From contig NZ_CP118574.1 in NCBI RefSeq assembly GCF_028898845.1, positions 806,001 through 870,000 on the forward strand: a stretch of DNA of 64,000 nucleotides. Reading direction: 5' to 3'. A model generated the notes under the pieces. That model was not told the DNA's origin. It was given only the letters and a program-made list of their open reading frames with translations, and did no database searches. Of this stretch, positions 1 through 64,000 are shown in pieces. Numbering within the stretch: position 1 is the stretch's first letter; every line of letters starts with the position of its first letter. This DNA comes from Streptomyces sp. WZ-12. Lineage in GTDB: Bacteria > Actinomycetota > Actinomycetes > Streptomycetales > Streptomycetaceae. A program made the translations under genes and the position numbers.

Positions 1-106
1 CTTAGGCCCGTTGACTCCACCGCTGCCCGCGGCCCGAGTCGGACGGAACGCCCGGCGACTCCCCTTGCGGTGCAGCCCGGCCCAAGGCGGCCGACGCTGC
101 GCGCGC

Positions 107-811
107 TCACGCCAGGAGGTGACTGGTGTGGGAAATGCGGCGGGCCGTGGCCGAGAGGGCGTGGATCTGGGGACCGACCTGTTCGATGCGGGTCACCGGA
201 GTGGTGAAGGGCAGGCGGACGTCGCGGTGGGAGCTGGGGTATTCGAGGCGGAGGGTGATCCCGTAGCGGTCCATGGCCACCGGAAGCGCGCGCTGCACAC
301 CGTCGTTGGGGACCGGGCGGACGAGCCGGAGCAGGAGCGGGACGAGTTCGGCGTGTGCGTCGACGAGGTGGGTCAGCATCTCCGCCTCGGCCTTCGCCAG
401 CGGGTCGGGTTCGGTGCGCTCCAGTTCCTGGAGCGTGACGTAGCTGCGTCCCGCCGCGTCTTCCAGGACGGCCTGGCCGAACTCCAGGCACGCGCTCTGC
501 TCGGACTGGGGGTCGTACGGGGCCGCCAGGAGCCCGGCCAGCGTGACCCGGGCACGCAGCCGGTCGCGCACGGGGGTGGGGGCGATGTCGGTGAGTTCCA
601 AGCGGACCGGGACACGTCCGGTCGAGGCGGCGTCGGAGCCCTCGCCCGGGGCGTGCAGGTGGAACAGGCCCGTGCTCCCAGCACCGTTGAGACGGTGGAC
701 TTCGCTGCGGAGCCCGTCGCTCACCACGGTCATGGAGTGGGAGACGGTCAGGATCGAGCGGACGCGCTCGGCGGCGGTCGGCGTGATGGCGCGGGCACGA
801 GATGAAGGCAT
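107..811 (-). CDS. DUF2470 (HugZ-like) protein under iron-box control
   Basis: The 234-residue protein carries a C-terminal DUF2470 region: around residues 145-230 it reads MLTHLVDAHAELVPLLLRLV, then a beta-rich part ending in the DVRLPF signature. The N-terminal half begins with AAERVRSILTVSHSMTVV, as in the split-barrel part of HugZ-type heme-handling proteins. No signal peptide is visible, so it should be cytoplasmic. The ATG at 811 is chosen because translation then opens 31 bases after a near-perfect iron box. Regulation by a DtxR-family repressor (IdeR/DmdR) is therefore very likely, with expression when iron is scarce. A role in heme binding or heme iron release is inferred from the family and the regulation; no catalytic residue can be assigned here. 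Confidence 0.85.
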   Translation of the reverse strand: MPSSRARAITPTAAERVRSILTVSHSMTVVSDGLRSEVHRLNGAGSTGLFHLHAPGEGSDAASTGRVPVRLELTDIAPTPVRDRLRARVTLAGLLAAPYDPQSEQSACLEFGQAVLEDAAGRSYVTLQELERTEPDPLAKAEAEMLTHLVDAHAELVPLLLRLVRPVPNDGVQRALPVAMDRYGITLRLEYPSSHRDVRLPFTTPVTRIEQVGPQIHALSATARRISHTSHLLA

Positions 812-842
812 CCGGCTTCTCCCAGAGCGAGCAGTGGGCTAC

Positions 843-861
843 TTAGGTTTGCCTAACCTAA
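843..861 (-). promoter_or_regulatory. Iron box (IdeR/DmdR operator)
   Basis: On the minus strand the 19 bases read TTAGGTTAGGCAAACCTAA. This differs from the known actinobacterial consensus TTAGGTTAGGCTAACCTAA by a single base. It lies just upstream of the ATG of the DUF2470 gene and so overlaps or abuts its promoter. Confidence 0.93.
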
Positions 862-918
862 CCCACTGCAGTTCGGAGCGCGAGCACCCCCTCCCGTGAC
901 GACCCACGTGACGTTCAC

Positions 919-963
919 TTTCGGCCGGAGCCGTTTTGGACGGAGCGGTTTCGGACGGAGCGG
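919..963. repeat. Three 15-bp tandem repeats in the 812-1163 gap
   Basis: Units TTTCGGCCGGAGCCG, TTTTGGACGGAGCGG and TTTCGGACGGAGCGG follow one another, and a fourth degenerate copy may follow. They lie upstream of the iron-box promoter. The rest of the 350-bp gap between the DUF2470 gene and the methyltransferase gene holds only the iron box and the terminator listed separately. Function unknown. Confidence 0.6.
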
Positions 964-1090
964 TTTTCGTTCGAGCTCCGCCTCGTTGCCGAGGGAACTC
1001 AGCGGCCGCCAAGGCCCGTTCCCGCACACGCACGCATCCGCATTCACCGCTATCGCCGCATTCGCCCCAACCACCCCAAGAACGAAAAAT

Positions 1091-1113
1091 CCCCCGAGGC
1101 AAAGCCCCGGGGG
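1091..1113 (-). terminator. Intrinsic terminator of the methyltransferase gene
   Basis: CCCCCGAGGC, an AAA loop and GCCCCGGGGG form a 10-bp stem with one mismatch. On the minus strand the stem is followed by ATTTTTCGTT, a U-rich tail, about 50 bases after the stop codon of the methyltransferase gene. Confidence 0.8.
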
Positions 1114-1163
1114 ACGAACGACCCGCACCCTGCGCAGCGGAAAGAGGCGACGGGACGGCGGTG

Positions 1164-1982
1164 CTAGCCGACCGGCTTCCGGCCCCACGCGGAGATCAAC
1201 GGCGCCGTCGCGGTGTCGAGATGTCCCGACGCGATGTTCGCCAGGTGCTCCTCGATCTCCTCGGCCGTCGCCAACCCGGCCTCGATCAGCCGCCCGCGGA
1301 TCTGCCGTACGGTCGCGGCCTCCAGCGCGCTCCCGATCGGCGACGTGATCGGGAAGTACGCATCGGCCTCGACATCGACCAATCCGGCCGTACGCAGCAG
1401 CCGGGGCAGCGTCCGTCCGAAGGCGAGTTGCGCGCCCCGCTCCGCCAGCAACGCGCGAAAGCCGCGCCGGATCCGGTTCGCGAGCTCCTGCTCAGGGCCG
1501 TACTCGTCGGGGCAGGCAAGCGGTTGCAGCGCCGGATCGGCGTCCTCGACCAGCAGCCATCCGCCGGGCCGCAGGGCCCGCGCCATGGCCCGCAACGCGG
1601 CCTCGCGCTGCGGCACATGTACCAGGACGAGCCGGGCGTGCACCAGGTCGAACGGCCCTTCCGGCGCCTCGTCGGCACCCACGTCGTGCCGAGCCACCTC
1701 GTACGGCGCCCCGGCCTGCGGCATCCACGACGTGTCGAGATCGGTGGCCAGTACCCGGCCGTTCGCGCCGACCCGCTCGGCCAGCCACGCGGGGACGCTC
1801 GGACCGCCGGCCCCGACCTCCCAGCAGTTCCACTCGTCCGCAACCCCCAGCGCCCGCAGCCGCCGGAACGTCACCGGATCGAACAACTCCGACAGGGCCG
1901 CAAACCGCTCCCCCGCCTCGACCTGCCGGTTGTCGAGCAGATACCCCTTGCCGCGGGCTCCGGCCGCTTCATGGTCCGTCAC
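1164..1982 (-). CDS. Class I SAM-dependent methyltransferase
   Basis: The glycine-rich SAM site is EVGAGGPSVPAWLAERVG, followed by the acidic residue of strand 2 in VLATDLD. Later comes the usual GPFDLVHARLVLVHVPQRE motif and ALRPGGWLLVEDADP. The substrate cannot be read from the sequence; small-molecule methylation is the usual role of this group. I place the start at a GTG giving VTDHEAAGARGKGYLLDNRQ, because family members begin shortly before the YLLDNRQ.EAG segment. A start 12 codons upstream (2018) is possible. The gene is monocistronic, ends at a clear terminator and diverges from the kinase gene. Confidence 0.85.
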   Translation of the reverse strand: MTDHEAAGARGKGYLLDNRQVEAGERFAALSELFDPVTFRRLRALGVADEWNCWEVGAGGPSVPAWLAERVGANGRVLATDLDTSWMPQAGAPYEVARHDVGADEAPEGPFDLVHARLVLVHVPQREAALRAMARALRPGGWLLVEDADPALQPLACPDEYGPEQELANRIRRGFRALLAERGAQLAFGRTLPRLLRTAGLVDVEADAYFPITSPIGSALEAATVRQIRGRLIEAGLATAEEIEEHLANIASGHLDTATAPLISAWGRKPVG

Positions 1983-2248
1983 CGCCCGAACATCAAGTCG
2001 CTCGACGAGCCGATGCACGGAGAGAAACCCGGCGCGAAACCCGGCGCGCGGCCGGCCGTCGCCGACCCCGCCCTGCCACCCGGGTCGGTACGCCGCCGGT
2101 TCGCCGTACCGGTGTTCCGCCGCGCCGCCCGTGACGCCTGGTCAGGCGTGCGAACCGGCAGAGGTCGCCCGGCCCGGCGCGGCGGCGGCCCCCTATGCTG
2201 GAGGCCGCCCGGCCGAGACTGACCGGGTCGACGACGCGGGAGGGTTTT

Positions 2249-4216
2249 GTGGCAGCGCTGGATCCGGACGACCCGCGTTCCATCGGCGGATACCAGTTGC
2301 TGGAGCGGCTGGGCGTCGGCGGCATGGGGCGGGTCTTCCTCGGGCGCTCGCCCGGTGGCCGGCGGGTCGCGGTCAAGGTGGTGCACGCCGCCCTGGTCGA
2401 CCAGCCGGACTTCCGCTCACGGTTCCGCAGGGAAGTGCAGGCCGCCCGCGCGGTCAGCGGGGCGTTCACCGCACCGGTCATCGACGCCGATCCGGACGCG
2501 GCCAAGCCCTGGCTGGTGACCAGTTACATCGCCGGCCCTTCGCTGGAAAAGGAAGTCGCCAACCGGGGACCAATGCCCGCGCCCCGTGTGTTCGCCCTGG
2601 GCGCCGGGCTCGCCGAGGCGCTGGTGTCCATCCACAGCGCCCATCTCATCCACCGCGACCTCAAGCCCTCCAACGTGCTGCTGGCCGAAGACGGCCCGCG
2701 GGTCATCGACTTCGGCATCGCCCGCGCCGTCGAGGGCAGCTCCCTCACCGTGACCGGGTACGCGCTCGGCTCGCCGGGATTCATGTCGCCGGAGCAGGTG
2801 AACGGCGAGGAGATCGGTCCGGCCAGCGACGTCTTCTCCCTCGGGACGGTCCTGGCATACGCAGCCACCGGCGGAAACCCGTTCGGCAACGGTCACTTGG
2901 CCTCCCTCCTCTACCGGGTCGCCCACGACACCCCCGAACTCGACGCGATCGCCGACCCCGCGTTGCGCGCCCTCATCGCCGCCTGCCTGGCCAAGGACCC
3001 CGCCCAACGGCCCACGCCCCGGGAGCTACTGACCCGGTGCGGAGCGGGTGCGGGGGCGGCCGCGCCGGTCGCACCGCACGCGACCGACGGCGGACACGGG
3101 GCGCCGCACGGCACGGCACCCTCCGGCCGAACTCCCGCCCAAGGCGGGGGTGTTGACACCGGCAACCCGTCGCACTCACCGGGAGCGGGTGGTGCCCACG
3201 GCGCCGTCCCCGGCGGCACGGTAACCCCCGGCGCCCGGACCGAAACGGCCTACCTGGGCCAACGGCCGACCGACGGGGCAACGCCGCCGCCGATCGCCCC
3301 GCAACCCCCACCACCGGCCAGCTTTGGGACCCCGACCCCGCCGGCTCCGGTTCCCGTCACTCCGACGACGGGCCCCACGCCCACCGCTTCCCACTACGGG
3401 TTCCTCACTCCCCCGCCGGGAACGGCAACGACGCAGCCCAGCCCAACCGGCGCCGCAGCCCGACGCGGCCCCAGTCGCCGTGTGCTCCTGATCTCGGCTG
3501 CCGCCGCGGCCGCCGTCGCCGCGGTGGGCGTCCCCACGGCCCTGACTCTGACCCACAGCAACGACACCACACAGAACTCCGCACCGGCCCCGGCCCCGCC
3601 CCGGCCCGCCGACCCAAAACCCGTCGGCGCATGGCGACTTGACGAAGGCTCCGGCACCACCGCCGCGGACTCCGCGGGCGCTCACAACGGCACCGCGTCC
3701 GACGTCCGCTGGGGCGTGGGCAACAGCGGTGCCGCGCTCTTCAACGGCGTCAGCAGCCAGATCATCACGCGCGACCAGGTGCTCGACACCACTCCGGGGC
3801 ACAGCTTCACGATCTCCGCCTGGGCGTACCTCACCAGCGCCAACGGCTTCGCCACCGTCGTCAGTCAAGGCACCACCGGCGGCAGCGCGTTCTACCTGCA
3901 GTACTCGGGCGCCGACCACCGGTGGGCGTTCTCCCGACTGGGCGTCCGCACGCTCGCGAGCAAGCCGCCCGCCCTCAACGCCTGGACCCATCTGGTCGGG
4001 GTCTGCGACGCCACGACCCACCGGCTCCACCTCTACGTCAACGGCGTGCAGCAGGGCACCGCCACCGATTCGAACCCCAACACCGCCCCGGGCCCGCTCA
4101 TCATCGGCCGTGCCACCTTCGACGGCCGACCCGTCGACTTCTTCTCCGGCGGCATCAAGAACGTTCAGGTCTTCGACCGGGCCCTAACCCCGGACCAGGT
4201 CGCGGAATTGAATTAG
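2249..4216 (+). CDS. Membrane Ser/Thr protein kinase with extracellular LamG-type domain
   Basis: Domains in order: a PknB-type kinase (about residues 12-270) with GVGGMGRVF, the AVKVV lysine, HRDLKPSN catalytic loop, DFGIAR and the SPEQ segment; a long Pro/Gly/Thr-rich linker; one membrane helix (VLLISAAAAAAVAAVGVPTA); and a C-terminal concanavalin A/LamG-like domain beginning GAWRLDEGSGTTAADSAG. The GTG at 2249 is preferred over upstream codons because GGGAGG lies five bases before it. The kinase should face the cytoplasm and the lectin-like domain the cell surface, so an external glycan or protein signal is a reasonable inference. No substrate gene is recognisable next to it. The RNA methyltransferase gene starts 31 bases downstream and may be co-transcribed. 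Confidence 0.93.
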   Translation: MAALDPDDPRSIGGYQLLERLGVGGMGRVFLGRSPGGRRVAVKVVHAALVDQPDFRSRFRREVQAARAVSGAFTAPVIDADPDAAKPWLVTSYIAGPSLEKEVANRGPMPAPRVFALGAGLAEALVSIHSAHLIHRDLKPSNVLLAEDGPRVIDFGIARAVEGSSLTVTGYALGSPGFMSPEQVNGEEIGPASDVFSLGTVLAYAATGGNPFGNGHLASLLYRVAHDTPELDAIADPALRALIAACLAKDPAQRPTPRELLTRCGAGAGAAAPVAPHATDGGHGAPHGTAPSGRTPAQGGGVDTGNPSHSPGAGGAHGAVPGGTVTPGARTETAYLGQRPTDGATPPPIAPQPPPPASFGTPTPPAPVPVTPTTGPTPTASHYGFLTPPPGTATTQPSPTGAAARRGPSRRVLLISAAAAAAVAAVGVPTALTLTHSNDTTQNSAPAPAPPRPADPKPVGAWRLDEGSGTTAADSAGAHNGTASDVRWGVGNSGAALFNGVSSQIITRDQVLDTTPGHSFTISAWAYLTSANGFATVVSQGTTGGSAFYLQYSGADHRWAFSRLGVRTLASKPPALNAWTHLVGVCDATTHRLHLYVNGVQQGTATDSNPNTAPGPLIIGRATFDGRPVDFFSGGIKNVQVFDRALTPDQVAELN

Positions 4217-4247
4217 GCCCGGCCGGCCCCTGTGAGAGCATCGCAGC

Positions 4248-5573
4248 GTGAGCAGGGCCAGGAACAGGACCGGGGCCAACAGGCACGGTGAAGACGCGGA
4301 ACACTTGGGGCGCGGCGGCCAGTCCGAGGGCGATGTCGGTAGTGGGGGTACGGGTCCCGTCGCGACCTCGGTCAAGGACGAACGGCTCGCCGTGGCACGG
4401 ACGTTGGGCACTCGGGCGGGGCGCGCGGCGGCCGGCGCATGCGCGTTGGAGGGGCGGTCGCTGATCGAGCAGGTGCTCGCCGCCGGTACGCCGCTGCGGG
4501 AGGTGTTGCGCGCCGAGGGCGCCTCCAGTGCCGAGGACGAGCGGTTGGCCGGGCGGTTGCAGGACCGGGGCGTGGCCGTGCACCGGGTCCGGGACGGGGT
4601 GCTGCGGCAGGTGGCCGGCACCGCGCGCCCGGTGGCGTGGTTGGCGCTCGCGGCGCTCCCGCCGGATGCCGAAGTGACCGCGCCCTGGGGCGACTTCGCG
4701 CTGGTCTGTGACGGGGTCGCCGATCCGGGCAACCTGGGCACGCTCGTCCGCAGCGGGCGGGCACTCGGCATCGAGGACGTGGTCCTGACCAACCCCACGA
4801 CGGACGTGACGTCCCGCCGGGTCCTCGACGCCTCGCGCGGCACGGTGCTCACCACCCGCACGCGACGCTTCGCATCGCCTTCCGAGGCCGTCGCGGCGCT
4901 GCGGTCTGCCGGATTCCAGATCGTGGCGACCAGCCCCCGCGGCCGCCAGCTCCAGGCGTTGGCCGCGCTCGACGGGCGCCCGGTGGCCCTGGTCGTCGGG
5001 GGCGAGACCTCGGGGGTCAGCCAGGAAGTCATCGAAGCGGCGGACCTGCTGGTCGCCATCCCGATGGCCGGGGCGGTGGAATCGCTCAACGTCGGTGTGG
5101 CCGCCGGCATTTCCCTGTACGAACTACGGACGAAGAGGGTGCTCGCCGTGCTGACCGAACGCATCCGCAACAGCCTGGGCCGTGACGTCACGCTCACCGG
5201 GCGCTTCATCCGGGACGCCCTCGACCGGGCCGCGCGAGAGGCGGCCGGGCTCTCCTCGGCCCAGGTCATCGCGTTGATGGTGGTCACGGCCGAACGACGC
5301 ACACCCGGGGACGAACTCCGCCGCGATCTGGGCGTGGGCGACCGTGAACTCGACGAACTGACGGCCCCGTTGACGGAACGCGGCTGGCTGGAACGGCAGG
5401 AGAACACCTACGTCCGCACCCCGGCGGGCGAGCAGGCGCTTGCCGCCCTGTGGCCCGTCCAACAGCAGGTCGAGCAGCAACTGTTGACGGGGCTGAGTGC
5501 AGATGAGCGGCAGGTGCTCCAGGATCTGCTCGGGAGGGTTCGGGCGAACGCCACCCGCATCATGGGCAGTTGA
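4248..5573 (+). CDS. SpoU/TrmH RNA 2'-O-methyltransferase fused to a MarR-like domain
   Basis: Residues about 40-297 form a SPOUT methyltransferase: an N-terminal substrate-binding part, then motif 1 around NLGTLVRSGRALGIEDVVL (162-180), motif 2 around VVGGETSGVSQE (249-260) and motif 3 IPMAGAVESLNVGVAAGISL (271-290). The chain then runs without a stop into about 140 residues resembling a MarR regulator: LSSAQVIALMVVTAE, the winged-helix-like ELTAPLTERGWLERQENTYVRT, and a closing helix AVEQ/LSADERQVLQDLLGRVRAN. Family knowledge: SpoU enzymes ribose-methylate rRNA or tRNA, and some confer antibiotic resistance. The role of the MarR-like tail is unknown; it could bind RNA, DNA or a ligand. The first 40 residues are polar and probably disordered. 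Confidence 0.85.
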   Translation: MSRARNRTGANRHGEDAEHLGRGGQSEGDVGSGGTGPVATSVKDERLAVARTLGTRAGRAAAGACALEGRSLIEQVLAAGTPLREVLRAEGASSAEDERLAGRLQDRGVAVHRVRDGVLRQVAGTARPVAWLALAALPPDAEVTAPWGDFALVCDGVADPGNLGTLVRSGRALGIEDVVLTNPTTDVTSRRVLDASRGTVLTTRTRRFASPSEAVAALRSAGFQIVATSPRGRQLQALAALDGRPVALVVGGETSGVSQEVIEAADLLVAIPMAGAVESLNVGVAAGISLYELRTKRVLAVLTERIRNSLGRDVTLTGRFIRDALDRAAREAAGLSSAQVIALMVVTAERRTPGDELRRDLGVGDRELDELTAPLTERGWLERQENTYVRTPAGEQALAALWPVQQQVEQQLLTGLSADERQVLQDLLGRVRANATRIMGS

Positions 5574-5964
5574 GCCGGAGGCGGACGGTGTCGTAGTGAG
5601 CTGAGGCAGCGGCAGGCCGAACGCGTCACGGTGGGTGGCCCCGACACGGTTCGCGCCGGCCGCGGCCAGTTCGGCCGTGACCGGCGTGGTGGGACCGCTC
5701 CGCGGTGAACGGGCTGCCGTCGGGTGGGCGGTCACTCCATGTACCGGGTCTTCACGAGCGGGAAATCCGCGCGTAATACCGCCCGTGTGCAATGGAGTTG
5801 GGCGGGATGGATGGGATGGATCGAACGGGCGGGTTGGGTTGGATCGGGGCCGGGTAGCACTCGGTGCGGGTGCGGTGTCTTGACGTGTCGGCCGGTGTGG
5901 AGACCGGACCGGGCGCCGGCACCGGGTCTGCGGCGATGCTCCCCTCGGGTCGGCGGCTGAGGTC
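5574..5964. other. 391-bp gap between convergent genes
   Basis: No convincing gene, hairpin with U-tract or repeat is visible. The two flanking genes converge here. Short GC-rich open frames lack ribosome binding sites and family resemblance. Confidence 0.5.
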
Positions 5965-6960
5965 TCAGGCCGATCTGAGGTCCGCGGCGAGCGTGTCCGG
6001 TGTGTCGGGGCTGAGCACCTCCTCACCGTAGAGGGCGTGCAGCCAGTTGGTCTGGTAGATGGTGTCGAGGTAGCGCTCGCCGAGATCCGGGGCGATGGCC
6101 ACCGCCGTGAGGTCCGGGTCGGACTGCCTGGCCAACCACTCCTGGGCGCCGCTGACGACGGTGCCGGTCGAGCCCCCGAAGAGGAACCCGCGCCGGGCCA
6201 GGCGGTGACAGGCCCGGACGGTGTCGGCCTCCTCGACGCGGATCACGTCGTCCACGAACGACTCGTCCAGCAGCGCGGGGCGGACGCTGGTGCCCAGGCC
6301 GGGGATCATCCGGCGACCCGGCTCACCGCCGAAGGTCACCGAGCCGACGCTGTCCACCGCCACGATCTTCACCTGCCGGTGCAACTCCCGGAAATAGCGC
6401 GCGCATCCCATCAACGTGCCCGTGGTGCCCGCGCCGATGAACAACACGTCCAGGCGCGGGAAGTGACGGGCGATGGTCGGCGCGGTGGTGCGGTAGTGGG
6501 CCCGCCAGTTGTCGGCGTTGGTGTATTGGTTGAGCCATATGTACCGGTCGTCGGAGGCGCACAGTGCCTGGACATGGGCGATCCGCGCGCCGAGCAGCCC
6601 ACCGGAGGCGGCCGGTTCGGCGATGATGTGCACCTGGCCGCCCATCGCCTCCATGAACCGACGCGCCGAGAGGTTGCAGCGCGCGTCCGTCACGCAGACG
6701 AAGCCGTATCCCTTGCTGGCGGCGATGATGCTCAGGGCCACGCCCAGGTTCCCGGACGAGGACTCGACCAGGATCGAACCCGGCTTGAGAAGGCCGCTCC
6801 ACTCGGCGGCCGCCACCATTTCGGTCGCGGCCTTGAGCTTGATCGAGCCGGCGAAGTTGAATCCCTCGCACTTGAGGAACAGGGCGTGCCCCACCATCGA
6901 CCGCAGGTCGACGTAGAGGTCCTCGACGTTGAAGTCCGTGGGGACGGAGATGACCGTCAT
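5965..6960 (-). CDS. SbnA-like PLP-dependent beta-substitution enzyme
   Basis: A 331-residue fold type II PLP enzyme of the cysteine synthase family. The PLP lysine is Lys41 in AGSIKLKAA, the substrate loop is SSSGNLGVALS (68-78) and the PLP phosphate loop is GAGTTGTLMG. Length and motifs are closest to SbnA, which joins O-phosphoserine and glutamate to make the precursor of 2,3-diaminopropionate; ordinary cysteine synthase is a weaker alternative. The start has a strong GAGGGGGG site. It is the last gene of a minus-strand run that includes a carrier-protein/beta-helix protein, so supplying an unusual amino acid to that protein is a sensible inference. No SbnB-like dehydrogenase is present in the window. 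Confidence 0.75.
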   Translation of the reverse strand: MTVISVPTDFNVEDLYVDLRSMVGHALFLKCEGFNFAGSIKLKAATEMVAAAEWSGLLKPGSILVESSSGNLGVALSIIAASKGYGFVCVTDARCNLSARRFMEAMGGQVHIIAEPAASGGLLGARIAHVQALCASDDRYIWLNQYTNADNWRAHYRTTAPTIARHFPRLDVLFIGAGTTGTLMGCARYFRELHRQVKIVAVDSVGSVTFGGEPGRRMIPGLGTSVRPALLDESFVDDVIRVEEADTVRACHRLARRGFLFGGSTGTVVSGAQEWLARQSDPDLTAVAIAPDLGERYLDTIYQTNWLHALYGEEVLSPDTPDTLAADLRSA

Positions 6961-6996
6961 GATGCCCCCCTCAGTGGCGGCAGTGGTCTCGGCCGG

Positions 6997-7080
6997 TCAG
7001 CCATGGCGGCGTAGTTCGTGGAAGAAGTCGTCGACTTGCAAGGACACGTCGAGCGGAATCGTTGAAGGGGGCGAGGCCAT
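6997..7080 (-). CDS. 27-residue peptide ORF, possible small peptide gene
   Basis: An ATG at 7080 with AAAGG eight bases upstream opens a 27-codon frame beginning MASPPSTIPLDVSLQVDDFF and ending HELRRHG. The stop lies 36 bases before the start of the SbnA-like gene, on the same strand. It has no membrane segment and no cysteine. The length, start signal and position suggest a translated peptide (leader peptide, precursor or small accessory protein), but I recognise no family and cannot exclude chance. Confidence 0.45.
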   Translation of the reverse strand: MASPPSTIPLDVSLQVDDFFHELRRHG

Positions 7081-7170
7081 GCGGATGCCTTTCTCGGGTT
7101 GTCGACTGATGGGTGCCTGAGGGGTGGTGTGGTGCCACCGTGGTCTGCTGTGGTCTTCTCGGGTCCTCCC

Positions 7171-7467
7171 TCACCGCGATGTGGTGTGGTTCAGGTTCAC
7201 GAAGGGGTCGGCGCCGTGGTGGTGGCCAGGACGGCCCGGGCCGCGTCGGCGGGGCGGGTGCGGGGGAATCCGCCAGCAGTGCCTCCGCGGCGGCGCGCCG
7301 CTGGGCGGCGGCGCCGAGCAACTGGGCCCCGCGGGCCCACCATCGCCGACGAGGTACCCGGTGGTGACCTCCGCCTCTCCGGAGAGTGCGGCGAGCACCT
7401 TGGTATAGGAGGCCAACAGCAAGACGTTCAGAGGCACTTCGTGTGCGTCGTCCATGGACTCGGTCAT
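7171..7467 (-). CDS. Condensation-domain-like fragment, probably frameshifted
   Basis: The start has an excellent site (GGAGG, seven bases before ATG). The first ~45 residues contain PLNVLLLASYTKVLAALSGE then VTTGYLVGDGGP, which looks like the core strand/helix region of an NRPS condensation-type domain. After that the frame becomes Pro/Arg-rich and unconvincing. Coding-like sequence continues in the +1 frame (AQLLGAAAQRRAAAEALLAD) and then in the third frame (PADAARAVLATTTAPTPS and a stop near 7197). The simplest reading is a gene remnant with two small indels, or a short gene whose true end is obscured. It lies between the carrier/beta-helix gene and the 27-residue ORF. Confidence 0.45.
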   Translation of the reverse strand: MTESMDDAHEVPLNVLLLASYTKVLAALSGEAEVTTGYLVGDGGPAGPSCSAPPPSGAPPRRHCWRIPPHPPRRRGPGRPGHHHGADPFVNLNHTTSR

Positions 7468-7578
7468 CGCGTTTCCTCCGTTGGTTCGTGCCGTGGCGGC
7501 GCTGCGTGCGTGTCGGCCGTGGCGAGGCGATGGTGACGGGTGTCGTGCTGGGTGAGTGACCGGTGTCCGGGGTGCCCG

Positions 7579-10209
7579 TCAGCTCGGTGTGGACTCGGTG
7601 ACGGCCGCGCCGTGGGGTTGGGCGTTCCGCAACGGCGGTCGGCTGCCGTTCGTCGGACCGGGCGCCGGTGCGGTGTCTGTGGGTGCCGTGCGCTGGCTGC
7701 GGTTGCCCTGCGTCTGCACGGCGGGGTTCCCCGCCCACCGGGCGTTCCGGGGTACCTCTTCGCCCTTCATCAGGAAGGAGTCGGCAGCCAGTACGGCGCC
7801 CTCTTCCATCGTCACGCCGTAGTGCACCAGCGCGCCGACCCCGACGGTGCATCCGGCGCCGAGCGTGCTGTGGTCGGACTTGAAGGTGCCGTCCTCCTGA
7901 GAGTGGCACTGGATCTTGCTGCCGGCGTTCAGGGTGCAGTCGTCGCCGATGGTGGCGAGGGTTCGTTCGGTGAGGTAGCAGCCGTCGTCGAAGACCCGAC
8001 GGCCGAGCCGGACGCCCAACATCCGCCACAGGACGTTCTTGAACGGGGTGCCGTTGAACGCGTTGAAGTGGGTGTCGGGCACCTTCCACAGTCGCTCTTG
8101 GTGCCAGAAGTGCGGGTCGTAGATGGAGCGCACCTGTGGTTGTAGCGGGCGGAACCGTGTCAGGCACCGTTCGACCAGGGCGTAGTAGCCGGCGGTGAAG
8201 ACCATGGCGCTCACCAGGAACCCGGCGTCCAGCACGTTGCCGAGCCAGTCCTCGCGGCTGGCGGTCGCCACGCTCAGCACGGTCAGGCCGAAGAAGTGCA
8301 CCCAGCGGATGAGTAGGACCAGGCCCATGGTGCGGAGGTTGTACCGGTTCTTGGCGGCCAGGCGGCTGCGCAGTTCGTCGCCGCTGCGCAGGTGGTCGAA
8401 GCGGCTGTCGCGCTCCACCGTCCGCGGGATCTCAAAGGGCGGCGAGCCCAACAGCCCCACGCCCTCCCGGATTTCGCCGTCGAGCGGCACCATCACCTTG
8501 GTGGCCAACAGGCAGTTGTCGCCGGTCCGACCGCCGGGCGGATAGGCGATGAAGTTGCCGAGGAAGTTCTGCTTGCCGATCGTGGTGGGCACGACACTGA
8601 AGGACGTGCCGGAGAACTCGGCGTTCATGATGGACAGTCCGTCGGCGACCATCGTGCCGCTGCCGACGCTGTTGGAGAACGGTGACTCGTGTTGTACGGC
8701 GCTACCGAAGTTCGAGCCGGTCTGCTCGACGTGGGAGAGGTCGTACCCCAGGCTCCGCAGGTAGTGGACGATGTAGGAACTGTCGCCGAACAGCCAGATG
8801 AAGAACTTCAGGTTGGTCATCCGCGCGACCGAACGGTGCACCGCGTAGCGGAAGCCGTACAGCGGATACACCACGCCGGGCTTGATGACCCGGTGCATCA
8901 CGCGTGGGACGGTGGTCAGCACCGCCAGTCCGACGAGGACGAAGCCGAAGAACAGCACGAGGGAGAGCAGTAGGGCGTTGAGGTAGAACACCGGTGAGGT
9001 GAGAGGCTGTTCGTCCAGGTCGCCCTGGCCTCCCAGCACGGGCACGCCGCTCCAGAGCAGGGAGAAGAGCGAGATGGTCAACGGCACGGTGATCAGCAGG
9101 GTCTTGGCGAGGGTGATCACACCGAAGGCGGCTCGTCGAAGGGTGCCGCACTGGGCCGGTGCGACCCGGACGTAGTTGAGCTCCGTGGGCTGCGCCGGCG
9201 AGCCGTGCCACCGTCGGCCGGCCGGCACGGTCTCACCGCGTTGGAGAGTGGAGGTGTGGCCGAGTTGGGCCCCGTCGCCCATCGCGGTGTCGATGTCCAA
9301 CACGGTCCGCTCGCCGATGAAGACGGTGCGGCCGAGGGTGACTGTGCCGGTCTGGATCCGCCCGGCGTGGGCCCGGTAGCAGAGGAAGAACGAGTCCTTG
9401 CGGAGCACGCTGCCGGTGCCGATGGTGAGCAGGTCGGTGCAGACGGGGACATGGTGGGAGAGGATCGTGACGTGCTTGCCGATCTTCGCGCCGAGGGCCC
9501 GGAGATAGAGCACATAGGCGGGGCTGCCGATGAGCAGCACTATCGGGTTGGCGTGCACCAACACCTTCACGATCCAGAAGCGCAGATACGTCACTCCCCA
9601 GACCGGGAACTCGCGGGGCGTCCACCGCCCGATGAGGATCCACTTGACCATGACCGGAAACGAGCACAGGCCGACGAATTCGGCGCTGCCGAAGGCGATG
9701 GCCCGCCCGTAGACTCCGACCGGTCCCGAACCTCTGGAAACCCAGGTGTAGCCCCTCGTGGTGGCGAGCGCGATGAGGTAGGAATACCCCAGGAAGAACG
9801 CCAACTGCGCGGCGCCACACGCCACATAGCGGACCGTACTTCCGGGGCGCGGCGCTTCTACCGGGATCTCCGCATGAGCGGTGGACACGGCTGCGGGCTC
9901 GGGGATGGCATCGGCCAATGCCGCCGCCAGGCTTCGGATCGTGGAGTGCTTGTAGACGTCCTTCATCGATACCGATGGCAGGTCGTCGCGTTTTCTGACG
10001 CGGGCACAGAAATGTGCCATCACCAGCGAGTCCGCGCCCAGATCGTCAAAGAAATGACCGTCGACCGACACTTGTTCGACGCGCATGACTTCGACCAGTA
10101 GCGCGGAAAAGTCTTTCTCCAGGTCAACCGTCGTTCCGTTGCCGCCACTTGCTGTCGACGTGGTTTCGGTCGACGCACCTCTCGCGACATCAGCGGATTC
10201 TCTACCCAC
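7579..10209 (-). CDS. Pls/PosA-type carrier-membrane-beta-helix protein without adenylation domain
   Basis: The 876-residue chain begins with a phosphopantetheine carrier domain (about 28-102; attachment Ser61 in LGADSLVMAH). It then alternates pairs of membrane helices with three left-handed beta-helix (hexapeptide-repeat) domains at roughly 235-330, 500-590 and 740-845. This is the T-TM-C1-TM-C2-TM-C3 layout known from epsilon-poly-lysine synthetase (Pls) and relatives, whose C domains join amino acids into isopeptides at the membrane. The N-terminal adenylation domain of those enzymes is absent, so activation must come from another protein or the enzyme has another use. The GTG start has AGGAG six bases upstream. 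Probably the first gene of the operon ending with the SbnA-like enzyme. Confidence 0.85.
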   Translation of the reverse strand: MGRESADVARGASTETTSTASGGNGTTVDLEKDFSALLVEVMRVEQVSVDGHFFDDLGADSLVMAHFCARVRKRDDLPSVSMKDVYKHSTIRSLAAALADAIPEPAAVSTAHAEIPVEAPRPGSTVRYVACGAAQLAFFLGYSYLIALATTRGYTWVSRGSGPVGVYGRAIAFGSAEFVGLCSFPVMVKWILIGRWTPREFPVWGVTYLRFWIVKVLVHANPIVLLIGSPAYVLYLRALGAKIGKHVTILSHHVPVCTDLLTIGTGSVLRKDSFFLCYRAHAGRIQTGTVTLGRTVFIGERTVLDIDTAMGDGAQLGHTSTLQRGETVPAGRRWHGSPAQPTELNYVRVAPAQCGTLRRAAFGVITLAKTLLITVPLTISLFSLLWSGVPVLGGQGDLDEQPLTSPVFYLNALLLSLVLFFGFVLVGLAVLTTVPRVMHRVIKPGVVYPLYGFRYAVHRSVARMTNLKFFIWLFGDSSYIVHYLRSLGYDLSHVEQTGSNFGSAVQHESPFSNSVGSGTMVADGLSIMNAEFSGTSFSVVPTTIGKQNFLGNFIAYPPGGRTGDNCLLATKVMVPLDGEIREGVGLLGSPPFEIPRTVERDSRFDHLRSGDELRSRLAAKNRYNLRTMGLVLLIRWVHFFGLTVLSVATASREDWLGNVLDAGFLVSAMVFTAGYYALVERCLTRFRPLQPQVRSIYDPHFWHQERLWKVPDTHFNAFNGTPFKNVLWRMLGVRLGRRVFDDGCYLTERTLATIGDDCTLNAGSKIQCHSQEDGTFKSDHSTLGAGCTVGVGALVHYGVTMEEGAVLAADSFLMKGEEVPRNARWAGNPAVQTQGNRSQRTAPTDTAPAPGPTNGSRPPLRNAQPHGAAVTESTPS

Positions 10210-11485
10210 CTGAGCTCCTTGAGCACCTAATGCCCGTACCTGCGGGCTGAATTCGATTCACGAAGCACGCGACCGCAATGCGTCATGGCGACGCGGTCGG
10301 CAGAAATCGCGCCGTGGCACGGCGAGTTGGCGTGCGCGAATCCGGCCCGATCATTAGGCCGTGCGCCGGCGTCACGTCCGAGCAGGAATGCCCCGGGTCT
10401 CCCCTGCACGGTCGCCGGCAGCACACCGGGCACCGACGGCCCGATCGGCGGGCTCATCCGCATCGCACCAGGTCGCACCGACCGTGGACCACCCCGACGA
10501 TGCGCCGCATCGACACCTCGCGCCTGCCCCGCGCAGCCGTCGATGGAGCCGCTCACCGTTTTCCGGGGCCACTCTCCCCGCACGGCGAAGACGCCCGGCC
10601 CCCCGCCCCTAACCGAGGCCGGAAATCCTCACACGAGGACACAGCAACTCCCCCGCACCCACGGGAACACTGCGCTCCCAGCTTTCACCGACCAGCCGAC
10701 GACGCAACCGAGGAAACCGCACGACGACCCATCCGCGACCCATCGCACGACCTCGAACATTCATCTCGGATCAGTTCCGACAGAAGTCGGGCGCCGGACC
10801 AAGTTTCCCGCACACAGCCTCCCCCTTTCTGATCCAACTGAACGCGATCGTTGAAGAACGTAGGGTCTATACCGTTGGCAAGCCAGCCAGGTGCAGGCCA
10901 ACCAAAATTGCACACTTACGCAGAATAGAAAACGATCAAACTCGCGCCACCAAAAAGGTTTGGCCACGACATGACGCAACATGACACAGCGTCCACCACC
11001 TGCCCTTCCGCGCCCTCCCGAACTCACCAAAGCCCGGAAGTCCACCACACCATCCACTCCCGCAAAGTAAGACAAAAGCAACTATTGGGACATAGCTAGC
11101 TCAAATCAATGAATACTTATCAATGCACACAATCAAGAACTCTAGGCTTGAGTGGTGCGCCCATAAACGCTCGCCCGGACTGGCGCAAAGCAGCCGAAGC
11201 GGCAGGTATCGTGAATAAAGATTCGCCCCAGCTCCGGTAACGGCACACCCGCCCCGGTAAACTCACCACCAGGCCGCTCGGAAAATACGCTTATCGCGTC
11301 CTTTTGGCATTCTTTCCACTAGCCGAGGTGCGGCCCGGGTGAGAAGTAGATCCACATTCGCCCCTGCCGACAAAGCGCCCTGGTCACGGGATCCGCGGGC
11401 GGGCCAACCCCAGTCCAGCAATCCGACACCGGCACCATCATGAGCGCCCGACCACGACTATGTCTGCCAACTATATGATCCAGCC
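10210..11485. other. 1.28-kb intergenic region, partly AT-rich
   Basis: No supportable gene. From about 10840 to 11460 the base composition falls well below the surroundings, with A/T runs such as CACCAAAAAGGTTTGG. ATCAATG is repeated at 11105-11111 and 11119-11125, 14 bp apart. The region separates the divergent carrier-protein operon and LysR gene, so it must contain their promoters; the AT-rich part may also be a protein-binding or horizontally acquired segment. Confidence 0.5.
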
Positions 11486-12403
11486 ATGACCGATATGATG
11501 GACGATATCAGCCTGACGAAACGGTTGCTGGAGCAGTTTTTGGTGGTGGCCGAGGAGAAGCACTTCGGTCGTGCCGCGGAGCGGCTTTCCATGAGCCAAC
11601 CGCCGCTGAGCCAGTCGATCCAGCGCCTGGAACGCGGCCTGGCCGTGCGGCTGTTCGAGCGCAGCCCGGGCGGCGTCCGTCTCACCGCGGCGGGGGAAGC
11701 CTTCGCCGTGGACGCCCGGCGACTCCTCGACGCACAGTCCGCGGCCATCGGGCGGGCCCGACGCATCGCGAGCGGCCTGGCGGGAGACGTCCGGGTGGGG
11801 TACGTGAGCATCCTCAGTCACCACTACCTTCCGGGACTCCTGCGCGCCGCGGCCGAGGAGTTGCCAGGACTTCGCATCCATCTGCATCAGGACTCCTCCG
11901 CCGCCGTCGCCGAGATGGTCCGCTCCGGCACCCTGGACCTCGGGTTCCTGCGCGACCCCTCACGCCTGTCAGACGAGCTCACCAGGCACGACTTCGCCGT
12001 CGAGCGGATCATCGCCGCGGTGCCGCACGACCACCCGCTGGCCGACGCCGACGAGATCAACCTGGGCTCGTTGGGCAACGAGGACTTCGTCCTGCCGGAC
12101 GCCACACAGCTCCCGGTGCTGGCCCAGCAGATTCAACTCGCCTGTAGCGAAGCCGGGTTCACGCCCCGGGGCCGCGCGGTGGCCGACGACCTCACCGGCC
12201 TGTTCAGCTATGTGGCCTCCGGACTGTGCATCGCCCTGTTGCCCGAACGCCTGCGGGACTTCGCCGTCCCCGGCGTCTCCTTCGTCATGCTCCACGGCGC
12301 GTCACGGCGCCTGGAGACCACCGTGGTCGCCGTGCGCCGCCCCGAGGCGGACGCGGCGGTCCTCCGCCTCTTGGAACTCATCAGCCGCCGCATGGCCGAG
12401 TAG
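11486..12403 (+). CDS. LysR-family transcriptional regulator
   Basis: The N-terminal winged helix-turn-helix is typical: LEQFLVVAEEKHFGRAAERL, SQPPLSQSIQRLE, then LFERSPGGVRLTAAGE (about residues 14-70). A periplasmic-binding-like effector domain follows (95-300) and the length of 305 fits the family. The gene is divergent from the Pls/PosA-like operon across the AT-rich gap. LysR proteins often control divergent neighbours, so this operon is the likely target. The effector is unknown. Confidence 0.93.
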   Translation: MTDMMDDISLTKRLLEQFLVVAEEKHFGRAAERLSMSQPPLSQSIQRLERGLAVRLFERSPGGVRLTAAGEAFAVDARRLLDAQSAAIGRARRIASGLAGDVRVGYVSILSHHYLPGLLRAAAEELPGLRIHLHQDSSAAVAEMVRSGTLDLGFLRDPSRLSDELTRHDFAVERIIAAVPHDHPLADADEINLGSLGNEDFVLPDATQLPVLAQQIQLACSEAGFTPRGRAVADDLTGLFSYVASGLCIALLPERLRDFAVPGVSFVMLHGASRRLETTVVAVRRPEADAAVLRLLELISRRMAE

Positions 12404-12562
12404 TCCGTCAACACGGGCCTGAAACCTGCTCACTTGGGCCGCGTCGCCCGCCAGCGGTGCGCGCCCAACGAGCGGGGCTACAACCGGACCTTAGCCAGGC
12501 TCCGGCGTGCGGCGCCTCCCCCACCACACGCAGCACCGTTCCCCTTCTCCCGCACGCCGGCC

Positions 12563-12649
12563 TCAGAAGACCAACTCGGCGATCAGCAGCACGAAGAACA
12601 TCGCGAACGACAGGGCCACCGCGGCCGCCAGTCGCCTGTGGACGTCCCC
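12563..12649 (-). pseudogene. Possible membrane-protein remnant in the 12404-12971 gap
   Basis: On the minus strand a short frame reads RRLAAAVALSFAMFFVLLIA then ELVF and a stop, which looks like the last membrane helix of a lost protein. A stop codon lies just upstream and no start is evident. Apart from the direct repeats at 12866-12897 I see nothing else in this 568-bp gap. Confidence 0.25.
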
Positions 12650-12865
12650 TCAAACGACCTGACGACGCCCCGGTCTCCGTGTTCCTCCGAGCTCCCCGAC
12701 CGGCGGGCGCCGCCTGGCTCCAACACTCGGGCCAATTCCCCCTCATCTTCCGACACACCTGCGGACATCACTCAGCGATTCCGCTGCTGGAAGCGCGTTG
12801 TGTACGGCCTCCGCGTCGGCCCTTGCGCCAGGGCCCCGTCGCGAAGTGGTCCCTGGTCCTTGGAC

Positions 12866-12897
12866 GTTGTCGAGAGGACTCGGGTGTTGTCGAGAGG
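12866..12897 (+). promoter_or_regulatory. Direct repeats upstream of the GlxA-type regulator gene
   Basis: GTTGTCGAGAGG occurs at 12866-12877 and again at 12886-12897, exactly 20 bp (about two helical turns) apart. The start of an AraC-type regulator is 75 bp further on. Spaced direct repeats are the usual AraC-family half-sites, so autoregulation is plausible. Confidence 0.45.
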
Positions 12898-12971
12898 GTG
12901 AGGCGCGCGATGGCGCGAATCGTGGGATGCCTGTCGTTGACGCCGTTGATCGGGGCGAGCAGGCTGAGGAC

Positions 12972-13943
12972 GTGCACCAACGCCGCATCGTGTTTGTGAT
13001 TTTCGACGGGTTCCAGGCATTGGATCTGGTGGGCCCGCATGAGGTGTTCCAGTACGCGGGGACGCTGGTGGGTGGTTATGACTGCCAAGTCCTGGCGCCC
13101 GGCGCCGGGCCGGTGCGGCCGTCCAGCGGACTGTCCGTCCACGCCGGATACGGTGTGGACGCTCTCGACCCGCGTGGCATCGACACCCTGGTGGTCACGG
13201 GCGGCCACGGCGTGGACCGCGCGGTGCGGGACGGCGCGCTGGTCGAGTGGGTCGCCGCGGCCGGGGCCTCGGCCCGCCGCGTGACGTCGGTGTGCAGCGG
13301 GGTGTTCCTGTTGGCGGCCGCCGGGCTCGTCGAGGGGCGCCGGGTCACCACCCATTGGTCCCGGGCCGACCAACTCGCCCGGCAGTACCCGCAACTGCGG
13401 GTGGACTGCGACCCGATCTTCATCAGGGACGGGCGGGTGTGGACCTCGGCCGGCGTGACGGCCGGCATGGATCTCGCGCTGGCCCTGGTGGAGGAGGACG
13501 TGGGCCGGGACATCGCCCATGCCGTCGCCCAGGAACTGGTGCTCTTCCTGCGTCGGCCCGGCGGCCAGTCACAGTTCAGCGTGCCGCTGTGGTCGCGCCA
13601 GCCGTCCAGCGATCCGGTCCGGGCCGTGGTCTCGGCGATCCATGCGGATCCCGGGGCTCGGCACGGGATCGCCGATCTCGCCGGGCACGCGGGCCTGAGC
13701 CCTCGTCACCTACAGCGCCGCTTCGCCGCCGAACTCGGCATCCCTCCCGCGGCGTTCGTGGAACGGGTGCGCGTGGAGGCCGCGCGTCGGGCCCTGGTCG
13801 ACGGCGAGGAGTCGGTCGAGGTCATCGCGCGTCGCTGCGGCTTCGGCACCGCGGAGACGCTGCGGCGTTCCTTCCACCGACAGGTCGGCGTCGCGCCGTC
13901 CGCATACCGGGATAGATTCCGAACCATCAAGGAGTACGCATGA
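12972..13943 (+). CDS. GlxA-family regulator: DJ-1/PfpI domain plus AraC HTH
   Basis: The chain starts HQRRIVFVIFDGFQALDLVG, the usual opening of a GATase1-like (DJ-1/PfpI) domain of about 190 residues. SVCSGVFLLAAAG marks the nucleophile elbow. The C-terminal ~100 residues are an AraC helix-turn-helix: IADLAGHAGLSPRHLQRRF and IARRCGFGTAETLRRSFHRQ. The GTG at 12972 fits the family N-terminus, although its GAGGA is very close; an ATG at 12927 would add 15 residues. The stop codon overlaps the next start (ATGA), so the downstream PfpI protein is translationally coupled and is probably functionally linked. Confidence 0.88.
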   Translation: MHQRRIVFVIFDGFQALDLVGPHEVFQYAGTLVGGYDCQVLAPGAGPVRPSSGLSVHAGYGVDALDPRGIDTLVVTGGHGVDRAVRDGALVEWVAAAGASARRVTSVCSGVFLLAAAGLVEGRRVTTHWSRADQLARQYPQLRVDCDPIFIRDGRVWTSAGVTAGMDLALALVEEDVGRDIAHAVAQELVLFLRRPGGQSQFSVPLWSRQPSSDPVRAVVSAIHADPGARHGIADLAGHAGLSPRHLQRRFAAELGIPPAAFVERVRVEAARRALVDGEESVEVIARRCGFGTAETLRRSFHRQVGVAPSAYRDRFRTIKEYA

Positions 13944-14653
13944 CGACGCGCAGGGCGCCTGGCGCGCACGGCACGACCTACGGGCTGTTGGTGTTCGACG
14001 GAGCCGAGGAACTGGACTTCGTCGGCCCCTGGGAGGTCTTCACCTCCTCCGCCATGCTCCGCGAGCAACAGGGCGGCGCGCAGCGGGACACCGCTGTGCT
14101 GATCGCCGAACGGCCAGGCACCGTCCGCTGCAACAAGGGTCTGCGGGTGTTGCCCGACCGCACCTTCGACGATCATCCGCCGCTCGACGTGCTGCTCGTG
14201 CCCGGTGGGAACGGCACCCGCACCCAGGTGTCCAACCCCGCGCTCATCGAGTGGATCCGCCGGACCTCCGCCCGGTCTGCCTGGACCACCAGTGTGTGCA
14301 CCGGTGCTCTGCTGCTGCACGAGGCGGGCCCGGCCCGTGGCCGCCGGGTGGCCACGCACCATGCGTTCGAGGACGCCCTTCAAGCGCGCGGAGACATCAC
14401 CGTGGTCCGCGACGCGCGCTACGTCGTCGACGGCCAACTGGCCACCAGCCAGGGCGTGTCCGCCGGAATCGACATGGCGCTGTGGCTGATCGGCCGGCTG
14501 CACGGCCGCGACCACGCCCGTGCCGTGCGCCGCTACATCCAGTACGAGCCCGCCCCGCCCTACCTCGCCGACGAGCCAAACGAGCCGGCCGGGATGGCCG
14601 GGATGGCCAGGACGAGCGGGCCGGCCGACTCGGAACAGCCGACGACCGCCTGA
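13940..14653 (+). CDS. DJ-1/PfpI-family protein, isonitrile hydratase-like
   Basis: A single-domain GATase1-like protein of 237 residues. It opens GLLVFDGAEELDFVGPWEVF and has the nucleophile elbow TSVCTGALLLHEAG with a conserved cysteine, then GVSAGIDMALWL. This pattern fits the ThiJ/PfpI group containing isonitrile (isocyanide) hydratases and regulator-linked enzymes; the real substrate is not shown. A polar C-terminal tail of about 30 residues is extra. The start overlaps the stop of the GlxA-type regulator by four bases, so the two are one unit. Confidence 0.82.
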   Translation: MTTRRAPGAHGTTYGLLVFDGAEELDFVGPWEVFTSSAMLREQQGGAQRDTAVLIAERPGTVRCNKGLRVLPDRTFDDHPPLDVLLVPGGNGTRTQVSNPALIEWIRRTSARSAWTTSVCTGALLLHEAGPARGRRVATHHAFEDALQARGDITVVRDARYVVDGQLATSQGVSAGIDMALWLIGRLHGRDHARAVRRYIQYEPAPPYLADEPNEPAGMAGMARTSGPADSEQPTTA

Positions 14654-14777
14654 GCGAGGGGACAGTCGGGGGGGAAAGCCAACGTGGCGGCCGACTGCAA
14701 GTCGACCGCCACTGTCCCATCCGACAACCAACGCCAACGCCGATCCGCAAACGCCCGGCGCGGCGCGCCTCATGGGG

Positions 14778-15611
14778 TCACGCGTCGTCGCCCCCGGCCG
14801 TCTTCTCGGACGCGTCGCGCTGCCGGCGCCGGGTGGCGATCAGGTAGACCGCCGCCGCGAGGAAGAGCGCGAGGGAGACCCAGTCGTTGAGGCGCAGGCC
14901 GAGGAAGTGGTTGGCGTGGTCGATGCGCAGCGCCTCGATCCAGGCCCGGCCGGCCGTGTAGGCCAGGACGTAGCAGGCGAACAACCGGCCGTTGCGGAGC
15001 CGGTAGCGGCGGTCGAGCCAGAGCAGCAGGGCCATCACGCCGACGTCCCACAACGACTCGTACAGGAACGTGGGGTGGTAGAACGCGACGTTCTCGTAGC
15101 CGGGCGGTCGGTGCGCGGGGTCGATGAGCAGCTTCCACGGCAGTGAGGTGGGGCCGCCGAAGAGTTCCTGGTTGAAGTAGTTGCCCCACCGGCCCATTGC
15201 CTGGGCCAGCACCAGGCCGGGCGCGGCGGCGTCGGCGAAGTCCGCCATTTTGATGCCGCGTCGACGGCAGCCCAGCCAGGCACCGAACGCCCCGAGTGCG
15301 ACGGCCCCAGGGATGCCCAGGCCGCCGTCCCAGACGTACAGGGCGCGGATGGGCTCGCGACCGGCGCCGAAGTACAGCTCCGGGTCGGTGATGACGTGGT
15401 AGAGACGCCCGCCGAGCAGGCCGAACGGCACGGCCCACACGGCGATATCGGCGATGTCATCGGCGACGCCGCCGCGCGCGGCCCATCGGCGGCGGGTGAG
15501 CCACACCGCCGCGAAGATCCCCGCGATGATGCAGAGCGCGTAGGCCCTGATCGGCACCGGACCCAGGTGCCAGACCCCCTGCGAAGGACTCGGCAGATAT
15601 GCCAGAACCAT
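14778..15611 (-). CDS. lgt: Prolipoprotein diacylglyceryl transferase
   Basis: Lgt transfers diacylglycerol from phosphatidylglycerol to the lipobox cysteine of prolipoproteins in the membrane. The 277-residue protein shows the family signatures GRWGNYFNQELFGGPT and HPTFLYESLWD, plus several membrane helices from AYALCIIAGIFAAVWL onward. The open frame extends far upstream, but the ATG at 15611 gives MVLAYLPSPSQGVWHLGPVP, the normal Lgt N-terminus. It diverges from the MarR gene. Streptomycetes often carry more than one Lgt; I cannot say whether this is the main copy. Confidence 0.93.
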   Translation of the reverse strand: MVLAYLPSPSQGVWHLGPVPIRAYALCIIAGIFAAVWLTRRRWAARGGVADDIADIAVWAVPFGLLGGRLYHVITDPELYFGAGREPIRALYVWDGGLGIPGAVALGAFGAWLGCRRRGIKMADFADAAAPGLVLAQAMGRWGNYFNQELFGGPTSLPWKLLIDPAHRPPGYENVAFYHPTFLYESLWDVGVMALLLWLDRRYRLRNGRLFACYVLAYTAGRAWIEALRIDHANHFLGLRLNDWVSLALFLAAAVYLIATRRRQRDASEKTAGGDDA

Positions 15612-15728
15612 CAACTCGACCACTCTCGACGTCAGACCCGGAAATGTTCCGGTGCGGGACCGCTCGACAATACATCGGGCACCGAAGCTCTTGGTCGTCG
15701 CACCGGACTCCGCGGTTAAAGTCCTCCC

Positions 15729-16226
15729 ATGCCACGTCAGTCCCGCCCCGATTGCCCACCGGCCTCGCCCTCCGAGGGTTCCACGGATGCCCGTCTGCTC
15801 ACCGAGGCCGTGACCCGACTGCGTCGCGCGCTGCGCGCCTCCATCCGCACGGACTATCCGTGGGAGCAACTCCCCATGGCCCAGGTCGAGTTGCTCCAGG
15901 TCCTCGCGGAGCACTCCCCGGCCCGGGTGAGCGATCTCGCCGCCCGTCAGCGCCTCGCCGCCAGCACCGTCAGCGGGCTGATCGGCCAGATGATCAATTC
16001 CGGGCTGGTGGCCCGGGGCGTCAATCCGTCCGATCGCCGGGCCTCCGTCGTCACCCTCACCGAGGCCGGCCGGACCCAGCTCACTGCCTGGACCGACGCT
16101 CATGAACGCCGCCTCGACGACGCGCTGGGCGCGCTCGGCGAGGCGGATCGCGCAGCCGTCCGCGCCGCCCTGCCCGCCCTGCTCCGCATCGCCGGGCATC
16201 TCGAAGGCGACGAGGCCGGCACGTAG
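15729..16226 (+). CDS. MarR-family transcriptional regulator
   Basis: A 165-residue protein with the MarR winged helix: LPMAQVELLQVLAEHSPARV, SDLAARQRLAASTVSGLIGQ and the wing VARGVNPSDRRASVVTLTEA. The ends form the dimerisation helices. It lies between divergent lgt and a convergent MFS exporter gene. MarR proteins commonly control a neighbouring drug exporter, so the MFS gene is a candidate target, although the two share no promoter. Confidence 0.92.
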   Translation: MPRQSRPDCPPASPSEGSTDARLLTEAVTRLRRALRASIRTDYPWEQLPMAQVELLQVLAEHSPARVSDLAARQRLAASTVSGLIGQMINSGLVARGVNPSDRRASVVTLTEAGRTQLTAWTDAHERRLDDALGALGEADRAAVRAALPALLRIAGHLEGDEAGT

Positions 16227-16340
16227 CCGGAGCTCCGGGTGCGCCGTGCGTGGGTTGGGCCTGCCCTGCTACTCCTCGTTGGGGCGCCCAGAGGTCAACA
16301 GCCCTCCCTCGACGGCGAGATGACCGGCTCACCCCGCCGC

Positions 16341-17846
16341 TCAGCTGCGGTCCGGATGCCGTTCGCCGTGGTTGGCGGTGCGGCCGGCCTGGCGGTGCGG
16401 CTCGGCGGCGGACTGTCGGGCGTTCCGGGGGCCCAGTGCGGCGGCGACAGCGGAGAGCACCGCCGCGGCCAGCAGGACCAGCAACGCCCAGCGCGCACCG
16501 TTCAGGCCGGTGGCGCCGAGCGGAGCCACGTGCAGGGCGAGGGTGACCAGCGCGACGCCGAGCGCGGTGCCCAGGCCGCGGGCCATGTTCACCAGGCCCC
16601 CGCCGGTGCCCGAGGAGCCGGTCGGAATCGCGCCCATGATCAGCGCGTTGTTGGCCGGCGTGAACGTGCCGAGCCCCAGGCCCAGCAGGACGAGGACGGG
16701 GGGCAGGGTCCCGGGCGCCATCGGGACGGCGAGCATCGCGGCCAGCGCGCCGACGCACACCAGCGCGCCGAGGAGGCAGCGACCGCGGTCGGACATGCCG
16801 GTGGGCAACAGGCGGTCGGCGGCGGTCGCGCCCAGGGCGAAGCCGGCGGGCAGTGCCGTCAGCACCAGTCCGGCGACCAGTTCCGGCGTGCCGCCCGTCG
16901 TCAGTGCGATCGGCACCAGGACCAGCGGGCCGAAGAGGACCAGGTAGCCGCACAGCGCACCGACCAACCCGGCCGAGACCGTCCGCACCCGCAGCAGCGC
17001 CAGGTCCAACAGCGGAGCGGCGGCGCGGCGCTGCCGGACGACGAAGGCCCATCCCGCTGCGCCGGCCACGACGAACAGCAGGGCGACGCCCCAGCCAGGC
17101 ACCGGGAGCCCGGAGGCGGCCGAGACCCCCAACAGTGCGGAGGTCGTCGCCAGGGCCAACAGTCCCAACCCCGCCCAGTCGAACCCCGGGGTGCGGTGGT
17201 GGGCGCGCGTCCTGGGCAGCAGGTAGTGCCCGGCGATCAGGGCCACCAGCCCTATGGGCACGTTGACGCCGAACACCCAGCGCCAACCCAACGTCGAGAC
17301 CAGGGCGCCGCCCACGGTCGGGCCCAGTGCCAGGCCGAGCGCCTGCGCCGCGGCCTGGACGCCCAGCGCGGTCCGCATGCGGTTCGGTGGTGCGCTCGTG
17401 GCCACCAGGGCCACGCTGTTGGCCTGCATCAGTGCCGCCCCGGCTGCCTGGAGGACCCGGAAGCCCACCAGTGCGCCGAGCCCGGGGGCCAGGCCGCAGG
17501 CGGCTGATGCCACCGTGAAGACCACGAATCCGTAGAGGTACATCAGCTTGCGGCCGTGGGCGTCCGACAGCCGGCCCATCGGTACGAGCAGCGCGACCAA
17601 TGTCAGCAGGTACGCCAGAGACACCCACTCCACCGCGGCCAACGAGGCGCCGAACTCGGCCCGCAGGCTGCCGTAGGTCAGCGTCACGATGCTGGCGTCG
17701 AGTTGCCCCATGAAGGCCCCGAAACAGACCGTCGCCACCGCCAGCCACCAAGCATGGGGGTAGGCGCGGATGCGCTGCGGTCGCGGCCGCTCGCGGGACA
17801 GTGCCTGTAGCGCGGAGCGGGATCGAGGCATCGGCTGATCGGTCAC
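16341..17846 (-). CDS. MFS drug:H+ antiporter, DHA2 (14-helix) type
   Basis: About 500 residues with roughly 14 membrane helices. Motif A appears as GRLSDAHGRKLMYLYG, the antiporter motif C as LGLALGPTVGGAL, and the first helix has the DHA2 sequence GQLDASIVTLTYGSLRAEFG. It should export small hydrophobic compounds. The GTG at 17846 is preferred over the longer frame because AGGGGGA lies just before it. It is convergent with the MarR gene and follows the polyprenyl synthase gene on the same strand after 119 bp, so the two could be co-transcribed. Confidence 0.92.
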   Translation of the reverse strand: MTDQPMPRSRSALQALSRERPRPQRIRAYPHAWWLAVATVCFGAFMGQLDASIVTLTYGSLRAEFGASLAAVEWVSLAYLLTLVALLVPMGRLSDAHGRKLMYLYGFVVFTVASAACGLAPGLGALVGFRVLQAAGAALMQANSVALVATSAPPNRMRTALGVQAAAQALGLALGPTVGGALVSTLGWRWVFGVNVPIGLVALIAGHYLLPRTRAHHRTPGFDWAGLGLLALATTSALLGVSAASGLPVPGWGVALLFVVAGAAGWAFVVRQRRAAAPLLDLALLRVRTVSAGLVGALCGYLVLFGPLVLVPIALTTGGTPELVAGLVLTALPAGFALGATAADRLLPTGMSDRGRCLLGALVCVGALAAMLAVPMAPGTLPPVLVLLGLGLGTFTPANNALIMGAIPTGSSGTGGGLVNMARGLGTALGVALVTLALHVAPLGATGLNGARWALLVLLAAAVLSAVAAALGPRNARQSAAEPHRQAGRTANHGERHPDRS

Positions 17847-17965
17847 GCTTCCCCCTGCTCCACGGCTTGAGGCTCTCCCACCCCTCAATTGTATCGGCAT
17901 CCGAACTATTTTGTTACCGTCGGGCTAGTCGCACCCCGGGCGCGGGCCGTGCGGAGGTATCCGTG

Positions 17966-19258
17966 TCAGGTGTTCCACGTGCGGTGGACGACGGCGGTGG
18001 CCGCCTCGGCGAGTGCGGCGGTGTGTGGGGAGTCGGGGAGGTACGGCCGCACGGCGGTCCATGCCTGGTCCAGCAGTGCGGTTGCCTGCTCCTCGCACCG
18101 TTGGACGGCTCCGCTGGCGTCGATCGTCCGGGCCGCGCGGCGTACGGCGCGCTCGTCCGGCTCGGCCTGCAAGGTGCGCCAGAGGGTTTCCGCCTCGTCG
18201 CGCGGCAGCAGCGTCACCGTGTGGGCCAGCGGGAAGGTGACCTTGGCGTTGTGCAGGTCCTCGGCCACGCGCTTGGTGGCCCGGTCGCGATGTATCACAC
18301 CGCGCAGGTCGCTCACGTCGTCGGTGATCTGGTAGGCGAGACCGACGGCCTCGCCGAACTCCCCCAGCGCGGAACGCTGTTGGGGGGTGGCACGCCCGGC
18401 GAGGGAGGCGATCTCGCACACCGCACGGACCTGGGCGCCGGTCTTCAGCCGGTGGGTGAGCGTCAGCATGTTCAGCAGCGGCTCCGGGTCGCCGGTGGCC
18501 AGCGCCGCGGTCATCTCCTTTTGGTGGCCTTGGATGTCCAGGGCCTGCCCGGCGTGGGTGGCGCGCAGGTTGGCGAGGTAGGTCTCGTAGACCGCCAGGC
18601 GGAGTTCGGCGTCGCCGGGGAAGCAGCGCCGGATGGCCCGGTCGACGCTGAAGTAGGCCGCGGTTCCCGCGTTGATGGCGGTGGCCTCGCCGAAGAGCAT
18701 GTGGGCCGCCGGACTTCCGCGCCGGACCGGTGAGGTGTCCTCCACGTCGTCGACCATCAGCGAACCGGCGTGCCCCATTTCGCAGGCCGCGATGAGTTCG
18801 GCGTAGTGGTGCGGGCTGACGCCGTAGATCTCCAGGACGCGGGCCATGAGATGGGCGCGCCAACGCTTGCCACCGGCGTCGAGGAGGTGGCGCACCGGTG
18901 AGATCAGGGCCGCGTGTAGCCGGAGGTCGCGTTGCGTGGAGTCGGCGTCGTCGGGGGGAACACCCCCCTCCCGGCCCATCAGTTCGGCGCTGAGTGCCGG
19001 GCCCGGGGTGTCCGGGCACAGCCGCCCGAGCCCCTCGTGCAGCGCGGCGGTCGCCTCGACCATGGCAGCGGTGCGCGCCGCGCCGACGTCAACGGGGCCG
19101 TCGCGCCTGGGGGGTTCGGCTGATGCGGCGGGCGGGTGCGGCCCGTCGTGCCGCGGGAGGTCCGCTGTGTCCCGTACGCCCGCGGAGAGCGGCTGAGGCC
19201 CGCCGACCCGCGCGGCGCCGAGCCGGGGGCCAGGTAGGGAGGACATTTCATCGGGCAT
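17966..19258 (-). CDS. Polyprenyl (geranylgeranyl-type) diphosphate synthase
   Basis: An all-alpha trans-prenyltransferase that extends allylic diphosphates with IPP. The first aspartate-rich motif DDVED is at residues 170-174, within SLMVDDVEDTSPVRRG, and the second is TDDVSDLRG. The GGKRWRAHLM segment and HAGQALDIQGH are also typical. Sequence style around the first motif resembles GGPP synthases. It carries an N-terminal Pro-rich extension of about 100 residues, possibly disordered. The ATG at 19258 is chosen; a second ATG lies five codons later. No terpene cyclase is visible nearby, so the end product is unknown. Confidence 0.9.
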   Translation of the reverse strand: MPDEMSSLPGPRLGAARVGGPQPLSAGVRDTADLPRHDGPHPPAASAEPPRRDGPVDVGAARTAAMVEATAALHEGLGRLCPDTPGPALSAELMGREGGVPPDDADSTQRDLRLHAALISPVRHLLDAGGKRWRAHLMARVLEIYGVSPHHYAELIAACEMGHAGSLMVDDVEDTSPVRRGSPAAHMLFGEATAINAGTAAYFSVDRAIRRCFPGDAELRLAVYETYLANLRATHAGQALDIQGHQKEMTAALATGDPEPLLNMLTLTHRLKTGAQVRAVCEIASLAGRATPQQRSALGEFGEAVGLAYQITDDVSDLRGVIHRDRATKRVAEDLHNAKVTFPLAHTVTLLPRDEAETLWRTLQAEPDERAVRRAARTIDASGAVQRCEEQATALLDQAWTAVRPYLPDSPHTAALAEAATAVVHRTWNT

Positions 19259-19678
19259 GGAATGCTCGCTCCGTTGCGAGGGAAATCGTGCCGGAATACT
19301 GGCCAATTGGCCCCGGCGACCGGTACCCGGAAGCCCTTTGTCCGCGGGTTGCTGGACCTGGTCGCCGGCTGCGCCAACCGTTCGGGGCGGCTGGACGCTG
19401 TGGAGCGTATCAGCGAAATCCGTATCACAGGAGAGCAAATTCGGGGGAATCGTCTTGTTTCGGGCTGACGCAAGGTGTGAGAGTGATACGCCGCAGGTCG
19501 GCCCGTACTTCCATACGACTTAACGGTTCGGCGAGTTCGTGCTCGCCGGCGCCGACCTCTTCTCGGATCGGGGGCGAAACATCGGGGGCGAAACAATAGG
19601 GCCGCTCACCCTTGCCACTTTCCGGAAACGTCATTTCAGCTCCGACCGCATCCACCCACATCCGTCCGCGGAGGAGTA
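19259..19678. other. Gap upstream of the polyprenyl synthase gene
   Basis: This stretch holds the promoter of the minus-strand synthase gene and runs up to a possible small plus-strand ORF. No hairpin, repeat or family-like reading frame was recognised. Confidence 0.4.
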
Positions 19679-19846
19679 ATGCCGAGAGAAATGCGCAATG
19701 TGGTCAAGGAGTTCGTCAGCAGCGGGGGATTGCCGGATGGCGTGCGAGGCGGCCGTCGTGAGGGCCGTGGTCGACGCGGGCCGCGCGGTCGCGGGTCAGG
19801 ACGGGTCGAAGGACAGCGGCTTGCTCAGGGTCGTGCGGACCGGTGA
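19679..19846 (+). CDS. Possible 55-residue ORF, truncated or spurious
   Basis: A GGAGGAG site at 19670-19676 sits directly before an ATG that opens MPREMRNVVKEFVSSGGLPD. The following sequence becomes Gly/Arg-rich, and its 3' end overlaps the OsmC gene antisense. The first 20 residues look coding-like, so this may be the beginning of a truncated gene. Weak support. Confidence 0.25.
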   Translation: MPREMRNVVKEFVSSGGLPDGVRGGRREGRGRRGPRGRGSGRVEGQRLAQGRADR

Positions 19847-20167
19847 GCAGGCGAGGCGTTCGAGGACCGCGGGGCGGTGCGCCTCAAGCTCCGGGGCGAG
19901 GAGGAGTTCGTAGTGGAAGCGGGTCGCGGTCTCCTCGCGCTCCAGGCGGACCCGGACGCTCACCTCGGCCTCGGCGGCGCCCAGTTCGGCCAGCGCCATC
20001 CACGCCGAGATGGTCATGCAGGTGGCCAGGGACGCCTCCAGCAGTTCATGGGGGCGCATGCCGGTGGTGCCGCCGACACCCGCCTTGAGCGTGTCGGCCA
20101 GGCCCTCGTTGTCACCCGCGCGGAACCTGACCTGCCAGGGCGTCGGTAGCGCCGCCGCCTCGATCAC
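19796..20167 (-). CDS. OsmC/Ohr-family protein
   Basis: A 123-residue OsmC-like fold. The two redox cysteines expected for peroxidase activity are in ELLEASLATCMTISAWMALA and ERLACSPVRTTLSK. Such proteins reduce organic hydroperoxides or act in sulfur-linked stress defence in the cytoplasm. Spacing between the cysteines and overall length fit the family, slightly shorter than Ohr. The gene stands alone. Confidence 0.85.
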   Translation of the reverse strand: MIEAAALPTPWQVRFRAGDNEGLADTLKAGVGGTTGMRPHELLEASLATCMTISAWMALAELGAAEAEVSVRVRLEREETATRFHYELLLAPELEAHRPAVLERLACSPVRTTLSKPLSFDPS

Positions 20168-20350
20168 CGTTCTGCCTCCCTGCCGGAAACCGCTGCGGAA
20201 CGACTCAAGTCACCCGGGCCCGGCCCAAGTTGGCTCACGTCAGCTCAGGGGAGCGTAGCGAGTGGCTTGAGGCGCGAGAAGGGGTATCCGGATGGTGGGA
20301 TGGGTGATGGTTCGGGCCGCGCGGCGGGGCGGGCCGTTCGTCGAACGCGA

Positions 20351-20389
20351 CGGGGCGCGGGGCAGGTTGTCGGCCTGCTCCGCGCCCCG
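20351..20389 (-). terminator. Hairpin downstream of aceB
   Basis: CGGGGCGCGGGGCAGG and CCTGCTCCGCGCCCCG pair over 16 bases with one G-T wobble, around a 7-base loop. It lies 53 bases after the malate synthase stop codon. It has no long U-tract, which is usual in streptomycetes. Confidence 0.65.
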
Positions 20390-20441
20390 TTCCACAGCAG
20401 CCGCGCGGGGTCCCTCAACCCCTGCGGCGAACCCGGGCCCC

Positions 20442-22049
20442 TCAGCCCCGGTCGTCGGTGGGCAGTTCCCGCTGGACGAGGTGGCGGGGGTAGGCGTCCG
20501 TCGTGAAGAAGGCGGGCAACTCGGCGGTCAGGGCGGTGCGTTGGAAGAGTTCCCGGACCTCTTCGCAGGACGCCCAGGGGTACTCGGCGCCGAGGGAGGC
20601 GATCTCCTCGTCGAGCATGTGCAGCACCGTCTCCCGGTCGACGACGCGGTGTCGCAGCCACTGCCAGACCTGGGCGCGGGCGATCTCGGCGGTCGCGGCG
20701 TCCTCCATCAGGCCGTTGAGGGCGACGGCGCCGCTGCCGCGGAGCCAGGCATCGAAGTAGCGCACCGCGACGGCGATGTTGGTGCGCAGCCCCTCCGGGG
20801 TGGGCGGGCCGCTGATCCGGCGCACCGAGAGCAGGTCCCGCGCGCTGACCTCCACGTCGTCGCGGGTCCGCTCGATCTGGTGCGGCCGGTCCCCGAGGAC
20901 TCCGTCGAAGACCTCGCGGCAGACGGGCACGAGGCCGGGGTGGGCGACCCAGGAGCCGTCGAAGCCGTCCTCGGCCTCGCGCTCCTTGTCCAGTCGGACC
21001 TTGGCGAGCGCGGCCTGGTGGGCGTCCGGGTCCTTGCTCGGCACCTGTGCGGCCATGCCGCCGATGGCGTGGGCGCCGCGCCGGTGGCAGGTCTGGACGA
21101 GCCGTTCGGTGTATGCCCGCATGAAGGGGGCGGTCATGGTCACCTTGGCGCGGTCCGGCAGTTGGAAGTCGGTGCGGTGGCCGAAGGTCTTGATCATGCT
21201 GAACAGGTAGTCCCAGCGGCCCGCGTTCAACCCGGAGCTGTGCGCGCGCAGTTCGTGGAGGATCTCCTCCATCTCGAACGCGGCGGTGATCGTCTCGATG
21301 AGGACGGTGGCGCGGATGGTGCCTCGGGGGATGCCGAGCAGGTCCTGGGCGGTGACGAAGATGTCGTTCCAGAGCCGGGCCTCGTAGCGGTTCTCCAGCT
21401 TCGGCAGGTAGAAGTACGGGCCGTGGCCGGCGTCGATCTGGCGCTGGCCGCAGTGGAAGAGGTAGAGGCCGAAGTCGACGAGGGCCGCGGGGACCGGGGC
21501 ACCGTCGAACTGAAGGTGCTCCTCGTCGAGGTGCCAGCCGCGCGGGCGGACGACGATGGTGGCGAGCCGATCGGGGGCGCCGAGCCGGTATTCCTTGCCG
21601 TCGGGGCTGGTGAAGTCGATCCGGCGGTCGAGGGCGTCGCGCAGGTTCAGCTGCCCGTTGATGACGTTGTCCCAGGTGGGGGCGGTGGCGTCCTCGAAGT
21701 CCGCCATCCACACGCGGGCGCCGGAGTTGAGGGCGTTGATGGCCATGCGGCGGTCCGGCGGTCCGGTGATCTCCACCCGGCGGTCGGTCAGGCCGGGGGC
21801 GGGCGGGGCCACCCGCCAGGTCGGGTCGGCGCGGACGGCGGTGGTGACGAGGGGGAAGTCGAGCGGGGAACCGGTGGCCAGGCGCAGGGCCTGCCGGCGG
21901 CGTTCCTTCATCAGGTCCCGCCGCCGCTCGGCGAACGCCGCCGTCAGCCGGCCTACGAAATCCAGTGCCTCGGGCGTGAGGACCTCGTCGTGGCGCGCCC
22001 CCGGGGCGGCGAGCACACGGACGGATCGGGGCGGTGCGCTGAGGGACAT
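20442..22049 (-). CDS. aceB: Malate synthase A
   Basis: Glyoxylate shunt enzyme condensing acetyl-CoA and glyoxylate to malate. The 535-residue length is that of the A isoform. Recognisable segments are RRVEITGPPDRRMAINALNS, MADFEDATAPTWDNVINGQ, VRPRGWHLDEEHL, FYLPKLENRYEARLWNDIF, LIETITAAFEMEEIL and the acidic DGFDGSWVAHPGL. The start has AGGAG upstream of ATG. It lies 92 bp after aceA on the same strand, so the two form the shunt operon or closely linked units. Confidence 0.97.
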   Translation of the reverse strand: MSLSAPPRSVRVLAAPGARHDEVLTPEALDFVGRLTAAFAERRRDLMKERRRQALRLATGSPLDFPLVTTAVRADPTWRVAPPAPGLTDRRVEITGPPDRRMAINALNSGARVWMADFEDATAPTWDNVINGQLNLRDALDRRIDFTSPDGKEYRLGAPDRLATIVVRPRGWHLDEEHLQFDGAPVPAALVDFGLYLFHCGQRQIDAGHGPYFYLPKLENRYEARLWNDIFVTAQDLLGIPRGTIRATVLIETITAAFEMEEILHELRAHSSGLNAGRWDYLFSMIKTFGHRTDFQLPDRAKVTMTAPFMRAYTERLVQTCHRRGAHAIGGMAAQVPSKDPDAHQAALAKVRLDKEREAEDGFDGSWVAHPGLVPVCREVFDGVLGDRPHQIERTRDDVEVSARDLLSVRRISGPPTPEGLRTNIAVAVRYFDAWLRGSGAVALNGLMEDAATAEIARAQVWQWLRHRVVDRETVLHMLDEEIASLGAEYPWASCEEVRELFQRTALTAELPAFFTTDAYPRHLVQRELPTDDRG

Positions 22050-22141
22050 CGGGTTCTCCTGAGGGAGGGTGGGGAGCGGGGCGGACGGGGCAGGCGTCCG
22101 CCCCGCTCGGCCGAGGTGGACCAGAGGAGTCGGGGGCGGTC

Positions 22142-23425
<1,284 letters not shown>

Positions 23426-23456
23426 GACTGTCACCGTCTCCTCGGTCTGGATGGGA

Positions 23457-23754
23457 TGCCAACGTCGCTGCCTTCGGGGGCAACTGGCGTGGCACTGTGT
23501 GTCGCCTTCTCGCTTTGCTGGGGTGCGGCCCGCCGTTCTGCCGGGTAGCGGAACTGAGCAATGTTGCCGGTATGGGGCACCGCCGTCATCGGGATCTCCG
23601 ACGTCAGGGCGGTGTATCGGGCCCCGATTCCGGGCGGTGCCGGCCGGTGTCCGGCGGGCCGCACTCAGACTCTGACACTGACACTGAGTGCCAACAACCG
23701 TGGATGCTTGCCAACTTCTGCGAATCTTCCAGTGGCCGATTGCCAACGTTGCGA
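23457..23754. promoter_or_regulatory. Repeated TGCCAAC motifs between aceA and the RamB-like gene
   Basis: Similar sites occur at 23457-23468 (TGCCAACGTCGC), 23708-23724 (TTGCCAACTTCTGCGAA) and 23740-23754 (TTGCCAACGTTGCGA). The last two start 32 bp apart, near three helical turns. A short inverted repeat GCAATGTTGC is at 23558-23567. The motifs flank both divergent starts, as expected for binding sites of the adjacent regulator. Assignment to that protein is inference. They lie in the 390-bp gap, which otherwise holds no gene. Confidence 0.5.
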
Positions 23755-23815
23755 CACGTCCATCGAGGGCCTGTTCGCCTACGCTGACCGGGACCTGGAC
23801 AGCGGAGGAGACGCG

Positions 23816-25222
23816 GTGAGCAAGACGTACGCGGGGGCGCGCCTGCGGCGGCTGCGCGAGGAGCGCCGGATGAACCAGGCGGAACTGGCCCGCGTGTTGG
23901 GCATCTCGCGCAGCTATCTGAACCAGATGGAGCACGATTCGCGCCCGCTCACCGTCCCGGTGCTGTTGCGGCTGTCCGAAGCCTTCGGCGTCGACCCGAC
24001 GTTCTTCTCCGAGCGCGACACCACCCGGCTGGTCGCGGACCTGCGCGAGGCGCTGGCCGGCGAGCTCGCCGAGGCCCGGGTCGCCACCGCCGATCTGACC
24101 GAACTCGCCGCGCGGATGCCGGCGATCGCCCATGTCCTGCTCGATCTCGGCCGCCGCAACCACCGCCTGGCCGAGCGGCTGGTCGGCGGCGAGGGTGGCC
24201 GCGGCAACGGTCAGGAGGCGCCGATCTCGCCGCACGAGGAGATCCGGGACTTCTTCTACCGCCGGCAGAACTACCTGGACGAGCCCGACCACGAGGCCGA
24301 GCGCCTGGCCGCGGAGATCGGCATCCGGCCCGGTGACGTGCTGCGGGTCCTGACCGCGCGGCTGGCCGACCGTCACGGCGTCCGCCTGTCCAACGACGCC
24401 GACGACCGGCTGCACCACTACGACGACGCGACCCGGACCCTGCACCTGTCGGCCCGCCTGCGGCCCGGCCAGCGCGCCTTCCGGATGGCCACCCAACTCG
24501 CCCTGCTGGAATACCGCGACGGGCTCGACGCCCAGGCCGCCGAGGACTTCCCGCCCGGCTCACCCGCGCACGCCCTGGCCCGCATCGGCATCGCCAACTA
24601 CTTCGCCGCCGCCCTGGTCCTGCCGTACACCGGCTTCCACGCCGCGGCGGAGCAGGCGCGGTACGACATCGAGCGCCTCACCGACCGCTACGGCCTCGGC
24701 TACGAGACCGTCTGCCACCGCCTGAGCACCCTGCAACGCCCGCGCCTGCGCGGTGTGCCGTTCTCCTTCGTCCGCGTCGACCGCGCCGGCAACATGTCCA
24801 AGCGCCAGTCCGCGACCGGCTTCCACTTCTCCCGGGCCGGCGGCACCTGCCCGCTGTGGAACGTCTACGAGGCGTTCGCCGCGCCCGGCCGCATCCACGT
24901 CCAGATCGCCGAAATGCCGGACGGGCAGCGGTACTTGTGGACCGCCCGGGCGATCACCCGGCACCGCGGCGGCTGGGGCGAACCGGGCAAGACCTTCGCC
25001 GTCGGCCTCGGCTGCGAGATCCGGCACGCGCACCGCCTCGTCTACTCCGACGGCCTGGACCTCGACAGTGGCGCCACCGCCACCCCGATCGGCATGGGTT
25101 GCCGGGTCTGCGAACGCCTCGACTGCCCGCAACGCGCCGCACCACCCCTGGGCCGCCCGCTGCACATCGACGAGCACACCAGCACCTTCGTCCCGTACCC
25201 GGTGTCGGGAGACGGGGCGTGA
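23816..25222 (+). CDS. RamB-type XRE regulator of acetate/glyoxylate metabolism
   Basis: Domains in order: an XRE helix-turn-helix (about residues 3-65, [20 protein letters not shown] and [20 protein letters not shown]), an IrrE/ImmA-like middle region, and a C-terminal short-chain fatty acyl regulator (DUF2083) region with [10 protein letters not shown], the cysteine pair in [15 protein letters not shown] and a [12 protein letters not shown] ending. This is the ScfR/RamB family, known in corynebacteria and mycobacteria to control aceA/aceB. The GTG at 23816 has GGAGGAG upstream. Its position divergent from aceA fits that role. The 468-residue length is normal. Confidence 0.92.
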
Positions 25223-25323
25223 GCGCGGGTGTCTGACCGGTAGCGCCCTGCGCAACCGCGCTTTCCGGCCATTCCCGATGAGCCCGGGCGGGGCGCACCC
25301 CGCGCTACGGCGAAGCTGGTGCC

Positions 25324-26114
25324 ATGAGCACGGAACGACGGCACCTCCTCGTCATCGGCATCGGAGCCGGTGACCCGACTACCTGACCCTGGCCGCGGTG
25401 AAGGCCATGGCCCGCACGGACGTCTTCTTCCTCGTGGGCAAGGGGCCACAGAAGGCCCAACTGACCGATCTGCGCCAGCACATGGTGGCGGAGCACGCAC
25501 GCGCTCCCTACCGGGTCGTGGCGGCGGACGACCCCTGGCGCGACCGCACCCGCGCGGACCGCCCCGGTTACACGGCCGCCGTCCATGACTGGCGCGGCCG
25601 CCGCGCGGACGTCTACGAGCGGCTGGTGACCGACGAGCTCACCCCCGGACGGACCGGCGCGTTCCTGGTGTGGGGCGATCCGGCCCTGTACGACAGCACG
25701 CTCGGCATCCTCGACGAGATCGAGGCGCGGGACACGGTGTCGTTCACGGTCGAGGTGGTCCCCGGCATCAGCAGCGTCTCCGCGTTGGCCGCCCGCCACC
25801 ACATCACGGTGAACCAGGTCGGTCGCCCGGTGCACATCACCCCCGCCCGCAGGCTCGCGGAGCTCTCCCCCAACGACGACGGGGACGTCGTCGTCATGCT
25901 CGACGCCCACGAGTCGTTCCGCCGGTTCGAGACGGACGACGTCTGGATCTACTGGGGCGCCTCTCTCGGCACGCCCGATGAGCTCCTGGTCGCGGGCCCC
26001 GTGCGCAAGGTCGCGGACCGGATCAGGCGGCTGCGGAGTGCGGCACGGGCCCGGCACGGCTGGATCATGGACACCTATCTGCTGCGCCTGGTCGACGAGG
26101 ACCGCGAGGAGTGA
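25324..26114 (+). pseudogene. cobF: Precorrin-6A synthase (CobF) gene with one-base frameshift
   Basis: CobF methylates and deacetylates precorrin-5 in aerobic cobalamin synthesis. From an ATG at 25324 the frame reads MSTERRHLLVIGIGAGDP and then meets a stop at 25384. The next frame continues exactly as expected, DYLTLAAVKAMARTDVFFLV, to a normal C-terminus. One base is missing inside GACCCGACTAC near 25375-25378; restoring it would rebuild GAGDPDYLTL. The remainder has WGDPALYDSTLGILDEI and VVPGISSVSALAARH, typical of the family. The break is either a real mutation inactivating the pathway step or a sequencing error in a C-run. It is isolated from other cob genes in this window. Confidence 0.85.
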
Positions 26115-26158
26115 CGGACGGGCGCGGGACGAGGTGAGGGCACGGAGACCGGACACTT

Positions 26159-26177
26159 ATTGCACATGGCTTGCAAT
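26159..26177 (+). promoter_or_regulatory. Inverted repeat upstream of tsaD-alaS
   Basis: ATTGCA, seven bases, TGCAAT form a perfect dyad within an unusually AT-rich patch about 43 bp before the tsaD start. TACTAT immediately downstream could serve as a -10 element. The arrangement suggests a repressor or activator site over the promoter of this pair. Confidence 0.5.
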
Positions 26178-26219
26178 TACTATGGGTGAGCAATGAGTGG
26201 GTGTCGTGAGGGAGTGGCC

Positions 26220-27281
26220 ATGCCGCAGGGCCGGATCGTGCTCGGTATCGAGTCGTCGTGCGATGAGACCGGGGCCGGGATCGTGTCGGACGGGCGGCTG
26301 CTCGCGCACGCGGTGGCGTCGAGCATGGCCGAGCACGCCCGGTTCGGCGGGGTGGTGCCGGAGATCGCCGCCCGCGCCCATCTGCACTCCTTCACGCCGG
26401 TGGTGCGGGAGGCCCTGGATCAGGCGGGGCTGCGGCTGAGCGACCTCGACGCCGTCGCCGTCACCACCGGCCCCGGCCTGTCGGGGGCCCTCCAGGTGGG
26501 GCTCGCGGGCGCGAAGAGCCTGGCGTACGCGGCCGGGGTGCCCCTCTACGGGGTCCATCACCTGGCGGGCCATGTCGCGGCCGACACCCTGGAGCACGGC
26601 CCGCTGCCCGATCCGTGCCTGGTCCTGATCGTTTCCGGTGGCCACACCTCGCTGTTGCTGGTGCGGGACCTCGTCCGCGATCCGATCCTGCACCTGGGCG
26701 ACACCATCGACGACGCCGCCGGCGAGTGCTTCGACAAGGCGGCCCGGATCTTCGGTCTGCCCTACCCCGGGGGCCCGGCGATCGACCGGGCGGCCCGGGA
26801 CGGAAACCCCTGCGCCGTCGCCTTCCCCCGCCCGCTGACGAGCGGGAAGGGCGACCCGTACGCGTTCTCGTTCTCCGGCCTGAAGACGGCCGCGGCGCGC
26901 TGGGCCGAGTCGTACCGACTCCGCGGCGCGGAGCTCCCGTTGGCCGACGGCGCCGCCTCGCTCCAGGAGGCGGTCGCGGACGTGTTGACCCGTAAGGCGC
27001 TGGCCGCCTGCCGGGAGTACGAGGTGGGGACGCTGGTCGTGGTGGGCGGGGTGGCCGCCAACTCCCGGGTCCGGGCGCTCGCGGAGGAGCGGTGCGCGGC
27101 GGCGGGGGTGGAACTGCGGGTGCCGCCGCTGACGTTGTGCACCGACAACGGCGCGATGATCGCCGCGGTCGGCGACCTGCTGGTGCGCGCGGGCGCCGCC
27201 CCGGCCCAACTGAGCGTGTCCATCGACCCGTCCGCGCCGTTGGAGTACGCCGCGCTGCATCCCGCCCTCGTTCCCGCCTGA
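26220..27281 (+). CDS. tsaD: TsaD: tRNA t6A37 threonylcarbamoyltransferase subunit
   Basis: TsaD transfers the threonylcarbamoyl group to A37 of ANN-decoding tRNAs. The 353-residue protein has the ASKHA fold with the metal ligands H114 and H118 in [11 protein letters not shown], plus [21 protein letters not shown] and FSFSGLKTA, so it looks active. The ATG at 26220 is preferred: GGGAG lies five bases upstream. Primary tsaD genes of actinobacteria sit beside tsaE, tsaB and rimI. This one is instead paired with alaS, 18 bp downstream, which suggests an additional copy. Confidence 0.9.
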
Positions 27282-27299
27282 GTCGATTCGGAGCACACC

Positions 27300-29945
27300 G
27301 TGCGCACCGCCGAGATCCGTTCCCGTTTCCTCACGTTCTTCGCCGACCGCGGGCACACCGTGGTGCCCAGCGCCCCGCTGCCCACACCGGACCCCACCCT
27401 GCTGTTCGTCAACGCCGGCATGGTCCCGTTCAAGCCCTATCTGACCGGCGAGCAGGAGCCGCCGTGGCCGCGGGCGACCAGCGTGCAGAAGTGCGTGCGC
27501 ACGCTCGACATCGAGGAGGTCGGGAAGACCACCCGGCACGGCTCGTTCTTCCAGATGAACGGGAACTTCTCCTTCGGGGACTACTTCAAGGAGCAGGCCA
27601 TCGCCTTCGCCTGGGAGCTGTCCACCTCCCCGGTCGCGGACGGGGGTTACGGCCTGGACCCGGAGAAGATCTGGGTGACCGTCCACCACTCCGACGACGA
27701 GGCGCGCGGCCTGTGGCGCACGCTCGCGGGGCTGCCCGACGAGCGGATCGTGGCCCGGGGCGACGAGGACAACTTCTGGTCGATGGGCGTGCCCGGCCCG
27801 TGCGGTCCGTGTTCGGAGCTGTACTACGACCGGGGTCCGGCGCTCGGCCGCGCGGGCGGCCCGGCGGTCGACGAGGACCGCTACATGGAGTTCTGGAACC
27901 TGGTGTTCATGCAGGACGAACGCGGCGAGGGCGCCGGCAAGTCCGGCTACCCGATCCTCGGCCGGCTGCCCCGCCCCAACATCGACACCGGCATGGGCCT
28001 GGAGCGGATGGCCACCCTCCTCCAGGGCAAGGACAACCTCTACGAGATCGACGAGACCCGGCCCGTCCTCGACCGCGCCGCGGAACTCGCCGGGGTCCGC
28101 TACGGCGCGGCGCACCAGACGGACGTCCGGCTGCGGGTGGTCGCCGACCACGTCCGCACCGCGTTGATGCTGCTCGCCGACGGCACCGCGCCCGGCAACG
28201 AGGGCCGCGGCTACGTCCTGCGCCGCATCCTCCGCCGAGCCGTCCGCTCGATGCGCCAACTCGGCTACCAGGACCCGGCCCTGCCCGAACTGCTGGCGGT
28301 GGCGCGGGACTGCATGGCCCCCAGCTATCCGGAGGTCGCGGACGCCTATGCGCGGATCTCCGACCAGGCGTGCGGGGAGGAGGACGCCTTCCGCGCCACG
28401 TTGCGGCAGGGCACCGCCGTCCTGGACACCGCCGTCGCCCGGGTACGGGAGGAGGGCGGGCGCACCCTGCCGGGCGGGCAGGCGTTCCTGCTGCACGACA
28501 CCTACGGGTTCCCCATCGACCTCACCCTGGAGATGGCGGCCGAACAGGGCGTCGAGGTCGACCGCGAGGGCTTCACCACCCTGATGAACGAGCAGCGCGA
28601 GCGGGCCCGCGCCGACGCCCGGGCCCGCAAGTCCGGTGGCACGGCTGACACTTCGGCGCTCCGCTCGCTGCTGGACGCGCACGGTCCCACCGACTGGCGG
28701 GCGTGGGAATCCCTGACCGCCGAGGCCCGGGTCCTGGGCGTGGTCGGCGCGGGCGGCCCGGTCCCGGTCGCCCGCGAGGGCGAGATCGTCACCGTCGTCC
28801 TGGACCGCTCCCCCTTCTACGCCGAGTCCGGCGGCCAGGACAGCGACGCCGGCCGCCTCTCCGGCGCCTCCGCCGAGGCCGAGGTCCTCGACGTGCAGCG
28901 GCCGCTGGCGGGGCTGATCGCCCATCAAATCCGGGTCACCGCAGGCGAGTTGGCCGTCGGCGACGAGGTGGTCGCCGCGGTCGATCCCGAGTGGCGGCTG
29001 GGCGCCCGACAGGCCCACTCCGGCACCCACGTCCTGCATGCGGCACTGCGCGAGATCCTCGGCCCGACGGCCCTGCAGTCCGGCTCCTACAACCGGCCCG
29101 GCTATCTGCGCCTGGACTTCCCCTGGCGCGGCGCCCTCTCCCCCACCGTCCGCAGCGAGATCGAGGAGGCCGCCAACCGGGCGCTGCGCAGGGACCTGCC
29201 GGTGGGCGTGCGGTGGATGACGCTGCCCGAGGCCAAGGAGATCGGCGCGCTCGCCCTGTTCGACGAGACGTACGGGGAGCAGGTGCGGGTGGTCGAGATC
29301 GGCGGCGCCTGGTCGCGCGAACTGTGCGGCGGCACCCACGTCGAGCACGCCGCGCAGATCGGCACGGTCGCCCTGACCGGCGAGTCCTCGGTCGGCGCCG
29401 GCATGCGGCGGCTGGAGGCGGCGGTGGGCATCGAGGGCTTCGACTACCTGGCCCGCGAACGCGATCTGGTCTCCCGGATCGCCGAGCAACTGGGGTCACC
29501 GCGCGCGGAGTTGCCGGAGAAGATCGGCGGCCTGCTGGACCGGTTGAAGGCCGCCGACCGCGAGAACGCCCGGCTGAAGGCCGTGGCCACCGCGGCGCGG
29601 GCCGCGGAGCTGGCCGCCACCGGCGTGGACGCCAACGGCACCCTGGTCGTCACCGCCACCGCGGCGGGCCCGGCCGCCGATGCGCGCGCCCTGGCCCTGG
29701 CCGTCCGCGACCGGCTCCCGACGGACCGCCCCGGCCTGGCGGCGGTAGCCGGCGACGACGGCGCCCTCGTACTCGCCCTCAACGGCGCCGCCACGGCCGC
29801 CGGGTTGAACGCGTCCACTCTCGTCAAGCGGGTGTTGGACGGCCGTGGTGGCGGCTCCAAGGAGGTCGCGCAGGGCGGCGGGGTGCCCGTCGAGCGGCTG
29901 CGCCACCTCCTGGCGGAGCTGCCGCGGATCGTCGGGCGGGGGTGA
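27300..29945 (+). CDS. alaS: Alanyl-tRNA synthetase, probable second copy
   Basis: A full-length class IIc AlaRS of 881 residues. The N-terminal catalytic core (RFLTFFADRGHTVVPSAPLP, RHGSFFQMNGNFSFGDYFKE, DTGMGLERMA) is followed by the tRNA-recognition helices. The editing domain has its zinc ligands in QAHSGTHVLHAAL and CGGTHVEHAA, and a C-terminal C-Ala region with glycine-rich end follows. GTG start with CGGAG seven bases upstream. It differs from the usual streptomycete AlaRS in many positions and is in an operon with tsaD rather than in the normal chromosomal setting with ruvX/mltG. A duplicated, possibly inhibitor-resistant enzyme is inferred. Confidence 0.9.
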   Translation: MRTAEIRSRFLTFFADRGHTVVPSAPLPTPDPTLLFVNAGMVPFKPYLTGEQEPPWPRATSVQKCVRTLDIEEVGKTTRHGSFFQMNGNFSFGDYFKEQAIAFAWELSTSPVADGGYGLDPEKIWVTVHHSDDEARGLWRTLAGLPDERIVARGDEDNFWSMGVPGPCGPCSELYYDRGPALGRAGGPAVDEDRYMEFWNLVFMQDERGEGAGKSGYPILGRLPRPNIDTGMGLERMATLLQGKDNLYEIDETRPVLDRAAELAGVRYGAAHQTDVRLRVVADHVRTALMLLADGTAPGNEGRGYVLRRILRRAVRSMRQLGYQDPALPELLAVARDCMAPSYPEVADAYARISDQACGEEDAFRATLRQGTAVLDTAVARVREEGGRTLPGGQAFLLHDTYGFPIDLTLEMAAEQGVEVDREGFTTLMNEQRERARADARARKSGGTADTSALRSLLDAHGPTDWRAWESLTAEARVLGVVGAGGPVPVAREGEIVTVVLDRSPFYAESGGQDSDAGRLSGASAEAEVLDVQRPLAGLIAHQIRVTAGELAVGDEVVAAVDPEWRLGARQAHSGTHVLHAALREILGPTALQSGSYNRPGYLRLDFPWRGALSPTVRSEIEEAANRALRRDLPVGVRWMTLPEAKEIGALALFDETYGEQVRVVEIGGAWSRELCGGTHVEHAAQIGTVALTGESSVGAGMRRLEAAVGIEGFDYLARERDLVSRIAEQLGSPRAELPEKIGGLLDRLKAADRENARLKAVATAARAAELAATGVDANGTLVVTATAAGPAADARALALAVRDRLPTDRPGLAAVAGDDGALVLALNGAATAAGLNASTLVKRVLDGRGGGSKEVAQGGGVPVERLRHLLAELPRIVGRG

Positions 29946-30065
29946 GCGGCGGCGGGTGACAGTGCCGGACTGGCCAGGAGTTACCCGCCCGCCAGCCGGC
30001 CGGTAGCCCTGCGCGAGAGGAAGATCACGTCGGGTTACCCGCATCTTGGCCATGCACCTGCCACG

Positions 30066-30205
30066 CGGTATCGTCGGCGCGATTGTTGACGACGGCATGC
30101 GGAAGCCGGTGGGAATCCGGCACGGTCGCGCCACTGTGAGCGGGACGGTCCAACGCGTTGGGCGTCCCGTGAGTCAGACCCGCAGCCGTCGACCTGTGCA
30201 CCACC
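30066..30205 (+). ncRNA. Cobalamin riboswitch
   Basis: The leader of cbtBA shows the conserved core in order: GGAAGCCGGTGGGAATCCGG, then GCGCCACTGT (the B12 box, about 30128-30137), and GAGTCAGACCCGC near 30171-30183. Coenzyme B12 binding is expected to shut down the downstream cobalt transporter genes. Boundaries are approximate. Confidence 0.93.
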
Positions 30206-30240
30206 GAGATGGGACGCGAACTCCCAGAGGAGGCCCTGCC

Positions 30241-30462
30241 ATGGCGCAGTCCGTCGCCCAGCCGACCGCCGGTTCCCCCGCGGTACCCACCAAACTGCCG
30301 CTCAAGGCGATAGCCCCCTGGGCGATCTTCTTCGGCATCCTGATGCTCGTCCTGCTCTACTTCGTCGGCGCCGAGCAGGGCGCCACCTCCGTCTTCAACG
30401 GCACGGACATCCACGAGTGGGTGCACGACGGCCGCCACCTGCTCGGCTTCCCCTGCCACTGA
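30241..30462 (+). CDS. cbtB: CbtB cobalt transporter subunit
   Basis: A 73-residue protein with a single membrane helix (IAPWAIFFGILMLVLLYFVG) and a histidine-containing tail DIHEWVHDGRHLLGFPCH that is likely to bind cobalt. This is the CbtB family, small partner of CbtA in B12-regulated cobalt uptake. ATG with GAGG upstream, directly behind the cobalamin riboswitch and 21 bp before cbtA. Confidence 0.93.
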   Translation: MAQSVAQPTAGSPAVPTKLPLKAIAPWAIFFGILMLVLLYFVGAEQGATSVFNGTDIHEWVHDGRHLLGFPCH

Positions 30463-30483
30463 CACGAGGGACGCCGCACGCCC

Positions 30484-31236
30484 ATGAACTCCACAACGGT
30501 CCGAAACCTCCTCGTCCGTGGCATGCTCGCCGGCCTCGCAGCCGGCGTGCTCGCGCTGCTCGTCGCCTATCTCCTCGGTGAGCCCAACGTCGACAGCGCG
30601 ATCCGGTTCGAGGCCGCCCACTCCCACGAGCACGAGATGGCAGTCGTCTCCCGCTCCCTCCAGTCCACCGCCGGCCTCGCCACGGGCGTACTGGTCTACG
30701 GGGTCGCCTTCGGCGGCATCGCCGCCCTCGCCTTCTCCTTCGCGCTCGGCCGCGTCGGCCGCTTCGGCCCCCGGGCGACCGCGCTGCTGCTGTCCGGCTG
30801 CGCACTGCTCGCCGTGTACGTGGTGCCGTTCCTGAAGTACCCGGCCAATCCGCCGTCCGTCGGCGAACCCGACACCATCGGCAAACGCACCGCCCTGTAC
30901 TTCCTGATGATGCTGCTCGGCGTGTTGCTGGCGCTCGCGGCCAGCATCCTGGGCAGGCGCCTGGCACCGAGGTTGGGTACCTGGTACGCGACCGTCGTCG
31001 CGGTGGTGGCCTTCGCCGTCGTGATCGGGGTGGCCTACGCCGTCCTGCCGGCCGTCAACGAGGTGCCGACGGACTTCCCGGCCACCCTGCTGTGGCGGTT
31101 CCGGCTCTCCGCACTGGCCATCCAGGCCGTGCTGTGGGGTGGATTCGGCCTCCTCTTCGGCGAGTTGGCCGAGCGGCTGCTGCATCCGCGGGCCGAGGCC
31201 GTCACCGCCGGCCGAGCGGTCCCCGTGGAGAACTAA
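30484..31236 (+). CDS. cbtA: CbtA cobalt transporter subunit
   Basis: A 250-residue integral membrane protein of the CbtA family. Helices are visible at about residues 7-28, 60-90, 97-120, 138-160, 165-190 and 215-235. The histidine cluster FEAAHSHEHEMA in the first loop is the usual candidate metal site. It follows cbtB and shares the riboswitch, so the pair imports cobalt for cobalamin synthesis. Confidence 0.93.
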   Translation: MNSTTVRNLLVRGMLAGLAAGVLALLVAYLLGEPNVDSAIRFEAAHSHEHEMAVVSRSLQSTAGLATGVLVYGVAFGGIAALAFSFALGRVGRFGPRATALLLSGCALLAVYVVPFLKYPANPPSVGEPDTIGKRTALYFLMMLLGVLLALAASILGRRLAPRLGTWYATVVAVVAFAVVIGVAYAVLPAVNEVPTDFPATLLWRFRLSALAIQAVLWGGFGLLFGELAERLLHPRAEAVTAGRAVPVEN

Positions 31237-31278
31237 CGCCCGCGCCAAGAGAACTGACGCCCGTACCGCAGACGCCCC

Positions 31279-31308
31279 AGAGGGCCCCGGAATTTCCGTG
31301 GGCCCTCT
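31279..31308. terminator. Bidirectional terminator between cbtA and the phosphatase-like gene
   Basis: AGAGGGCCC and GGGCCCTCT form a perfect 9-bp stem around a 12-base loop containing AATTT. It lies between convergent genes and can serve both strands. Confidence 0.75.
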
Positions 31309-31346
31309 CGGGCGTGTGCGGTACGGGGACGGACCGGCCGGGACGC

Positions 31347-31973
31347 TCAGCGCTCCGCCGCGGTGTCCGGCGGGCGCGGAGGTGATGACGGGGACGATGA
31401 CGCGGGCAGGGCCTGGCCGAGCCGCAGGTTCCAGCGGCCGGCCCGACCGCTGAGTTCCGTGGCCGTCAACGGGGGCACGTCCAGCCGCCAGAAGGCCGGC
31501 CCGGGCAGGCCGAGGACGTGTACGACCGCCGCCCGCACCACCTCCGGCTCGACGACGGCGAGCGTCCGGCCGGCCGCGGGCAGCGCGTCCAGCCAGCGCG
31601 CGACGCGTCCGCACAGCTCCCGCACCGACTCGCCACCGTGCGGCGCGCACGCCGGGTCGGCGAGCCAACGGCCCACGGCCTCCGGTTCGGCGGCCCCCAC
31701 CTCGTCGAGGGTCCGGCCCGTCCAACGCCCCACGTTGAGACCGCTCAACTCGGCCGCGTCCGTACCGTCGAGACCGAGCGCGGCGGCCGTCTGGTGACAG
31801 CGCGCGCTCGGGGAGGTGCGCACCCGGGCGGCCCGGGGCAGCGATCCGGCGGCCGAACGGGCCCTGGCGGCCGCACTGTCGTCGATCGCGTCACCGTCCT
31901 CGCCGTCGCCAAAACGGGCCTGCCGCAGTGACCGGCTCATCGCGGGCGTGATGAGGGTGACGCGACTGCTCAC
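31347..31973 (-). CDS. Histidine phosphatase-like protein without catalytic histidines
   Basis: A 208-residue member of the phosphoglycerate mutase-like family by overall pattern: an N-terminal strand (VTLITPAMSRSLRQARFGDG), CHQTAAALGLD, the conserved acidic loop HGGESVRELCGRVARWLDAL and AAVVHVLGLPGPAFWRLDVP. However the RHG motif is replaced by TPA and the second catalytic histidine, normally in a THGGVIRA-like segment, is replaced in VVEPEVVRAA. It is therefore unlikely to be an active phosphatase. GTG start with GGAGG seven bases upstream. It converges on cbtA; proteins of this kind are often seen next to CbtAB, so a role in cobalt or cobalamin handling is possible. Confidence 0.75.
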   Translation of the reverse strand: MSSRVTLITPAMSRSLRQARFGDGEDGDAIDDSAAARARSAAGSLPRAARVRTSPSARCHQTAAALGLDGTDAAELSGLNVGRWTGRTLDEVGAAEPEAVGRWLADPACAPHGGESVRELCGRVARWLDALPAAGRTLAVVEPEVVRAAVVHVLGLPGPAFWRLDVPPLTATELSGRAGRWNLRLGQALPASSSPSSPPRPPDTAAER

Positions 31974-32071
31974 GGGGCTGCCTCCGGCTGGGTTGCGGTA
32001 TGCGGGGTGTGGTGTGCGGTACGGGGTTTCGTGGCTGCGGCGGGCGTCGTGGGGCCGCTCGACTGCCGGGC

Positions 32072-33103
32072 TCAGCGCGGCGGTTGAGGGGCGGGTCCGC
32101 TGGTCTCGCGGACCACCAGCCGCGGTTCCACCACCGCCTCGCGCGGCGCCGACTCCGGCCCCACCAGCCGCTGCACGGCGCAGCGCACCGCGTGCCCGGC
32201 CAGCCGTCGGGCGTCCTGGCGGACGGTGGTGAGGCCGACCGGCATCAGGTGGGAGAGGTGACTGTCGTCGTAGCCGACGATCGAGATGTCCCGCGGGACC
32301 GCGAGACCCGCCCGCGTCAGCGCCATCAACAAGCCCATGGCGCAACGGTCGTTGCCGGCGAGGACGGCGGTCGGCAGCGGCCGTCCGTCGTCGCGCTCGT
32401 TCAGCAGCAGCCGACCGGCCTCGACGCCCGAACGCTCGGTGTGCTCACCGGGGATGATCCGGAGTTCGGCCGCCAGCCCGTGGTGGCCCATCGCGTCCCG
32501 GTAGGAGCTTTTGCGTTCGGACGCGCCGGGGCCACGGCCGCCGTCGATGTGCACGATCCGCCGGTGCCCCAACGCCACCAGGTGGTCCATGGCCTGGCGC
32601 ACGCCGCTCTCCTCGGCGCTGCGCACGACGTCGACGCGCGCGTGGGGCGTCCGGTGGCCGATCGAGACGGTGGCGGTGTGCCCTCCGACTCCGCCGAGGT
32701 AGGTGGGTTCGGCATCCGGACCGAGCAGGATCAGGCCCTCGCAACGGTGGCCGAGCAGGGCCTCGACGGCCTTGGCCTGGCTCCGCTCCTCGGTGGCGGC
32801 GGACAGCAGCACGTCGTAGCCCAGCCGCTCGGCCTCCGGGTAGATGCCCTCGATGAGGTCGGTGTGGAAGGTCTGGTGCACGGTGAACATCACGCCGAGC
32901 GTGCGGCTGCTCCCGCGCGCCAGCAACCGGGCGGCGCTGTCGGGCCGGTAGCCGATCTCGTCGGCGACCCGCAGCACCCGCCGGCGGGTCTCCTCGCTCG
33001 CTCCCGGCTGGTCGCGGAAGACGATCGACACGAGCGCCCGTGACACCCCCGCCCGCTGCGCGACGTCCGCCATCGTGGGCCGCCGCCCGCCCGATCCGTC
33101 CAC
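32072..33103 (-). CDS. LacI-family transcriptional regulator
   Basis: The N-terminal helix-turn-helix is PTMADVAQRAGVSRALVSIV followed by the hinge region, and residues about 65-335 form the periplasmic-binding-like sensor domain (TLGVMFTVHQTFHTDLIEGI, ILAGNDRCAMGLLMAL-like, SIVGYDDSHLSHL). The sensor type points to a sugar-like ligand. No sugar transporter or hydrolase lies next to it, so its target is unknown. It precedes the phosphatase-like gene on the same strand by 98 bp. Confidence 0.92.
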   Translation of the reverse strand: MDGSGGRRPTMADVAQRAGVSRALVSIVFRDQPGASEETRRRVLRVADEIGYRPDSAARLLARGSSRTLGVMFTVHQTFHTDLIEGIYPEAERLGYDVLLSAATEERSQAKAVEALLGHRCEGLILLGPDAEPTYLGGVGGHTATVSIGHRTPHARVDVVRSAEESGVRQAMDHLVALGHRRIVHIDGGRGPGASERKSSYRDAMGHHGLAAELRIIPGEHTERSGVEAGRLLLNERDDGRPLPTAVLAGNDRCAMGLLMALTRAGLAVPRDISIVGYDDSHLSHLMPVGLTTVRQDARRLAGHAVRCAVQRLVGPESAPREAVVEPRLVVRETSGPAPQPPR

Positions 33104-33327
33104 CTGTGCACCCCCCTTCGACGACGCCCACCCTACGGGCCGTCACGAGACCTCCCGTCAACGAGCCGTCGGCGCAGGCCGACAAGCCAGCGCACGCCAA
33201 CAAGGCAGGCGGTCGACATGCCACTTGGTCAGGTGTCGCCGCCACAGTCGACGCCTGGCCAACGGGGTCGGCCCGGGCATCGGGGTGGCTCGGCCCGCCC
33301 CCTGCGCCGGTGTGCCCGCGGTGGGTG

Positions 33328-33762
33328 TCACCCGCCCAACAGCAGCCGCTCCAGCGCCGCCCGGGCCCGGGCGTCGGACTCGGCGCGGGCGGCGATGGCC
33401 TCGGCCAGCTCCCGCACCCACTCGTCCAGCGCCACCGGGCGCCGGGAGAGGATCACCCCCCGCACCTCCCGGCACACCTCGCCGCTCGGGCGGCCGCCGG
33501 TGAGATTCAGCACCAGACGCTGCTCGCCCAGCGCGACGTCCAGGCACACCACCTTGCCTTCCCGGCCGGCCAGTCGGTCGGCCATGCCGCGCTTGCGCTC
33601 GATCGCCACCGAACCTGGCGGCAGCGCGTCCGCCAGCGTCCCGGTGAGCACCTGGGCGTACACCTCCAGATCGGCGGCGTCCCGGCGCAGTGCGGCGGCG
33701 AGCAGCTCGACCGAGGCGGGTTCGCCGCCGGGCTCGGGCGGCACGGGGAGGTGGGAGGACAT
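33328..33762 (-). CDS. Conserved-looking hypothetical protein, operon with YbjQ-type genes
   Basis: I do not recognise the family. The 144-residue protein is soluble: helical ends and a central beta-rich part (VAIERKRGMADRLAGREGKV, VCLDVALGEQRLVLNLTGGR), with no signal peptide or membrane segment. The ATG at 33762 has AAAGG upstream. It is the third gene of a minus-strand run behind two proteins with tandem YbjQ-type domains, and probably acts with them. Confidence 0.6.
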   Translation of the reverse strand: MSSHLPVPPEPGGEPASVELLAAALRRDAADLEVYAQVLTGTLADALPPGSVAIERKRGMADRLAGREGKVVCLDVALGEQRLVLNLTGGRPSGEVCREVRGVILSRRPVALDEWVRELAEAIAARAESDARARAALERLLLGG

Positions 33763-33842
33763 CGACAGCGGCCTTTCGTTTCGGTCTGGGTCCAACGGAT
33801 CGCGTGCTGCGGCCTGTCCGACGGGTCAGGGGCGGACCGGAC

Positions 33843-34679
33843 CTACCCGTCCAGGCTCAGCACCATCGTCGGGCGTTCGATGACGTGGTCGTCGCGCAGC
33901 GGCCGCACGGCCGTGCCGATGGCGAAGAACTCGGTGGTGTGCCCGCCCCAGCGGTGGTTGTGGGAGTTGAGCTGCACCCCCACGATGCCCTCGGCGTGCA
34001 GTTCCTCCGCCTCCCGCTGCATCCGCTCCATCGCCAACTCCCGGGCGTCGTAGAGCGCTTGGGTGAACGGCTCGATCTCCACGTTCTTGCCGATGTTGGA
34101 GAACATCGAACCGATCTTCTGGTGGGCGATGTGGTACACGCAGGTGCCCATCACCATGCCCAGTGGGGCGTATCCGGCCCGGACCAGGGTCCAGAAGTCC
34201 TGTCCGCTCAGGTCCGAGGTGAACGGCTGCCCCTTGGCGTTGCGCCAGCTCCCGTTGCCGCCGGGCGCGGGCGCGTCCGCCTTGACCGCGGTGCCGATCG
34301 CGATGAACTCGGCGATGTCGTTGCCGAACTCCCGCGCCTCGACGGAGAGCCGCACGCCCACGATGCCGTCGGCGCCGAGCTGTGCCGCCTCGGCCTCCAT
34401 CCGGGTCATGGCCAACTCCCGGGCGTGATACATGGCCTGGCTCAACGTGGTGAGCTCCTGGTTCTTTCCCCAACGGCCGAGCTGGATGCCCACGTGGTAG
34501 ATCGAACTGCCCAGGACCAGGCCGAGCGGTCGGAACCCCGCCTCCCGCACGAGCAGGAACTCGTTGACCGTCAGGTCACTGGTGAAGAGCGAGCCCCCCG
34601 GCCGGCCGGGCTGGAGTTCGGCCAGCCGCCGCATCGCATCGGCCGGTACGCCCTGGGCGGTCGGGTCGGTGGCGGTCAT
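33843..34679 (-). CDS. Tandem YbjQ-type (heavy-metal-binding-like) domain protein
   Basis: Two copies of a ~110-residue domain are visible. Each has FTSDL, a segment such as FRPLGLVLGSSIYHVGIQ or YAPLGMVMGTCVYHIAHQ, a helix ARELAM.RM..EA, and a strand GIVGVRL or GIVGVQL ending in FIAIGTAV or FFAIGTAV. This is the YbjQ/UPF0145 family, named heavy-metal-binding without firm biochemical proof. No metal cluster rich in Cys/His is apparent. It shares the strand and close spacing with a second tandem protein upstream and a hypothetical protein downstream. Confidence 0.82.
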   Translation of the reverse strand: MTATDPTAQGVPADAMRRLAELQPGRPGGSLFTSDLTVNEFLLVREAGFRPLGLVLGSSIYHVGIQLGRWGKNQELTTLSQAMYHARELAMTRMEAEAAQLGADGIVGVRLSVEAREFGNDIAEFIAIGTAVKADAPAPGGNGSWRNAKGQPFTSDLSGQDFWTLVRAGYAPLGMVMGTCVYHIAHQKIGSMFSNIGKNVEIEPFTQALYDARELAMERMQREAEELHAEGIVGVQLNSHNHRWGGHTTEFFAIGTAVRPLRDDHVIERPTMVLSLDG

Positions 34680-34820
34680 CAGCGGTCCCCCTCGGGAAAG
34701 TGTCTGGTGGTGAGGTGATGATGGGCGGTTGGTGTGGAGCGAAGGGTGCCGGGTGACTGGTCACGGCGGCGGACGGGGGCGGCCCTTGCGTTGGCGGGCA
34801 GCTCGTCACGCGGATCGCCG

Positions 34821-35765
34821 TCACGTGGAACGCGCACGGCGCCGGTCGGGATCCAGTGGCATCACGGTCAGGGTGCGCGGCTGCGCCTCCCGGCGCACGG
34901 TGAAGGCGGCCACCGAGGTGCCTATCAGGGTGGCCTCGGCGACGTGGTCCTTCTGGTCGGAGTCCTTGTTGCGCCGGCGCGCCCGGACGCAGTCCTCGTG
35001 CCAGACCCGCAGTCGGTTGTCGCCCAGCACCACGCCGTCCGCTCCGGCGTGCCATGCCTGCTCGCCGATCCGTTGGCGGGCGTCATGACGGGTCAGCGCG
35101 ACCAACTGGCTCCAGCCGGTGACCTCCTGATTGCCGGCCGCGAACCAGTTCTGCCGCCGGGTGGTCCAGTCGTCGTGCCGGGAGCCGATGGCGAGCCCCA
35201 CCAGGAGGTCGACCGGCACCCACCCCGCGTCGATCAGCTTGGCGAACCCCTGGCCGTCCAGGTGCGTGGTGAAGGGGCGCTTCGGCCGCACGTCCCCCTG
35301 TGCCCGGACGGCGGTGCCGATCACCTGGAATTCGAAGCAGTGGGGCGCCGAGGGGAACGGGGCCATCGTCAGGTCCGCGGCCACCACACCGTCCCCGCCC
35401 AACGCCGTGCACTCCGCCGTCATCCGCGCGAGCGCCGCATGGCGCGCCGCCATCAGCACGTCGACCAGCGCCTTGGAGGCGGCGCCCTGCCCCGATACGG
35501 CGACCGGCGCCGGCCCGGAACCGCGCCCGGACCACCCCGCTGACCCGTAGCCGCAGTCGTAGTAGCGCCAGTTGGTCCCGCCGCCCGCCACGCGGTACAC
35601 GGCCGAGCCCAGCACCTGCCCGACCGGCTCGAAGCCCACCGATCTGAGCGCGGCGAACTCACCCGTCGACAGCGCCGAGGACCACGTCCCGCTGCGCCGC
35701 GCCTCGGCCGTACGCGCCGCAGCCACCGGTGGCAACCCACCGCCGGCAGACCACTCCCCGCTCAT
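34821..35765 (-). CDS. Second tandem YbjQ-type domain protein
   Basis: Also two YbjQ-like repeats but more divergent: the first contains VGFEPVGQVLGSAVYRVAGG and FEFQVIGTAVRAQG, the second AGWVPVDLLVGLAIGSRHDD and EATLIGTSVAAFTV. The repeat helix AARHAALARMTAECTALGGD is clear. The start at 35765 has GGAGGGGG five bases upstream; a much longer open frame exists but is not supported. First gene of the three-gene run. A surface or envelope stress role has been suggested for some family members, but nothing in the sequence settles it. Confidence 0.8.
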   Translation of the reverse strand: MSGEWSAGGGLPPVAAARTAEARRSGTWSSALSTGEFAALRSVGFEPVGQVLGSAVYRVAGGGTNWRYYDCGYGSAGWSGRGSGPAPVAVSGQGAASKALVDVLMAARHAALARMTAECTALGGDGVVAADLTMAPFPSAPHCFEFQVIGTAVRAQGDVRPKRPFTTHLDGQGFAKLIDAGWVPVDLLVGLAIGSRHDDWTTRRQNWFAAGNQEVTGWSQLVALTRHDARQRIGEQAWHAGADGVVLGDNRLRVWHEDCVRARRRNKDSDQKDHVAEATLIGTSVAAFTVRREAQPRTLTVMPLDPDRRRARST

Positions 35766-36881
35766 GGACACCCCCTCCAACTCCCCGGGAACGAGCCCTA
35801 GGAGAGCGAGTCTAGAGCGAGGGTCCGACAACGGAGGGTGCGGGGAGGGAGGAACGCACGGACGGGGAGCGTCAGTTGCCAGGCAACCCGGTGCGGTACC
35901 AGGCAGTGCGGTATCAACCCGGCGCGGTGCCGGCTCGGCCGTGGCAGGGCTCAGGCGCGCGGCCCATGCGTTGCCTGGCGTCCGCGAAGGACGGTTACGG
36001 CACGGTATCCACGTCAAACACCTGCACCCAATCGCCCGTGCGATGCCCAATTATTCGAACTAGCAAAAGCGTCCGATGAGACGACCGGCGCACCCGCGAC
36101 CAGTCCCGCAGAACGCGCCCTTCGAAGCGCTTTGCACGAACGGCCGAGCGAGACAAGTGCCGGCCCGAAACAACGGGTTCGCGCCCGCGCGTGGCGCAAA
36201 GACCACGGGCGGCGTTCGAGCGCGGGGGCATTTTCGAGTTGCACACCCGCCGCGTTTTCGATGAACCCCCAACGAAATCCGCACGTTTCGCCTCGCCCAC
36301 CCTTGAAGATATCGCCCCCTTAACCGGATCCCGCGAGTTCGCCTCCGGCAGTCCGGGGCCAACGAAACCATTACGCTCCGGTGAATTCTGCGACCCCTTC
36401 GGGGCGCCACGGGAGGCATCGACCGAGCCGAGGCGCCCCCGACAGAGGAGCGGAAGGAAATCCGACTCTTCGGTCAACTGTCGGATTGGATAGGGGTTTT
36501 CGGCCGCTCGGCCGGAACATGCGCGCGGGCGGGGAAGTTAACGAGAGAGGAGGGCCGACATCGGGCCGGCGGCCAGCACCGCCCCGCCTTCAACGGGGCA
36601 TTGACCTGGGACGGAGGCCACGATAGGCGCACGGAAGGGCGGCCTCCCGCTCCCGGCGGTGGCGCGGCACGTCACCGTGCCGCACGCGTCCGGGAGTTGA
36701 AGGCCGCGTTCACTTCCGCCCTATAAAGAACCCAAGGGAGGGAGAGTTGTCGAGCGATGCCCGGCCCCGCGCCGGGGGCTTCAGCCGTCCCGCTCCGTCG
36801 CACAAGAATGCGAGGGAATGGTCCGATGCAGGGCCGGGTACGATCTCTTTTCCGGCAATCAGCCAGAGGCCACTACCGCGA
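35766..36881. other. 1.1-kb gap before the lasso precursor gene
   Basis: No gene could be supported on either strand. The part from about 36030 to 36480 is clearly less GC-rich than its neighbours. A GC hairpin GCCCCGCGCCGGGGGC near 36763-36778 could end transcription from the lasso precursor gene. The promoter of the YbjQ-type operon must lie just above 35766. Confidence 0.45.
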
Positions 36882-37016
36882 CTACTGGGCCTTCTTGAAG
36901 CCGATGGTCGTGGCGTCCTTCTTCGTGTGGATCGTGCCGTCGGTGTCCTTGTTGAACTGGCCGACCTTGGCGGCAGCCGGCGGCATGTAACGCTCGGGAA
37001 GCTGCTTCTTGGACAT
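36882..37016 (-). CDS. Lasso peptide precursor
   Basis: A 44-residue peptide opens with MSKKQLPERYMPPAAAKVGQ. Its leader contains YMPPAAAKVG, matching the actinobacterial YxxPxLxxxG recognition motif (Ala at the Leu position), and has Thr25 at the -2 position of the predicted cleavage site. The predicted core is residues 27-44, GTIHTKKDATTIGFKKAQ: Gly1 can form a macrolactam with Asp8, giving an 8-residue ring and a 10-residue tail with no cysteine. The core is strongly basic (four Lys, one His). AGGAG lies six bases before ATG. Unlike most lasso clusters, the precursor is on the strand opposite to the cyclase, protease, RRE and exporter genes that begin about 435 bp away. Ring and cleavage assignments are inference from family rules. 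Confidence 0.88.
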   Translation of the reverse strand: MSKKQLPERYMPPAAAKVGQFNKDTDGTIHTKKDATTIGFKKAQ

Positions 37017-37128
37017 GACTTTCTCCTATCCATCTCGGTGGATTCCGAAGTGGCGCCGATTCATGTAAGCGGGTTCCCACCAGAGTGTCTACTCACGTAT
37101 AGCAACTCAAGCCAATACAAGACGCTTT

Positions 37129-37143
37129 CTTACCTGCGGTAAG
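37129..37143. promoter_or_regulatory. Palindrome in the divergent lasso promoter region
   Basis: CTTACCTGCGGTAAG is a perfect 6-3-6 dyad between the precursor gene (start 37016, minus) and the cyclase gene (plus). The surrounding 37020-37145 sequence is AT-richer than the neighbourhood and contains TATA-like steps (CGTATAGCAA). It is a candidate operator controlling the precursor. The rest of the 37017-37450 gap shows no gene. Confidence 0.5.
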
Positions 37144-37450
37144 AGTCACCGCGGGTCGCGACCGCCTTCGTTCGGAGGGATGGCGGGGCGCGGCAGAACG
37201 CGCGGCTCAATATCTCCCTGTACGCAGCACGGACTTGGCATATAGGGGTGGCGTAGGGGGTGCGCCGCCGGCGCCAAGTCGCCCGGCCTGAAGGGCATCG
37301 GAGCGAGCGCCGGTCGATCCGTTCCGTCACGCCAGTCATGGCGTGATCTCAACTGTGTGCAGTTGCGCGATCTCCGTCAGTGATGGACGGTGCTCCGGCG
37401 GCCGCGCCGGCGGCGCGGAAGTCGCCCTGATACCTGGTGGTGAGGCATTG

Positions 37451-39340
37451 CAATCCCCCAACGACAACAACCTCGTGGTCTTCCCGGACTCCCCGGGCGG
37501 AGCCTGGGCCCATCGCCAAGTCGAGTCCGCGGCACCGCAGATGGTGACCCATGCTTCCGGGCGACCGTGGTTGGCCGGCTCGTGGGACCCGGCGGACCTG
37601 GTGGTGGCGGACGCGGGCCCAGCGCGCGTTGCGGTGTTCGGCACGGTCTCCGTCACGTCGGAGCGCCTGTCCACGCTCATCTCCCAGGTGCGCACCCTGC
37701 CGGACCTGGACCGACTGGCCCGTCAACTGCCCGGCAGCGCACACCTGCTGGCGTCGGTCGACGGCCAGGTGCGGTTCCAGGGGACCGTCACCGGGTCCCG
37801 TTGCGTGTTCACCGCCTGTCTGGACGAGGTGCCGATCGCCGGTGACCGGGCCGACGTGTTGGCCGGGATCATCGGCGCGGAGCCGGACGAGGAGCTGCTC
37901 GCGGCGAGCGTGACCTCCGGCATGTTCTTCGCACCGTTGAGCGAACGCAGTTGGTGGCGCGGCGTGGAACAGGTGCCGGCGGACTCCTATCTCGTGCTGC
38001 CCGGCAACGGCTCGACGCGCACGGTGCGTTGGTGGCAGCCGCCGGAGCCGCACCTGTCCCTGACCGAGGGCGTCGATCAGGTGCGCGAGCGACTGCGGGA
38101 GGCGGTGGCCCTGCGGCAGCCCCGACAGGGCAGGCTGTCGGCGGACCTGTCGGGCGGCATGGACTCCACGTCGCTGTGCTTCCTGGCCGCCGAGCACCGC
38201 CCCGACCTGTTGACCTTCCGGTGGACCGGCGGCAGCGCGATCAACGACGACCCGTTCTACGCGGAGCGGGCCGCGCGCTCCCTGGAGCACGCCGAGCACC
38301 TGACCATGCCGGAGAGCAGCGCGCCGCCGGTGTTCTCCCCGCCGTACTGGACTTCCGACACGGAGGCGCCGCGGGCCACCACCCGGGGGATGAACGCCGT
38401 CCGCACCGGTATCCGACTGTTGGTCGAGCACGGTGCCACATGGCATCTGGCCGGGCACGGCGCCGACGAGTTGTTCACCGGCAGCGCCGCCTATCTGCAC
38501 ACGCTGTTGCGGCGCAGCCCGGTGACCGCCTGGCGTCAACTGCGCGCCCACCGGGCGCTGTCCCGCTGGCCGTTGGGGGCCAGCCTGTCCGAGCTGTTGC
38601 GCGGGGAGGACCTCGGCACGTGGTGGCGGCGGTGTGCCGATCAGCTCGCGCGCCCCGCGCCGGACAGTCCGGTCCCGGCCCTGGGGTGGGGGGCGCGGCT
38701 GCCGGCGACGCCATGGGCCACCGGGGACGCGGTGCGGACCACGCAGCGGCTCTTCCACGGCGTGGCGGCGGGGATCGCCCCCCTGGCCCCGGACCGCGGG
38801 CAGCACGAGGCGCTCACCGCGCTGCGCAGCGCCGGGCCCGTGTTGCGGTTGCTGTGCCGCGAGTACGCGGTCGAGGGGTTGCGCCTGGAACTGCCGTACC
38901 TGGATGACCGGGTGGTGGAGGCGGTGCTGTCGATCCAGCCCCACGAGCGCTACACCCCCTGGCGGTACAAGCCGGTGTTGGCCGAGGCGATGCGGGGTCT
39001 GGTGCCCGATGTGGTCCTCGACCGGTCCACCAAGGGGTACTGCGAGGAGTCCGTCGACCGCGCCATGCAGGACCACGTGCCGGACCTGTTGGAGCTGTTC
39101 GCGGACTCGCAGTTGGCGCGCCGCGGGCTGATCGACGTGGCGAAGTTCCGGACCACCTTGGGCACGCCGCCGCGCAGCTCCGATGTCTGGTCCGCACAGT
39201 TGGAAGCGACGCTGGGCGCCGAGCTGTGGTTGCGGGAGATCGCGGCCCGCTCCGGTGGCCGGTCGTCGGCGACCGCCGGCCTCGCCCACAGCGGCGCCAC
39301 CCCTCGTCCCCGTGTGTCCGATCCCGAGGAGACCCTGTGA
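37451..39340 (+). CDS. Lasso cyclase (asparagine synthetase-like, protein C)
   Basis: Lasso cyclases adenylate the ring Asp/Glu side chain and close the macrolactam. The protein has an N-terminal glutaminase-like region without a catalytic N-terminal cysteine (VVFPDSPGGAWAHRQ onward) and a C-terminal ATP-pyrophosphatase domain. The PP-loop is DLSGGMDSTSLCFLAAEHRP. HLAGHGADELFTGSAAYLHT and LRLELPYLDDRVVEAVLSI are also typical. The start is uncertain: the frame is open from 37343, but coding character begins near a TTG at 37451, which gives about 629 residues. The stop overlaps the next start by GTGA. Confidence 0.92.
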   Translation, partial: QSPNDNNLVVFPDSPGGAWAHRQVESAAPQMVTHASGRPWLAGSWDPADLVVADAGPARVAVFGTVSVTSERLSTLISQVRTLPDLDRLARQLPGSAHLLASVDGQVRFQGTVTGSRCVFTACLDEVPIAGDRADVLAGIIGAEPDEELLAASVTSGMFFAPLSERSWWRGVEQVPADSYLVLPGNGSTRTVRWWQPPEPHLSLTEGVDQVRERLREAVALRQPRQGRLSADLSGGMDSTSLCFLAAEHRPDLLTFRWTGGSAINDDPFYAERAARSLEHAEHLTMPESSAPPVFSPPYWTSDTEAPRATTRGMNAVRTGIRLLVEHGATWHLAGHGADELFTGSAAYLHTLLRRSPVTAWRQLRAHRALSRWPLGASLSELLRGEDLGTWWRRCADQLARPAPDSPVPALGWGARLPATPWATGDAVRTTQRLFHGVAAGIAPLAPDRGQHEALTALRSAGPVLRLLCREYAVEGLRLELPYLDDRVVEAVLSIQPHERYTPWRYKPVLAEAMRGLVPDVVLDRSTKGYCEESVDRAMQDHVPDLLELFADSQLARRGLIDVAKFRTTLGTPPRSSDVWSAQLEATLGAELWLREIAARSGGRSSATAGLAHSGATPRPRVSDPEETL

Positions 39341-39774
39341 CCAGCCCCCCGTGCGCGCTGCCGCCGCGCGTCCAACTGCCCCTGCATCGGCGGGTGTTGC
39401 CGCTGGCCGCGGTGGCCCTCGCCCGGCCGCTGGCCGCGCTGCCGCCCCGCTATCTGCGCGTCGTGCTCCAGGGCTTGCGCGTCGGTGCCCGTCCGAGCAG
39501 TGCCGCGCAGGCTTCCGCGGCCCGCGCCGCGGTGGTCGCGGTGAGCCTGCGCTGCGCGGTCCACAACTGTCTCCAACGGTCCATCGCCGCGGCCGTGTTG
39601 TGCCGCGTCAAGGGGACGTGGCCCACCTGGCAGACCGGCGTGCGCACCACGCCGTTCGCCGCCCACGCCTGGATCGAGGCGGACGGCCAGGTGATCGACG
39701 AACCGTACCCCGACGGCTACTACCGGCCGCTGCTCACCGTCGCCCCCACGATTCCCAAGCACGCGGCCCGCTAG
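39337..39774 (+). CDS. Lasso leader peptidase (transglutaminase-like, B2)
   Basis: A 145-residue papain/transglutaminase-like protease that removes the leader. The catalytic cysteine is in RCAVHNCLQRSIAAAVLCRV and the histidine in PFAAHAWIEADGQVID, the two hallmark segments of lasso B2 proteins. The GTG start overlaps the cyclase stop codon, so translation is coupled. A longer upstream frame inside the cyclase gene is not used. Confidence 0.92.
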   Translation: MTSPPCALPPRVQLPLHRRVLPLAAVALARPLAALPPRYLRVVLQGLRVGARPSSAAQASAARAAVVAVSLRCAVHNCLQRSIAAAVLCRVKGTWPTWQTGVRTTPFAAHAWIEADGQVIDEPYPDGYYRPLLTVAPTIPKHAAR

Positions 39775-39801
39775 GGCCATCTCACGGAGGAACGTCGCCC
39801 C

Positions 39802-40062
39802 ATGAAGCTCAGCCTGACCAGCCACACGCTCGCCACCGACACCGACGACGGCGCGGTGCTGATGAGCCAGCGCACCGGACACTACTGGCAGCTCAACCAG
39901 ACCGGCGCCTATGCGCTCCAACGCCTGCTCGACGGCCGCACCACCGACCAGGTGGCCGAGGAGTTCGCGGAACGGTTCGGCATCGGGTTGGACCAGGCAC
40001 GCGAGGACCTGACGGCGATGACCGACCAACTCCGGTCGTCCGGACTGGTGGAGGCGTCCTGA
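39802..40062 (+). CDS. Lasso RRE protein (PqqD-like, B1)
   Basis: An 86-residue PqqD-fold RiPP recognition element that binds the YxxP..G part of the leader and delivers it to the protease and cyclase. It shows the usual pattern: DDGAVLMSQRTGHYWQLNQT, GAYALQRLLDGRTTDQVAEE and a C-terminal LTAMTDQLRSSGLVE. ATG preceded by GGAGG. It sits between B2 and the exporter in the same strand run. Confidence 0.93.
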   Translation: MKLSLTSHTLATDTDDGAVLMSQRTGHYWQLNQTGAYALQRLLDGRTTDQVAEEFAERFGIGLDQAREDLTAMTDQLRSSGLVEAS

Positions 40063-40087
40063 GCCCGGTCGGTCCGGAGAGGGAGCG

Positions 40088-41887
40088 GTGCGCTCGATGC
40101 TTCGACAACTGTGGACGTTGACCCGGGGGCAGCGCCGTTCGTTGAGCGCCGCCCTGCTCCTCACCCTGGTCGCGGCCGCGGTCGGCGTCGCCCAACCACT
40201 GGCCGCCAAGGGGGTGGTTGACGCCCTCACCGCGCACCGGCCGCTGTTCCTGCCGGTGGCGTGCCTGGTCCTGCTGTTGCTGTGCCAGGCACTGATCGGT
40301 TCCGGCGCCGCCTTCCTGTTGGAACGGGCCGGCGAGCGGTTCGTGTTGGACACCCGCACCAGGCTGTTCGAGCGCCTGTTGCGGATTCGGATGGACGCCT
40401 TCGACCGGCTGCGCGTGGGCGACCTCATGGCGCGCGCCTCCACGGACGTGGTCGTCCTGCGGGAGGCGCTGACGCACGTCTCCGTCCAACTCGCCACCAA
40501 CCTCTGCATCGCGCTGGGCAGTGTCGGCGCGATGTTCGTGATCGATCCGGTACTGATGTTGCTCATCCTGAGCGTGCTGCTCGTCGGCAGCATCGTGATC
40601 AAGGTGCTGTCGACGCGGATCGGTCGGGTGTCGATGCGGCTCCAGACCGCCGTCGGGGCGATCTCGGCGGGGTTGGAACGCGCCCTGTCGGGCCTGCGCA
40701 CGGTCCGTGCCAACCGCGCCGAACGGCGCGAGATCGACCACCTGACCGGGCTGGCCCAACACGCCTACGAGGAGGCGCTGCACAGCGCCAGGCTCACCGC
40801 GACGATCGCGCCCGTGGCCCAGATGGCCATCAACGCGGCCTTCGTCCTGGTCCTGTTGGTCGGCGCGGCCCGCGTGGACGAGGGGGCGCTCTCGCTCGGC
40901 GCGTTGGTGGCGATCCTGCTCTACGCCAATCAACTCGGTGGCCCCGTCACCGAGTTGATCGAGGGCGTCGCCTCGGTGAGCAGGGCGAAGGGCGCCATCG
41001 AACGCATCGAGGAGGTCTACTCGTTCCCCACCGAGGACCGCGCCCTCGCGCCGGCGGGCCGCGGCACGCCGCGTCGGCAACCGTCCCACCACGCCCCCGC
41101 GGCCCCGGCGTTGGAGCTCCGCGACCTGCGGTTCGGATACACCCCCGACACTCCGGTGCTCCAGGGGCTGTCGCTGACCGTCCCGCCGCACGCCCTCGTC
41201 GCCCTGGTCGGCCCGTCCGGAGCCGGCAAGTCCACCACCTTCGCGCTCGTCAACCGGTTCTACGAGCCGTGGAGCGGCGACCTCCGCATCGACGGGCACG
41301 CGGTCGCGGACCTCGGGCTCGACGCCTGGCGCTCGCGGATCGGCTGGGTCGAGCAGGACTGTCCGATGCTGCACGGCACGTTGCGGGAGAACCTCTGCTA
41401 CGCCGCGCCCGACGTCACCACCGACGACGACGCCCTGTGGCGGGTCCTCGACCTCGTCAACCTCGCCCAGCGGGTCCGCCACCTCCCGGCCGGGTTGGAC
41501 ACCGGGATCGGCGAACGGGGCGCGCGCCTGTCGAGCGGCGAACGCCAACGGCTCGCCATCGCCCGGGCGATCCTGGCCCGCCCCCGACTGCTGCTGATGG
41601 ACGAGCCCACCGCCCACCTCGACCCCGCCAACGAGGCCGCCCTGACGGTCACCCTGCACAACCTCCGGCGGGAGTGCGCCCTGCTCGTCATCGCGCACCG
41701 GATGACCACCATCGAGACGGCCGACTCCATCGTCATGCTCGACGGCGGAACGGCCCACGCCACCGGAACGTACGCCGAACTCCTGCGCACCGACGCCGGG
41801 TTCCAACGACACGTCGCCGGCGGAACGCGACTACCGCCAACTCTCGACCAGGGACCGGTGGTTGTCCCCGACCACCCCACCGTCTGA
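40088..41887 (+). CDS. ABC exporter of the lasso cluster (D)
   Basis: A fused half-transporter of 599 residues: six membrane helices (about 20-310) followed by the ATPase domain (about 345-580) with Walker A GPSGAGKST, Q-loop region, signature LSSGERQRLAIARAILARPR and Walker B LLLMDEPTAHLD. Exporters of this kind release the mature lasso peptide and often give immunity to the producer. The start is a GTG 26 bases after the B1 gene. No isopeptidase, acetyltransferase or other tailoring gene follows in the operon. Confidence 0.93.
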   Translation: MRSMLRQLWTLTRGQRRSLSAALLLTLVAAAVGVAQPLAAKGVVDALTAHRPLFLPVACLVLLLLCQALIGSGAAFLLERAGERFVLDTRTRLFERLLRIRMDAFDRLRVGDLMARASTDVVVLREALTHVSVQLATNLCIALGSVGAMFVIDPVLMLLILSVLLVGSIVIKVLSTRIGRVSMRLQTAVGAISAGLERALSGLRTVRANRAERREIDHLTGLAQHAYEEALHSARLTATIAPVAQMAINAAFVLVLLVGAARVDEGALSLGALVAILLYANQLGGPVTELIEGVASVSRAKGAIERIEEVYSFPTEDRALAPAGRGTPRRQPSHHAPAAPALELRDLRFGYTPDTPVLQGLSLTVPPHALVALVGPSGAGKSTTFALVNRFYEPWSGDLRIDGHAVADLGLDAWRSRIGWVEQDCPMLHGTLRENLCYAAPDVTTDDDALWRVLDLVNLAQRVRHLPAGLDTGIGERGARLSSGERQRLAIARAILARPRLLLMDEPTAHLDPANEAALTVTLHNLRRECALLVIAHRMTTIETADSIVMLDGGTAHATGTYAELLRTDAGFQRHVAGGTRLPPTLDQGPVVVPDHPTV

Positions 41888-41898
41888 GCCGCGCCGCC

Positions 41899-42456
41899 TC
41901 ACGCGATGCCCCGCAACCAGTCATCGACGGTCACGACATCCGCCCACCGCGGGAACAGCTTGTCGGTGAGGGCCCGATGCAGCTCGGGGTCGGTGTCGAG
42001 ACAGGCATCCGTCAGCACGGTGAGGCCGAAGTCCAGGTCGGCGGCCTGGCACAGGGTGTGCAGCACCACGCCGCTGGTGGCCAGGCCGGTGAGCACCAGA
42101 CTGTCGATGCCGCGCCCCCTGAGGACCAGGTCGAGATCGCTTCCCGAGAACGCGCTCGCCCGCCTCTTGGTGACCACGACGTCGCCCTCCCGGGGCGCGA
42201 CGGCGTCATGGATCTCGGTGCCGGGGTCCCCCTCCCGGTACAGACCGTCCCGGGCTATGGCGGTGAGCACCCGGTTGCGCGGGCTGACCTCCGGGCTGTC
42301 CGGACGCAGCCCGATCACCACGTAGATCACGGGGAGGTTGGCGGACCGGGCGCCGTCGATCGCCTTGCGCAACCGCGGCAGATACCCGGAGCCGTCGTCG
42401 ACGGCGTCCACGATGTCCCGCTGAACGTCCATCACGAGGAGTGCGCTGTTCGCCAT
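41899..42456 (-). CDS. Isochorismatase-family protein without the catalytic cysteine
   Basis: A 185-residue cysteine-hydrolase fold. Asp of the triad is in ALLVMDVQRDIVDAV and the lysine in VVVTKRRASAF. At the nucleophile position, where amidases have GxAT..C, it reads TGLATSGVVLHTLCQAADLD, so cysteine is replaced by valine. This variant is common among actinobacterial homologues, and their reaction is not known to me. ATG at 42456 gives MANSALLVMDVQ. It converges on the lasso exporter gene with only 11 bp between. Confidence 0.85.
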   Translation of the reverse strand: MANSALLVMDVQRDIVDAVDDGSGYLPRLRKAIDGARSANLPVIYVVIGLRPDSPEVSPRNRVLTAIARDGLYREGDPGTEIHDAVAPREGDVVVTKRRASAFSGSDLDLVLRGRGIDSLVLTGLATSGVVLHTLCQAADLDFGLTVLTDACLDTDPELHRALTDKLFPRWADVVTVDDWLRGIA

Positions 42457-42595
42457 GTCCCGCCCCTGTCCCTGTCCCTTGTTCACTACGGACAGGAGTC
42501 TGCCCGCCCGCTCTCGCCACGCGCCACTTGATTCAGGGGACTCAGGAGGCCCAGAGGGCTCGGGACGCTCGGGGAAGTTGGGCAACTCGTGGGAC

Positions 42596-43006
42596 TCAGC
42601 GCACTTCCTTGATGCGGATCTGGTTGCCGGCCGGGTCGCGGAAGGCGCAGTCGCGGACGCCGTAGGGCTGGTCGGTCGGTTCCTGGATGACCTCGGCGTC
42701 GCTGGCCTGGAGGCGCTCGAAGAGGCCGTCGAGGTCTTTGGTGGCCAGGAGGATCCAGCCGTAGGTGCCCTTGGCCATCATCTCGGCGATCGTGCGGCGC
42801 TCCTCGTCGGTGACGCCGGGGTCGGCGGCCGGCGGCGCGAGGAGGAGGCAGGTGTCGGGCTGGCCGGCGGGGCCGACCGTGATCCAACGCATCGGGCCCC
42901 GTCCGACGTCGCTGCGGACCTCGAAGCCGAGGACGTCGCGGTAGAAGGCCAGCGAGGCGTCCGGGTCGGTGTGCGGGAGGACGCTCGTGTCGATGGTGAT
43001 GTTCAT
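42596..43006 (-). CDS. VOC-superfamily (glyoxalase/bleomycin resistance-like) protein
   Basis: A 136-residue protein of two beta-alpha-beta-beta-beta units: DPDASLAFYRDVLGFEVRSD, LLLAPPAADPG, LDGLFERLQASDAEVIQEPT and the closing DCAFRDPAGNQIRIKEV. The fold binds a metal and small ligand; the function could be antibiotic sequestration or a lyase/dioxygenase reaction. The start gives MNITIDTSVLPHTDPDASLA. It lies 11 bp after the AraC-type gene on the same strand, so the regulator and VOC protein form one unit. Confidence 0.88.
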   Translation of the reverse strand: MNITIDTSVLPHTDPDASLAFYRDVLGFEVRSDVGRGPMRWITVGPAGQPDTCLLLAPPAADPGVTDEERRTIAEMMAKGTYGWILLATKDLDGLFERLQASDAEVIQEPTDQPYGVRDCAFRDPAGNQIRIKEVR

Positions 43007-43016
43007 GGCAATCACG

Positions 43017-43460
<444 letters not shown>

Positions 43461-43656
43461 CCGCCCGATCGTGCCACGGGGCTGGTCGCCGCCCAAGACC
43501 ACCGACTCTCCGCCTCCGGCCGAAAGGCGTCAGCCGTCTTGGCTCGCGACTGCAACGCGATATAACGTAAGTCCGCGAACAACGGATGACGCGCCACAGA
43601 TCCCGCACCACAGATCGCGCATCACGGATCACACCTCACCGATCAGGGAGAGAGAC

Positions 43657-44295
43657 ATGCCGGGTGAGACCTCGACCACGGGTCGGCCCCAACGCCCGAG
43701 CGCGGCGCCCGCGTTGCGGGCCTCGCACGCGGACCGGGACCGCACCGTGGACCTCCTGCGCATCGCGGCGGGCGACGGCCGGCTGACCGCCGTCGAGCTG
43801 GACGAGCGCCTGGAATCCGCGTTGGGCGCGCGGACGCTCGGTGAGCTCGCCGCGCTCACGACCGACCTGCCGGCCACGAAGGGCACCGCACTCGACGACG
43901 GCGCGGCGGACCTGGCGGACGTGCTCCGCATCGACCAGGAGGGCGGCTCCTTCCGCCGCGACAGCCGCTGGACGGTGCCGCGACGGGTGGAGATCCTGTC
44001 GTCCTGGTCGGAGGTGACGCTCGACTTCACCGAGGCCGTACTCACGCGGGACACCCTGCGCATCGACATGGACATGCGCGGCGGACTCCTGCGCCTGGTG
44101 ACGCGCCCGGAAATCGCCGTGCACGCCGACGCCCTCGCGGTGCGCTACGGCAAGGTCACCATTCCGCGCCGGGCCGGCCCGACGGAGTCGACCGTCCTGC
44201 ACGTGGAGCTGGCCGGCCAGATGGACTTCAGCCGGGTCGCGGTGCGGGTTCCGCGCCACCCCTTCCGGCGGTGGCGGCACCGCGGCTCCGTCTGA
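43657..44295 (+). CDS. DUF1707 protein
   Basis: The DUF1707 SHOCT-like module is plain at about residues 22-75: LRASHADRDRTVDLLRIAAG, RLTAVELDERLESALGARTL, GELAALTTDLPA. A beta-rich C-terminal part (VEILSSWSEVTLDFTEAVLT, LRLVTRPEIAVHADALAVRY) resembles the cell-wall-active antibiotic response domain seen in related proteins. No membrane helix is seen. Start ATG with GGGAG seven bases upstream. Function unknown. Confidence 0.85.
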   Translation: MPGETSTTGRPQRPSAAPALRASHADRDRTVDLLRIAAGDGRLTAVELDERLESALGARTLGELAALTTDLPATKGTALDDGAADLADVLRIDQEGGSFRRDSRWTVPRRVEILSSWSEVTLDFTEAVLTRDTLRIDMDMRGGLLRLVTRPEIAVHADALAVRYGKVTIPRRAGPTESTVLHVELAGQMDFSRVAVRVPRHPFRRWRHRGSV

Positions 44296-44470
44296 GGCGC
44301 AGCGCCGGGCGGCCGGTCACCGCGGGCTCCGCCGGGCCCATCGCCACGGTCCGCCGCCGACCCCGCCGCCGCGTTCACCCCCAACTCCCGCCACCAGCAA
44401 GCCCGATGGCCCGCACGCGGAGCGGACCCCGCCGCGCCATCGAAGATCACCCGGGTACAGAATCACCTGT

Positions 44471-45079
44471 ATGTCGACAACGAACACCCCGACGGCGGCG
44501 ACGATCGACGACGCTCCGCTGATCGGTCGCACCTTGGCCCGCGCCTTCGACGACGACCCGATGATGCGGTGGTTCTTCACCGACGACGCCTCGCGCGCGA
44601 CGAACCTGGGCCGCTACTTCACCACCCTCTTCACCCGGCAGTACCTCCGGCACTGCGTGTGCGAGCGGACCGCGGCGGCGGCCGCCTTCTGGGTCCCGCC
44701 GGAGGCGCGGGCCAAGGCCGTTCCGGACGCGGAGACCATCGCGGAGCTGGTGGAGCTCCTCGGCGACCGGGCGCCGCTGTTCCGGGACACCGTCGAGGCG
44801 GCCGCCGCACACGCGCCCCAGGAACCGCACTGGTACCTGGCGGTGATCGGTGCCGACCCGGCCGCCCAGGGCCGGGGCCACGGGGCCGCCCTGCTCCGCT
44901 CGGGGCTGGCCAAGGCCGACGCGGAGGGCCTGCCCGCCTATCTGGAGTCCTCCAAGCCGGACAACCTGTCCTTCTACGAGCACTTCGGCTTCACGGTGCG
45001 TGCGGAGCTGCACCTGCCGGAGGGCGGGCCGGTGTTGTGGGCGATGCGCCGCGATCCGCGCCGCCCGGCCGGGGCCTAG
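44471..45079 (+). CDS. GNAT-family N-acetyltransferase
   Basis: A 202-residue GNAT protein. The acetyl-CoA binding motif is GADPAAQGRGHGAALLRSGL and the C-terminal motif B is LESSKPDNLSFYEHFGFTV. The N-terminal part (APLIGRTLARAFDDDPMMRW) matches the group often found beside regulators in streptomycetes. The acceptor is unknown. It is a single gene. Confidence 0.9.
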   Translation: MSTTNTPTAATIDDAPLIGRTLARAFDDDPMMRWFFTDDASRATNLGRYFTTLFTRQYLRHCVCERTAAAAAFWVPPEARAKAVPDAETIAELVELLGDRAPLFRDTVEAAAAHAPQEPHWYLAVIGADPAAQGRGHGAALLRSGLAKADAEGLPAYLESSKPDNLSFYEHFGFTVRAELHLPEGGPVLWAMRRDPRRPAGA

Positions 45080-45193
45080 CGGGAACCCCGGAAGAGATCC
45101 GGGAGTGGCCGGCGCGCCTCTGTCTTTCGGTAGAGCCGGGATCGGCCGTGGGGTTCACGGCGGCGTGGTCAGGGGGCGCCGATACTGGAGAGC

Positions 45194-46873
45194 GTGTCGC
45201 TCACCAGTCGTTTCCGCCGTTTCGCCGGTCACCGGTCCGCCGCGTTCTCGCGCGGGCCCGCGGTGGAGTCGGTGGGTGCGGCGCTGGGGGCGCTGGCGCT
45301 GTTCGCGGTGGTGGCGCGTCTCGACTACCTGCCGCACCCCGGCTACCACCTGCTGGCGGTCCCCGCCGGGGCCGTGCTCTTCCCGTTGCGCCGTCGCTTC
45401 CCGGGCACCGCGCTGCTGGCGCTCGCGGCGCTGACCGGGGCGCTGCCGTGCCTGGGCCCGGTCACCGCGGCGGCCGCGTACAGCGTGACCCGCCGCACCG
45501 TCCGGACCCGCCGGCGGACCCGCCTCCTCGGTGCCACCGGTCTGCTCTCCGTGGTCGCCGCGACGGCGACGGCGCCCTGGCTGGGCCCCGGTTCGATCCC
45601 GTACGGGGTGGCGCTGGGCCTGGTCCTGGCGGTCACCGCGGTGATCGTGCCGGGCCTGGTCGGCACCGTGTACGGGCAGCAGAGCCGGCTGGTCCGGGCG
45701 TTGCGGGAGCGCGGCGACGCGGCGGAACGGGCCAGGCGGCTGGTCGACAGCGAGGCCCGGGTCCAGGAACGGTCCCGGATCGCCGCCGAGATGCACGACA
45801 TGGTGGGCCACCGGCTCAGCCTGGTCTCGCTGCACGCCGGCGGGCTGGAGCTGGCCTTGGAGAAGGCCGATCCGGAACTGCGCGAGGAAGCGGTCCTGGT
45901 GCGCCGCACGACCGGGGACGCGATGCGCGAGTTGCGGCAGGCGCTCGGGGTGCTCGGGCCGCTCGGCCGGGACACCGGGCCGGACGCGCTCACCGACGCG
46001 ACCGGTACCCGCGCGGGCATCGAGGCACTGGTCGCGGAGTCCCGCGACGGGGGCATCGCCGTCCAACTCGCCTGGCAGGGCGCCGATCTCGCGGACCGCC
46101 CGCAGCGGGTCCGGCGAGCGGTGCACCGGGTGGTGCGGGAGGCGCTGACCAATGTGCACCGGTACGCGGCCACCGCGCATGTCACCGTCCGGGTCGTGCA
46201 CGATGCCGAGACGGTGCGGGTGACGGTCCGCAACGGCGCTCCCCCTGCGCCGTCGGTCGCCGCCGGGGACGTGGGCACCGGTCGCGGCCTGGCGGGCCTG
46301 CGGGAGCGGGTGGAACTGCTCGGCGGCGAGTTCGACGCCACCGCCCTACCGTCCGGCGGGTTCGAGGTGGCGGCCGTCGTGCCGGCCGAGCCCGGCGAGA
46401 TCGTCGCCGGTGAACGGCCCGGCGCCGCGCCCGCCGCGCCCGCGCCCGGTGCCGACGCGCGCGACGACTCCGTGCAGCGCGCCCGCCGGACCGCCGAGGC
46501 GCTGACGCTCGTCTTCGGGCTGGCCGGACTGGGGGTGCTGATGGTCCTCGGGATCGGGTTCGTCTTCGTCGGCCACCCCCGGGGCGTGCCCTCGCCTCCC
46601 CAACCGCCCTACGTAGGAATGCCGTTCCAGGACCTGGCCAAGCAGGGCGTGGCGGACTTCCCCGCCATTCGGGCCGCGGCCACCGGCCACGAACCGCCCC
46701 GCCCGGCCGGCACGGTCGGCTGCATCTACCCGCTCGGCGACGCCCACGGGGCCCGCCCCGGCGGCTTCCCGGTGACCCGCTACTGCTTCGACGCCGCGCA
46801 CCGCCTCATCGCCATCGACCGCTTCACCGTCCCGTCGGTTCGGGACGCCGCCCCCTGGGAGACCCCCCGATGA
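45194..46873 (+). CDS. NarL-type sensor histidine kinase with C-terminal membrane helix
   Basis: Order: four or so N-terminal membrane helices (25-165), a HisKA_3 dimerisation domain with the phospho-accepting His201 in RSRIAAEMHDMVGHRLSLVS, an HATPase domain (about 305-395; GTGRGLAGLRERVELLGGEF), then a further membrane helix (about 483-510) and a 50-residue tail containing GCIYPLGDAHG and TRYCFDAAHR. A membrane helix after the ATPase domain is unusual and would place the tail outside. The stop overlaps the start of the response regulator gene (ATGA). Confidence 0.9.
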   Translation: MSLTSRFRRFAGHRSAAFSRGPAVESVGAALGALALFAVVARLDYLPHPGYHLLAVPAGAVLFPLRRRFPGTALLALAALTGALPCLGPVTAAAAYSVTRRTVRTRRRTRLLGATGLLSVVAATATAPWLGPGSIPYGVALGLVLAVTAVIVPGLVGTVYGQQSRLVRALRERGDAAERARRLVDSEARVQERSRIAAEMHDMVGHRLSLVSLHAGGLELALEKADPELREEAVLVRRTTGDAMRELRQALGVLGPLGRDTGPDALTDATGTRAGIEALVAESRDGGIAVQLAWQGADLADRPQRVRRAVHRVVREALTNVHRYAATAHVTVRVVHDAETVRVTVRNGAPPAPSVAAGDVGTGRGLAGLRERVELLGGEFDATALPSGGFEVAAVVPAEPGEIVAGERPGAAPAAPAPGADARDDSVQRARRTAEALTLVFGLAGLGVLMVLGIGFVFVGHPRGVPSPPQPPYVGMPFQDLAKQGVADFPAIRAAATGHEPPRPAGTVGCIYPLGDAHGARPGGFPVTRYCFDAAHRLIAIDRFTVPSVRDAAPWETPR

Positions 46874-47544
46874 CCGAGCCCGCCCGGCCGATCCGTGTCC
46901 TGCTCGCCGACGACGAGGAGATGGTCCGGCACGGCGTCCGGCTGATCCTCCGGCACGCCGACGACATCGACGTCGTCGCCGAGGCCGCCGACGGGCAGCA
47001 GGCCGTGGCGGAGGCCGCCGCGCAGCGCCCCGATGTGGCGCTGGTGGACATCCGGATGCCGGTGTGCGACGGGCTGAGCGCGATCGAGCCGCTGCTGGCC
47101 CTGGAACCGGCGCCGCGCGTGGTGATGTTGACGACCTTCGGCGACGAGGACAACGTGGTCCGGGCGCTGGGGGCCGGCGCCTCGGGTTTCCTGCTGAAGG
47201 ACGAGGGCCCGCAGGAGCTGATCCGCGCGGTGCGGGCGGCCGCTGCAGGCGATGCCGTGCTCTCCCCCGGCGTCACCGGCTCGGTGATCGCGCGGATGCT
47301 GCGCGGCGGGGCCGGGACCGTCGCCCCCACGGCCGGGGACGACCGGATCGACCGGCTCACCTCCCGGGAGCGGGAGGTCCTCGCGATGCTCGGCGAGGGC
47401 CTGTCCAACCAGGACATCGCCCAGCGGCTCGGGATCGGGGTCGGCACCGTGAAGACGCACGTCGGCGCGATCCTGGAGAAGACCGGTTCGACGAGCCGGG
47501 TGCAGGCGGCGGTCCTCGCCCACCGGGCGGGCCTGACCTCCTGA
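46870..47544 (+). CDS. NarL/LuxR-family response regulator
   Basis: Receiver domain with phosphorylation site Asp60 in DVALVDIRMPVCDGLSAIEP, conserved Lys in GFLLKDEGPQEL, and a C-terminal LuxR helix-turn-helix (LTSREREVLAMLGEGLSNQD, VGTVKTHVGAILEKTGSTSR). 224 residues. Translationally coupled to the histidine kinase, and the next genes are an ABC transporter, as in bacitracin/lantibiotic-type sensing systems of actinobacteria. The transporter genes are the likely regulon. Confidence 0.95.
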   Translation: MTEPARPIRVLLADDEEMVRHGVRLILRHADDIDVVAEAADGQQAVAEAAAQRPDVALVDIRMPVCDGLSAIEPLLALEPAPRVVMLTTFGDEDNVVRALGAGASGFLLKDEGPQELIRAVRAAAAGDAVLSPGVTGSVIARMLRGGAGTVAPTAGDDRIDRLTSREREVLAMLGEGLSNQDIAQRLGIGVGTVKTHVGAILEKTGSTSRVQAAVLAHRAGLTS

Positions 47545-47831
47545 GGCCGGGGCTGGCCTCGCCCCGCGGCCGACTCGTCGTGCTCGCCCGGCGCCCGTTG
47601 GCGACCCGTTGCCGTTGACGGCCCGTTGGCGGGCCGTCTCTGTCCAACGGCAGAGACGCCTCCCCCACGAGGTCTGTCCAAGGGCAGGGAAAAGCCCGCC
47701 GCCTCTCCCCTCCGGCAGAGCCCAACTCCCGCCTCCAGAGCGATGTTTGTGCAGGTGAAAGCGGTGAGGATGGTGGTGTTCCTCCGGTCCGCCGCACCCT
47801 CGGCGGACCGTCACACCCAGGCGGAGTTCTC

Positions 47832-48608
47832 ATGTCACAGACGTTCCCCACCCCCGGCTCCCACGCCACCGAACCGGCCGCCCGCGCCACGGGCCTGACC
47901 AAGGTGTACGGGAGGGGTGAGACGGAGGTGACCGCGCTGGACTCGGTGTCCGTCGAGTTCGCACGGGGCCGGTTCACCGCCGTGATGGGCCCCTCCGGCT
48001 CCGGCAAGTCCACGCTGATGCACTGCATGGCCGGTCTGGACAAGATCAGCACGGGCTCGACGCGGATCGGCGGCACCGAGCTCGGCGCCCTCTCGGACAA
48101 GCAACTGACCGCGCTGCGGCGGGACAAGGTGGGGTTCGTCTTCCAGGGCTTCAACCTGCTGCCCACCCTCACCGCGCGGGAGAACATCCTGCTGCCGCTG
48201 TTGCTCGCCGGTCGCCAGCCGGAGGGCGCCTGGTTGGAGGCGGTCGTCAACACGGTGGGCCTGGCCGGTCGCCTCACCCACCGCCCCAGCGAGCTCTCCG
48301 GCGGCCAGCAGCAGCGGGTCGCGGTGGCCCGGGCCCTGGTCTCGCGCCCCGAGATCGTGTTCGCCGACGAGCCGACCGGCAACCTCGACTCCCGGTCCGG
48401 CGCCGAGATCCTGGGCTTCCTGCGCGACTCCGTACGGGAGTTGGGGCAGACGGTGGTGATGGTCACCCACGATCCGGTGGCCGCCGCGCACGCGGACCGG
48501 GTGGTGTTCCTGGCGGACGGCCGGCTCGTGGACGAGTTGCTCGAACCGACCGCGGACGCGGTGCTCGACCGGATGCTCCGGTTCGAGGCCCAGGGCCGCA
48601 CTCGCTGA
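47832..48608 (+). CDS. MacB/LolD-type ABC transporter ATP-binding protein
   Basis: A 258-residue ATPase: Walker A GPSGSGKSTLMHCMAGLDKI, signature LSGGQQQRVAVARALVSRPE, Walker B VFADEPTGNLDSRSGAEILG and the H-loop VMVTHDP. The DEPTGNLDSRS sequence is characteristic of the MacB/LolD group. It follows the two-component genes after 287 bp and works with the FtsX-like permease downstream. Confidence 0.95.
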   Translation: MSQTFPTPGSHATEPAARATGLTKVYGRGETEVTALDSVSVEFARGRFTAVMGPSGSGKSTLMHCMAGLDKISTGSTRIGGTELGALSDKQLTALRRDKVGFVFQGFNLLPTLTARENILLPLLLAGRQPEGAWLEAVVNTVGLAGRLTHRPSELSGGQQQRVAVARALVSRPEIVFADEPTGNLDSRSGAEILGFLRDSVRELGQTVVMVTHDPVAAAHADRVVFLADGRLVDELLEPTADAVLDRMLRFEAQGRTR

Positions 48609-48721
48609 ACCGACCGGGTGCCGCCGGTCGTTCGCCCCGCGCCGCGCACCGCCGCCGGCGCGACGGGCCCCGGCCCCACCCGCCCCCTCTCCCTCTCCCC
48701 AACGCCCCTGGAACTGCCTCC

Positions 48722-51286
48722 ATGCTGCGAACAGCCCTGCGCAACGTCCTTGCGCACAAAGCCCGTCTGCTGATGACCGTGCTCGCGGTCTGCCTCGGCG
48801 TCGCCTTCGTCTCCGGCACCCTCGTCTTCGCCGACTCCTCCGCCGCCGCGTTCCGCGCCGCCGCCTCCAAGAACTTCGCCGACATCGCGGTCAGCGTGGA
48901 CCCGAAGTTCGCCCCGTCGAGCAACGCGACCGACCAACGCACCACCGCCCTGGACGACGCGCTGGTACGGAAGTTGGCCAAGGTGCCGGGCGTCAACACC
49001 GTGCGCCCGTTGGCCGACGGCTCCGCCACCCTGTCCGCCAAGGACGGCAGCCCGTTGCGGGCTGGCAGGACCTGGTCGAACCTGGCCGCGGCCTACGTGC
49101 CCGGCGCGGACGGCAAGGACGACCGCTATCCGCTGCTGAAGGGCCACGCCCCGCGCAGCGGCGACGAGTTGGCCATGGACGCCGGCACCGCCGCCACTGG
49201 TGGGTTCGGCATCGGCGACAGGGTCAGGTTCGCCACCGACGGCCCGGTGCTGTCCAAGCGGCTCGTCGGCATCGTCTCCACCAAGGACCCGCGGGTGACC
49301 GCCGGCGGGACCCTCACCCTGTTCGACAAGGCGACCGCCCAGCGGCTGTTCGCCTCCCCCGGCCACTACACGGGCATCGACCTGTCGGCCGCGCCCGGCA
49401 CCAGTCAGGCCGAGCTCTCCCAACGGGTCACGACCGTGCTGCCGGCCGACCGCGCCGAGGCCACCACCGCCACCGCCCAGGCGGCCCAACAGGCCACCAA
49501 CGTCGACCGGTTGACCCGGGGCTACCAGAAGATGCCGATGATCTTCGCCGGGGTCTCGCTGTTCATCGGCTCGTTCCTGATCGTCAACACCTTCACGATG
49601 CTGGTGAACCGGCGCACCCGTGAGATCGCGCTGCTGCGGGCGATCGGCGCGTCCCGCCGCCAGGTGGTCCGCTCCGTCCTGTGGGAGGCCGCCCTGGTCG
49701 GCCTCGCCGCATCGGTGGTCGGGTTCGTGCTCGGCCTGGGCATCGCCATGGCGCTGCCACATGTCCTGAGCGCCTCGGCCGGCCCGCTGCCCAGCGGCCC
49801 GCTGGTCATCGGCTTCCAACCGATCGCCGCCGCGCTCGCCGTGGGCGTCGGCGTCACCGTGCTCGCCGCGTGGCTGCCGTCCCGTCAGGCGGCCAGGATC
49901 GCGCCGGTCGAGGCACTGCGCACGGCCGAGCAGCCGCCCTCCGCCGCCCGCTCCCGGATACGCGGCCTGGTGGGGCTCGTCCTGTTGGCGCTCGGCGCGG
50001 GCCTGTTGGTGTCGCTCACCGGGGCGAAGGACGCCTCCGAGAGCAACCTCCAGGACGCGCTCCTCGGTTGCGCGCTCCTCGGCGCCGCCCTGATCGTGCT
50101 GGCGCCACTGCTGGCCGTCCCGGTGATCCGCCTCCTGGGACGGCTGACCGGCCGCTTCGGCATCGTCGGCCGCCTCGCACGGGAGAACGCGCTGCGCGAC
50201 CCGCGACGCACCGCGGCCACCGCCTCCGCCCTGCTGGTCACCACCGCTCTGGTCTCCGGCCTCGCCGTCATCGGCAACTCCACCGGGCAGGCCCTCGACC
50301 GCCAGGCCGCCTCCGGCCTCGGCGCCGACTACGTGATCAGCGCCGGCGCCACCACGACCACCATCGACGCGGCCGCCGCGCGACGGCTCACCGACGCCTC
50401 CGGGGTGCGCACCGCCACCGCGATCGCGGACTCCACCCTGTTCCTCGGCGGCATGACCCAGCCGATCTCCGGCGTCGACCCGGCCGCCGTGGCCGACGTC
50501 CTGAGGCTCCGCTTCGTCAGCGGTTCCGCGAAGGACCTCGGACCGGGCCGCATCGCCGTGTCCCGCACCCTCGCCGAGCACAACGGCCTGAGCGCGGGCA
50601 GCCGGCTCAACGCGAGCATCGGCCGCAGCGAGAACGTCAAGCCGTACACCGTGACCGGCGTCTACGACGACAACCCGGTCGCCGGCGCCGCGCTCGGCTA
50701 CCGCGCGGAGGTCCAGGCCCACAGCTTCGTGCCCGACTCCGTCCAGCGCGTCCTGGTCCGCACCGACCACGGCACGGTGTCCAAGGAGATGGAGGGCCGG
50801 CTGCGCACCGCCGTCGGCAACAACCCGCTGCTGAAGGTCCAGGACCGGAACCAGCTCGTCCACGAGGCCGCCGGCACCGTGGGCAACCTGCTCACCCTGA
50901 TGTACGGGCTGCTCGCCATCGGCGCCGTGATCGCCACGCTCGGCATCATCAACACCCTGGCCATGTCGGTGTCGGAGCGCACCCGCGAGATCGGCGTGCT
51001 GCGCGCCATCGGCATGGACCGCGTCGGCATCCGACGGATGATCCGCATTGAGGCGGTCACCGTCGCCGCGTTCGGCACGCTGCTCGGCCTGGTCGGCGGG
51101 GTGTTCGGCGCCTGGGCGGTCGGCGCCCTGGCCAACGGCGCGCTCACGACGTACTCGCTCGCGCTCCCCTCGGGAACCCTGGCCCTGGTGTGCCTGCTCT
51201 CCCTGGCCATCGGAGCGGTCGCCGCGGCCCTCCCCGCCCGTCGAGCAGCCACCCTGAGCCCCCTGGAAGCCACCGCGGAACGGTAA
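48722..51286 (+). CDS. FtsX-like ABC transporter permease
   Basis: An 854-residue permease with two FtsX modules. The N-terminal helix (LLMTVLAVCLGVAFVSGTLV) precedes a large extracytoplasmic domain; FtsX helices appear at about 275-400 (FIGSFLIVNTFTMLVNRRTR), a central helix pair at 420-480, and again at 720-845 (ATLGIINTLAMSVSERTREI, GVLRAIGMDRVGIRRM). With the upstream ATPase it forms an efflux or envelope-stress transporter, possibly for a peptide antibiotic. Starts with ATG. Confidence 0.94.
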   Translation: MLRTALRNVLAHKARLLMTVLAVCLGVAFVSGTLVFADSSAAAFRAAASKNFADIAVSVDPKFAPSSNATDQRTTALDDALVRKLAKVPGVNTVRPLADGSATLSAKDGSPLRAGRTWSNLAAAYVPGADGKDDRYPLLKGHAPRSGDELAMDAGTAATGGFGIGDRVRFATDGPVLSKRLVGIVSTKDPRVTAGGTLTLFDKATAQRLFASPGHYTGIDLSAAPGTSQAELSQRVTTVLPADRAEATTATAQAAQQATNVDRLTRGYQKMPMIFAGVSLFIGSFLIVNTFTMLVNRRTREIALLRAIGASRRQVVRSVLWEAALVGLAASVVGFVLGLGIAMALPHVLSASAGPLPSGPLVIGFQPIAAALAVGVGVTVLAAWLPSRQAARIAPVEALRTAEQPPSAARSRIRGLVGLVLLALGAGLLVSLTGAKDASESNLQDALLGCALLGAALIVLAPLLAVPVIRLLGRLTGRFGIVGRLARENALRDPRRTAATASALLVTTALVSGLAVIGNSTGQALDRQAASGLGADYVISAGATTTTIDAAAARRLTDASGVRTATAIADSTLFLGGMTQPISGVDPAAVADVLRLRFVSGSAKDLGPGRIAVSRTLAEHNGLSAGSRLNASIGRSENVKPYTVTGVYDDNPVAGAALGYRAEVQAHSFVPDSVQRVLVRTDHGTVSKEMEGRLRTAVGNNPLLKVQDRNQLVHEAAGTVGNLLTLMYGLLAIGAVIATLGIINTLAMSVSERTREIGVLRAIGMDRVGIRRMIRIEAVTVAAFGTLLGLVGGVFGAWAVGALANGALTTYSLALPSGTLALVCLLSLAIGAVAAALPARRAATLSPLEATAER

Positions 51287-51365
51287 CCGCCCCGCCCAAC
51301 GACGCGCCCCGACCCGGCCGTTGCTCCCCCCGCTCCGGGGAGCTGCGGCCGGGTCATGCCTTCTT

Positions 51366-51669
51366 TACCGGGGGCGCCGGGACTCGTCCTCGAAGTGATC
51401 GCCATCCAACGCTGGCGCCGCCCCCTCGTCCACCTGCCGGCAACAGGGCCTCCCGGCGCCAGGGTTGACGTCGCACCCCGATCCGCCGGGAGGCCCCGTC
51501 GAGGGGACTCACGCAGTGTGCGCAGATACGACGCGTAGGTGTCGGTAGCACCATTGGTGTGGGTGGAGAGCAACTCCGGATGACATATTTCTGACAGAGC
51601 GTCAACATTCCGCGCGATGACCGCCACAAACCGCTCCCGCTCCAGTCGCGCGATCGCCTCAAACGTCTT
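51366..51669 (-). pseudogene. Decayed SnoaL/DUF4440-type gene
   Basis: On the minus strand one frame reads EAIARLERERFVAVIARNVD then HPELLSTHTNGATDTYASYL, which is the start of an NTF2-like (DUF4440) protein. A stop lies just before it with no ATG. The middle of the domain is missing, and the end (WMAITSRTSPG) runs past its stop in the wrong frame. So the gene has lost its start, an internal piece and its stop. The remainder of the 51287-52068 gap shows no gene; it contains the promoter of the PLD-like gene. Confidence 0.55.
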
Positions 51670-52068
51670 TCTCTAAGCCGGTCATGCTCCGACGCCACCC
51701 CGCCCAGATCGACTGCCACCCGCGGCCACACCCGAGCCGCCGGCTCCACGACACACTCCGCGGCGGCACACGGGCGAACGGGCAAGAGCGCGACAAGGGG
51801 ACCAGATAGGCAAACTGACGGTGAATCATCACTGAACTCGCGAGAGGACACGACCTCCGCAAATCCGGACCCCGCACCAGCGCAAATGAAAGACGATCTT
51901 TAAACCCCCGAAATTTTATGGCAGTTGCTCCACATTCGAACACGCAACGCTTTGCACAACACTTCCCTTCTCTTCACCTAACTGGGCTTCAGCGGGTCTC
52001 GGGGCTGTGCCTTACTGGGGTGCGCTACGCGCGTTGCGCGCCCCCCCACTACGTCAGAGGAGAATCCG

Positions 52069-53058
52069 GTGAGCCCCACCCGCCGTTTCATACCCGTCCT
52101 GTGCGCAGGCGCCTTGGCCGCGGTAGGTGCCTTCGTGCCCGCCACCGCCCACGCCGCGAGCCCGTTCTCCTTGGTGATCCTCCCGGACCAAAAGGAAGGC
52201 CCGATCTACGACTTCGTCAACTCGGCGAAGAAGTCGATCGACGTGACCATCTACGAGCTTCGTGACACCACGCTCGTCAACGACCTCGTCAAGAAGCAGA
52301 AAGCGGGCGTCAAGGTCCGCGTGGTGTTCGACTCCCAGCACGCGTCCATCGACGGCGCCGCCTACAAGGCGCTGTCCGCGGCCGGCGCCGGGGTGACGTA
52401 CTCCTCCTCGGACTACGTCTACACGCACCAGAAGACGATCACCGTCGACGGCGTCAAGTCGTACATCAGCACCGGCAATTTCGACACGAAGTACTACGCG
52501 ACCTCGCGTGACTACGGTGTCTTCGACACCGACAAGGCCGACGTCAATGCGATCGAGAAGGTCTTCGACGCCGACTTCGCGAAGACCTCCGTCACCCCGT
52601 CCGACGGCACCGACCTGGTCTGGTCGCCCACCGACTCGCAAAGCCATCTACTGGCCCTCATCAAGGGAGCGAAGCACTCCCTCGACGTCCAGCAGGAGGA
52701 GTTCGGCGACGCCGCATTGGTGAAAGCCGTCGTCGCGGACGCGAAGCGCGGCGTCACCGTTCGCGTCGTCGCGGAGAACCAGCGCTCGAAGTACAGCAAG
52801 CAGCTCAAGAAAGTCACCGCAGCGGGCGGCAAGGTGAAGACGTATTCGAGCTCCACCGGCTACTACATCCACGCCAAGGCCATCGTCTCCGACTACGGCA
52901 CCTCCGCCGCCAAGGTGTTCGCCGGCTCGGAGAACTTCTCCTCCAACTCCCTCAACCACAACCGCGAACTCGGCCTCATCGTCAGCGACACCGCGGTCAT
53001 CAACGGCATCGAAAAGGCATTCACCGCCGACTTCGAGAAGGGCTCCGGCCGGGCCTGA
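52069..53058 (+). CDS. Secreted phospholipase D-like protein
   Basis: A 329-residue PLD-superfamily protein with a signal peptide (RRFIPVLCAGALAAVGAFVP, cleavage after about ATAHA, residue 29). Both HxKx4D motifs are intact: H120/K122/D127 in YTHQKTITVDG and H268/K270/D275 in YIHAKAIVSDYG. Each is followed by the conserved Asn/Ser-containing strand (STGNFD, GSENFSSNSL). It should act outside the cell as a phosphodiesterase on phospholipids or nucleic acid. Starts with GTG and GAGGAG upstream. Confidence 0.92.
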   Translation: MSPTRRFIPVLCAGALAAVGAFVPATAHAASPFSLVILPDQKEGPIYDFVNSAKKSIDVTIYELRDTTLVNDLVKKQKAGVKVRVVFDSQHASIDGAAYKALSAAGAGVTYSSSDYVYTHQKTITVDGVKSYISTGNFDTKYYATSRDYGVFDTDKADVNAIEKVFDADFAKTSVTPSDGTDLVWSPTDSQSHLLALIKGAKHSLDVQQEEFGDAALVKAVVADAKRGVTVRVVAENQRSKYSKQLKKVTAAGGKVKTYSSSTGYYIHAKAIVSDYGTSAAKVFAGSENFSSNSLNHNRELGLIVSDTAVINGIEKAFTADFEKGSGRA

Positions 53059-53447
53059 CGAATCCCGGTCCGCCCTCCTCCGGCGGCCGCCTCGCCCACG
53101 CCTGACCCGGCGCCGATACACCAGAGGCCCGAGGCCACCTACGGAAACCGCGAAATGCACGGTATCCGCAGTGACTTCGGGCCTTTCGGCGCTCATTACG
53201 GCCCCAATATGCGGAATTGACTGGCAGCGACTTGATGAACAACCGGACGGCGACCTGTTAGTGACTCGCACCGGGGAGTGAGCGACAGCGCGGACGGTGA
53301 TCATCCGGATCGGAGCCGCCGGCCCAGGCACCGCGGAGTGAGTCCCCGACGCGAGCGCGCGCTCCGGAGGGCGCCTCCCCCCGCCCGTTCCCTCTCCGCG
53401 GGCCGCCCGCGGCCGCCATCCGCCCCCGAGTGAGACAACCGGCGAGG

Positions 53448-53483
53448 CGGCCAGTGGGTCAACCCCCGTCAGCCCACTGGCCG
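53448..53483. other. Strong hairpin in the 53059-53821 gap
   Basis: CGGCCAGTGGG and CCCACTGGCCG form a perfect 11-bp stem around a 14-base loop. A further GGCGA/TCGCC pairing flanks it. It may be a terminator or an RNA element ahead of the protease gene. No gene is supportable elsewhere in this 763-bp gap, although 53500-53740 is AT-richer and should contain the protease promoter. Confidence 0.45.
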
Positions 53484-53821
53484 TTCGCCGTACCGAGGGA
53501 AAGCCTTTGCCGTAGCTCGGTGTCTCCTTGACGCAGAGTTCATTATTTTTCACATACGCCACCACTCACTGGGGTGGCATCGCTGAGTGCACGTGCGCAA
53601 CTCATCACCGGCAGGCCGGTGCACCCCTGACAGGACGCCACATCCGCACGATCCGCAAGCGCTTCACGCCGTGTCATATCGATGTGCCATGTCGACGCCC
53701 CTTGTCGATATGTCATGTGCTTGACAGCCCCCTCCTGTGAAGAGCATGCGGAGCAGGACCACGAAGGCGTCCCCGTCCCCAGGCACTGACTGCCGGTCCC
53801 TTCCCCACGGAGGTCATTCCC

Positions 53822-55111
53822 TTGCGTTCGCTACGAAAGGGCAGATCCGCAGGCACGCAGGGACTGGCGCACCGCGCCGTCCCGGTCCTGCTGTCGGCAG
53901 CAACCCTCGTCATCGGCGGCATGATCGCCGCCGCCCCGTCCAACGCCGCCACCGCGGCGCCCGCGGCCCACGCGTCGCCCACCGTGGCGGCGCCCCACGC
54001 CAAGGTCCCCACCCACCGGCTGTGTGCGCATCCGACGAAGCCCGGATACATGGCCTGCAACGCGGTGGCCCGCACGGACATCAAGCCGCAGCTCTCCCTG
54101 CGCCCGGACGCCGCGCCCTCCGGCTTCGGGCCCAGTGACCTGCAGAGCGCGTACAACCTTCCCCAGTCAGGCGGCTCCGGCCAGACCGTGGCCATCGTCG
54201 ACGCCAACGACGACCCCAACGCCGAGCAGGACCTGGCGACCTACCGCTCCCAGTACGGCCTGCCCGAGTGCAGCACCGCCAACGGCTGCTTCCAGAAGGT
54301 CGACCAGAACGGCGGCACCAACTACCCCGCGGCGGACTCCGGTTGGGCCGGCGAGATCTCCCTCGACGTCGACATGGTCAGCGCGGCCTGCCCCTCCTGC
54401 CACATCCTGCTCGTCGAGGCCAACAGCGCCAACATGAGCGACCTGGGCACCGCGGTGAACCGCGCCGTCACCATGGGCGCCAAGTTCGTCTCCAACAGCT
54501 ACGGCGGCGGCGAGGACTCCACGGACACCTCCTCCGACGAGCAGTACTTCAACCACCCCGGCGTCGCCATCACGGTCAGCTCCGGTGACAGCGGCTACGG
54601 CGTCGAGTACCCGGCGGCCTCCAAGTACGTCACCGCCGTCGGCGGCACCTCGCTCCAGCAGGACAGCAGCTCCCGCGGGTGGAGCGAGAGCGTGTGGGGC
54701 TCCAGCGCGGGCGGCAACGGCGCCGGCTCCGGCTGCTCCCAGTACGACGCCAAGCCGGCCTGGCAGCAGGACACCGGCTGCGCCAACCGCACCGTCGCCG
54801 ACGTCGCGTCGGTCGCCGACCCGGCCACCGGCCTCGCGGTCTACGACAGCTACCAGGCCACCGGCTGGAACGTCTACGGCGGCACCAGCGCGTCCTCCCC
54901 GTTCATCGCCGGCGTCTACGCCCTCGCCGGCACGCCGGGTTCGGGCGACACCCCGGCCTCGTACCCCTACAGCCACGCCTCCGCACTGAACGACGTCACC
55001 AGCGGCGCCAACGGCACCTGCTCCCCGTCGTACCTCTGCACGGCGGGCACCGGCTACGACGGCCCGACCGGCCTCGGCACCCCCAACGGCACCGCGGCCT
55101 TCACCAAGTAG
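53822..55111 (+). CDS. Secreted sedolisin-like (S53) serine protease
   Basis: A 429-residue exported protein: basic N-terminus, hydrophobic segment (VPVLLSAATLVIGGMIAAA), then a linker of about 60 residues. The catalytic set of S53 peptidases is recognisable as Glu178 and Asp182 in AGEISLDVDMVSAACPSC, Asp256 in SSGDSGYG and Ser356 in YGGTSASSPFIAG. It lacks the large N-terminal activation domain of typical sedolisins, so it is a compact form. The start is a TTG with GGAGG eight bases upstream. A 14-bp terminator hairpin follows the stop. Confidence 0.9.
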   Translation: MRSLRKGRSAGTQGLAHRAVPVLLSAATLVIGGMIAAAPSNAATAAPAAHASPTVAAPHAKVPTHRLCAHPTKPGYMACNAVARTDIKPQLSLRPDAAPSGFGPSDLQSAYNLPQSGGSGQTVAIVDANDDPNAEQDLATYRSQYGLPECSTANGCFQKVDQNGGTNYPAADSGWAGEISLDVDMVSAACPSCHILLVEANSANMSDLGTAVNRAVTMGAKFVSNSYGGGEDSTDTSSDEQYFNHPGVAITVSSGDSGYGVEYPAASKYVTAVGGTSLQQDSSSRGWSESVWGSSAGGNGAGSGCSQYDAKPAWQQDTGCANRTVADVASVADPATGLAVYDSYQATGWNVYGGTSASSPFIAGVYALAGTPGSGDTPASYPYSHASALNDVTSGANGTCSPSYLCTAGTGYDGPTGLGTPNGTAAFTK

Positions 55112-55212
55112 GACGCCGCGGAACCGCGTGCGACATGGTGAGGACCCGGTGACGCCGTAGCCGTCAGACGGCCGTCCACCGCATGACAACCCAACGGCAC
55201 AGTGCGACCGAT

Positions 55213-55252
55213 CGTCACAGTCCGGCCCCTTCCGAGGAGCCGGACTGTGACG
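55213..55252 (+). terminator. Terminator of the sedolisin-like protease gene
   Basis: CGTCACAGTCCGGC and GCCGGACTGTGACG form a perfect 14-bp stem with a 12-base loop, about 100 bases after the stop codon. There is no U-tract. Confidence 0.8.
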
Positions 55253-55412
55253 GTCTGCGGTGCGCCTCCCGGTGTGTCTCTCCCTCATGGACGCCCGAGG
55301 AACCACCGATGGGATGGATGGACGGGCTGGGGTGGCGGAGGCGCCGGACGCGGCTCCCCGCTCCTTCCCCGCCAACCCCGCAACTCCATCCTCTCAACGG
55401 AGAACGACACTC

Positions 55413-56165
55413 ATGACTTCTTTCGAACTCGTCGGACGCGTGGCCCTGGTGACCGGGGCGACCAGCGGCATCGGTGCCGCCACCGCCGCGCTGCTCGCCG
55501 AGCGGGGTGCTCACGTGCTGGTCGCGGGCCGGGACCGGGCCCGCGGCGACGCCGTGGTCGCCGGCATCCGTGACCGCGGCGGCAGGGCGGACTTCGTCGC
55601 CGCCGACCTGCGCACCGCGGAGGCGGTACGGCAGTTGGCCGGGCAGGCCCTCGCCCTGGGCGATGGCCGGGTGGACATCCTCGTCAACAACGCCGGTGTC
55701 TATCCGTTCGGGCCCACGGCGGAGGCGTCGCAGTCCGATGTGGACACCGTCTACGACCTGAACGTGAAGGCACCGTTCCACCTGATGGCGGCCCTTGCCC
55801 CGGCGATGACGGAGCGGGGGCACGGGGCGGTCGTGAACGTCAGCACCATGGTTGCCGAGTACGGCGTCGTGGGGATGGCGCTGTACGGGTCGAGCAAGGC
55901 CGCACTGAACCTGTTGACCAAGGCGTGGGCCGCCGAGTTCGGCCCCCACGGCGTGCGGGTCAACGCCGTGGAGCCGGGGCCGACCCGTACGGAGAGCACC
56001 GTCGGCATGGGCGAGGCCCTCGACGCCCTGGCCGCGCAGGCCCCGGCCGGGCGTCCGGCCGCGCCGGAGGAAATCGCCGAGGCGATCGCCTACTTGGCCA
56101 GCGACGCGGCCGGCTTCGTCCAGGGTGCGGTACTGCCCGTGGACGGCGGCCGCACCGCCGTCTGA
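55413..56165 (+). CDS. Short-chain dehydrogenase/reductase
   Basis: A 250-residue classical SDR. The cofactor site is GRVALVTGATSGIGAATAAL, with NNAG in ILVNNAGVYPFG, and the active site Ser/Tyr/Lys in NVSTMVAEYGVVGMALYGSS followed by K. Arg in the second strand (AGRDRARG) favours NADPH. The substrate is unknown. ATG with GGAGA upstream. An FAD monooxygenase gene follows 128 bp downstream on the same strand and may act in the same pathway. Confidence 0.95.
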   Translation: MTSFELVGRVALVTGATSGIGAATAALLAERGAHVLVAGRDRARGDAVVAGIRDRGGRADFVAADLRTAEAVRQLAGQALALGDGRVDILVNNAGVYPFGPTAEASQSDVDTVYDLNVKAPFHLMAALAPAMTERGHGAVVNVSTMVAEYGVVGMALYGSSKAALNLLTKAWAAEFGPHGVRVNAVEPGPTRTESTVGMGEALDALAAQAPAGRPAAPEEIAEAIAYLASDAAGFVQGAVLPVDGGRTAV

Positions 56166-56293
56166 GCCCGGGCCAGAGGAGGCGGGCGCATGCGTCCCGT
56201 CCGCGTCCGATCCGTCCGGCCCGGGCGGGCCAGGGTCCATCATTGATCCGGTAGGTCGCCCGACGGGACCCAGGCAGACGAGCGGAGTGGAAC

Positions 56294-57466
56294 GTGACAC
56301 GCATAGTGGTCATCGGTGGCGGGATCGCCGGTTCGGCGACGGCGTTGGCCCTGCACAAGGCGGGCTTCGACGTCAGCGTGCACGAGGCGCATCCCAACTC
56401 CGCCGAGGACATCGGGGCGTTCCTGACCCTGGCGAGCAACGGGATGCGCGCCGTGGCACAGCTCGACGCCTCGGATGCGGTCACCGGGATCGGCTTCCCG
56501 CTGTCCTCGATGCGCCTGCTCGACGACCGGGGCACCGAGGTGGCGCAGGCGCCCATGGGCCAGGCCGGCGACGCGCTGCTCCAGTACCGGTGTCTGCGCC
56601 GCGGCGAGTTGAACGCCGCCCTGCAGGGCGAGGTGGTCCGCCGGGGCATCGAGGTCCGGCACGGCGCGCGACTGGTGTCCGTGGCGGACGGCCCCGACGA
56701 GGTGACCGCGCGGTTCACCGACGGCAGCGCCGCGACAGGAGATCTGCTCATCGGCGCGGACGGCCTCAGCTCGACCGTCCGGCGTTCCCTCGCCCCCGGC
56801 GCGGAGCCCGCCTACGCGGGGCAGTGCGTCTTCTACGGCTACACGCGCAACGCCCCGGTGGCGGAGGACACCGGCCACATCACCATGGTGCGGAACAGCG
56901 TCGGCACCTTCGGTTACGCGGTCTCGCCGGACGGGGAGACCTACTGGTTCGCCCGGGTCGCCGGCGAGGCGATCCCCGCCGGGGAACTGGCGCACCCCAC
57001 CCCGTCCCGTTGGCGCGCGCAACTCCTCGACGTGCTGCGGAAGGACGCCTCGCCCGCCACGGAGATCGTCGCGGCCTCGACCGACGCCATCATGGCCACC
57101 AACGCCACCGAGCTGCCGCCGGGCACCCGTTGGCGCTCCGGACGGACGCTGCTCATCGGTGACGCCGCGCACGCGGCCTCGCCGGCGACGGGTCAGGGGG
57201 CCTCGATGGCGTTGGAGGACGCCGTCATCCTCGCCAAGTCCCTGCGGGACGCGCCCGATTCGGACGGCGCGTTCGCCCTCTACGAGGCGTGCCGCCGCCC
57301 GCGCGTGGAGCACAACATCACGGTCAGCGGGCAGATCTCCCGCGGCACCCGCAATCCGGCCCGCACCGGCCAGGCACCGAGTTCCCCACGCCCGGGCGAC
57401 GACACGTTGGTCAGCCAACTGGCGTGGGACGTTGACCTGCGCACGGTGTGCGACGGAGTGGGCTGA
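56294..57466 (+). CDS. FAD-dependent monooxygenase (PHBH/FAD_binding_3 type)
   Basis: A 390-residue flavoprotein with the dinucleotide motif VVIGGGIAGSATALALHKAG, the DG motif LLIGADGLSSTVRRSL and the GD motif RTLLIGDAAHAASPATGQGA. These are the three fingerprints of group A aromatic or related hydroxylases that use NAD(P)H and oxygen. The C-terminal 60 residues lack a thioredoxin-like domain, so it is a short form. The substrate cannot be deduced. Confidence 0.93.
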   Translation: MTRIVVIGGGIAGSATALALHKAGFDVSVHEAHPNSAEDIGAFLTLASNGMRAVAQLDASDAVTGIGFPLSSMRLLDDRGTEVAQAPMGQAGDALLQYRCLRRGELNAALQGEVVRRGIEVRHGARLVSVADGPDEVTARFTDGSAATGDLLIGADGLSSTVRRSLAPGAEPAYAGQCVFYGYTRNAPVAEDTGHITMVRNSVGTFGYAVSPDGETYWFARVAGEAIPAGELAHPTPSRWRAQLLDVLRKDASPATEIVAASTDAIMATNATELPPGTRWRSGRTLLIGDAAHAASPATGQGASMALEDAVILAKSLRDAPDSDGAFALYEACRRPRVEHNITVSGQISRGTRNPARTGQAPSSPRPGDDTLVSQLAWDVDLRTVCDGVG

Positions 57467-57699
57467 CGCCTGGGCCCGGGCCGGGCGTCGCGGCTCGTCG
57501 GCGCCCTGTCGGGCTCCAACGGCCCTGCCGTTCAGGGCAGTTCGGACCGGGCGAACGGCTGCGCGAGGAACGGCTCAAAAGCGACGCCTACCAGGGAGTA
57601 TTACCAATCCATGGTTGTCACATGACCTTTTCTTTTCCTAGCCTGCTCTCGCGGGGCGCAACAACCGCACTCCGCACGAGCCGGCCCAGACATCACAGA

Positions 57700-57732
57700 A
57701 CCGGGGGCATGCTGCTCCAGCATGCCCCCGGT
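57700..57732 (+). terminator. Hairpin in the gap after the monooxygenase gene
   Basis: ACCGGGGGCATGC and GCATGCCCCCGGT form a perfect 13-bp stem with a 7-base loop. It lies in the 363-bp gap (57467-57829), where no gene is seen. It could end the monooxygenase transcript or fold in the leader of the next gene. Confidence 0.65.
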
Positions 57733-57829
57733 CGGTTCGGCCCGTGACGCATCGCATCGACCACCAGCTCTGGCAGGCAACGGGTCAGGCGCGACGCGCA
57801 ACCCACGCGACCACACATCGGAGGGTACC

Positions 57830-58693
57830 GTGAACCACCCCAACCGGTTAAGAGCCGCGATCCAGGCGGACGGCACCACCCCGCTGATCGGCGTCTTCGA
57901 CATGTTCTCCGCGTCTTTGGCGGCGCGTCACTACGACGGGATGTTCATCTCCGGCTTCGGCTTCGCCGCGTCCCACTACGGCCTACCGGACATCGGCTTC
58001 ATCGCCTGGCCCGACATCGTCGCCTTCGTACAACGGCTCCGACTGGCCTTCCCCCAACAGCACTTGCTGGTCGACATCGACGACGGCTACGTCGACCCGG
58101 AGACCGCGTGCCACGTCGTCCAGCAGTTGGAGGCCGCCGGCGCCTCCGGCGTGATCCTGGAGGACCAGCAGCGTCCCCGTCGCTGCGGCCACGTCGACGG
58201 CAAACAGGTCCTACCGTTGGAGGAGTACCTGGCCAAGCTCGACATGGTCCTCCAGGCACGGCGGGACCTGCTCGTCGTCGCCCGCACCGACGCCACCGAG
58301 GAGGAGGAAATCCTGCGCCGGGCCAAGGCATTGGCCGCGACCGAAGCGGATGTGATCCTGGTGGACGGCGTCCGCAGCGTCGACTGGATCCACAAGGTAC
58401 GCCGCGTCATCGGCGACAAGCCACTGCTGTTCAACCAGATCGCCGGCGGCAAGTCACCGCGACTGTCGCTCACCGAGCTCGACCAACTCGGCGTCGACGT
58501 CGCCATCTACAGCACTCCTTGCCTCTTCGCCGCGCAGACCGCCATCGACCAGGCACTGGGCGATCTGAAGCAGGCTGACGGCCGACTGCCGGAGCACCGT
58601 TCGGGCGCGGTCGGCGTCAACGAGTGCCTGGCGCTGCTGGAGCAGAACATCAGCCGTCATCACGACCGGGTCCCGGCGAACGCCGCACACTGA
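57830..58693 (+). CDS. Isocitrate lyase/PEP mutase-family enzyme
   Basis: A 287-residue (beta-alpha)8 enzyme of the superfamily that includes 2-methylisocitrate lyase, PEP mutase, carboxyPEP mutase and oxaloacetate hydrolase. Metal-binding acids are in LLVDIDDGYVD (Asp82, 84, 85) and the mobile loop is EDQQRPRRCGHVDGK with Cys119. A CGH loop is characteristic of lyases rather than PEP mutase, which has a different loop. The substrate is therefore probably a 2-hydroxy di- or tricarboxylate, but a role in phosphonate metabolism cannot be excluded. GTG start with GGAGGG upstream. Confidence 0.85.
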   Translation: MNHPNRLRAAIQADGTTPLIGVFDMFSASLAARHYDGMFISGFGFAASHYGLPDIGFIAWPDIVAFVQRLRLAFPQQHLLVDIDDGYVDPETACHVVQQLEAAGASGVILEDQQRPRRCGHVDGKQVLPLEEYLAKLDMVLQARRDLLVVARTDATEEEEILRRAKALAATEADVILVDGVRSVDWIHKVRRVIGDKPLLFNQIAGGKSPRLSLTELDQLGVDVAIYSTPCLFAAQTAIDQALGDLKQADGRLPEHRSGAVGVNECLALLEQNISRHHDRVPANAAH

Positions 58694-58721
58694 CGCCCGA
58701 CGGCAGCACCGCAGCACCTGC

Positions 58722-58787
58722 GCAGGGGCCGTGTCGCTCCCCCGGTACCGGTCGGTATCGGAACCGGTCACCCGACACGGCCCCTGC
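58722..58787 (+). terminator. Long stem-loop between the lyase-family and transporter genes
   Basis: GCAGGGGCCGTGTCG and CGACACGGCCCCTGC pair perfectly over 15 bases. The 36-base loop contains its own small hairpin around CCGGTACCGG. It begins 29 bases after the stop codon, typical of a streptomycete terminator. Confidence 0.82.
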
Positions 58788-58839
58788 CCCTTCCCCTGCC
58801 TGCCCCGCACCGCTCCCCTCCCCTTCTGCCGGAGGAACC

Positions 58840-59895
58840 GTGCCGCGTCCCGCTCCCGACCACCCCACCCGCCGGGTCCTGCGCCGCGTCGACTGGTACA
58901 TCGTCGCGCTGTTCTGCGTCATCGGCCTGGCCGCCCTCGTCCCGGCCGACGGCGCGGCCGCCGACGGCGTCTCGCTCGCCGCCCGCCTGGCGGTCGGACT
59001 GCTCTTCTTCCTCTACGGCGCCCGGCTCTCCCCACAGGCCGCCCTCGACGGCGTGCGGCACTGGCGACTGCACCTCCCCGTCCTGGCCCTCACCTTCGTC
59101 GCGTTCCCGGCCGTCGGTCTGGCGGCCGGGCTGCTACCGCACGCCGTGCTCGGCCCCGAACTGGCCGCCGCCGTCCTGTTCTTGACCGTGCTCCCCTCCA
59201 CGGTCCAGTCCTCCATCGCCTTCACCTCGATGGCCCGCGGCAATGTGGCCGCCGCCATCTGCTCGGCGTCCTTCTCCACCGTCCTCGGCGTCATCCTGAC
59301 CCCGTTGCTCGCCGTCACCCTGCTCCGACAGACCGGCGCCAGCCCCGGCGACGCCCCCATCACGCCGTCCCAACTCACCGACATCGCCGTCCAACTCCTC
59401 CTGCCCTTCCTGGCCGGCCAGGCAGCGCGCCGCTGGATCGCCGACTGGCTCGGCAGGCACCGGATGCTGACCACCCTCTGCGACCGCGGCTCGATCCTGC
59501 TCGTGGTCTACTCCGCATTCAGCCGGGGCGTCACGTCCGGAATCTGGCACCGCGTTCCGCCGCCCCAACTGCTGCTCCTGGCCGTGGTCTGCGCGCTGCT
59601 GCTCGCCTTCGCGCTCTCCGCCGCCCACGGCACCGCCCGCCTGATCGGCCTGCCCCGCGCCGACCGGGTCACCGCCGTCTTCTGCGGCTCCAACAAGAGC
59701 CTGGCCAGCGGGTTGCCGATGGCCACCGTGCTGTTCCCGCCGGACCGGATCGGCATCACCGTGCTCCCCCTGATGCTCTACCACACCCTCCAACTCGTGC
59801 TCTGCGCCTACCTGGCCCGCCGCTGGCCCACACCGACGCCCACACCGGCGTTGTCAGATTGTCCGCGCTCCGCCGCTTCAACGTGCGGTCGGTAG
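58840..59895 (+). CDS. Bile acid:sodium symporter-like (SBF/YfeH type) transporter
   Basis: A 351-residue membrane protein with about ten helices of the SBF-like (DUF4137) group. The typical early helix FFLYGARLSPQAALDG and the two conserved substrate/cation regions LFLTVLPSTVQSSIAFTSMA and AVFCGSNKSLASGLPMATVL are present. Transport of organic anions with sodium is the family role. GTG start with GGAGGAA immediately upstream. A substrate related to the neighbouring lyase-family enzyme is possible, although a terminator separates the genes. Confidence 0.9.
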   Translation: MPRPAPDHPTRRVLRRVDWYIVALFCVIGLAALVPADGAAADGVSLAARLAVGLLFFLYGARLSPQAALDGVRHWRLHLPVLALTFVAFPAVGLAAGLLPHAVLGPELAAAVLFLTVLPSTVQSSIAFTSMARGNVAAAICSASFSTVLGVILTPLLAVTLLRQTGASPGDAPITPSQLTDIAVQLLLPFLAGQAARRWIADWLGRHRMLTTLCDRGSILLVVYSAFSRGVTSGIWHRVPPPQLLLLAVVCALLLAFALSAAHGTARLIGLPRADRVTAVFCGSNKSLASGLPMATVLFPPDRIGITVLPLMLYHTLQLVLCAYLARRWPTPTPTPALSDCPRSAASTCGR

Positions 59896-59905
59896 CCGCG
59901 TGGCG

Positions 59906-60817
59906 CTATCCGGCTGCCCAGGGCATCGGGTCAGGCCGGCGGCGCCACCACCATCCACGTTCAGCCTGTTCCGTATGTGCTCCAGAGGGGCGGCCGATGA
60001 CGAGTCCGTCTTCGTCTTGGACGGTGCAACGTGCGAGAACATCGTCCAGCTTCTGAATTGAATCTGCCAGAGCTTCCCTGGTCACCGGTGGGGCGATCTT
60101 GACCAGTTGGGCCAACTCATCGCGAAGGGCAAGGTCTTTGCGATACAAGTCGATTGGGTACTTTCCACCTGGTCGCCACCCGGACTCCATGCGCCGCACC
60201 ATCCTTTCCCAGAGGAAGAGCGATGTGCGGACCTCATAGATGAGGGTTCCTGGCTTGTCTTCGAGCTGGCCGCTCGCTTCAGCGTCGTGAGATTCACGGA
60301 GCTTTTCTACGACAGCCACGAACTGGCCCGTGGCGGGCGTCGGGATGGTCTGCGCCGCAAGGATCTCCGGGAGTTGCATTACCTGCGCGTTGGGGAGCCC
60401 TGCGACTGGCTCCTCGACCGCATCGACCCTAAAGTGCACAACTTCCTCGTCAGACTGGACCAGGCGAGCACGCGTAACCAAAGGTTCGGGTGTCACGGCC
60501 CAGTACGCGCTCGGGATTTTTTCCTCCGCGGGGTAGAGCACAACAGACCCTGACTTGATGGACAGCGCAAGCGCAAGGTCCGCTTCTGCGGGCCGCTCCG
60601 GCACCCAGTTCTGGATATCGATGTCCAGGGAAAGGGCGAGATCCCCGCGCAGTTGGGAGTAGTCACACAGCACGGCTGCGTCCCAGTTCCTGGCGTCCTG
60701 GTCTCCGTCTGCATCGGCTACGTCCACGGATTCCACGGGCACCCTGAAGCAAGTTGCCAGGGCCTCCGCAATCTCTCCTGGAAGGAGCTGGTTGACGGTC
60801 AAGAGGTTGTAGGTCAC
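59906..60817 (-). CDS. Putative immunity protein of the WXG100-linked toxin
   Basis: I recognise no family. The 303-residue protein is soluble and acidic in its N-terminal half (LPGEIAEALATCFRVPVESV, DYSQLRGDLALSLDIDIQNW), with no signal peptide. Around residues 190-255 it has a charged helical part (TSLFLWERMVRRMESGWRPG). Its start overlaps the end of the toxin-like gene by four bases, exactly where immunity genes of polymorphic toxins lie. Immunity function is inference from position only. Its GC content is visibly lower than most genes of the window. Confidence 0.6.
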   Translation of the reverse strand: MTYNLLTVNQLLPGEIAEALATCFRVPVESVDVADADGDQDARNWDAAVLCDYSQLRGDLALSLDIDIQNWVPERPAEADLALALSIKSGSVVLYPAEEKIPSAYWAVTPEPLVTRARLVQSDEEVVHFRVDAVEEPVAGLPNAQVMQLPEILAAQTIPTPATGQFVAVVEKLRESHDAEASGQLEDKPGTLIYEVRTSLFLWERMVRRMESGWRPGGKYPIDLYRKDLALRDELAQLVKIAPPVTREALADSIQKLDDVLARCTVQDEDGLVIGRPSGAHTEQAERGWWWRRRPDPMPWAAG

Positions 60818-62127
60818 GGCGCGTATTCCCCGTTGTAGATTTTGAGTGCCTTCTGGACGGATTCGGGATTGTTCACGAAGCGAGGAGCCTTGGTCAACTG
60901 AGGGGCAGCACCTAGGTCACCTTTAGCTTTCGCTATCTGCTGAAGTGCAGCGTACTCGTTTCGATCAAGCTCAACGAACCCGGGGCCGGAGATCGGGAAC
61001 GATGTGCCGTTAGCTTCGATGCCGTACCTACGGCCGTTAATCTCGTACTCATTCCCATTCCCTACGAGGTCCGCCTTGCCATCGGCGATGCCTGCAAGGT
61101 CTCTGTCCACTTCCTTTTCGTAACCGCGGAGAATGACCGTGTTCTTAGGTTTGATCTCGCCGCGTGCAGCCCCACCGGGACTGTGCCGCGAGTTCGGCCG
61201 CCTGATGGTCTTTCCTGCCGCAGCCCCCTTCAGGTTGGCGTTCGCCGCCCATTCTCCGGTGGAACTTTGCGAACCGCCAGTGCCACCTTGGGCGTTCCTC
61301 AACAAGGGCTGCCCTGTCGGACCGACGGGCCCTTCACCTGCCATCACCACACGCGGGCCAGCCAGCGGGATGTTGAGGTTGCCCAAGTCCTCCAGCTTCA
61401 TCCCGCCCAGGACATTCTTGACGCCACCGCCCTCGGCCACGGCTTTGGCGCCGCGAGCAGCCCCTCCGAGGGCTCCGCCCAGGAGTACACCGGTGACACC
61501 AGCGTCCTTGATCTCAGCGAGGTTGATGCCGTGTTGGTCACCGAGCAGGTTCCTACCACCTTGGGCGACGACCACGTCCACCGTGATGGCCTCGATACCA
61601 CCGATCGCCGCGGTGGCCAGGACGGTACCGGCGATCTCGGTAATGGTGGCTGAAACGGCAACGCCCGCAGCAGCCGCAGCCGCCTCAAGCGTCGCGGTGG
61701 CTCCCGCGGCGGCGACTTCGCTGATGCCACCGGTGAAGACGGCCAGCGCCGTACCGGCGACCAAGACCGCCCCGGCAATCTCCAACTCGTGCTCGATCTT
61801 CTTCTTCGCCTCGGCGGTCTGGTCGGCGAACTTGTCCAGCGCCTTGGCCATGTCCCGTGCGGCCGTGGCGACATCATCGAGGTAGCCCTTCCCGCCGCCG
61901 TGATACTTCTTCCAGAACGCACCGAACACCTCAATGCCGGCGCCCTTGTTGTTGTCGATGACGTCCTGGGCCTTCTTGTGGCAGGCAGACGTGCAGTCCT
62001 CGACCTCGTCGGCGAAGGTCCGCCAGGCGCGGGCAGCCTCTCTGAGTTCGTCCTCGTCTCCCTCCGGAAACCACATCCCGGTTAAGTCCTGGACGATCTC
62101 CTTCGCCTTGTCCGCAGCCCCCATCAA
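60814..62127 (-). CDS. WXG-type polymorphic toxin with unknown C-terminal domain
   Basis: A 437-residue protein. Residues 1-115 are a helical WXG/LXG-like export module (DELREAARAWRTFADEVEDC, FGAFWKKYHGGGKGYLDDVA). An Ala/Gly-rich hydrophobic stretch (115-235) follows, then a flexible linker and a C-terminal domain (about 325-437) with VILRGYEKEVDRDLAGIADG, EYEINGRRYGIEANGTSFPI and FVELDRNEYAALQQIAKAKG. This layout is that of toxins exported by a type VII (ESX) system. The C-terminal domain is not one I can name. Gene overlaps by four bases on both sides with the WXG100 partner and the putative immunity gene. Confidence 0.78.
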   Translation of the reverse strand: MMGAADKAKEIVQDLTGMWFPEGDEDELREAARAWRTFADEVEDCTSACHKKAQDVIDNNKGAGIEVFGAFWKKYHGGGKGYLDDVATAARDMAKALDKFADQTAEAKKKIEHELEIAGAVLVAGTALAVFTGGISEVAAAGATATLEAAAAAAGVAVSATITEIAGTVLATAAIGGIEAITVDVVVAQGGRNLLGDQHGINLAEIKDAGVTGVLLGGALGGAARGAKAVAEGGGVKNVLGGMKLEDLGNLNIPLAGPRVVMAGEGPVGPTGQPLLRNAQGGTGGSQSSTGEWAANANLKGAAAGKTIRRPNSRHSPGGAARGEIKPKNTVILRGYEKEVDRDLAGIADGKADLVGNGNEYEINGRRYGIEANGTSFPISGPGFVELDRNEYAALQQIAKAKGDLGAAPQLTKAPRFVNNPESVQKALKIYNGEYAP

Positions 62128-62441
62128 GCACCCTCCTTGAAACCGGACTTGGCCGACCGGTCCACCTCCTCGTGGTTGGCCGCCATGTCGTTCATGGCCT
62201 TGGTGATGCTCGACAGCCCCTTCACCAGCGCCCCGGCGGCCTTCTCAATCTGCGCCCGATGCGGCGCGTAGACGTGCTCGAACTTCTTGCCCTGCTCGTC
62301 ACCACCCCACGGCTCCCCCAACCCGTCCAGCGCGTGCCGAAGCTTGGTCGTCGCTCGCTCCAGTGCAGCGGACTCGTGGTGGAACGTCGGCGCTGCGGAC
62401 TTGAGTTGGTCGGTGTCTACGTCGAAGCCGTCGCCAGCCAT
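62124..62441 (-). CDS. WXG100-family type VII secretion protein
   Basis: A 105-residue helical hairpin protein: FDVDTDQLKSAAPTFHHESA, then the turn LGEPWGGDEQGKKFEHVYAP with the Trp-x-Gly motif, and a second helix ending ANHEEVDRSAKSGF. Such proteins are substrates or chaperone partners of ESX toxins. The ATG at 62441 has GAGGGGGC upstream. It is the first gene of the WXG100-toxin-immunity operon. The secretion machinery itself is not in this window. Confidence 0.88.
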   Translation of the reverse strand: MAGDGFDVDTDQLKSAAPTFHHESAALERATTKLRHALDGLGEPWGGDEQGKKFEHVYAPHRAQIEKAAGALVKGLSSITKAMNDMAANHEEVDRSAKSGFKEGA

Positions 62442-62680
62442 GCGCGCCCCCTCGGCCTTGTTCTCCATCACGTCGCGAGCCACTAACAGTCCTGACCGGC
62501 TCACAGGTGGCGACGATGACACACGGCACTGACAGCCGATCTTGCCGGTGGGCGCTATCCGGCCACTCGGCGTCCCTCAGGTCGTCAGCGTCACCAACGG
62601 TTGTGACTGCCGTGGTTGCGACTGCCCGCTCATCAACCAAAGGCGATTGTCAGTGGCCTACGAGACGATGTCAGATGTCC

Positions 62681-63230
62681 ATGGAAATCGTTCGAGCCCA
62701 TCGGTTCGCTCTCGATCCAACTCCCGACCAGGCTGCTGTCCTTGAGCGGCATGCCAACCGTCCCGGTGCGGGTTCAACTTCGCGCTGGGGATGAAGGTGA
62801 CCGTCTTCCAGCAGTGGCATGCCGGCCGCGACGCCCTGGTCTCGGCCGACATGCCCAAGACCGAAGCGAATAAGAAGGCGCCGAAGGTGAGCATCCCGAC
62901 CCGGATCAGGACACAGGCGTTCTTCCGGGAGACCAAGGGAACCGGCTTCATCGGTCCGCTCCGCAAAGGCGAGAGACGCAAAGCTCCTTATCCCTGGTGG
63001 GAGAGCGTCAACAACCGGGCGTACTACACCGCTTTCGAAGACGCCGACACCGCGTGGAAGAACTGGTTGGACTGCCTGGCTGGGAGACGCCCTCCCATGG
63101 GCTCCCGAGGTTCAAGCGCAAGGGACGTTGCAGGGAGTCGTTCCGGATCGTCCACGATGTCAAGAACCCGGACATCCGCCTGGAAGGCTACCGACGTCTG
63201 CGTATCCCGGGCGGCGGAGGCCAGAAGCCC
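62681..63230 (+). pseudogene. TnpB (IS200/IS605-type) remnant with frameshifts
   Basis: The sequence opens MEIVRAHRFALDPTPDQAAV, the usual TnpB start. It shifts frame near 62750, continues as FNFALGMKVTVFQQWHAGRD and EDADTAWKNWLDCLAGRR, then shifts again near 63085 to GLPRFKRKGRCRESFRIVHD and LEGYRRLRIPG. After about 63230 similarity is lost, so the catalytic RuvC region is missing. TnpB is an RNA-guided nuclease accessory of IS200/IS605 elements; this copy is dead. No TnpA partner is visible. Confidence 0.88.
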
Positions 63231-63272
63231 TTCACCGGTCCGCACACTCGAACCCGCGACACTCGTCGTTAC

Positions 63273-63305
63273 CGGATCCTCCCGCGATCGCGGGGGGGGG
63301 ATCCG
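63273..63305. repeat. Palindrome with G9 run next to the TnpB remnant
   Basis: CGGATCC and GGATCCG flank CCCGCGATCGCGGG, giving an imperfect 33-bp palindrome that contains nine consecutive G. IS200/IS605 elements end in subterminal hairpins, so this may be an element end. The G-run may also hide a sequencing error. Confidence 0.4.
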
Positions 63306-63721
63306 TCGTACTGGCGGTGCAAGTTGATCCAGGTTTCGTTCCCCCCGCCGACACAGGGGTGTTCCGCTCCGGGTCGGTCGCGAGCTGCCGGCACCTCGTT
63401 ATCCGCGCCAGCGGGGGCCGCCGGCAGCCATCGACGTCGTTGCGGCAGTCATCGGCGAGACCACCGGCGAGGCCCCCAAGCATGCGCTGGTCGACCGGTA
63501 GCCCGTCACCATGGGGCCGAGAGGTCAATTATGGAGTCACGCGCTAACGTCCCACCGGGTCACCACCGTGTCGGCCCTCGCCATGAGCGTCACCCTCTCC
63601 CACGGCGGCCTGGCCACCAAGGACGCTTCTCCGAACGGGAGTTGGTGTGACGGACCTACTGGGACAAGCATTCCGACGAGACGTGGACGCATGACCTGCG
63701 CCGCGTCCGCTACTGAGACGT
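63306..63721. other. Gap with scrambled coding scraps
   Basis: No intact gene. A short plus-strand reading YWDKHSDETWTHDLRRVRY ends at a stop near 63717, but the frame is closed just upstream, so it is at most a gene fragment. Confidence 0.35.
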
Positions 63722-63760
63722 CGTCCCACGACACGAGGCGCTCGCCCGTGTCGTGGGACG
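63722..63760 (-). terminator. Terminator-like hairpin after the synthetase fragment
   Basis: CGTCCCACGACACG and CGTGTCGTGGGACG pair over 14 bases around an 11-base loop. On the minus strand it starts 15 bases after the stop codon of the aminoacyl-tRNA synthetase fragment. Confidence 0.7.
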
Positions 63761-63774
63761 CACTCCACGGCCGA

Positions 63775-64000
63775 CTACGGAGTGAGCCGGTTCGGGCCGC
63801 GGAAGAGGAACGTGGCCTCGCGAATGGAGTCCAGGCCGAGCAGCACCATCAGCACCCGCCCCAGTCCCATGCCGAGCCCACCGAGTGGCGGGCAGCCGAA
63901 GCGGAACGCGTTCAGGTAGTCCTGCATCGGCTCGGGGCTCATGTCCTTCTCGGCGGCCTACTTGAGCAGCACCTCGTACCGGTGCTCACGCTGCGCGACG
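63775..64000 (-). pseudogene. Broken class II aminoacyl-tRNA synthetase (AspRS/AsnRS-like) 3' end
   Basis: On the minus strand the end of a class IIb synthetase is readable: MQDYLNAFRFGCPPLGGLGM, then GLGRVLMVLLGLDSIREATF and a C-terminus like that of AspRS/AsnRS (normally FPRDPxRLxP). Two defects are visible. An in-frame TAG interrupts the helix before AAEKDMSPEP, at 63958-63960, and the motif 3 glutamate/arginine pair (GLER) has become GLGR. The gene runs off the window edge, so its upstream part is not seen. Confidence 0.8.

Follow-up and report, generated by a model that had tools for sequence, protein, structure and literature searches.

A lasso peptide cluster of Streptomyces sp. WZ-12 whose precursor block differs in orientation from that of an orthologous locus

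A locus of Streptomyces sp. WZ-12 very probably holds a complete lasso peptide cluster with the precursor gene divergent from those of the enzymes. As the comparison with orthologous sequences suggests, this layout arose when a block of about 320–350 bp changed its orientation within the ortholog family. This block, made up of the 5' UTR, the precursor gene and a 3' hairpin, differs in orientation among the orthologs, since the precursor of one of them, that of Streptomyces sp. FH025, points toward the cyclase gene. The locus adds to the known kind a predicted lasso peptide whose core is unrecorded in the literature searched, and it offers an instructive natural rearrangement.

Gene content of the locus

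The locus is included in the window, that is, the whole stretch of 64,000 nucleotides analyzed (G000:C1:806001-870000) from the 9.5 Mb genome of Streptomyces sp. WZ-12, and all positions given without a locus name refer to it. The full set of genes proposed in the original prediction (precursor, cyclase, B2, B1 and ABC exporter) was confirmed by domain and NCBIfam matches. The cyclase-B2-B1-ABC operon is intact at 37448-41887 (+) and lies head-to-head with the 44-aa precursor gene, whose ORF was found exactly where it had been placed, at 36882-37016 (-). The cyclase (C; 37448-39340, +) is of the Asn-synthase type, with an Asn_synthase domain (E 2.2e-40) and an SGGMDS loop. Its start had been assigned to 37451 and is most likely the TTG at 37448, a codon aligned with GTG in FH025 and in Streptomyces sp. 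RPT161. It is followed by the transglutaminase-like B2 leader protease (39337-39774, +), with a GTG start indicated by the orthologs and matches to Transglut_core3 (E 1.2e-26) and to the NCBIfam lasso B2 model (105.8 bits, cut-off 33), and by the PqqD-like B1 leader-recognition protein (39802-40062, +), which matched PqqD (E 1e-16) and the NCBIfam lasso PqqD model (93.1 bits, cut-off 70). The last gene encodes the ABC exporter (D; 40088-41887, +), assigned by domain match, and its true start is perhaps the ATG at 40097, where ATG stands in two orthologs. Cyclase, B2 and B1, whose joint presence was taken as the mark of a lasso cluster, were all found. Beside the cassette there are two adjoining genes (33843-34679 and 34821-35708, -) assigned to YbjQ, a putative heavy-metal-binding family.

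The precursor gene encodes the leader MSKKQLPERYMPPAAAKVGQFNKDTD (codons 37016-36939) and the core GTIHTKKDATTIGFKKAQ (codons 36938-36885), followed by the stop codon (36884-36882), all on the minus strand. A few bases 5' of the ATG there is a ribosome-binding site, AGGAGAAA (37020-37027, -), whose GGAGAA is kept in the four orthologous loci. Lasso leaders carry a motif consisting of YxxP, G and Thr at -2, and the WZ-12 leader presents it in its strict form. The strict leader-core motif was found in a single ORF of the 64 kb window, which is the 44-aa precursor; in 40 order-2 Markov shuffles, used to estimate chance, it averaged 0.175 occurrences and never exceeded 2. The claim of a lasso leader held as to the motif but not as to the curated NCBI model lasso_leader_L3, on which the WZ-12 leader reached 12.4 bits, under the cut-off of 19. 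The leaders of the three orthologs gave 19.6, 19.3, and 20.7 bits, all of them over the cut-off. A second precursor near the operon was rejected, since the two further loose matches detected between 35.5 and 43.5 kb are both without the leader motif. Judged by the rarity of the motif and by its conservation beside orthologous enzymes in three further species, the precursor is more than a chance ORF.

Orthologous loci

The contig search with the cyclase gave four loci, three of them from Streptomyces (78–80% identity in the best segments) and one from Amorphoplanes (37%). An orthologous precursor is present in each of the three Streptomyces, namely RPT161 (L009, also L052), Streptomyces pinistramenti (L010) and FH025 (L048/L051, L012), and the order C-B2-B1-D is identical in the three cassettes. 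In that of FH025, the precursor has the core GTIHVSKDASTPGFKKS and the C, B2, B1, and D proteins are 70–78% identical to those of WZ-12. The search with the precursor identified 3 of the 392 genomes of a genus sample at E 0.01, the WZ-12 genome included and one of them through residues 3-28 only, and 2 of the 199 of a sample of relatives at E 0.05, again with WZ-12 included and the other being a weak partial match; the number of relatives is a lower bound.

Nucleotide similarity starts at 36734 (S. pinistramenti) or 36748 (RPT161) and stops at 41805-41816, within the exporter gene, in the comparisons with RPT161, S. pinistramenti and FH025. Outside the cassette, the flanks showed no similarity among the loci compared, two of which (L009 and L010) start at the end of a contig. 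The cassette appears to be self-contained and placed in differing surroundings. The plasmid search with the cyclase gave short partial matches in 3 records, covering at most 12% of the query. The locus of each ortholog genome (L009, L010, L012/L048) is near or across a contig end, which may reflect a feature that is difficult to assemble. A DDE transposase gene is located just past the precursor in RPT161 (L009 766-2013, -), and could have taken part in movement or rearrangement.

The block of differing orientation

The precursor is divergent from the cyclase in the window, in RPT161 and in S. pinistramenti, whereas in FH025 both genes share a strand and the precursor precedes the cyclase by about 172 bp. 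By blastn, 353 bp of RPT161 (L052 2477-2829) matched 316 bp of FH025 (L051 13648-13333) in opposite orientation (71%). This block includes about 55 bp 5' of the precursor and about 130–160 bp past its stop codon, and contains the ribosome-binding site, the precursor gene and the hairpin. In the window, the conserved block, with the 5' UTR, the precursor and the 3' region, occupies 36734-37093 (-), as defined by blastn against L010 and L052 and by a four-way alignment; blastn of the window against FH025 matched only the precursor part (128 bp), the rest of the block coming from the four-way alignment.

The hairpin located 3' of the precursor (36760-36838, -) was identified by its inverted repeat, fold z-scores and consensus pairs, and is kept in the four orthologous loci, with z-scores of -3.37 in the window, -5.29 in RPT161, -5.37 in S. 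pinistramenti and -3.14 in FH025. Its consensus has an 11-pair main stem; the pair at columns 55/118 varies on both sides (U-A, U-G, C-G) and two stem pairs are interrupted, each in a single sequence. In FH025, the hairpin stands between the precursor and the cyclase; the flipped loci retain it 3' of the precursor, but there the enzymes do not follow it. The scans of the region 36.6–37.6 kb identified no intrinsic terminator, the hairpin being without a T-run, and no sigma-70-like site on either side, and no Rfam match was obtained up to E 0.1 at 36.5–37.6 kb. Inverted repeats of the kind that forms this hairpin are described in many lasso clusters, with a proposed regulatory role, in the available part of PMC5974421.

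The spacer between the precursor block and the cyclase (37094-37405) had no blastn match to FH025 and is poorly conserved in the alignment, except for a stretch which in the three flipped loci bears the palindrome CAACT-N6-AGTTG (37350-37365, +), a candidate operator of the enzyme operon. This palindrome was not found in the FH025 loci searched. Genome-wide, it was present at 8 places, the same number as the control, and so it is not enriched.

Probable direction and number of flips

The flipped orientation is probably derived from a same-strand ancestor, since in the outgroups precursor and cyclase share a strand. Among the more distant cyclase relatives L018-L030 and L036, all 14 precursors identified with the first pattern were on the cyclase strand, and L036 presented an extra opposite-strand match to the pattern, at a place where its real precursor is encoded by the other strand. 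This first pattern gave no convincing precursor in L031-L035 and L037-L045. The same-strand Streptomyces clusters, of which L028 (G298) is an example, have cyclases with 46–50% identity and leaders of the same type, but differ from WZ-12 in their same-strand precursors and unrelated cores. The L028 precursor (1358-1489) has an Arg-rich core, GRPGPWHDYRPRAWRW, with a net charge of +3 as in WZ-12.

In a cyclase tree of 15 rows, 11 of them outgroups, the three flipped loci grouped together (SH-aLRT/UFboot 82/79, AU 0.885); the AU test rejected neither the grouping of FH025 with S. pinistramenti (0.173) nor a basal position of the window (0.151). The concatenated tree of 5 rows, whose outgroup exporter gave no more than a partial match (at 33%), placed the window as basal (UFboot 88) and FH025 with S. 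pinistramenti (62). Finally, in a tree of 24 rows the four orthologous loci fell inside a 100/100 clade without a resolved order. A single flip from a same-strand ancestor is favored, and a reversal in FH025 is possible.

The presence of both orientations within one ortholog family, and the position of FH025 inside the flipped group in the 5-row tree, would also agree with a precursor segment that is reversible or flips repeatedly, instead of one old inversion. In the window, L009 and L010, the precursor lies between imperfect inverted repeats of 15–17 nt (80–82%, figures without a chance control). However, these repeats differ in sequence and place between loci, FH025 has no such repeat listed apart from the hairpin itself, the shared cassette is without a recombinase and the larger cyclase tree favors a single flip, all of which makes a switching segment improbable.

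Precursor orientation in other lasso clusters

A census of precursor orientation was based on the B1 matches in 199 Streptomyces genomes; 85 of these matches were over the cut-off, one being that of the window. It took 77 of the other 84 loci, plus the second locus of the same genome, which is below the cut-off, giving 78 loci; the 7 loci outside the census were already covered as L019, L020, L022, L024, L025, L030, and L036. A cyclase match was found in 76 of the 78 loci and was absent from the other 2. Among those 76, a strict precursor was on the same strand in 71 and on the opposite strand in none, and the 5 remaining loci gave no strict precursor, so an unusual layout could be missed there. 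Two of the 71 same-strand matches (L113 and L114) look spurious, which leaves 69 convincing ones. In these 69, the gap between precursor and cyclase had a median of 52 bp and was at least 150 bp in 9 of them. The divergent precursor layout is rare in Streptomyces.

The rarity that had been predicted for an opposite-strand precursor is consequently correct for Streptomyces but not for lasso peptides as such, to which this layout is not new because microcin J25 has it. In the microcin J25 plasmid record (one of 43), mcjA is divergent from the genes for B2, cyclase and exporter. As in WZ-12, therefore, the precursor of this Escherichia coli plasmid system (mcjA/mcjBCD) is head-to-head with B2, cyclase and ABC exporter. 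An acidic side chain closes the 8-residue ring of microcin J25, as predicted for that of WZ-12. On the other hand, it is enterobacterial, its order is B2-C-D, no separate B1 is annotated and the core is unrelated; moreover, the WZ-12 layout arose in a Streptomyces family with same-strand relatives. The mcj genes form two operons according to the accessible part of PMC9517006, and the portions available of PMC7549694 and PMC6784204 contain nothing on mcjA orientation. Likewise, precursor orientation is not addressed in the available portions of PMC12637814, PMC7533575, and PMC11006600.

Proposed biosynthesis and regulation

As gene content and conservation suggest, in a complete cluster with an inverted precursor block B1 would bind the leader of the 44-aa precursor, B2 would cleave after Asp(-1), the cyclase would link the Gly1 amine to the Asp8 side chain so that the ring encloses the tail ATTIGFKKAQ, and the lasso product would leave the cell through the ABC protein. 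For this product, M 1926.07 was calculated ([M+2H]2+ 964.04, [M+3H]3+ 643.03). The precursor would retain its own promoter and its 3' hairpin after the flip, and the enzymes, no longer reached through the hairpin, would need a promoter in the new spacer. One transcript over precursor and enzymes is excluded because their strands are opposite, and the sequence basis for a separate control of substrate and enzymes appears to be present. Only tentatively do we propose the more complete account, somewhat less probable than its contrary, in which a self-contained expression unit of promoter, precursor and stabilizing 3' hairpin flipped whole, the enzymes were freed from a read-through attenuated by the hairpin, and a new, palindrome-bearing promoter gave separate regulation. 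If true, this would be a natural counterpart, independent of microcin J25, of the engineered clusters in which a promoter is set between the precursor gene and those of the enzymes. When the intergenic region was swapped for a promoter, a 2–4 fold rise was obtained in one host and a variable outcome in another, as given in the part of PMC5974421 available. In the family of WZ-12 and its orthologs, an inversion seems to have brought about a comparable change. FH025, with the hairpin between a same-strand precursor and the cyclase, and the flipped loci constitute a natural matched pair for the role of the hairpin in that position.

The core peptide

Gly1 and Asp8, which had been predicted to be placed for an 8-residue ring, are kept in the four orthologous cores, and G1, T2, I3, K7, D8, A9, T11, G13, F14, K15, and K16 are invariant among them. 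The WZ-12 core has four Lys, and the context of the ring Asp is K7-D8-A9. The literature text search identified no paper with KDATT inside a word together with 'lasso', nor any pairing 'lasso peptide' with 'Streptomyces pinistramenti'. The core, already considered unfamiliar in the original prediction, is unrecorded in the literature searched and conserved in four species. In contrast, the strong positive charge attributed to it was overstated. Its net charge is +3 (+3, +4, and +2 in the three orthologous cores), which ties the top of 49 Streptomyces cores compared, these being selected cores and not every row, with the non-Gly ones trimmed by eye. This value is well below the +7 in 17 aa given for lariocidin in the available part of PMC13352647.

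The four Lys, a GNAT acetyltransferase gene at 44471-45079 (+), about 2.6 kb downstream of the exporter, and the albusnodin/ikarugamycin model as the best NCBIfam cyclase match could point to an acetylated basic lasso peptide of the albusnodin or the lariocidin/triculamin type, with the GNAT modifying Lys. We consider this very unlikely. The cyclase reached 238.9 bits, under the cut-off of 300 of the albusnodin model NF033561, and there is no acetyltransferase gene in 36734-41887, so the albusnodin type was rejected; albusnodin has albT, according to the accessible part of PMC9266682, while the cassette shared by WZ-12 and its orthologs is without an acetyltransferase. The GNAT gene lies outside this cassette, with at least three genes in between, and it probably does not belong to it since the GNAT found near the RPT161 locus is of a different Pfam family. 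Lariocidin and triculamin are basic, Asp-ringed lasso peptides, as predicted for WZ-12, but differ by their +7 in 17 aa, a conserved Gly beside the ring Asp and acetyltransferase self-resistance (available parts of PMC11451635 and PMC13352647). With Lys and Ala as neighbors of Asp8 and a net charge far under +7, the WZ-12 core has neither the Gly context nor the charge of this group, which was also rejected.

That the small ORF arose by chance, or that it encodes a tiny calcium-binding peptide of the EF-hand kind, an idea based on the likeness of NKDTDGTIHTKK to an EF-hand loop, is scarcely credible: EF-hand proteins were the top of a PDB sequence search but with weak values (0.036, lanmodulin 0.047, calmodulin 0.24), and the WZ-12 leader is under the lasso-leader cut-off, but none of the six precursors scanned matched a Pfam EF-hand family up to E 10, the three orthologous leaders are over that cut-off, the strict motif is rare and the ORF is beside orthologous lasso enzymes in four genomes. 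EF-hand loops have Asp at position 1 and Glu at position 12. The four orthologs, by contrast, have N, T, N or S at position 1 and K at position 12. The EF-hand-like stretch is the leader-core junction NKDTDGTIHTKKD (36940-36900, -).

Another lasso locus of the WZ-12 genome (L162; G000:C2:3600-12000) is on a 378 kb contig and has a B1 match below the cut-off. Its precursor is on the same strand as its enzymes and is an acidic peptide whose core starts GTNNFDHADDTEYKNA.
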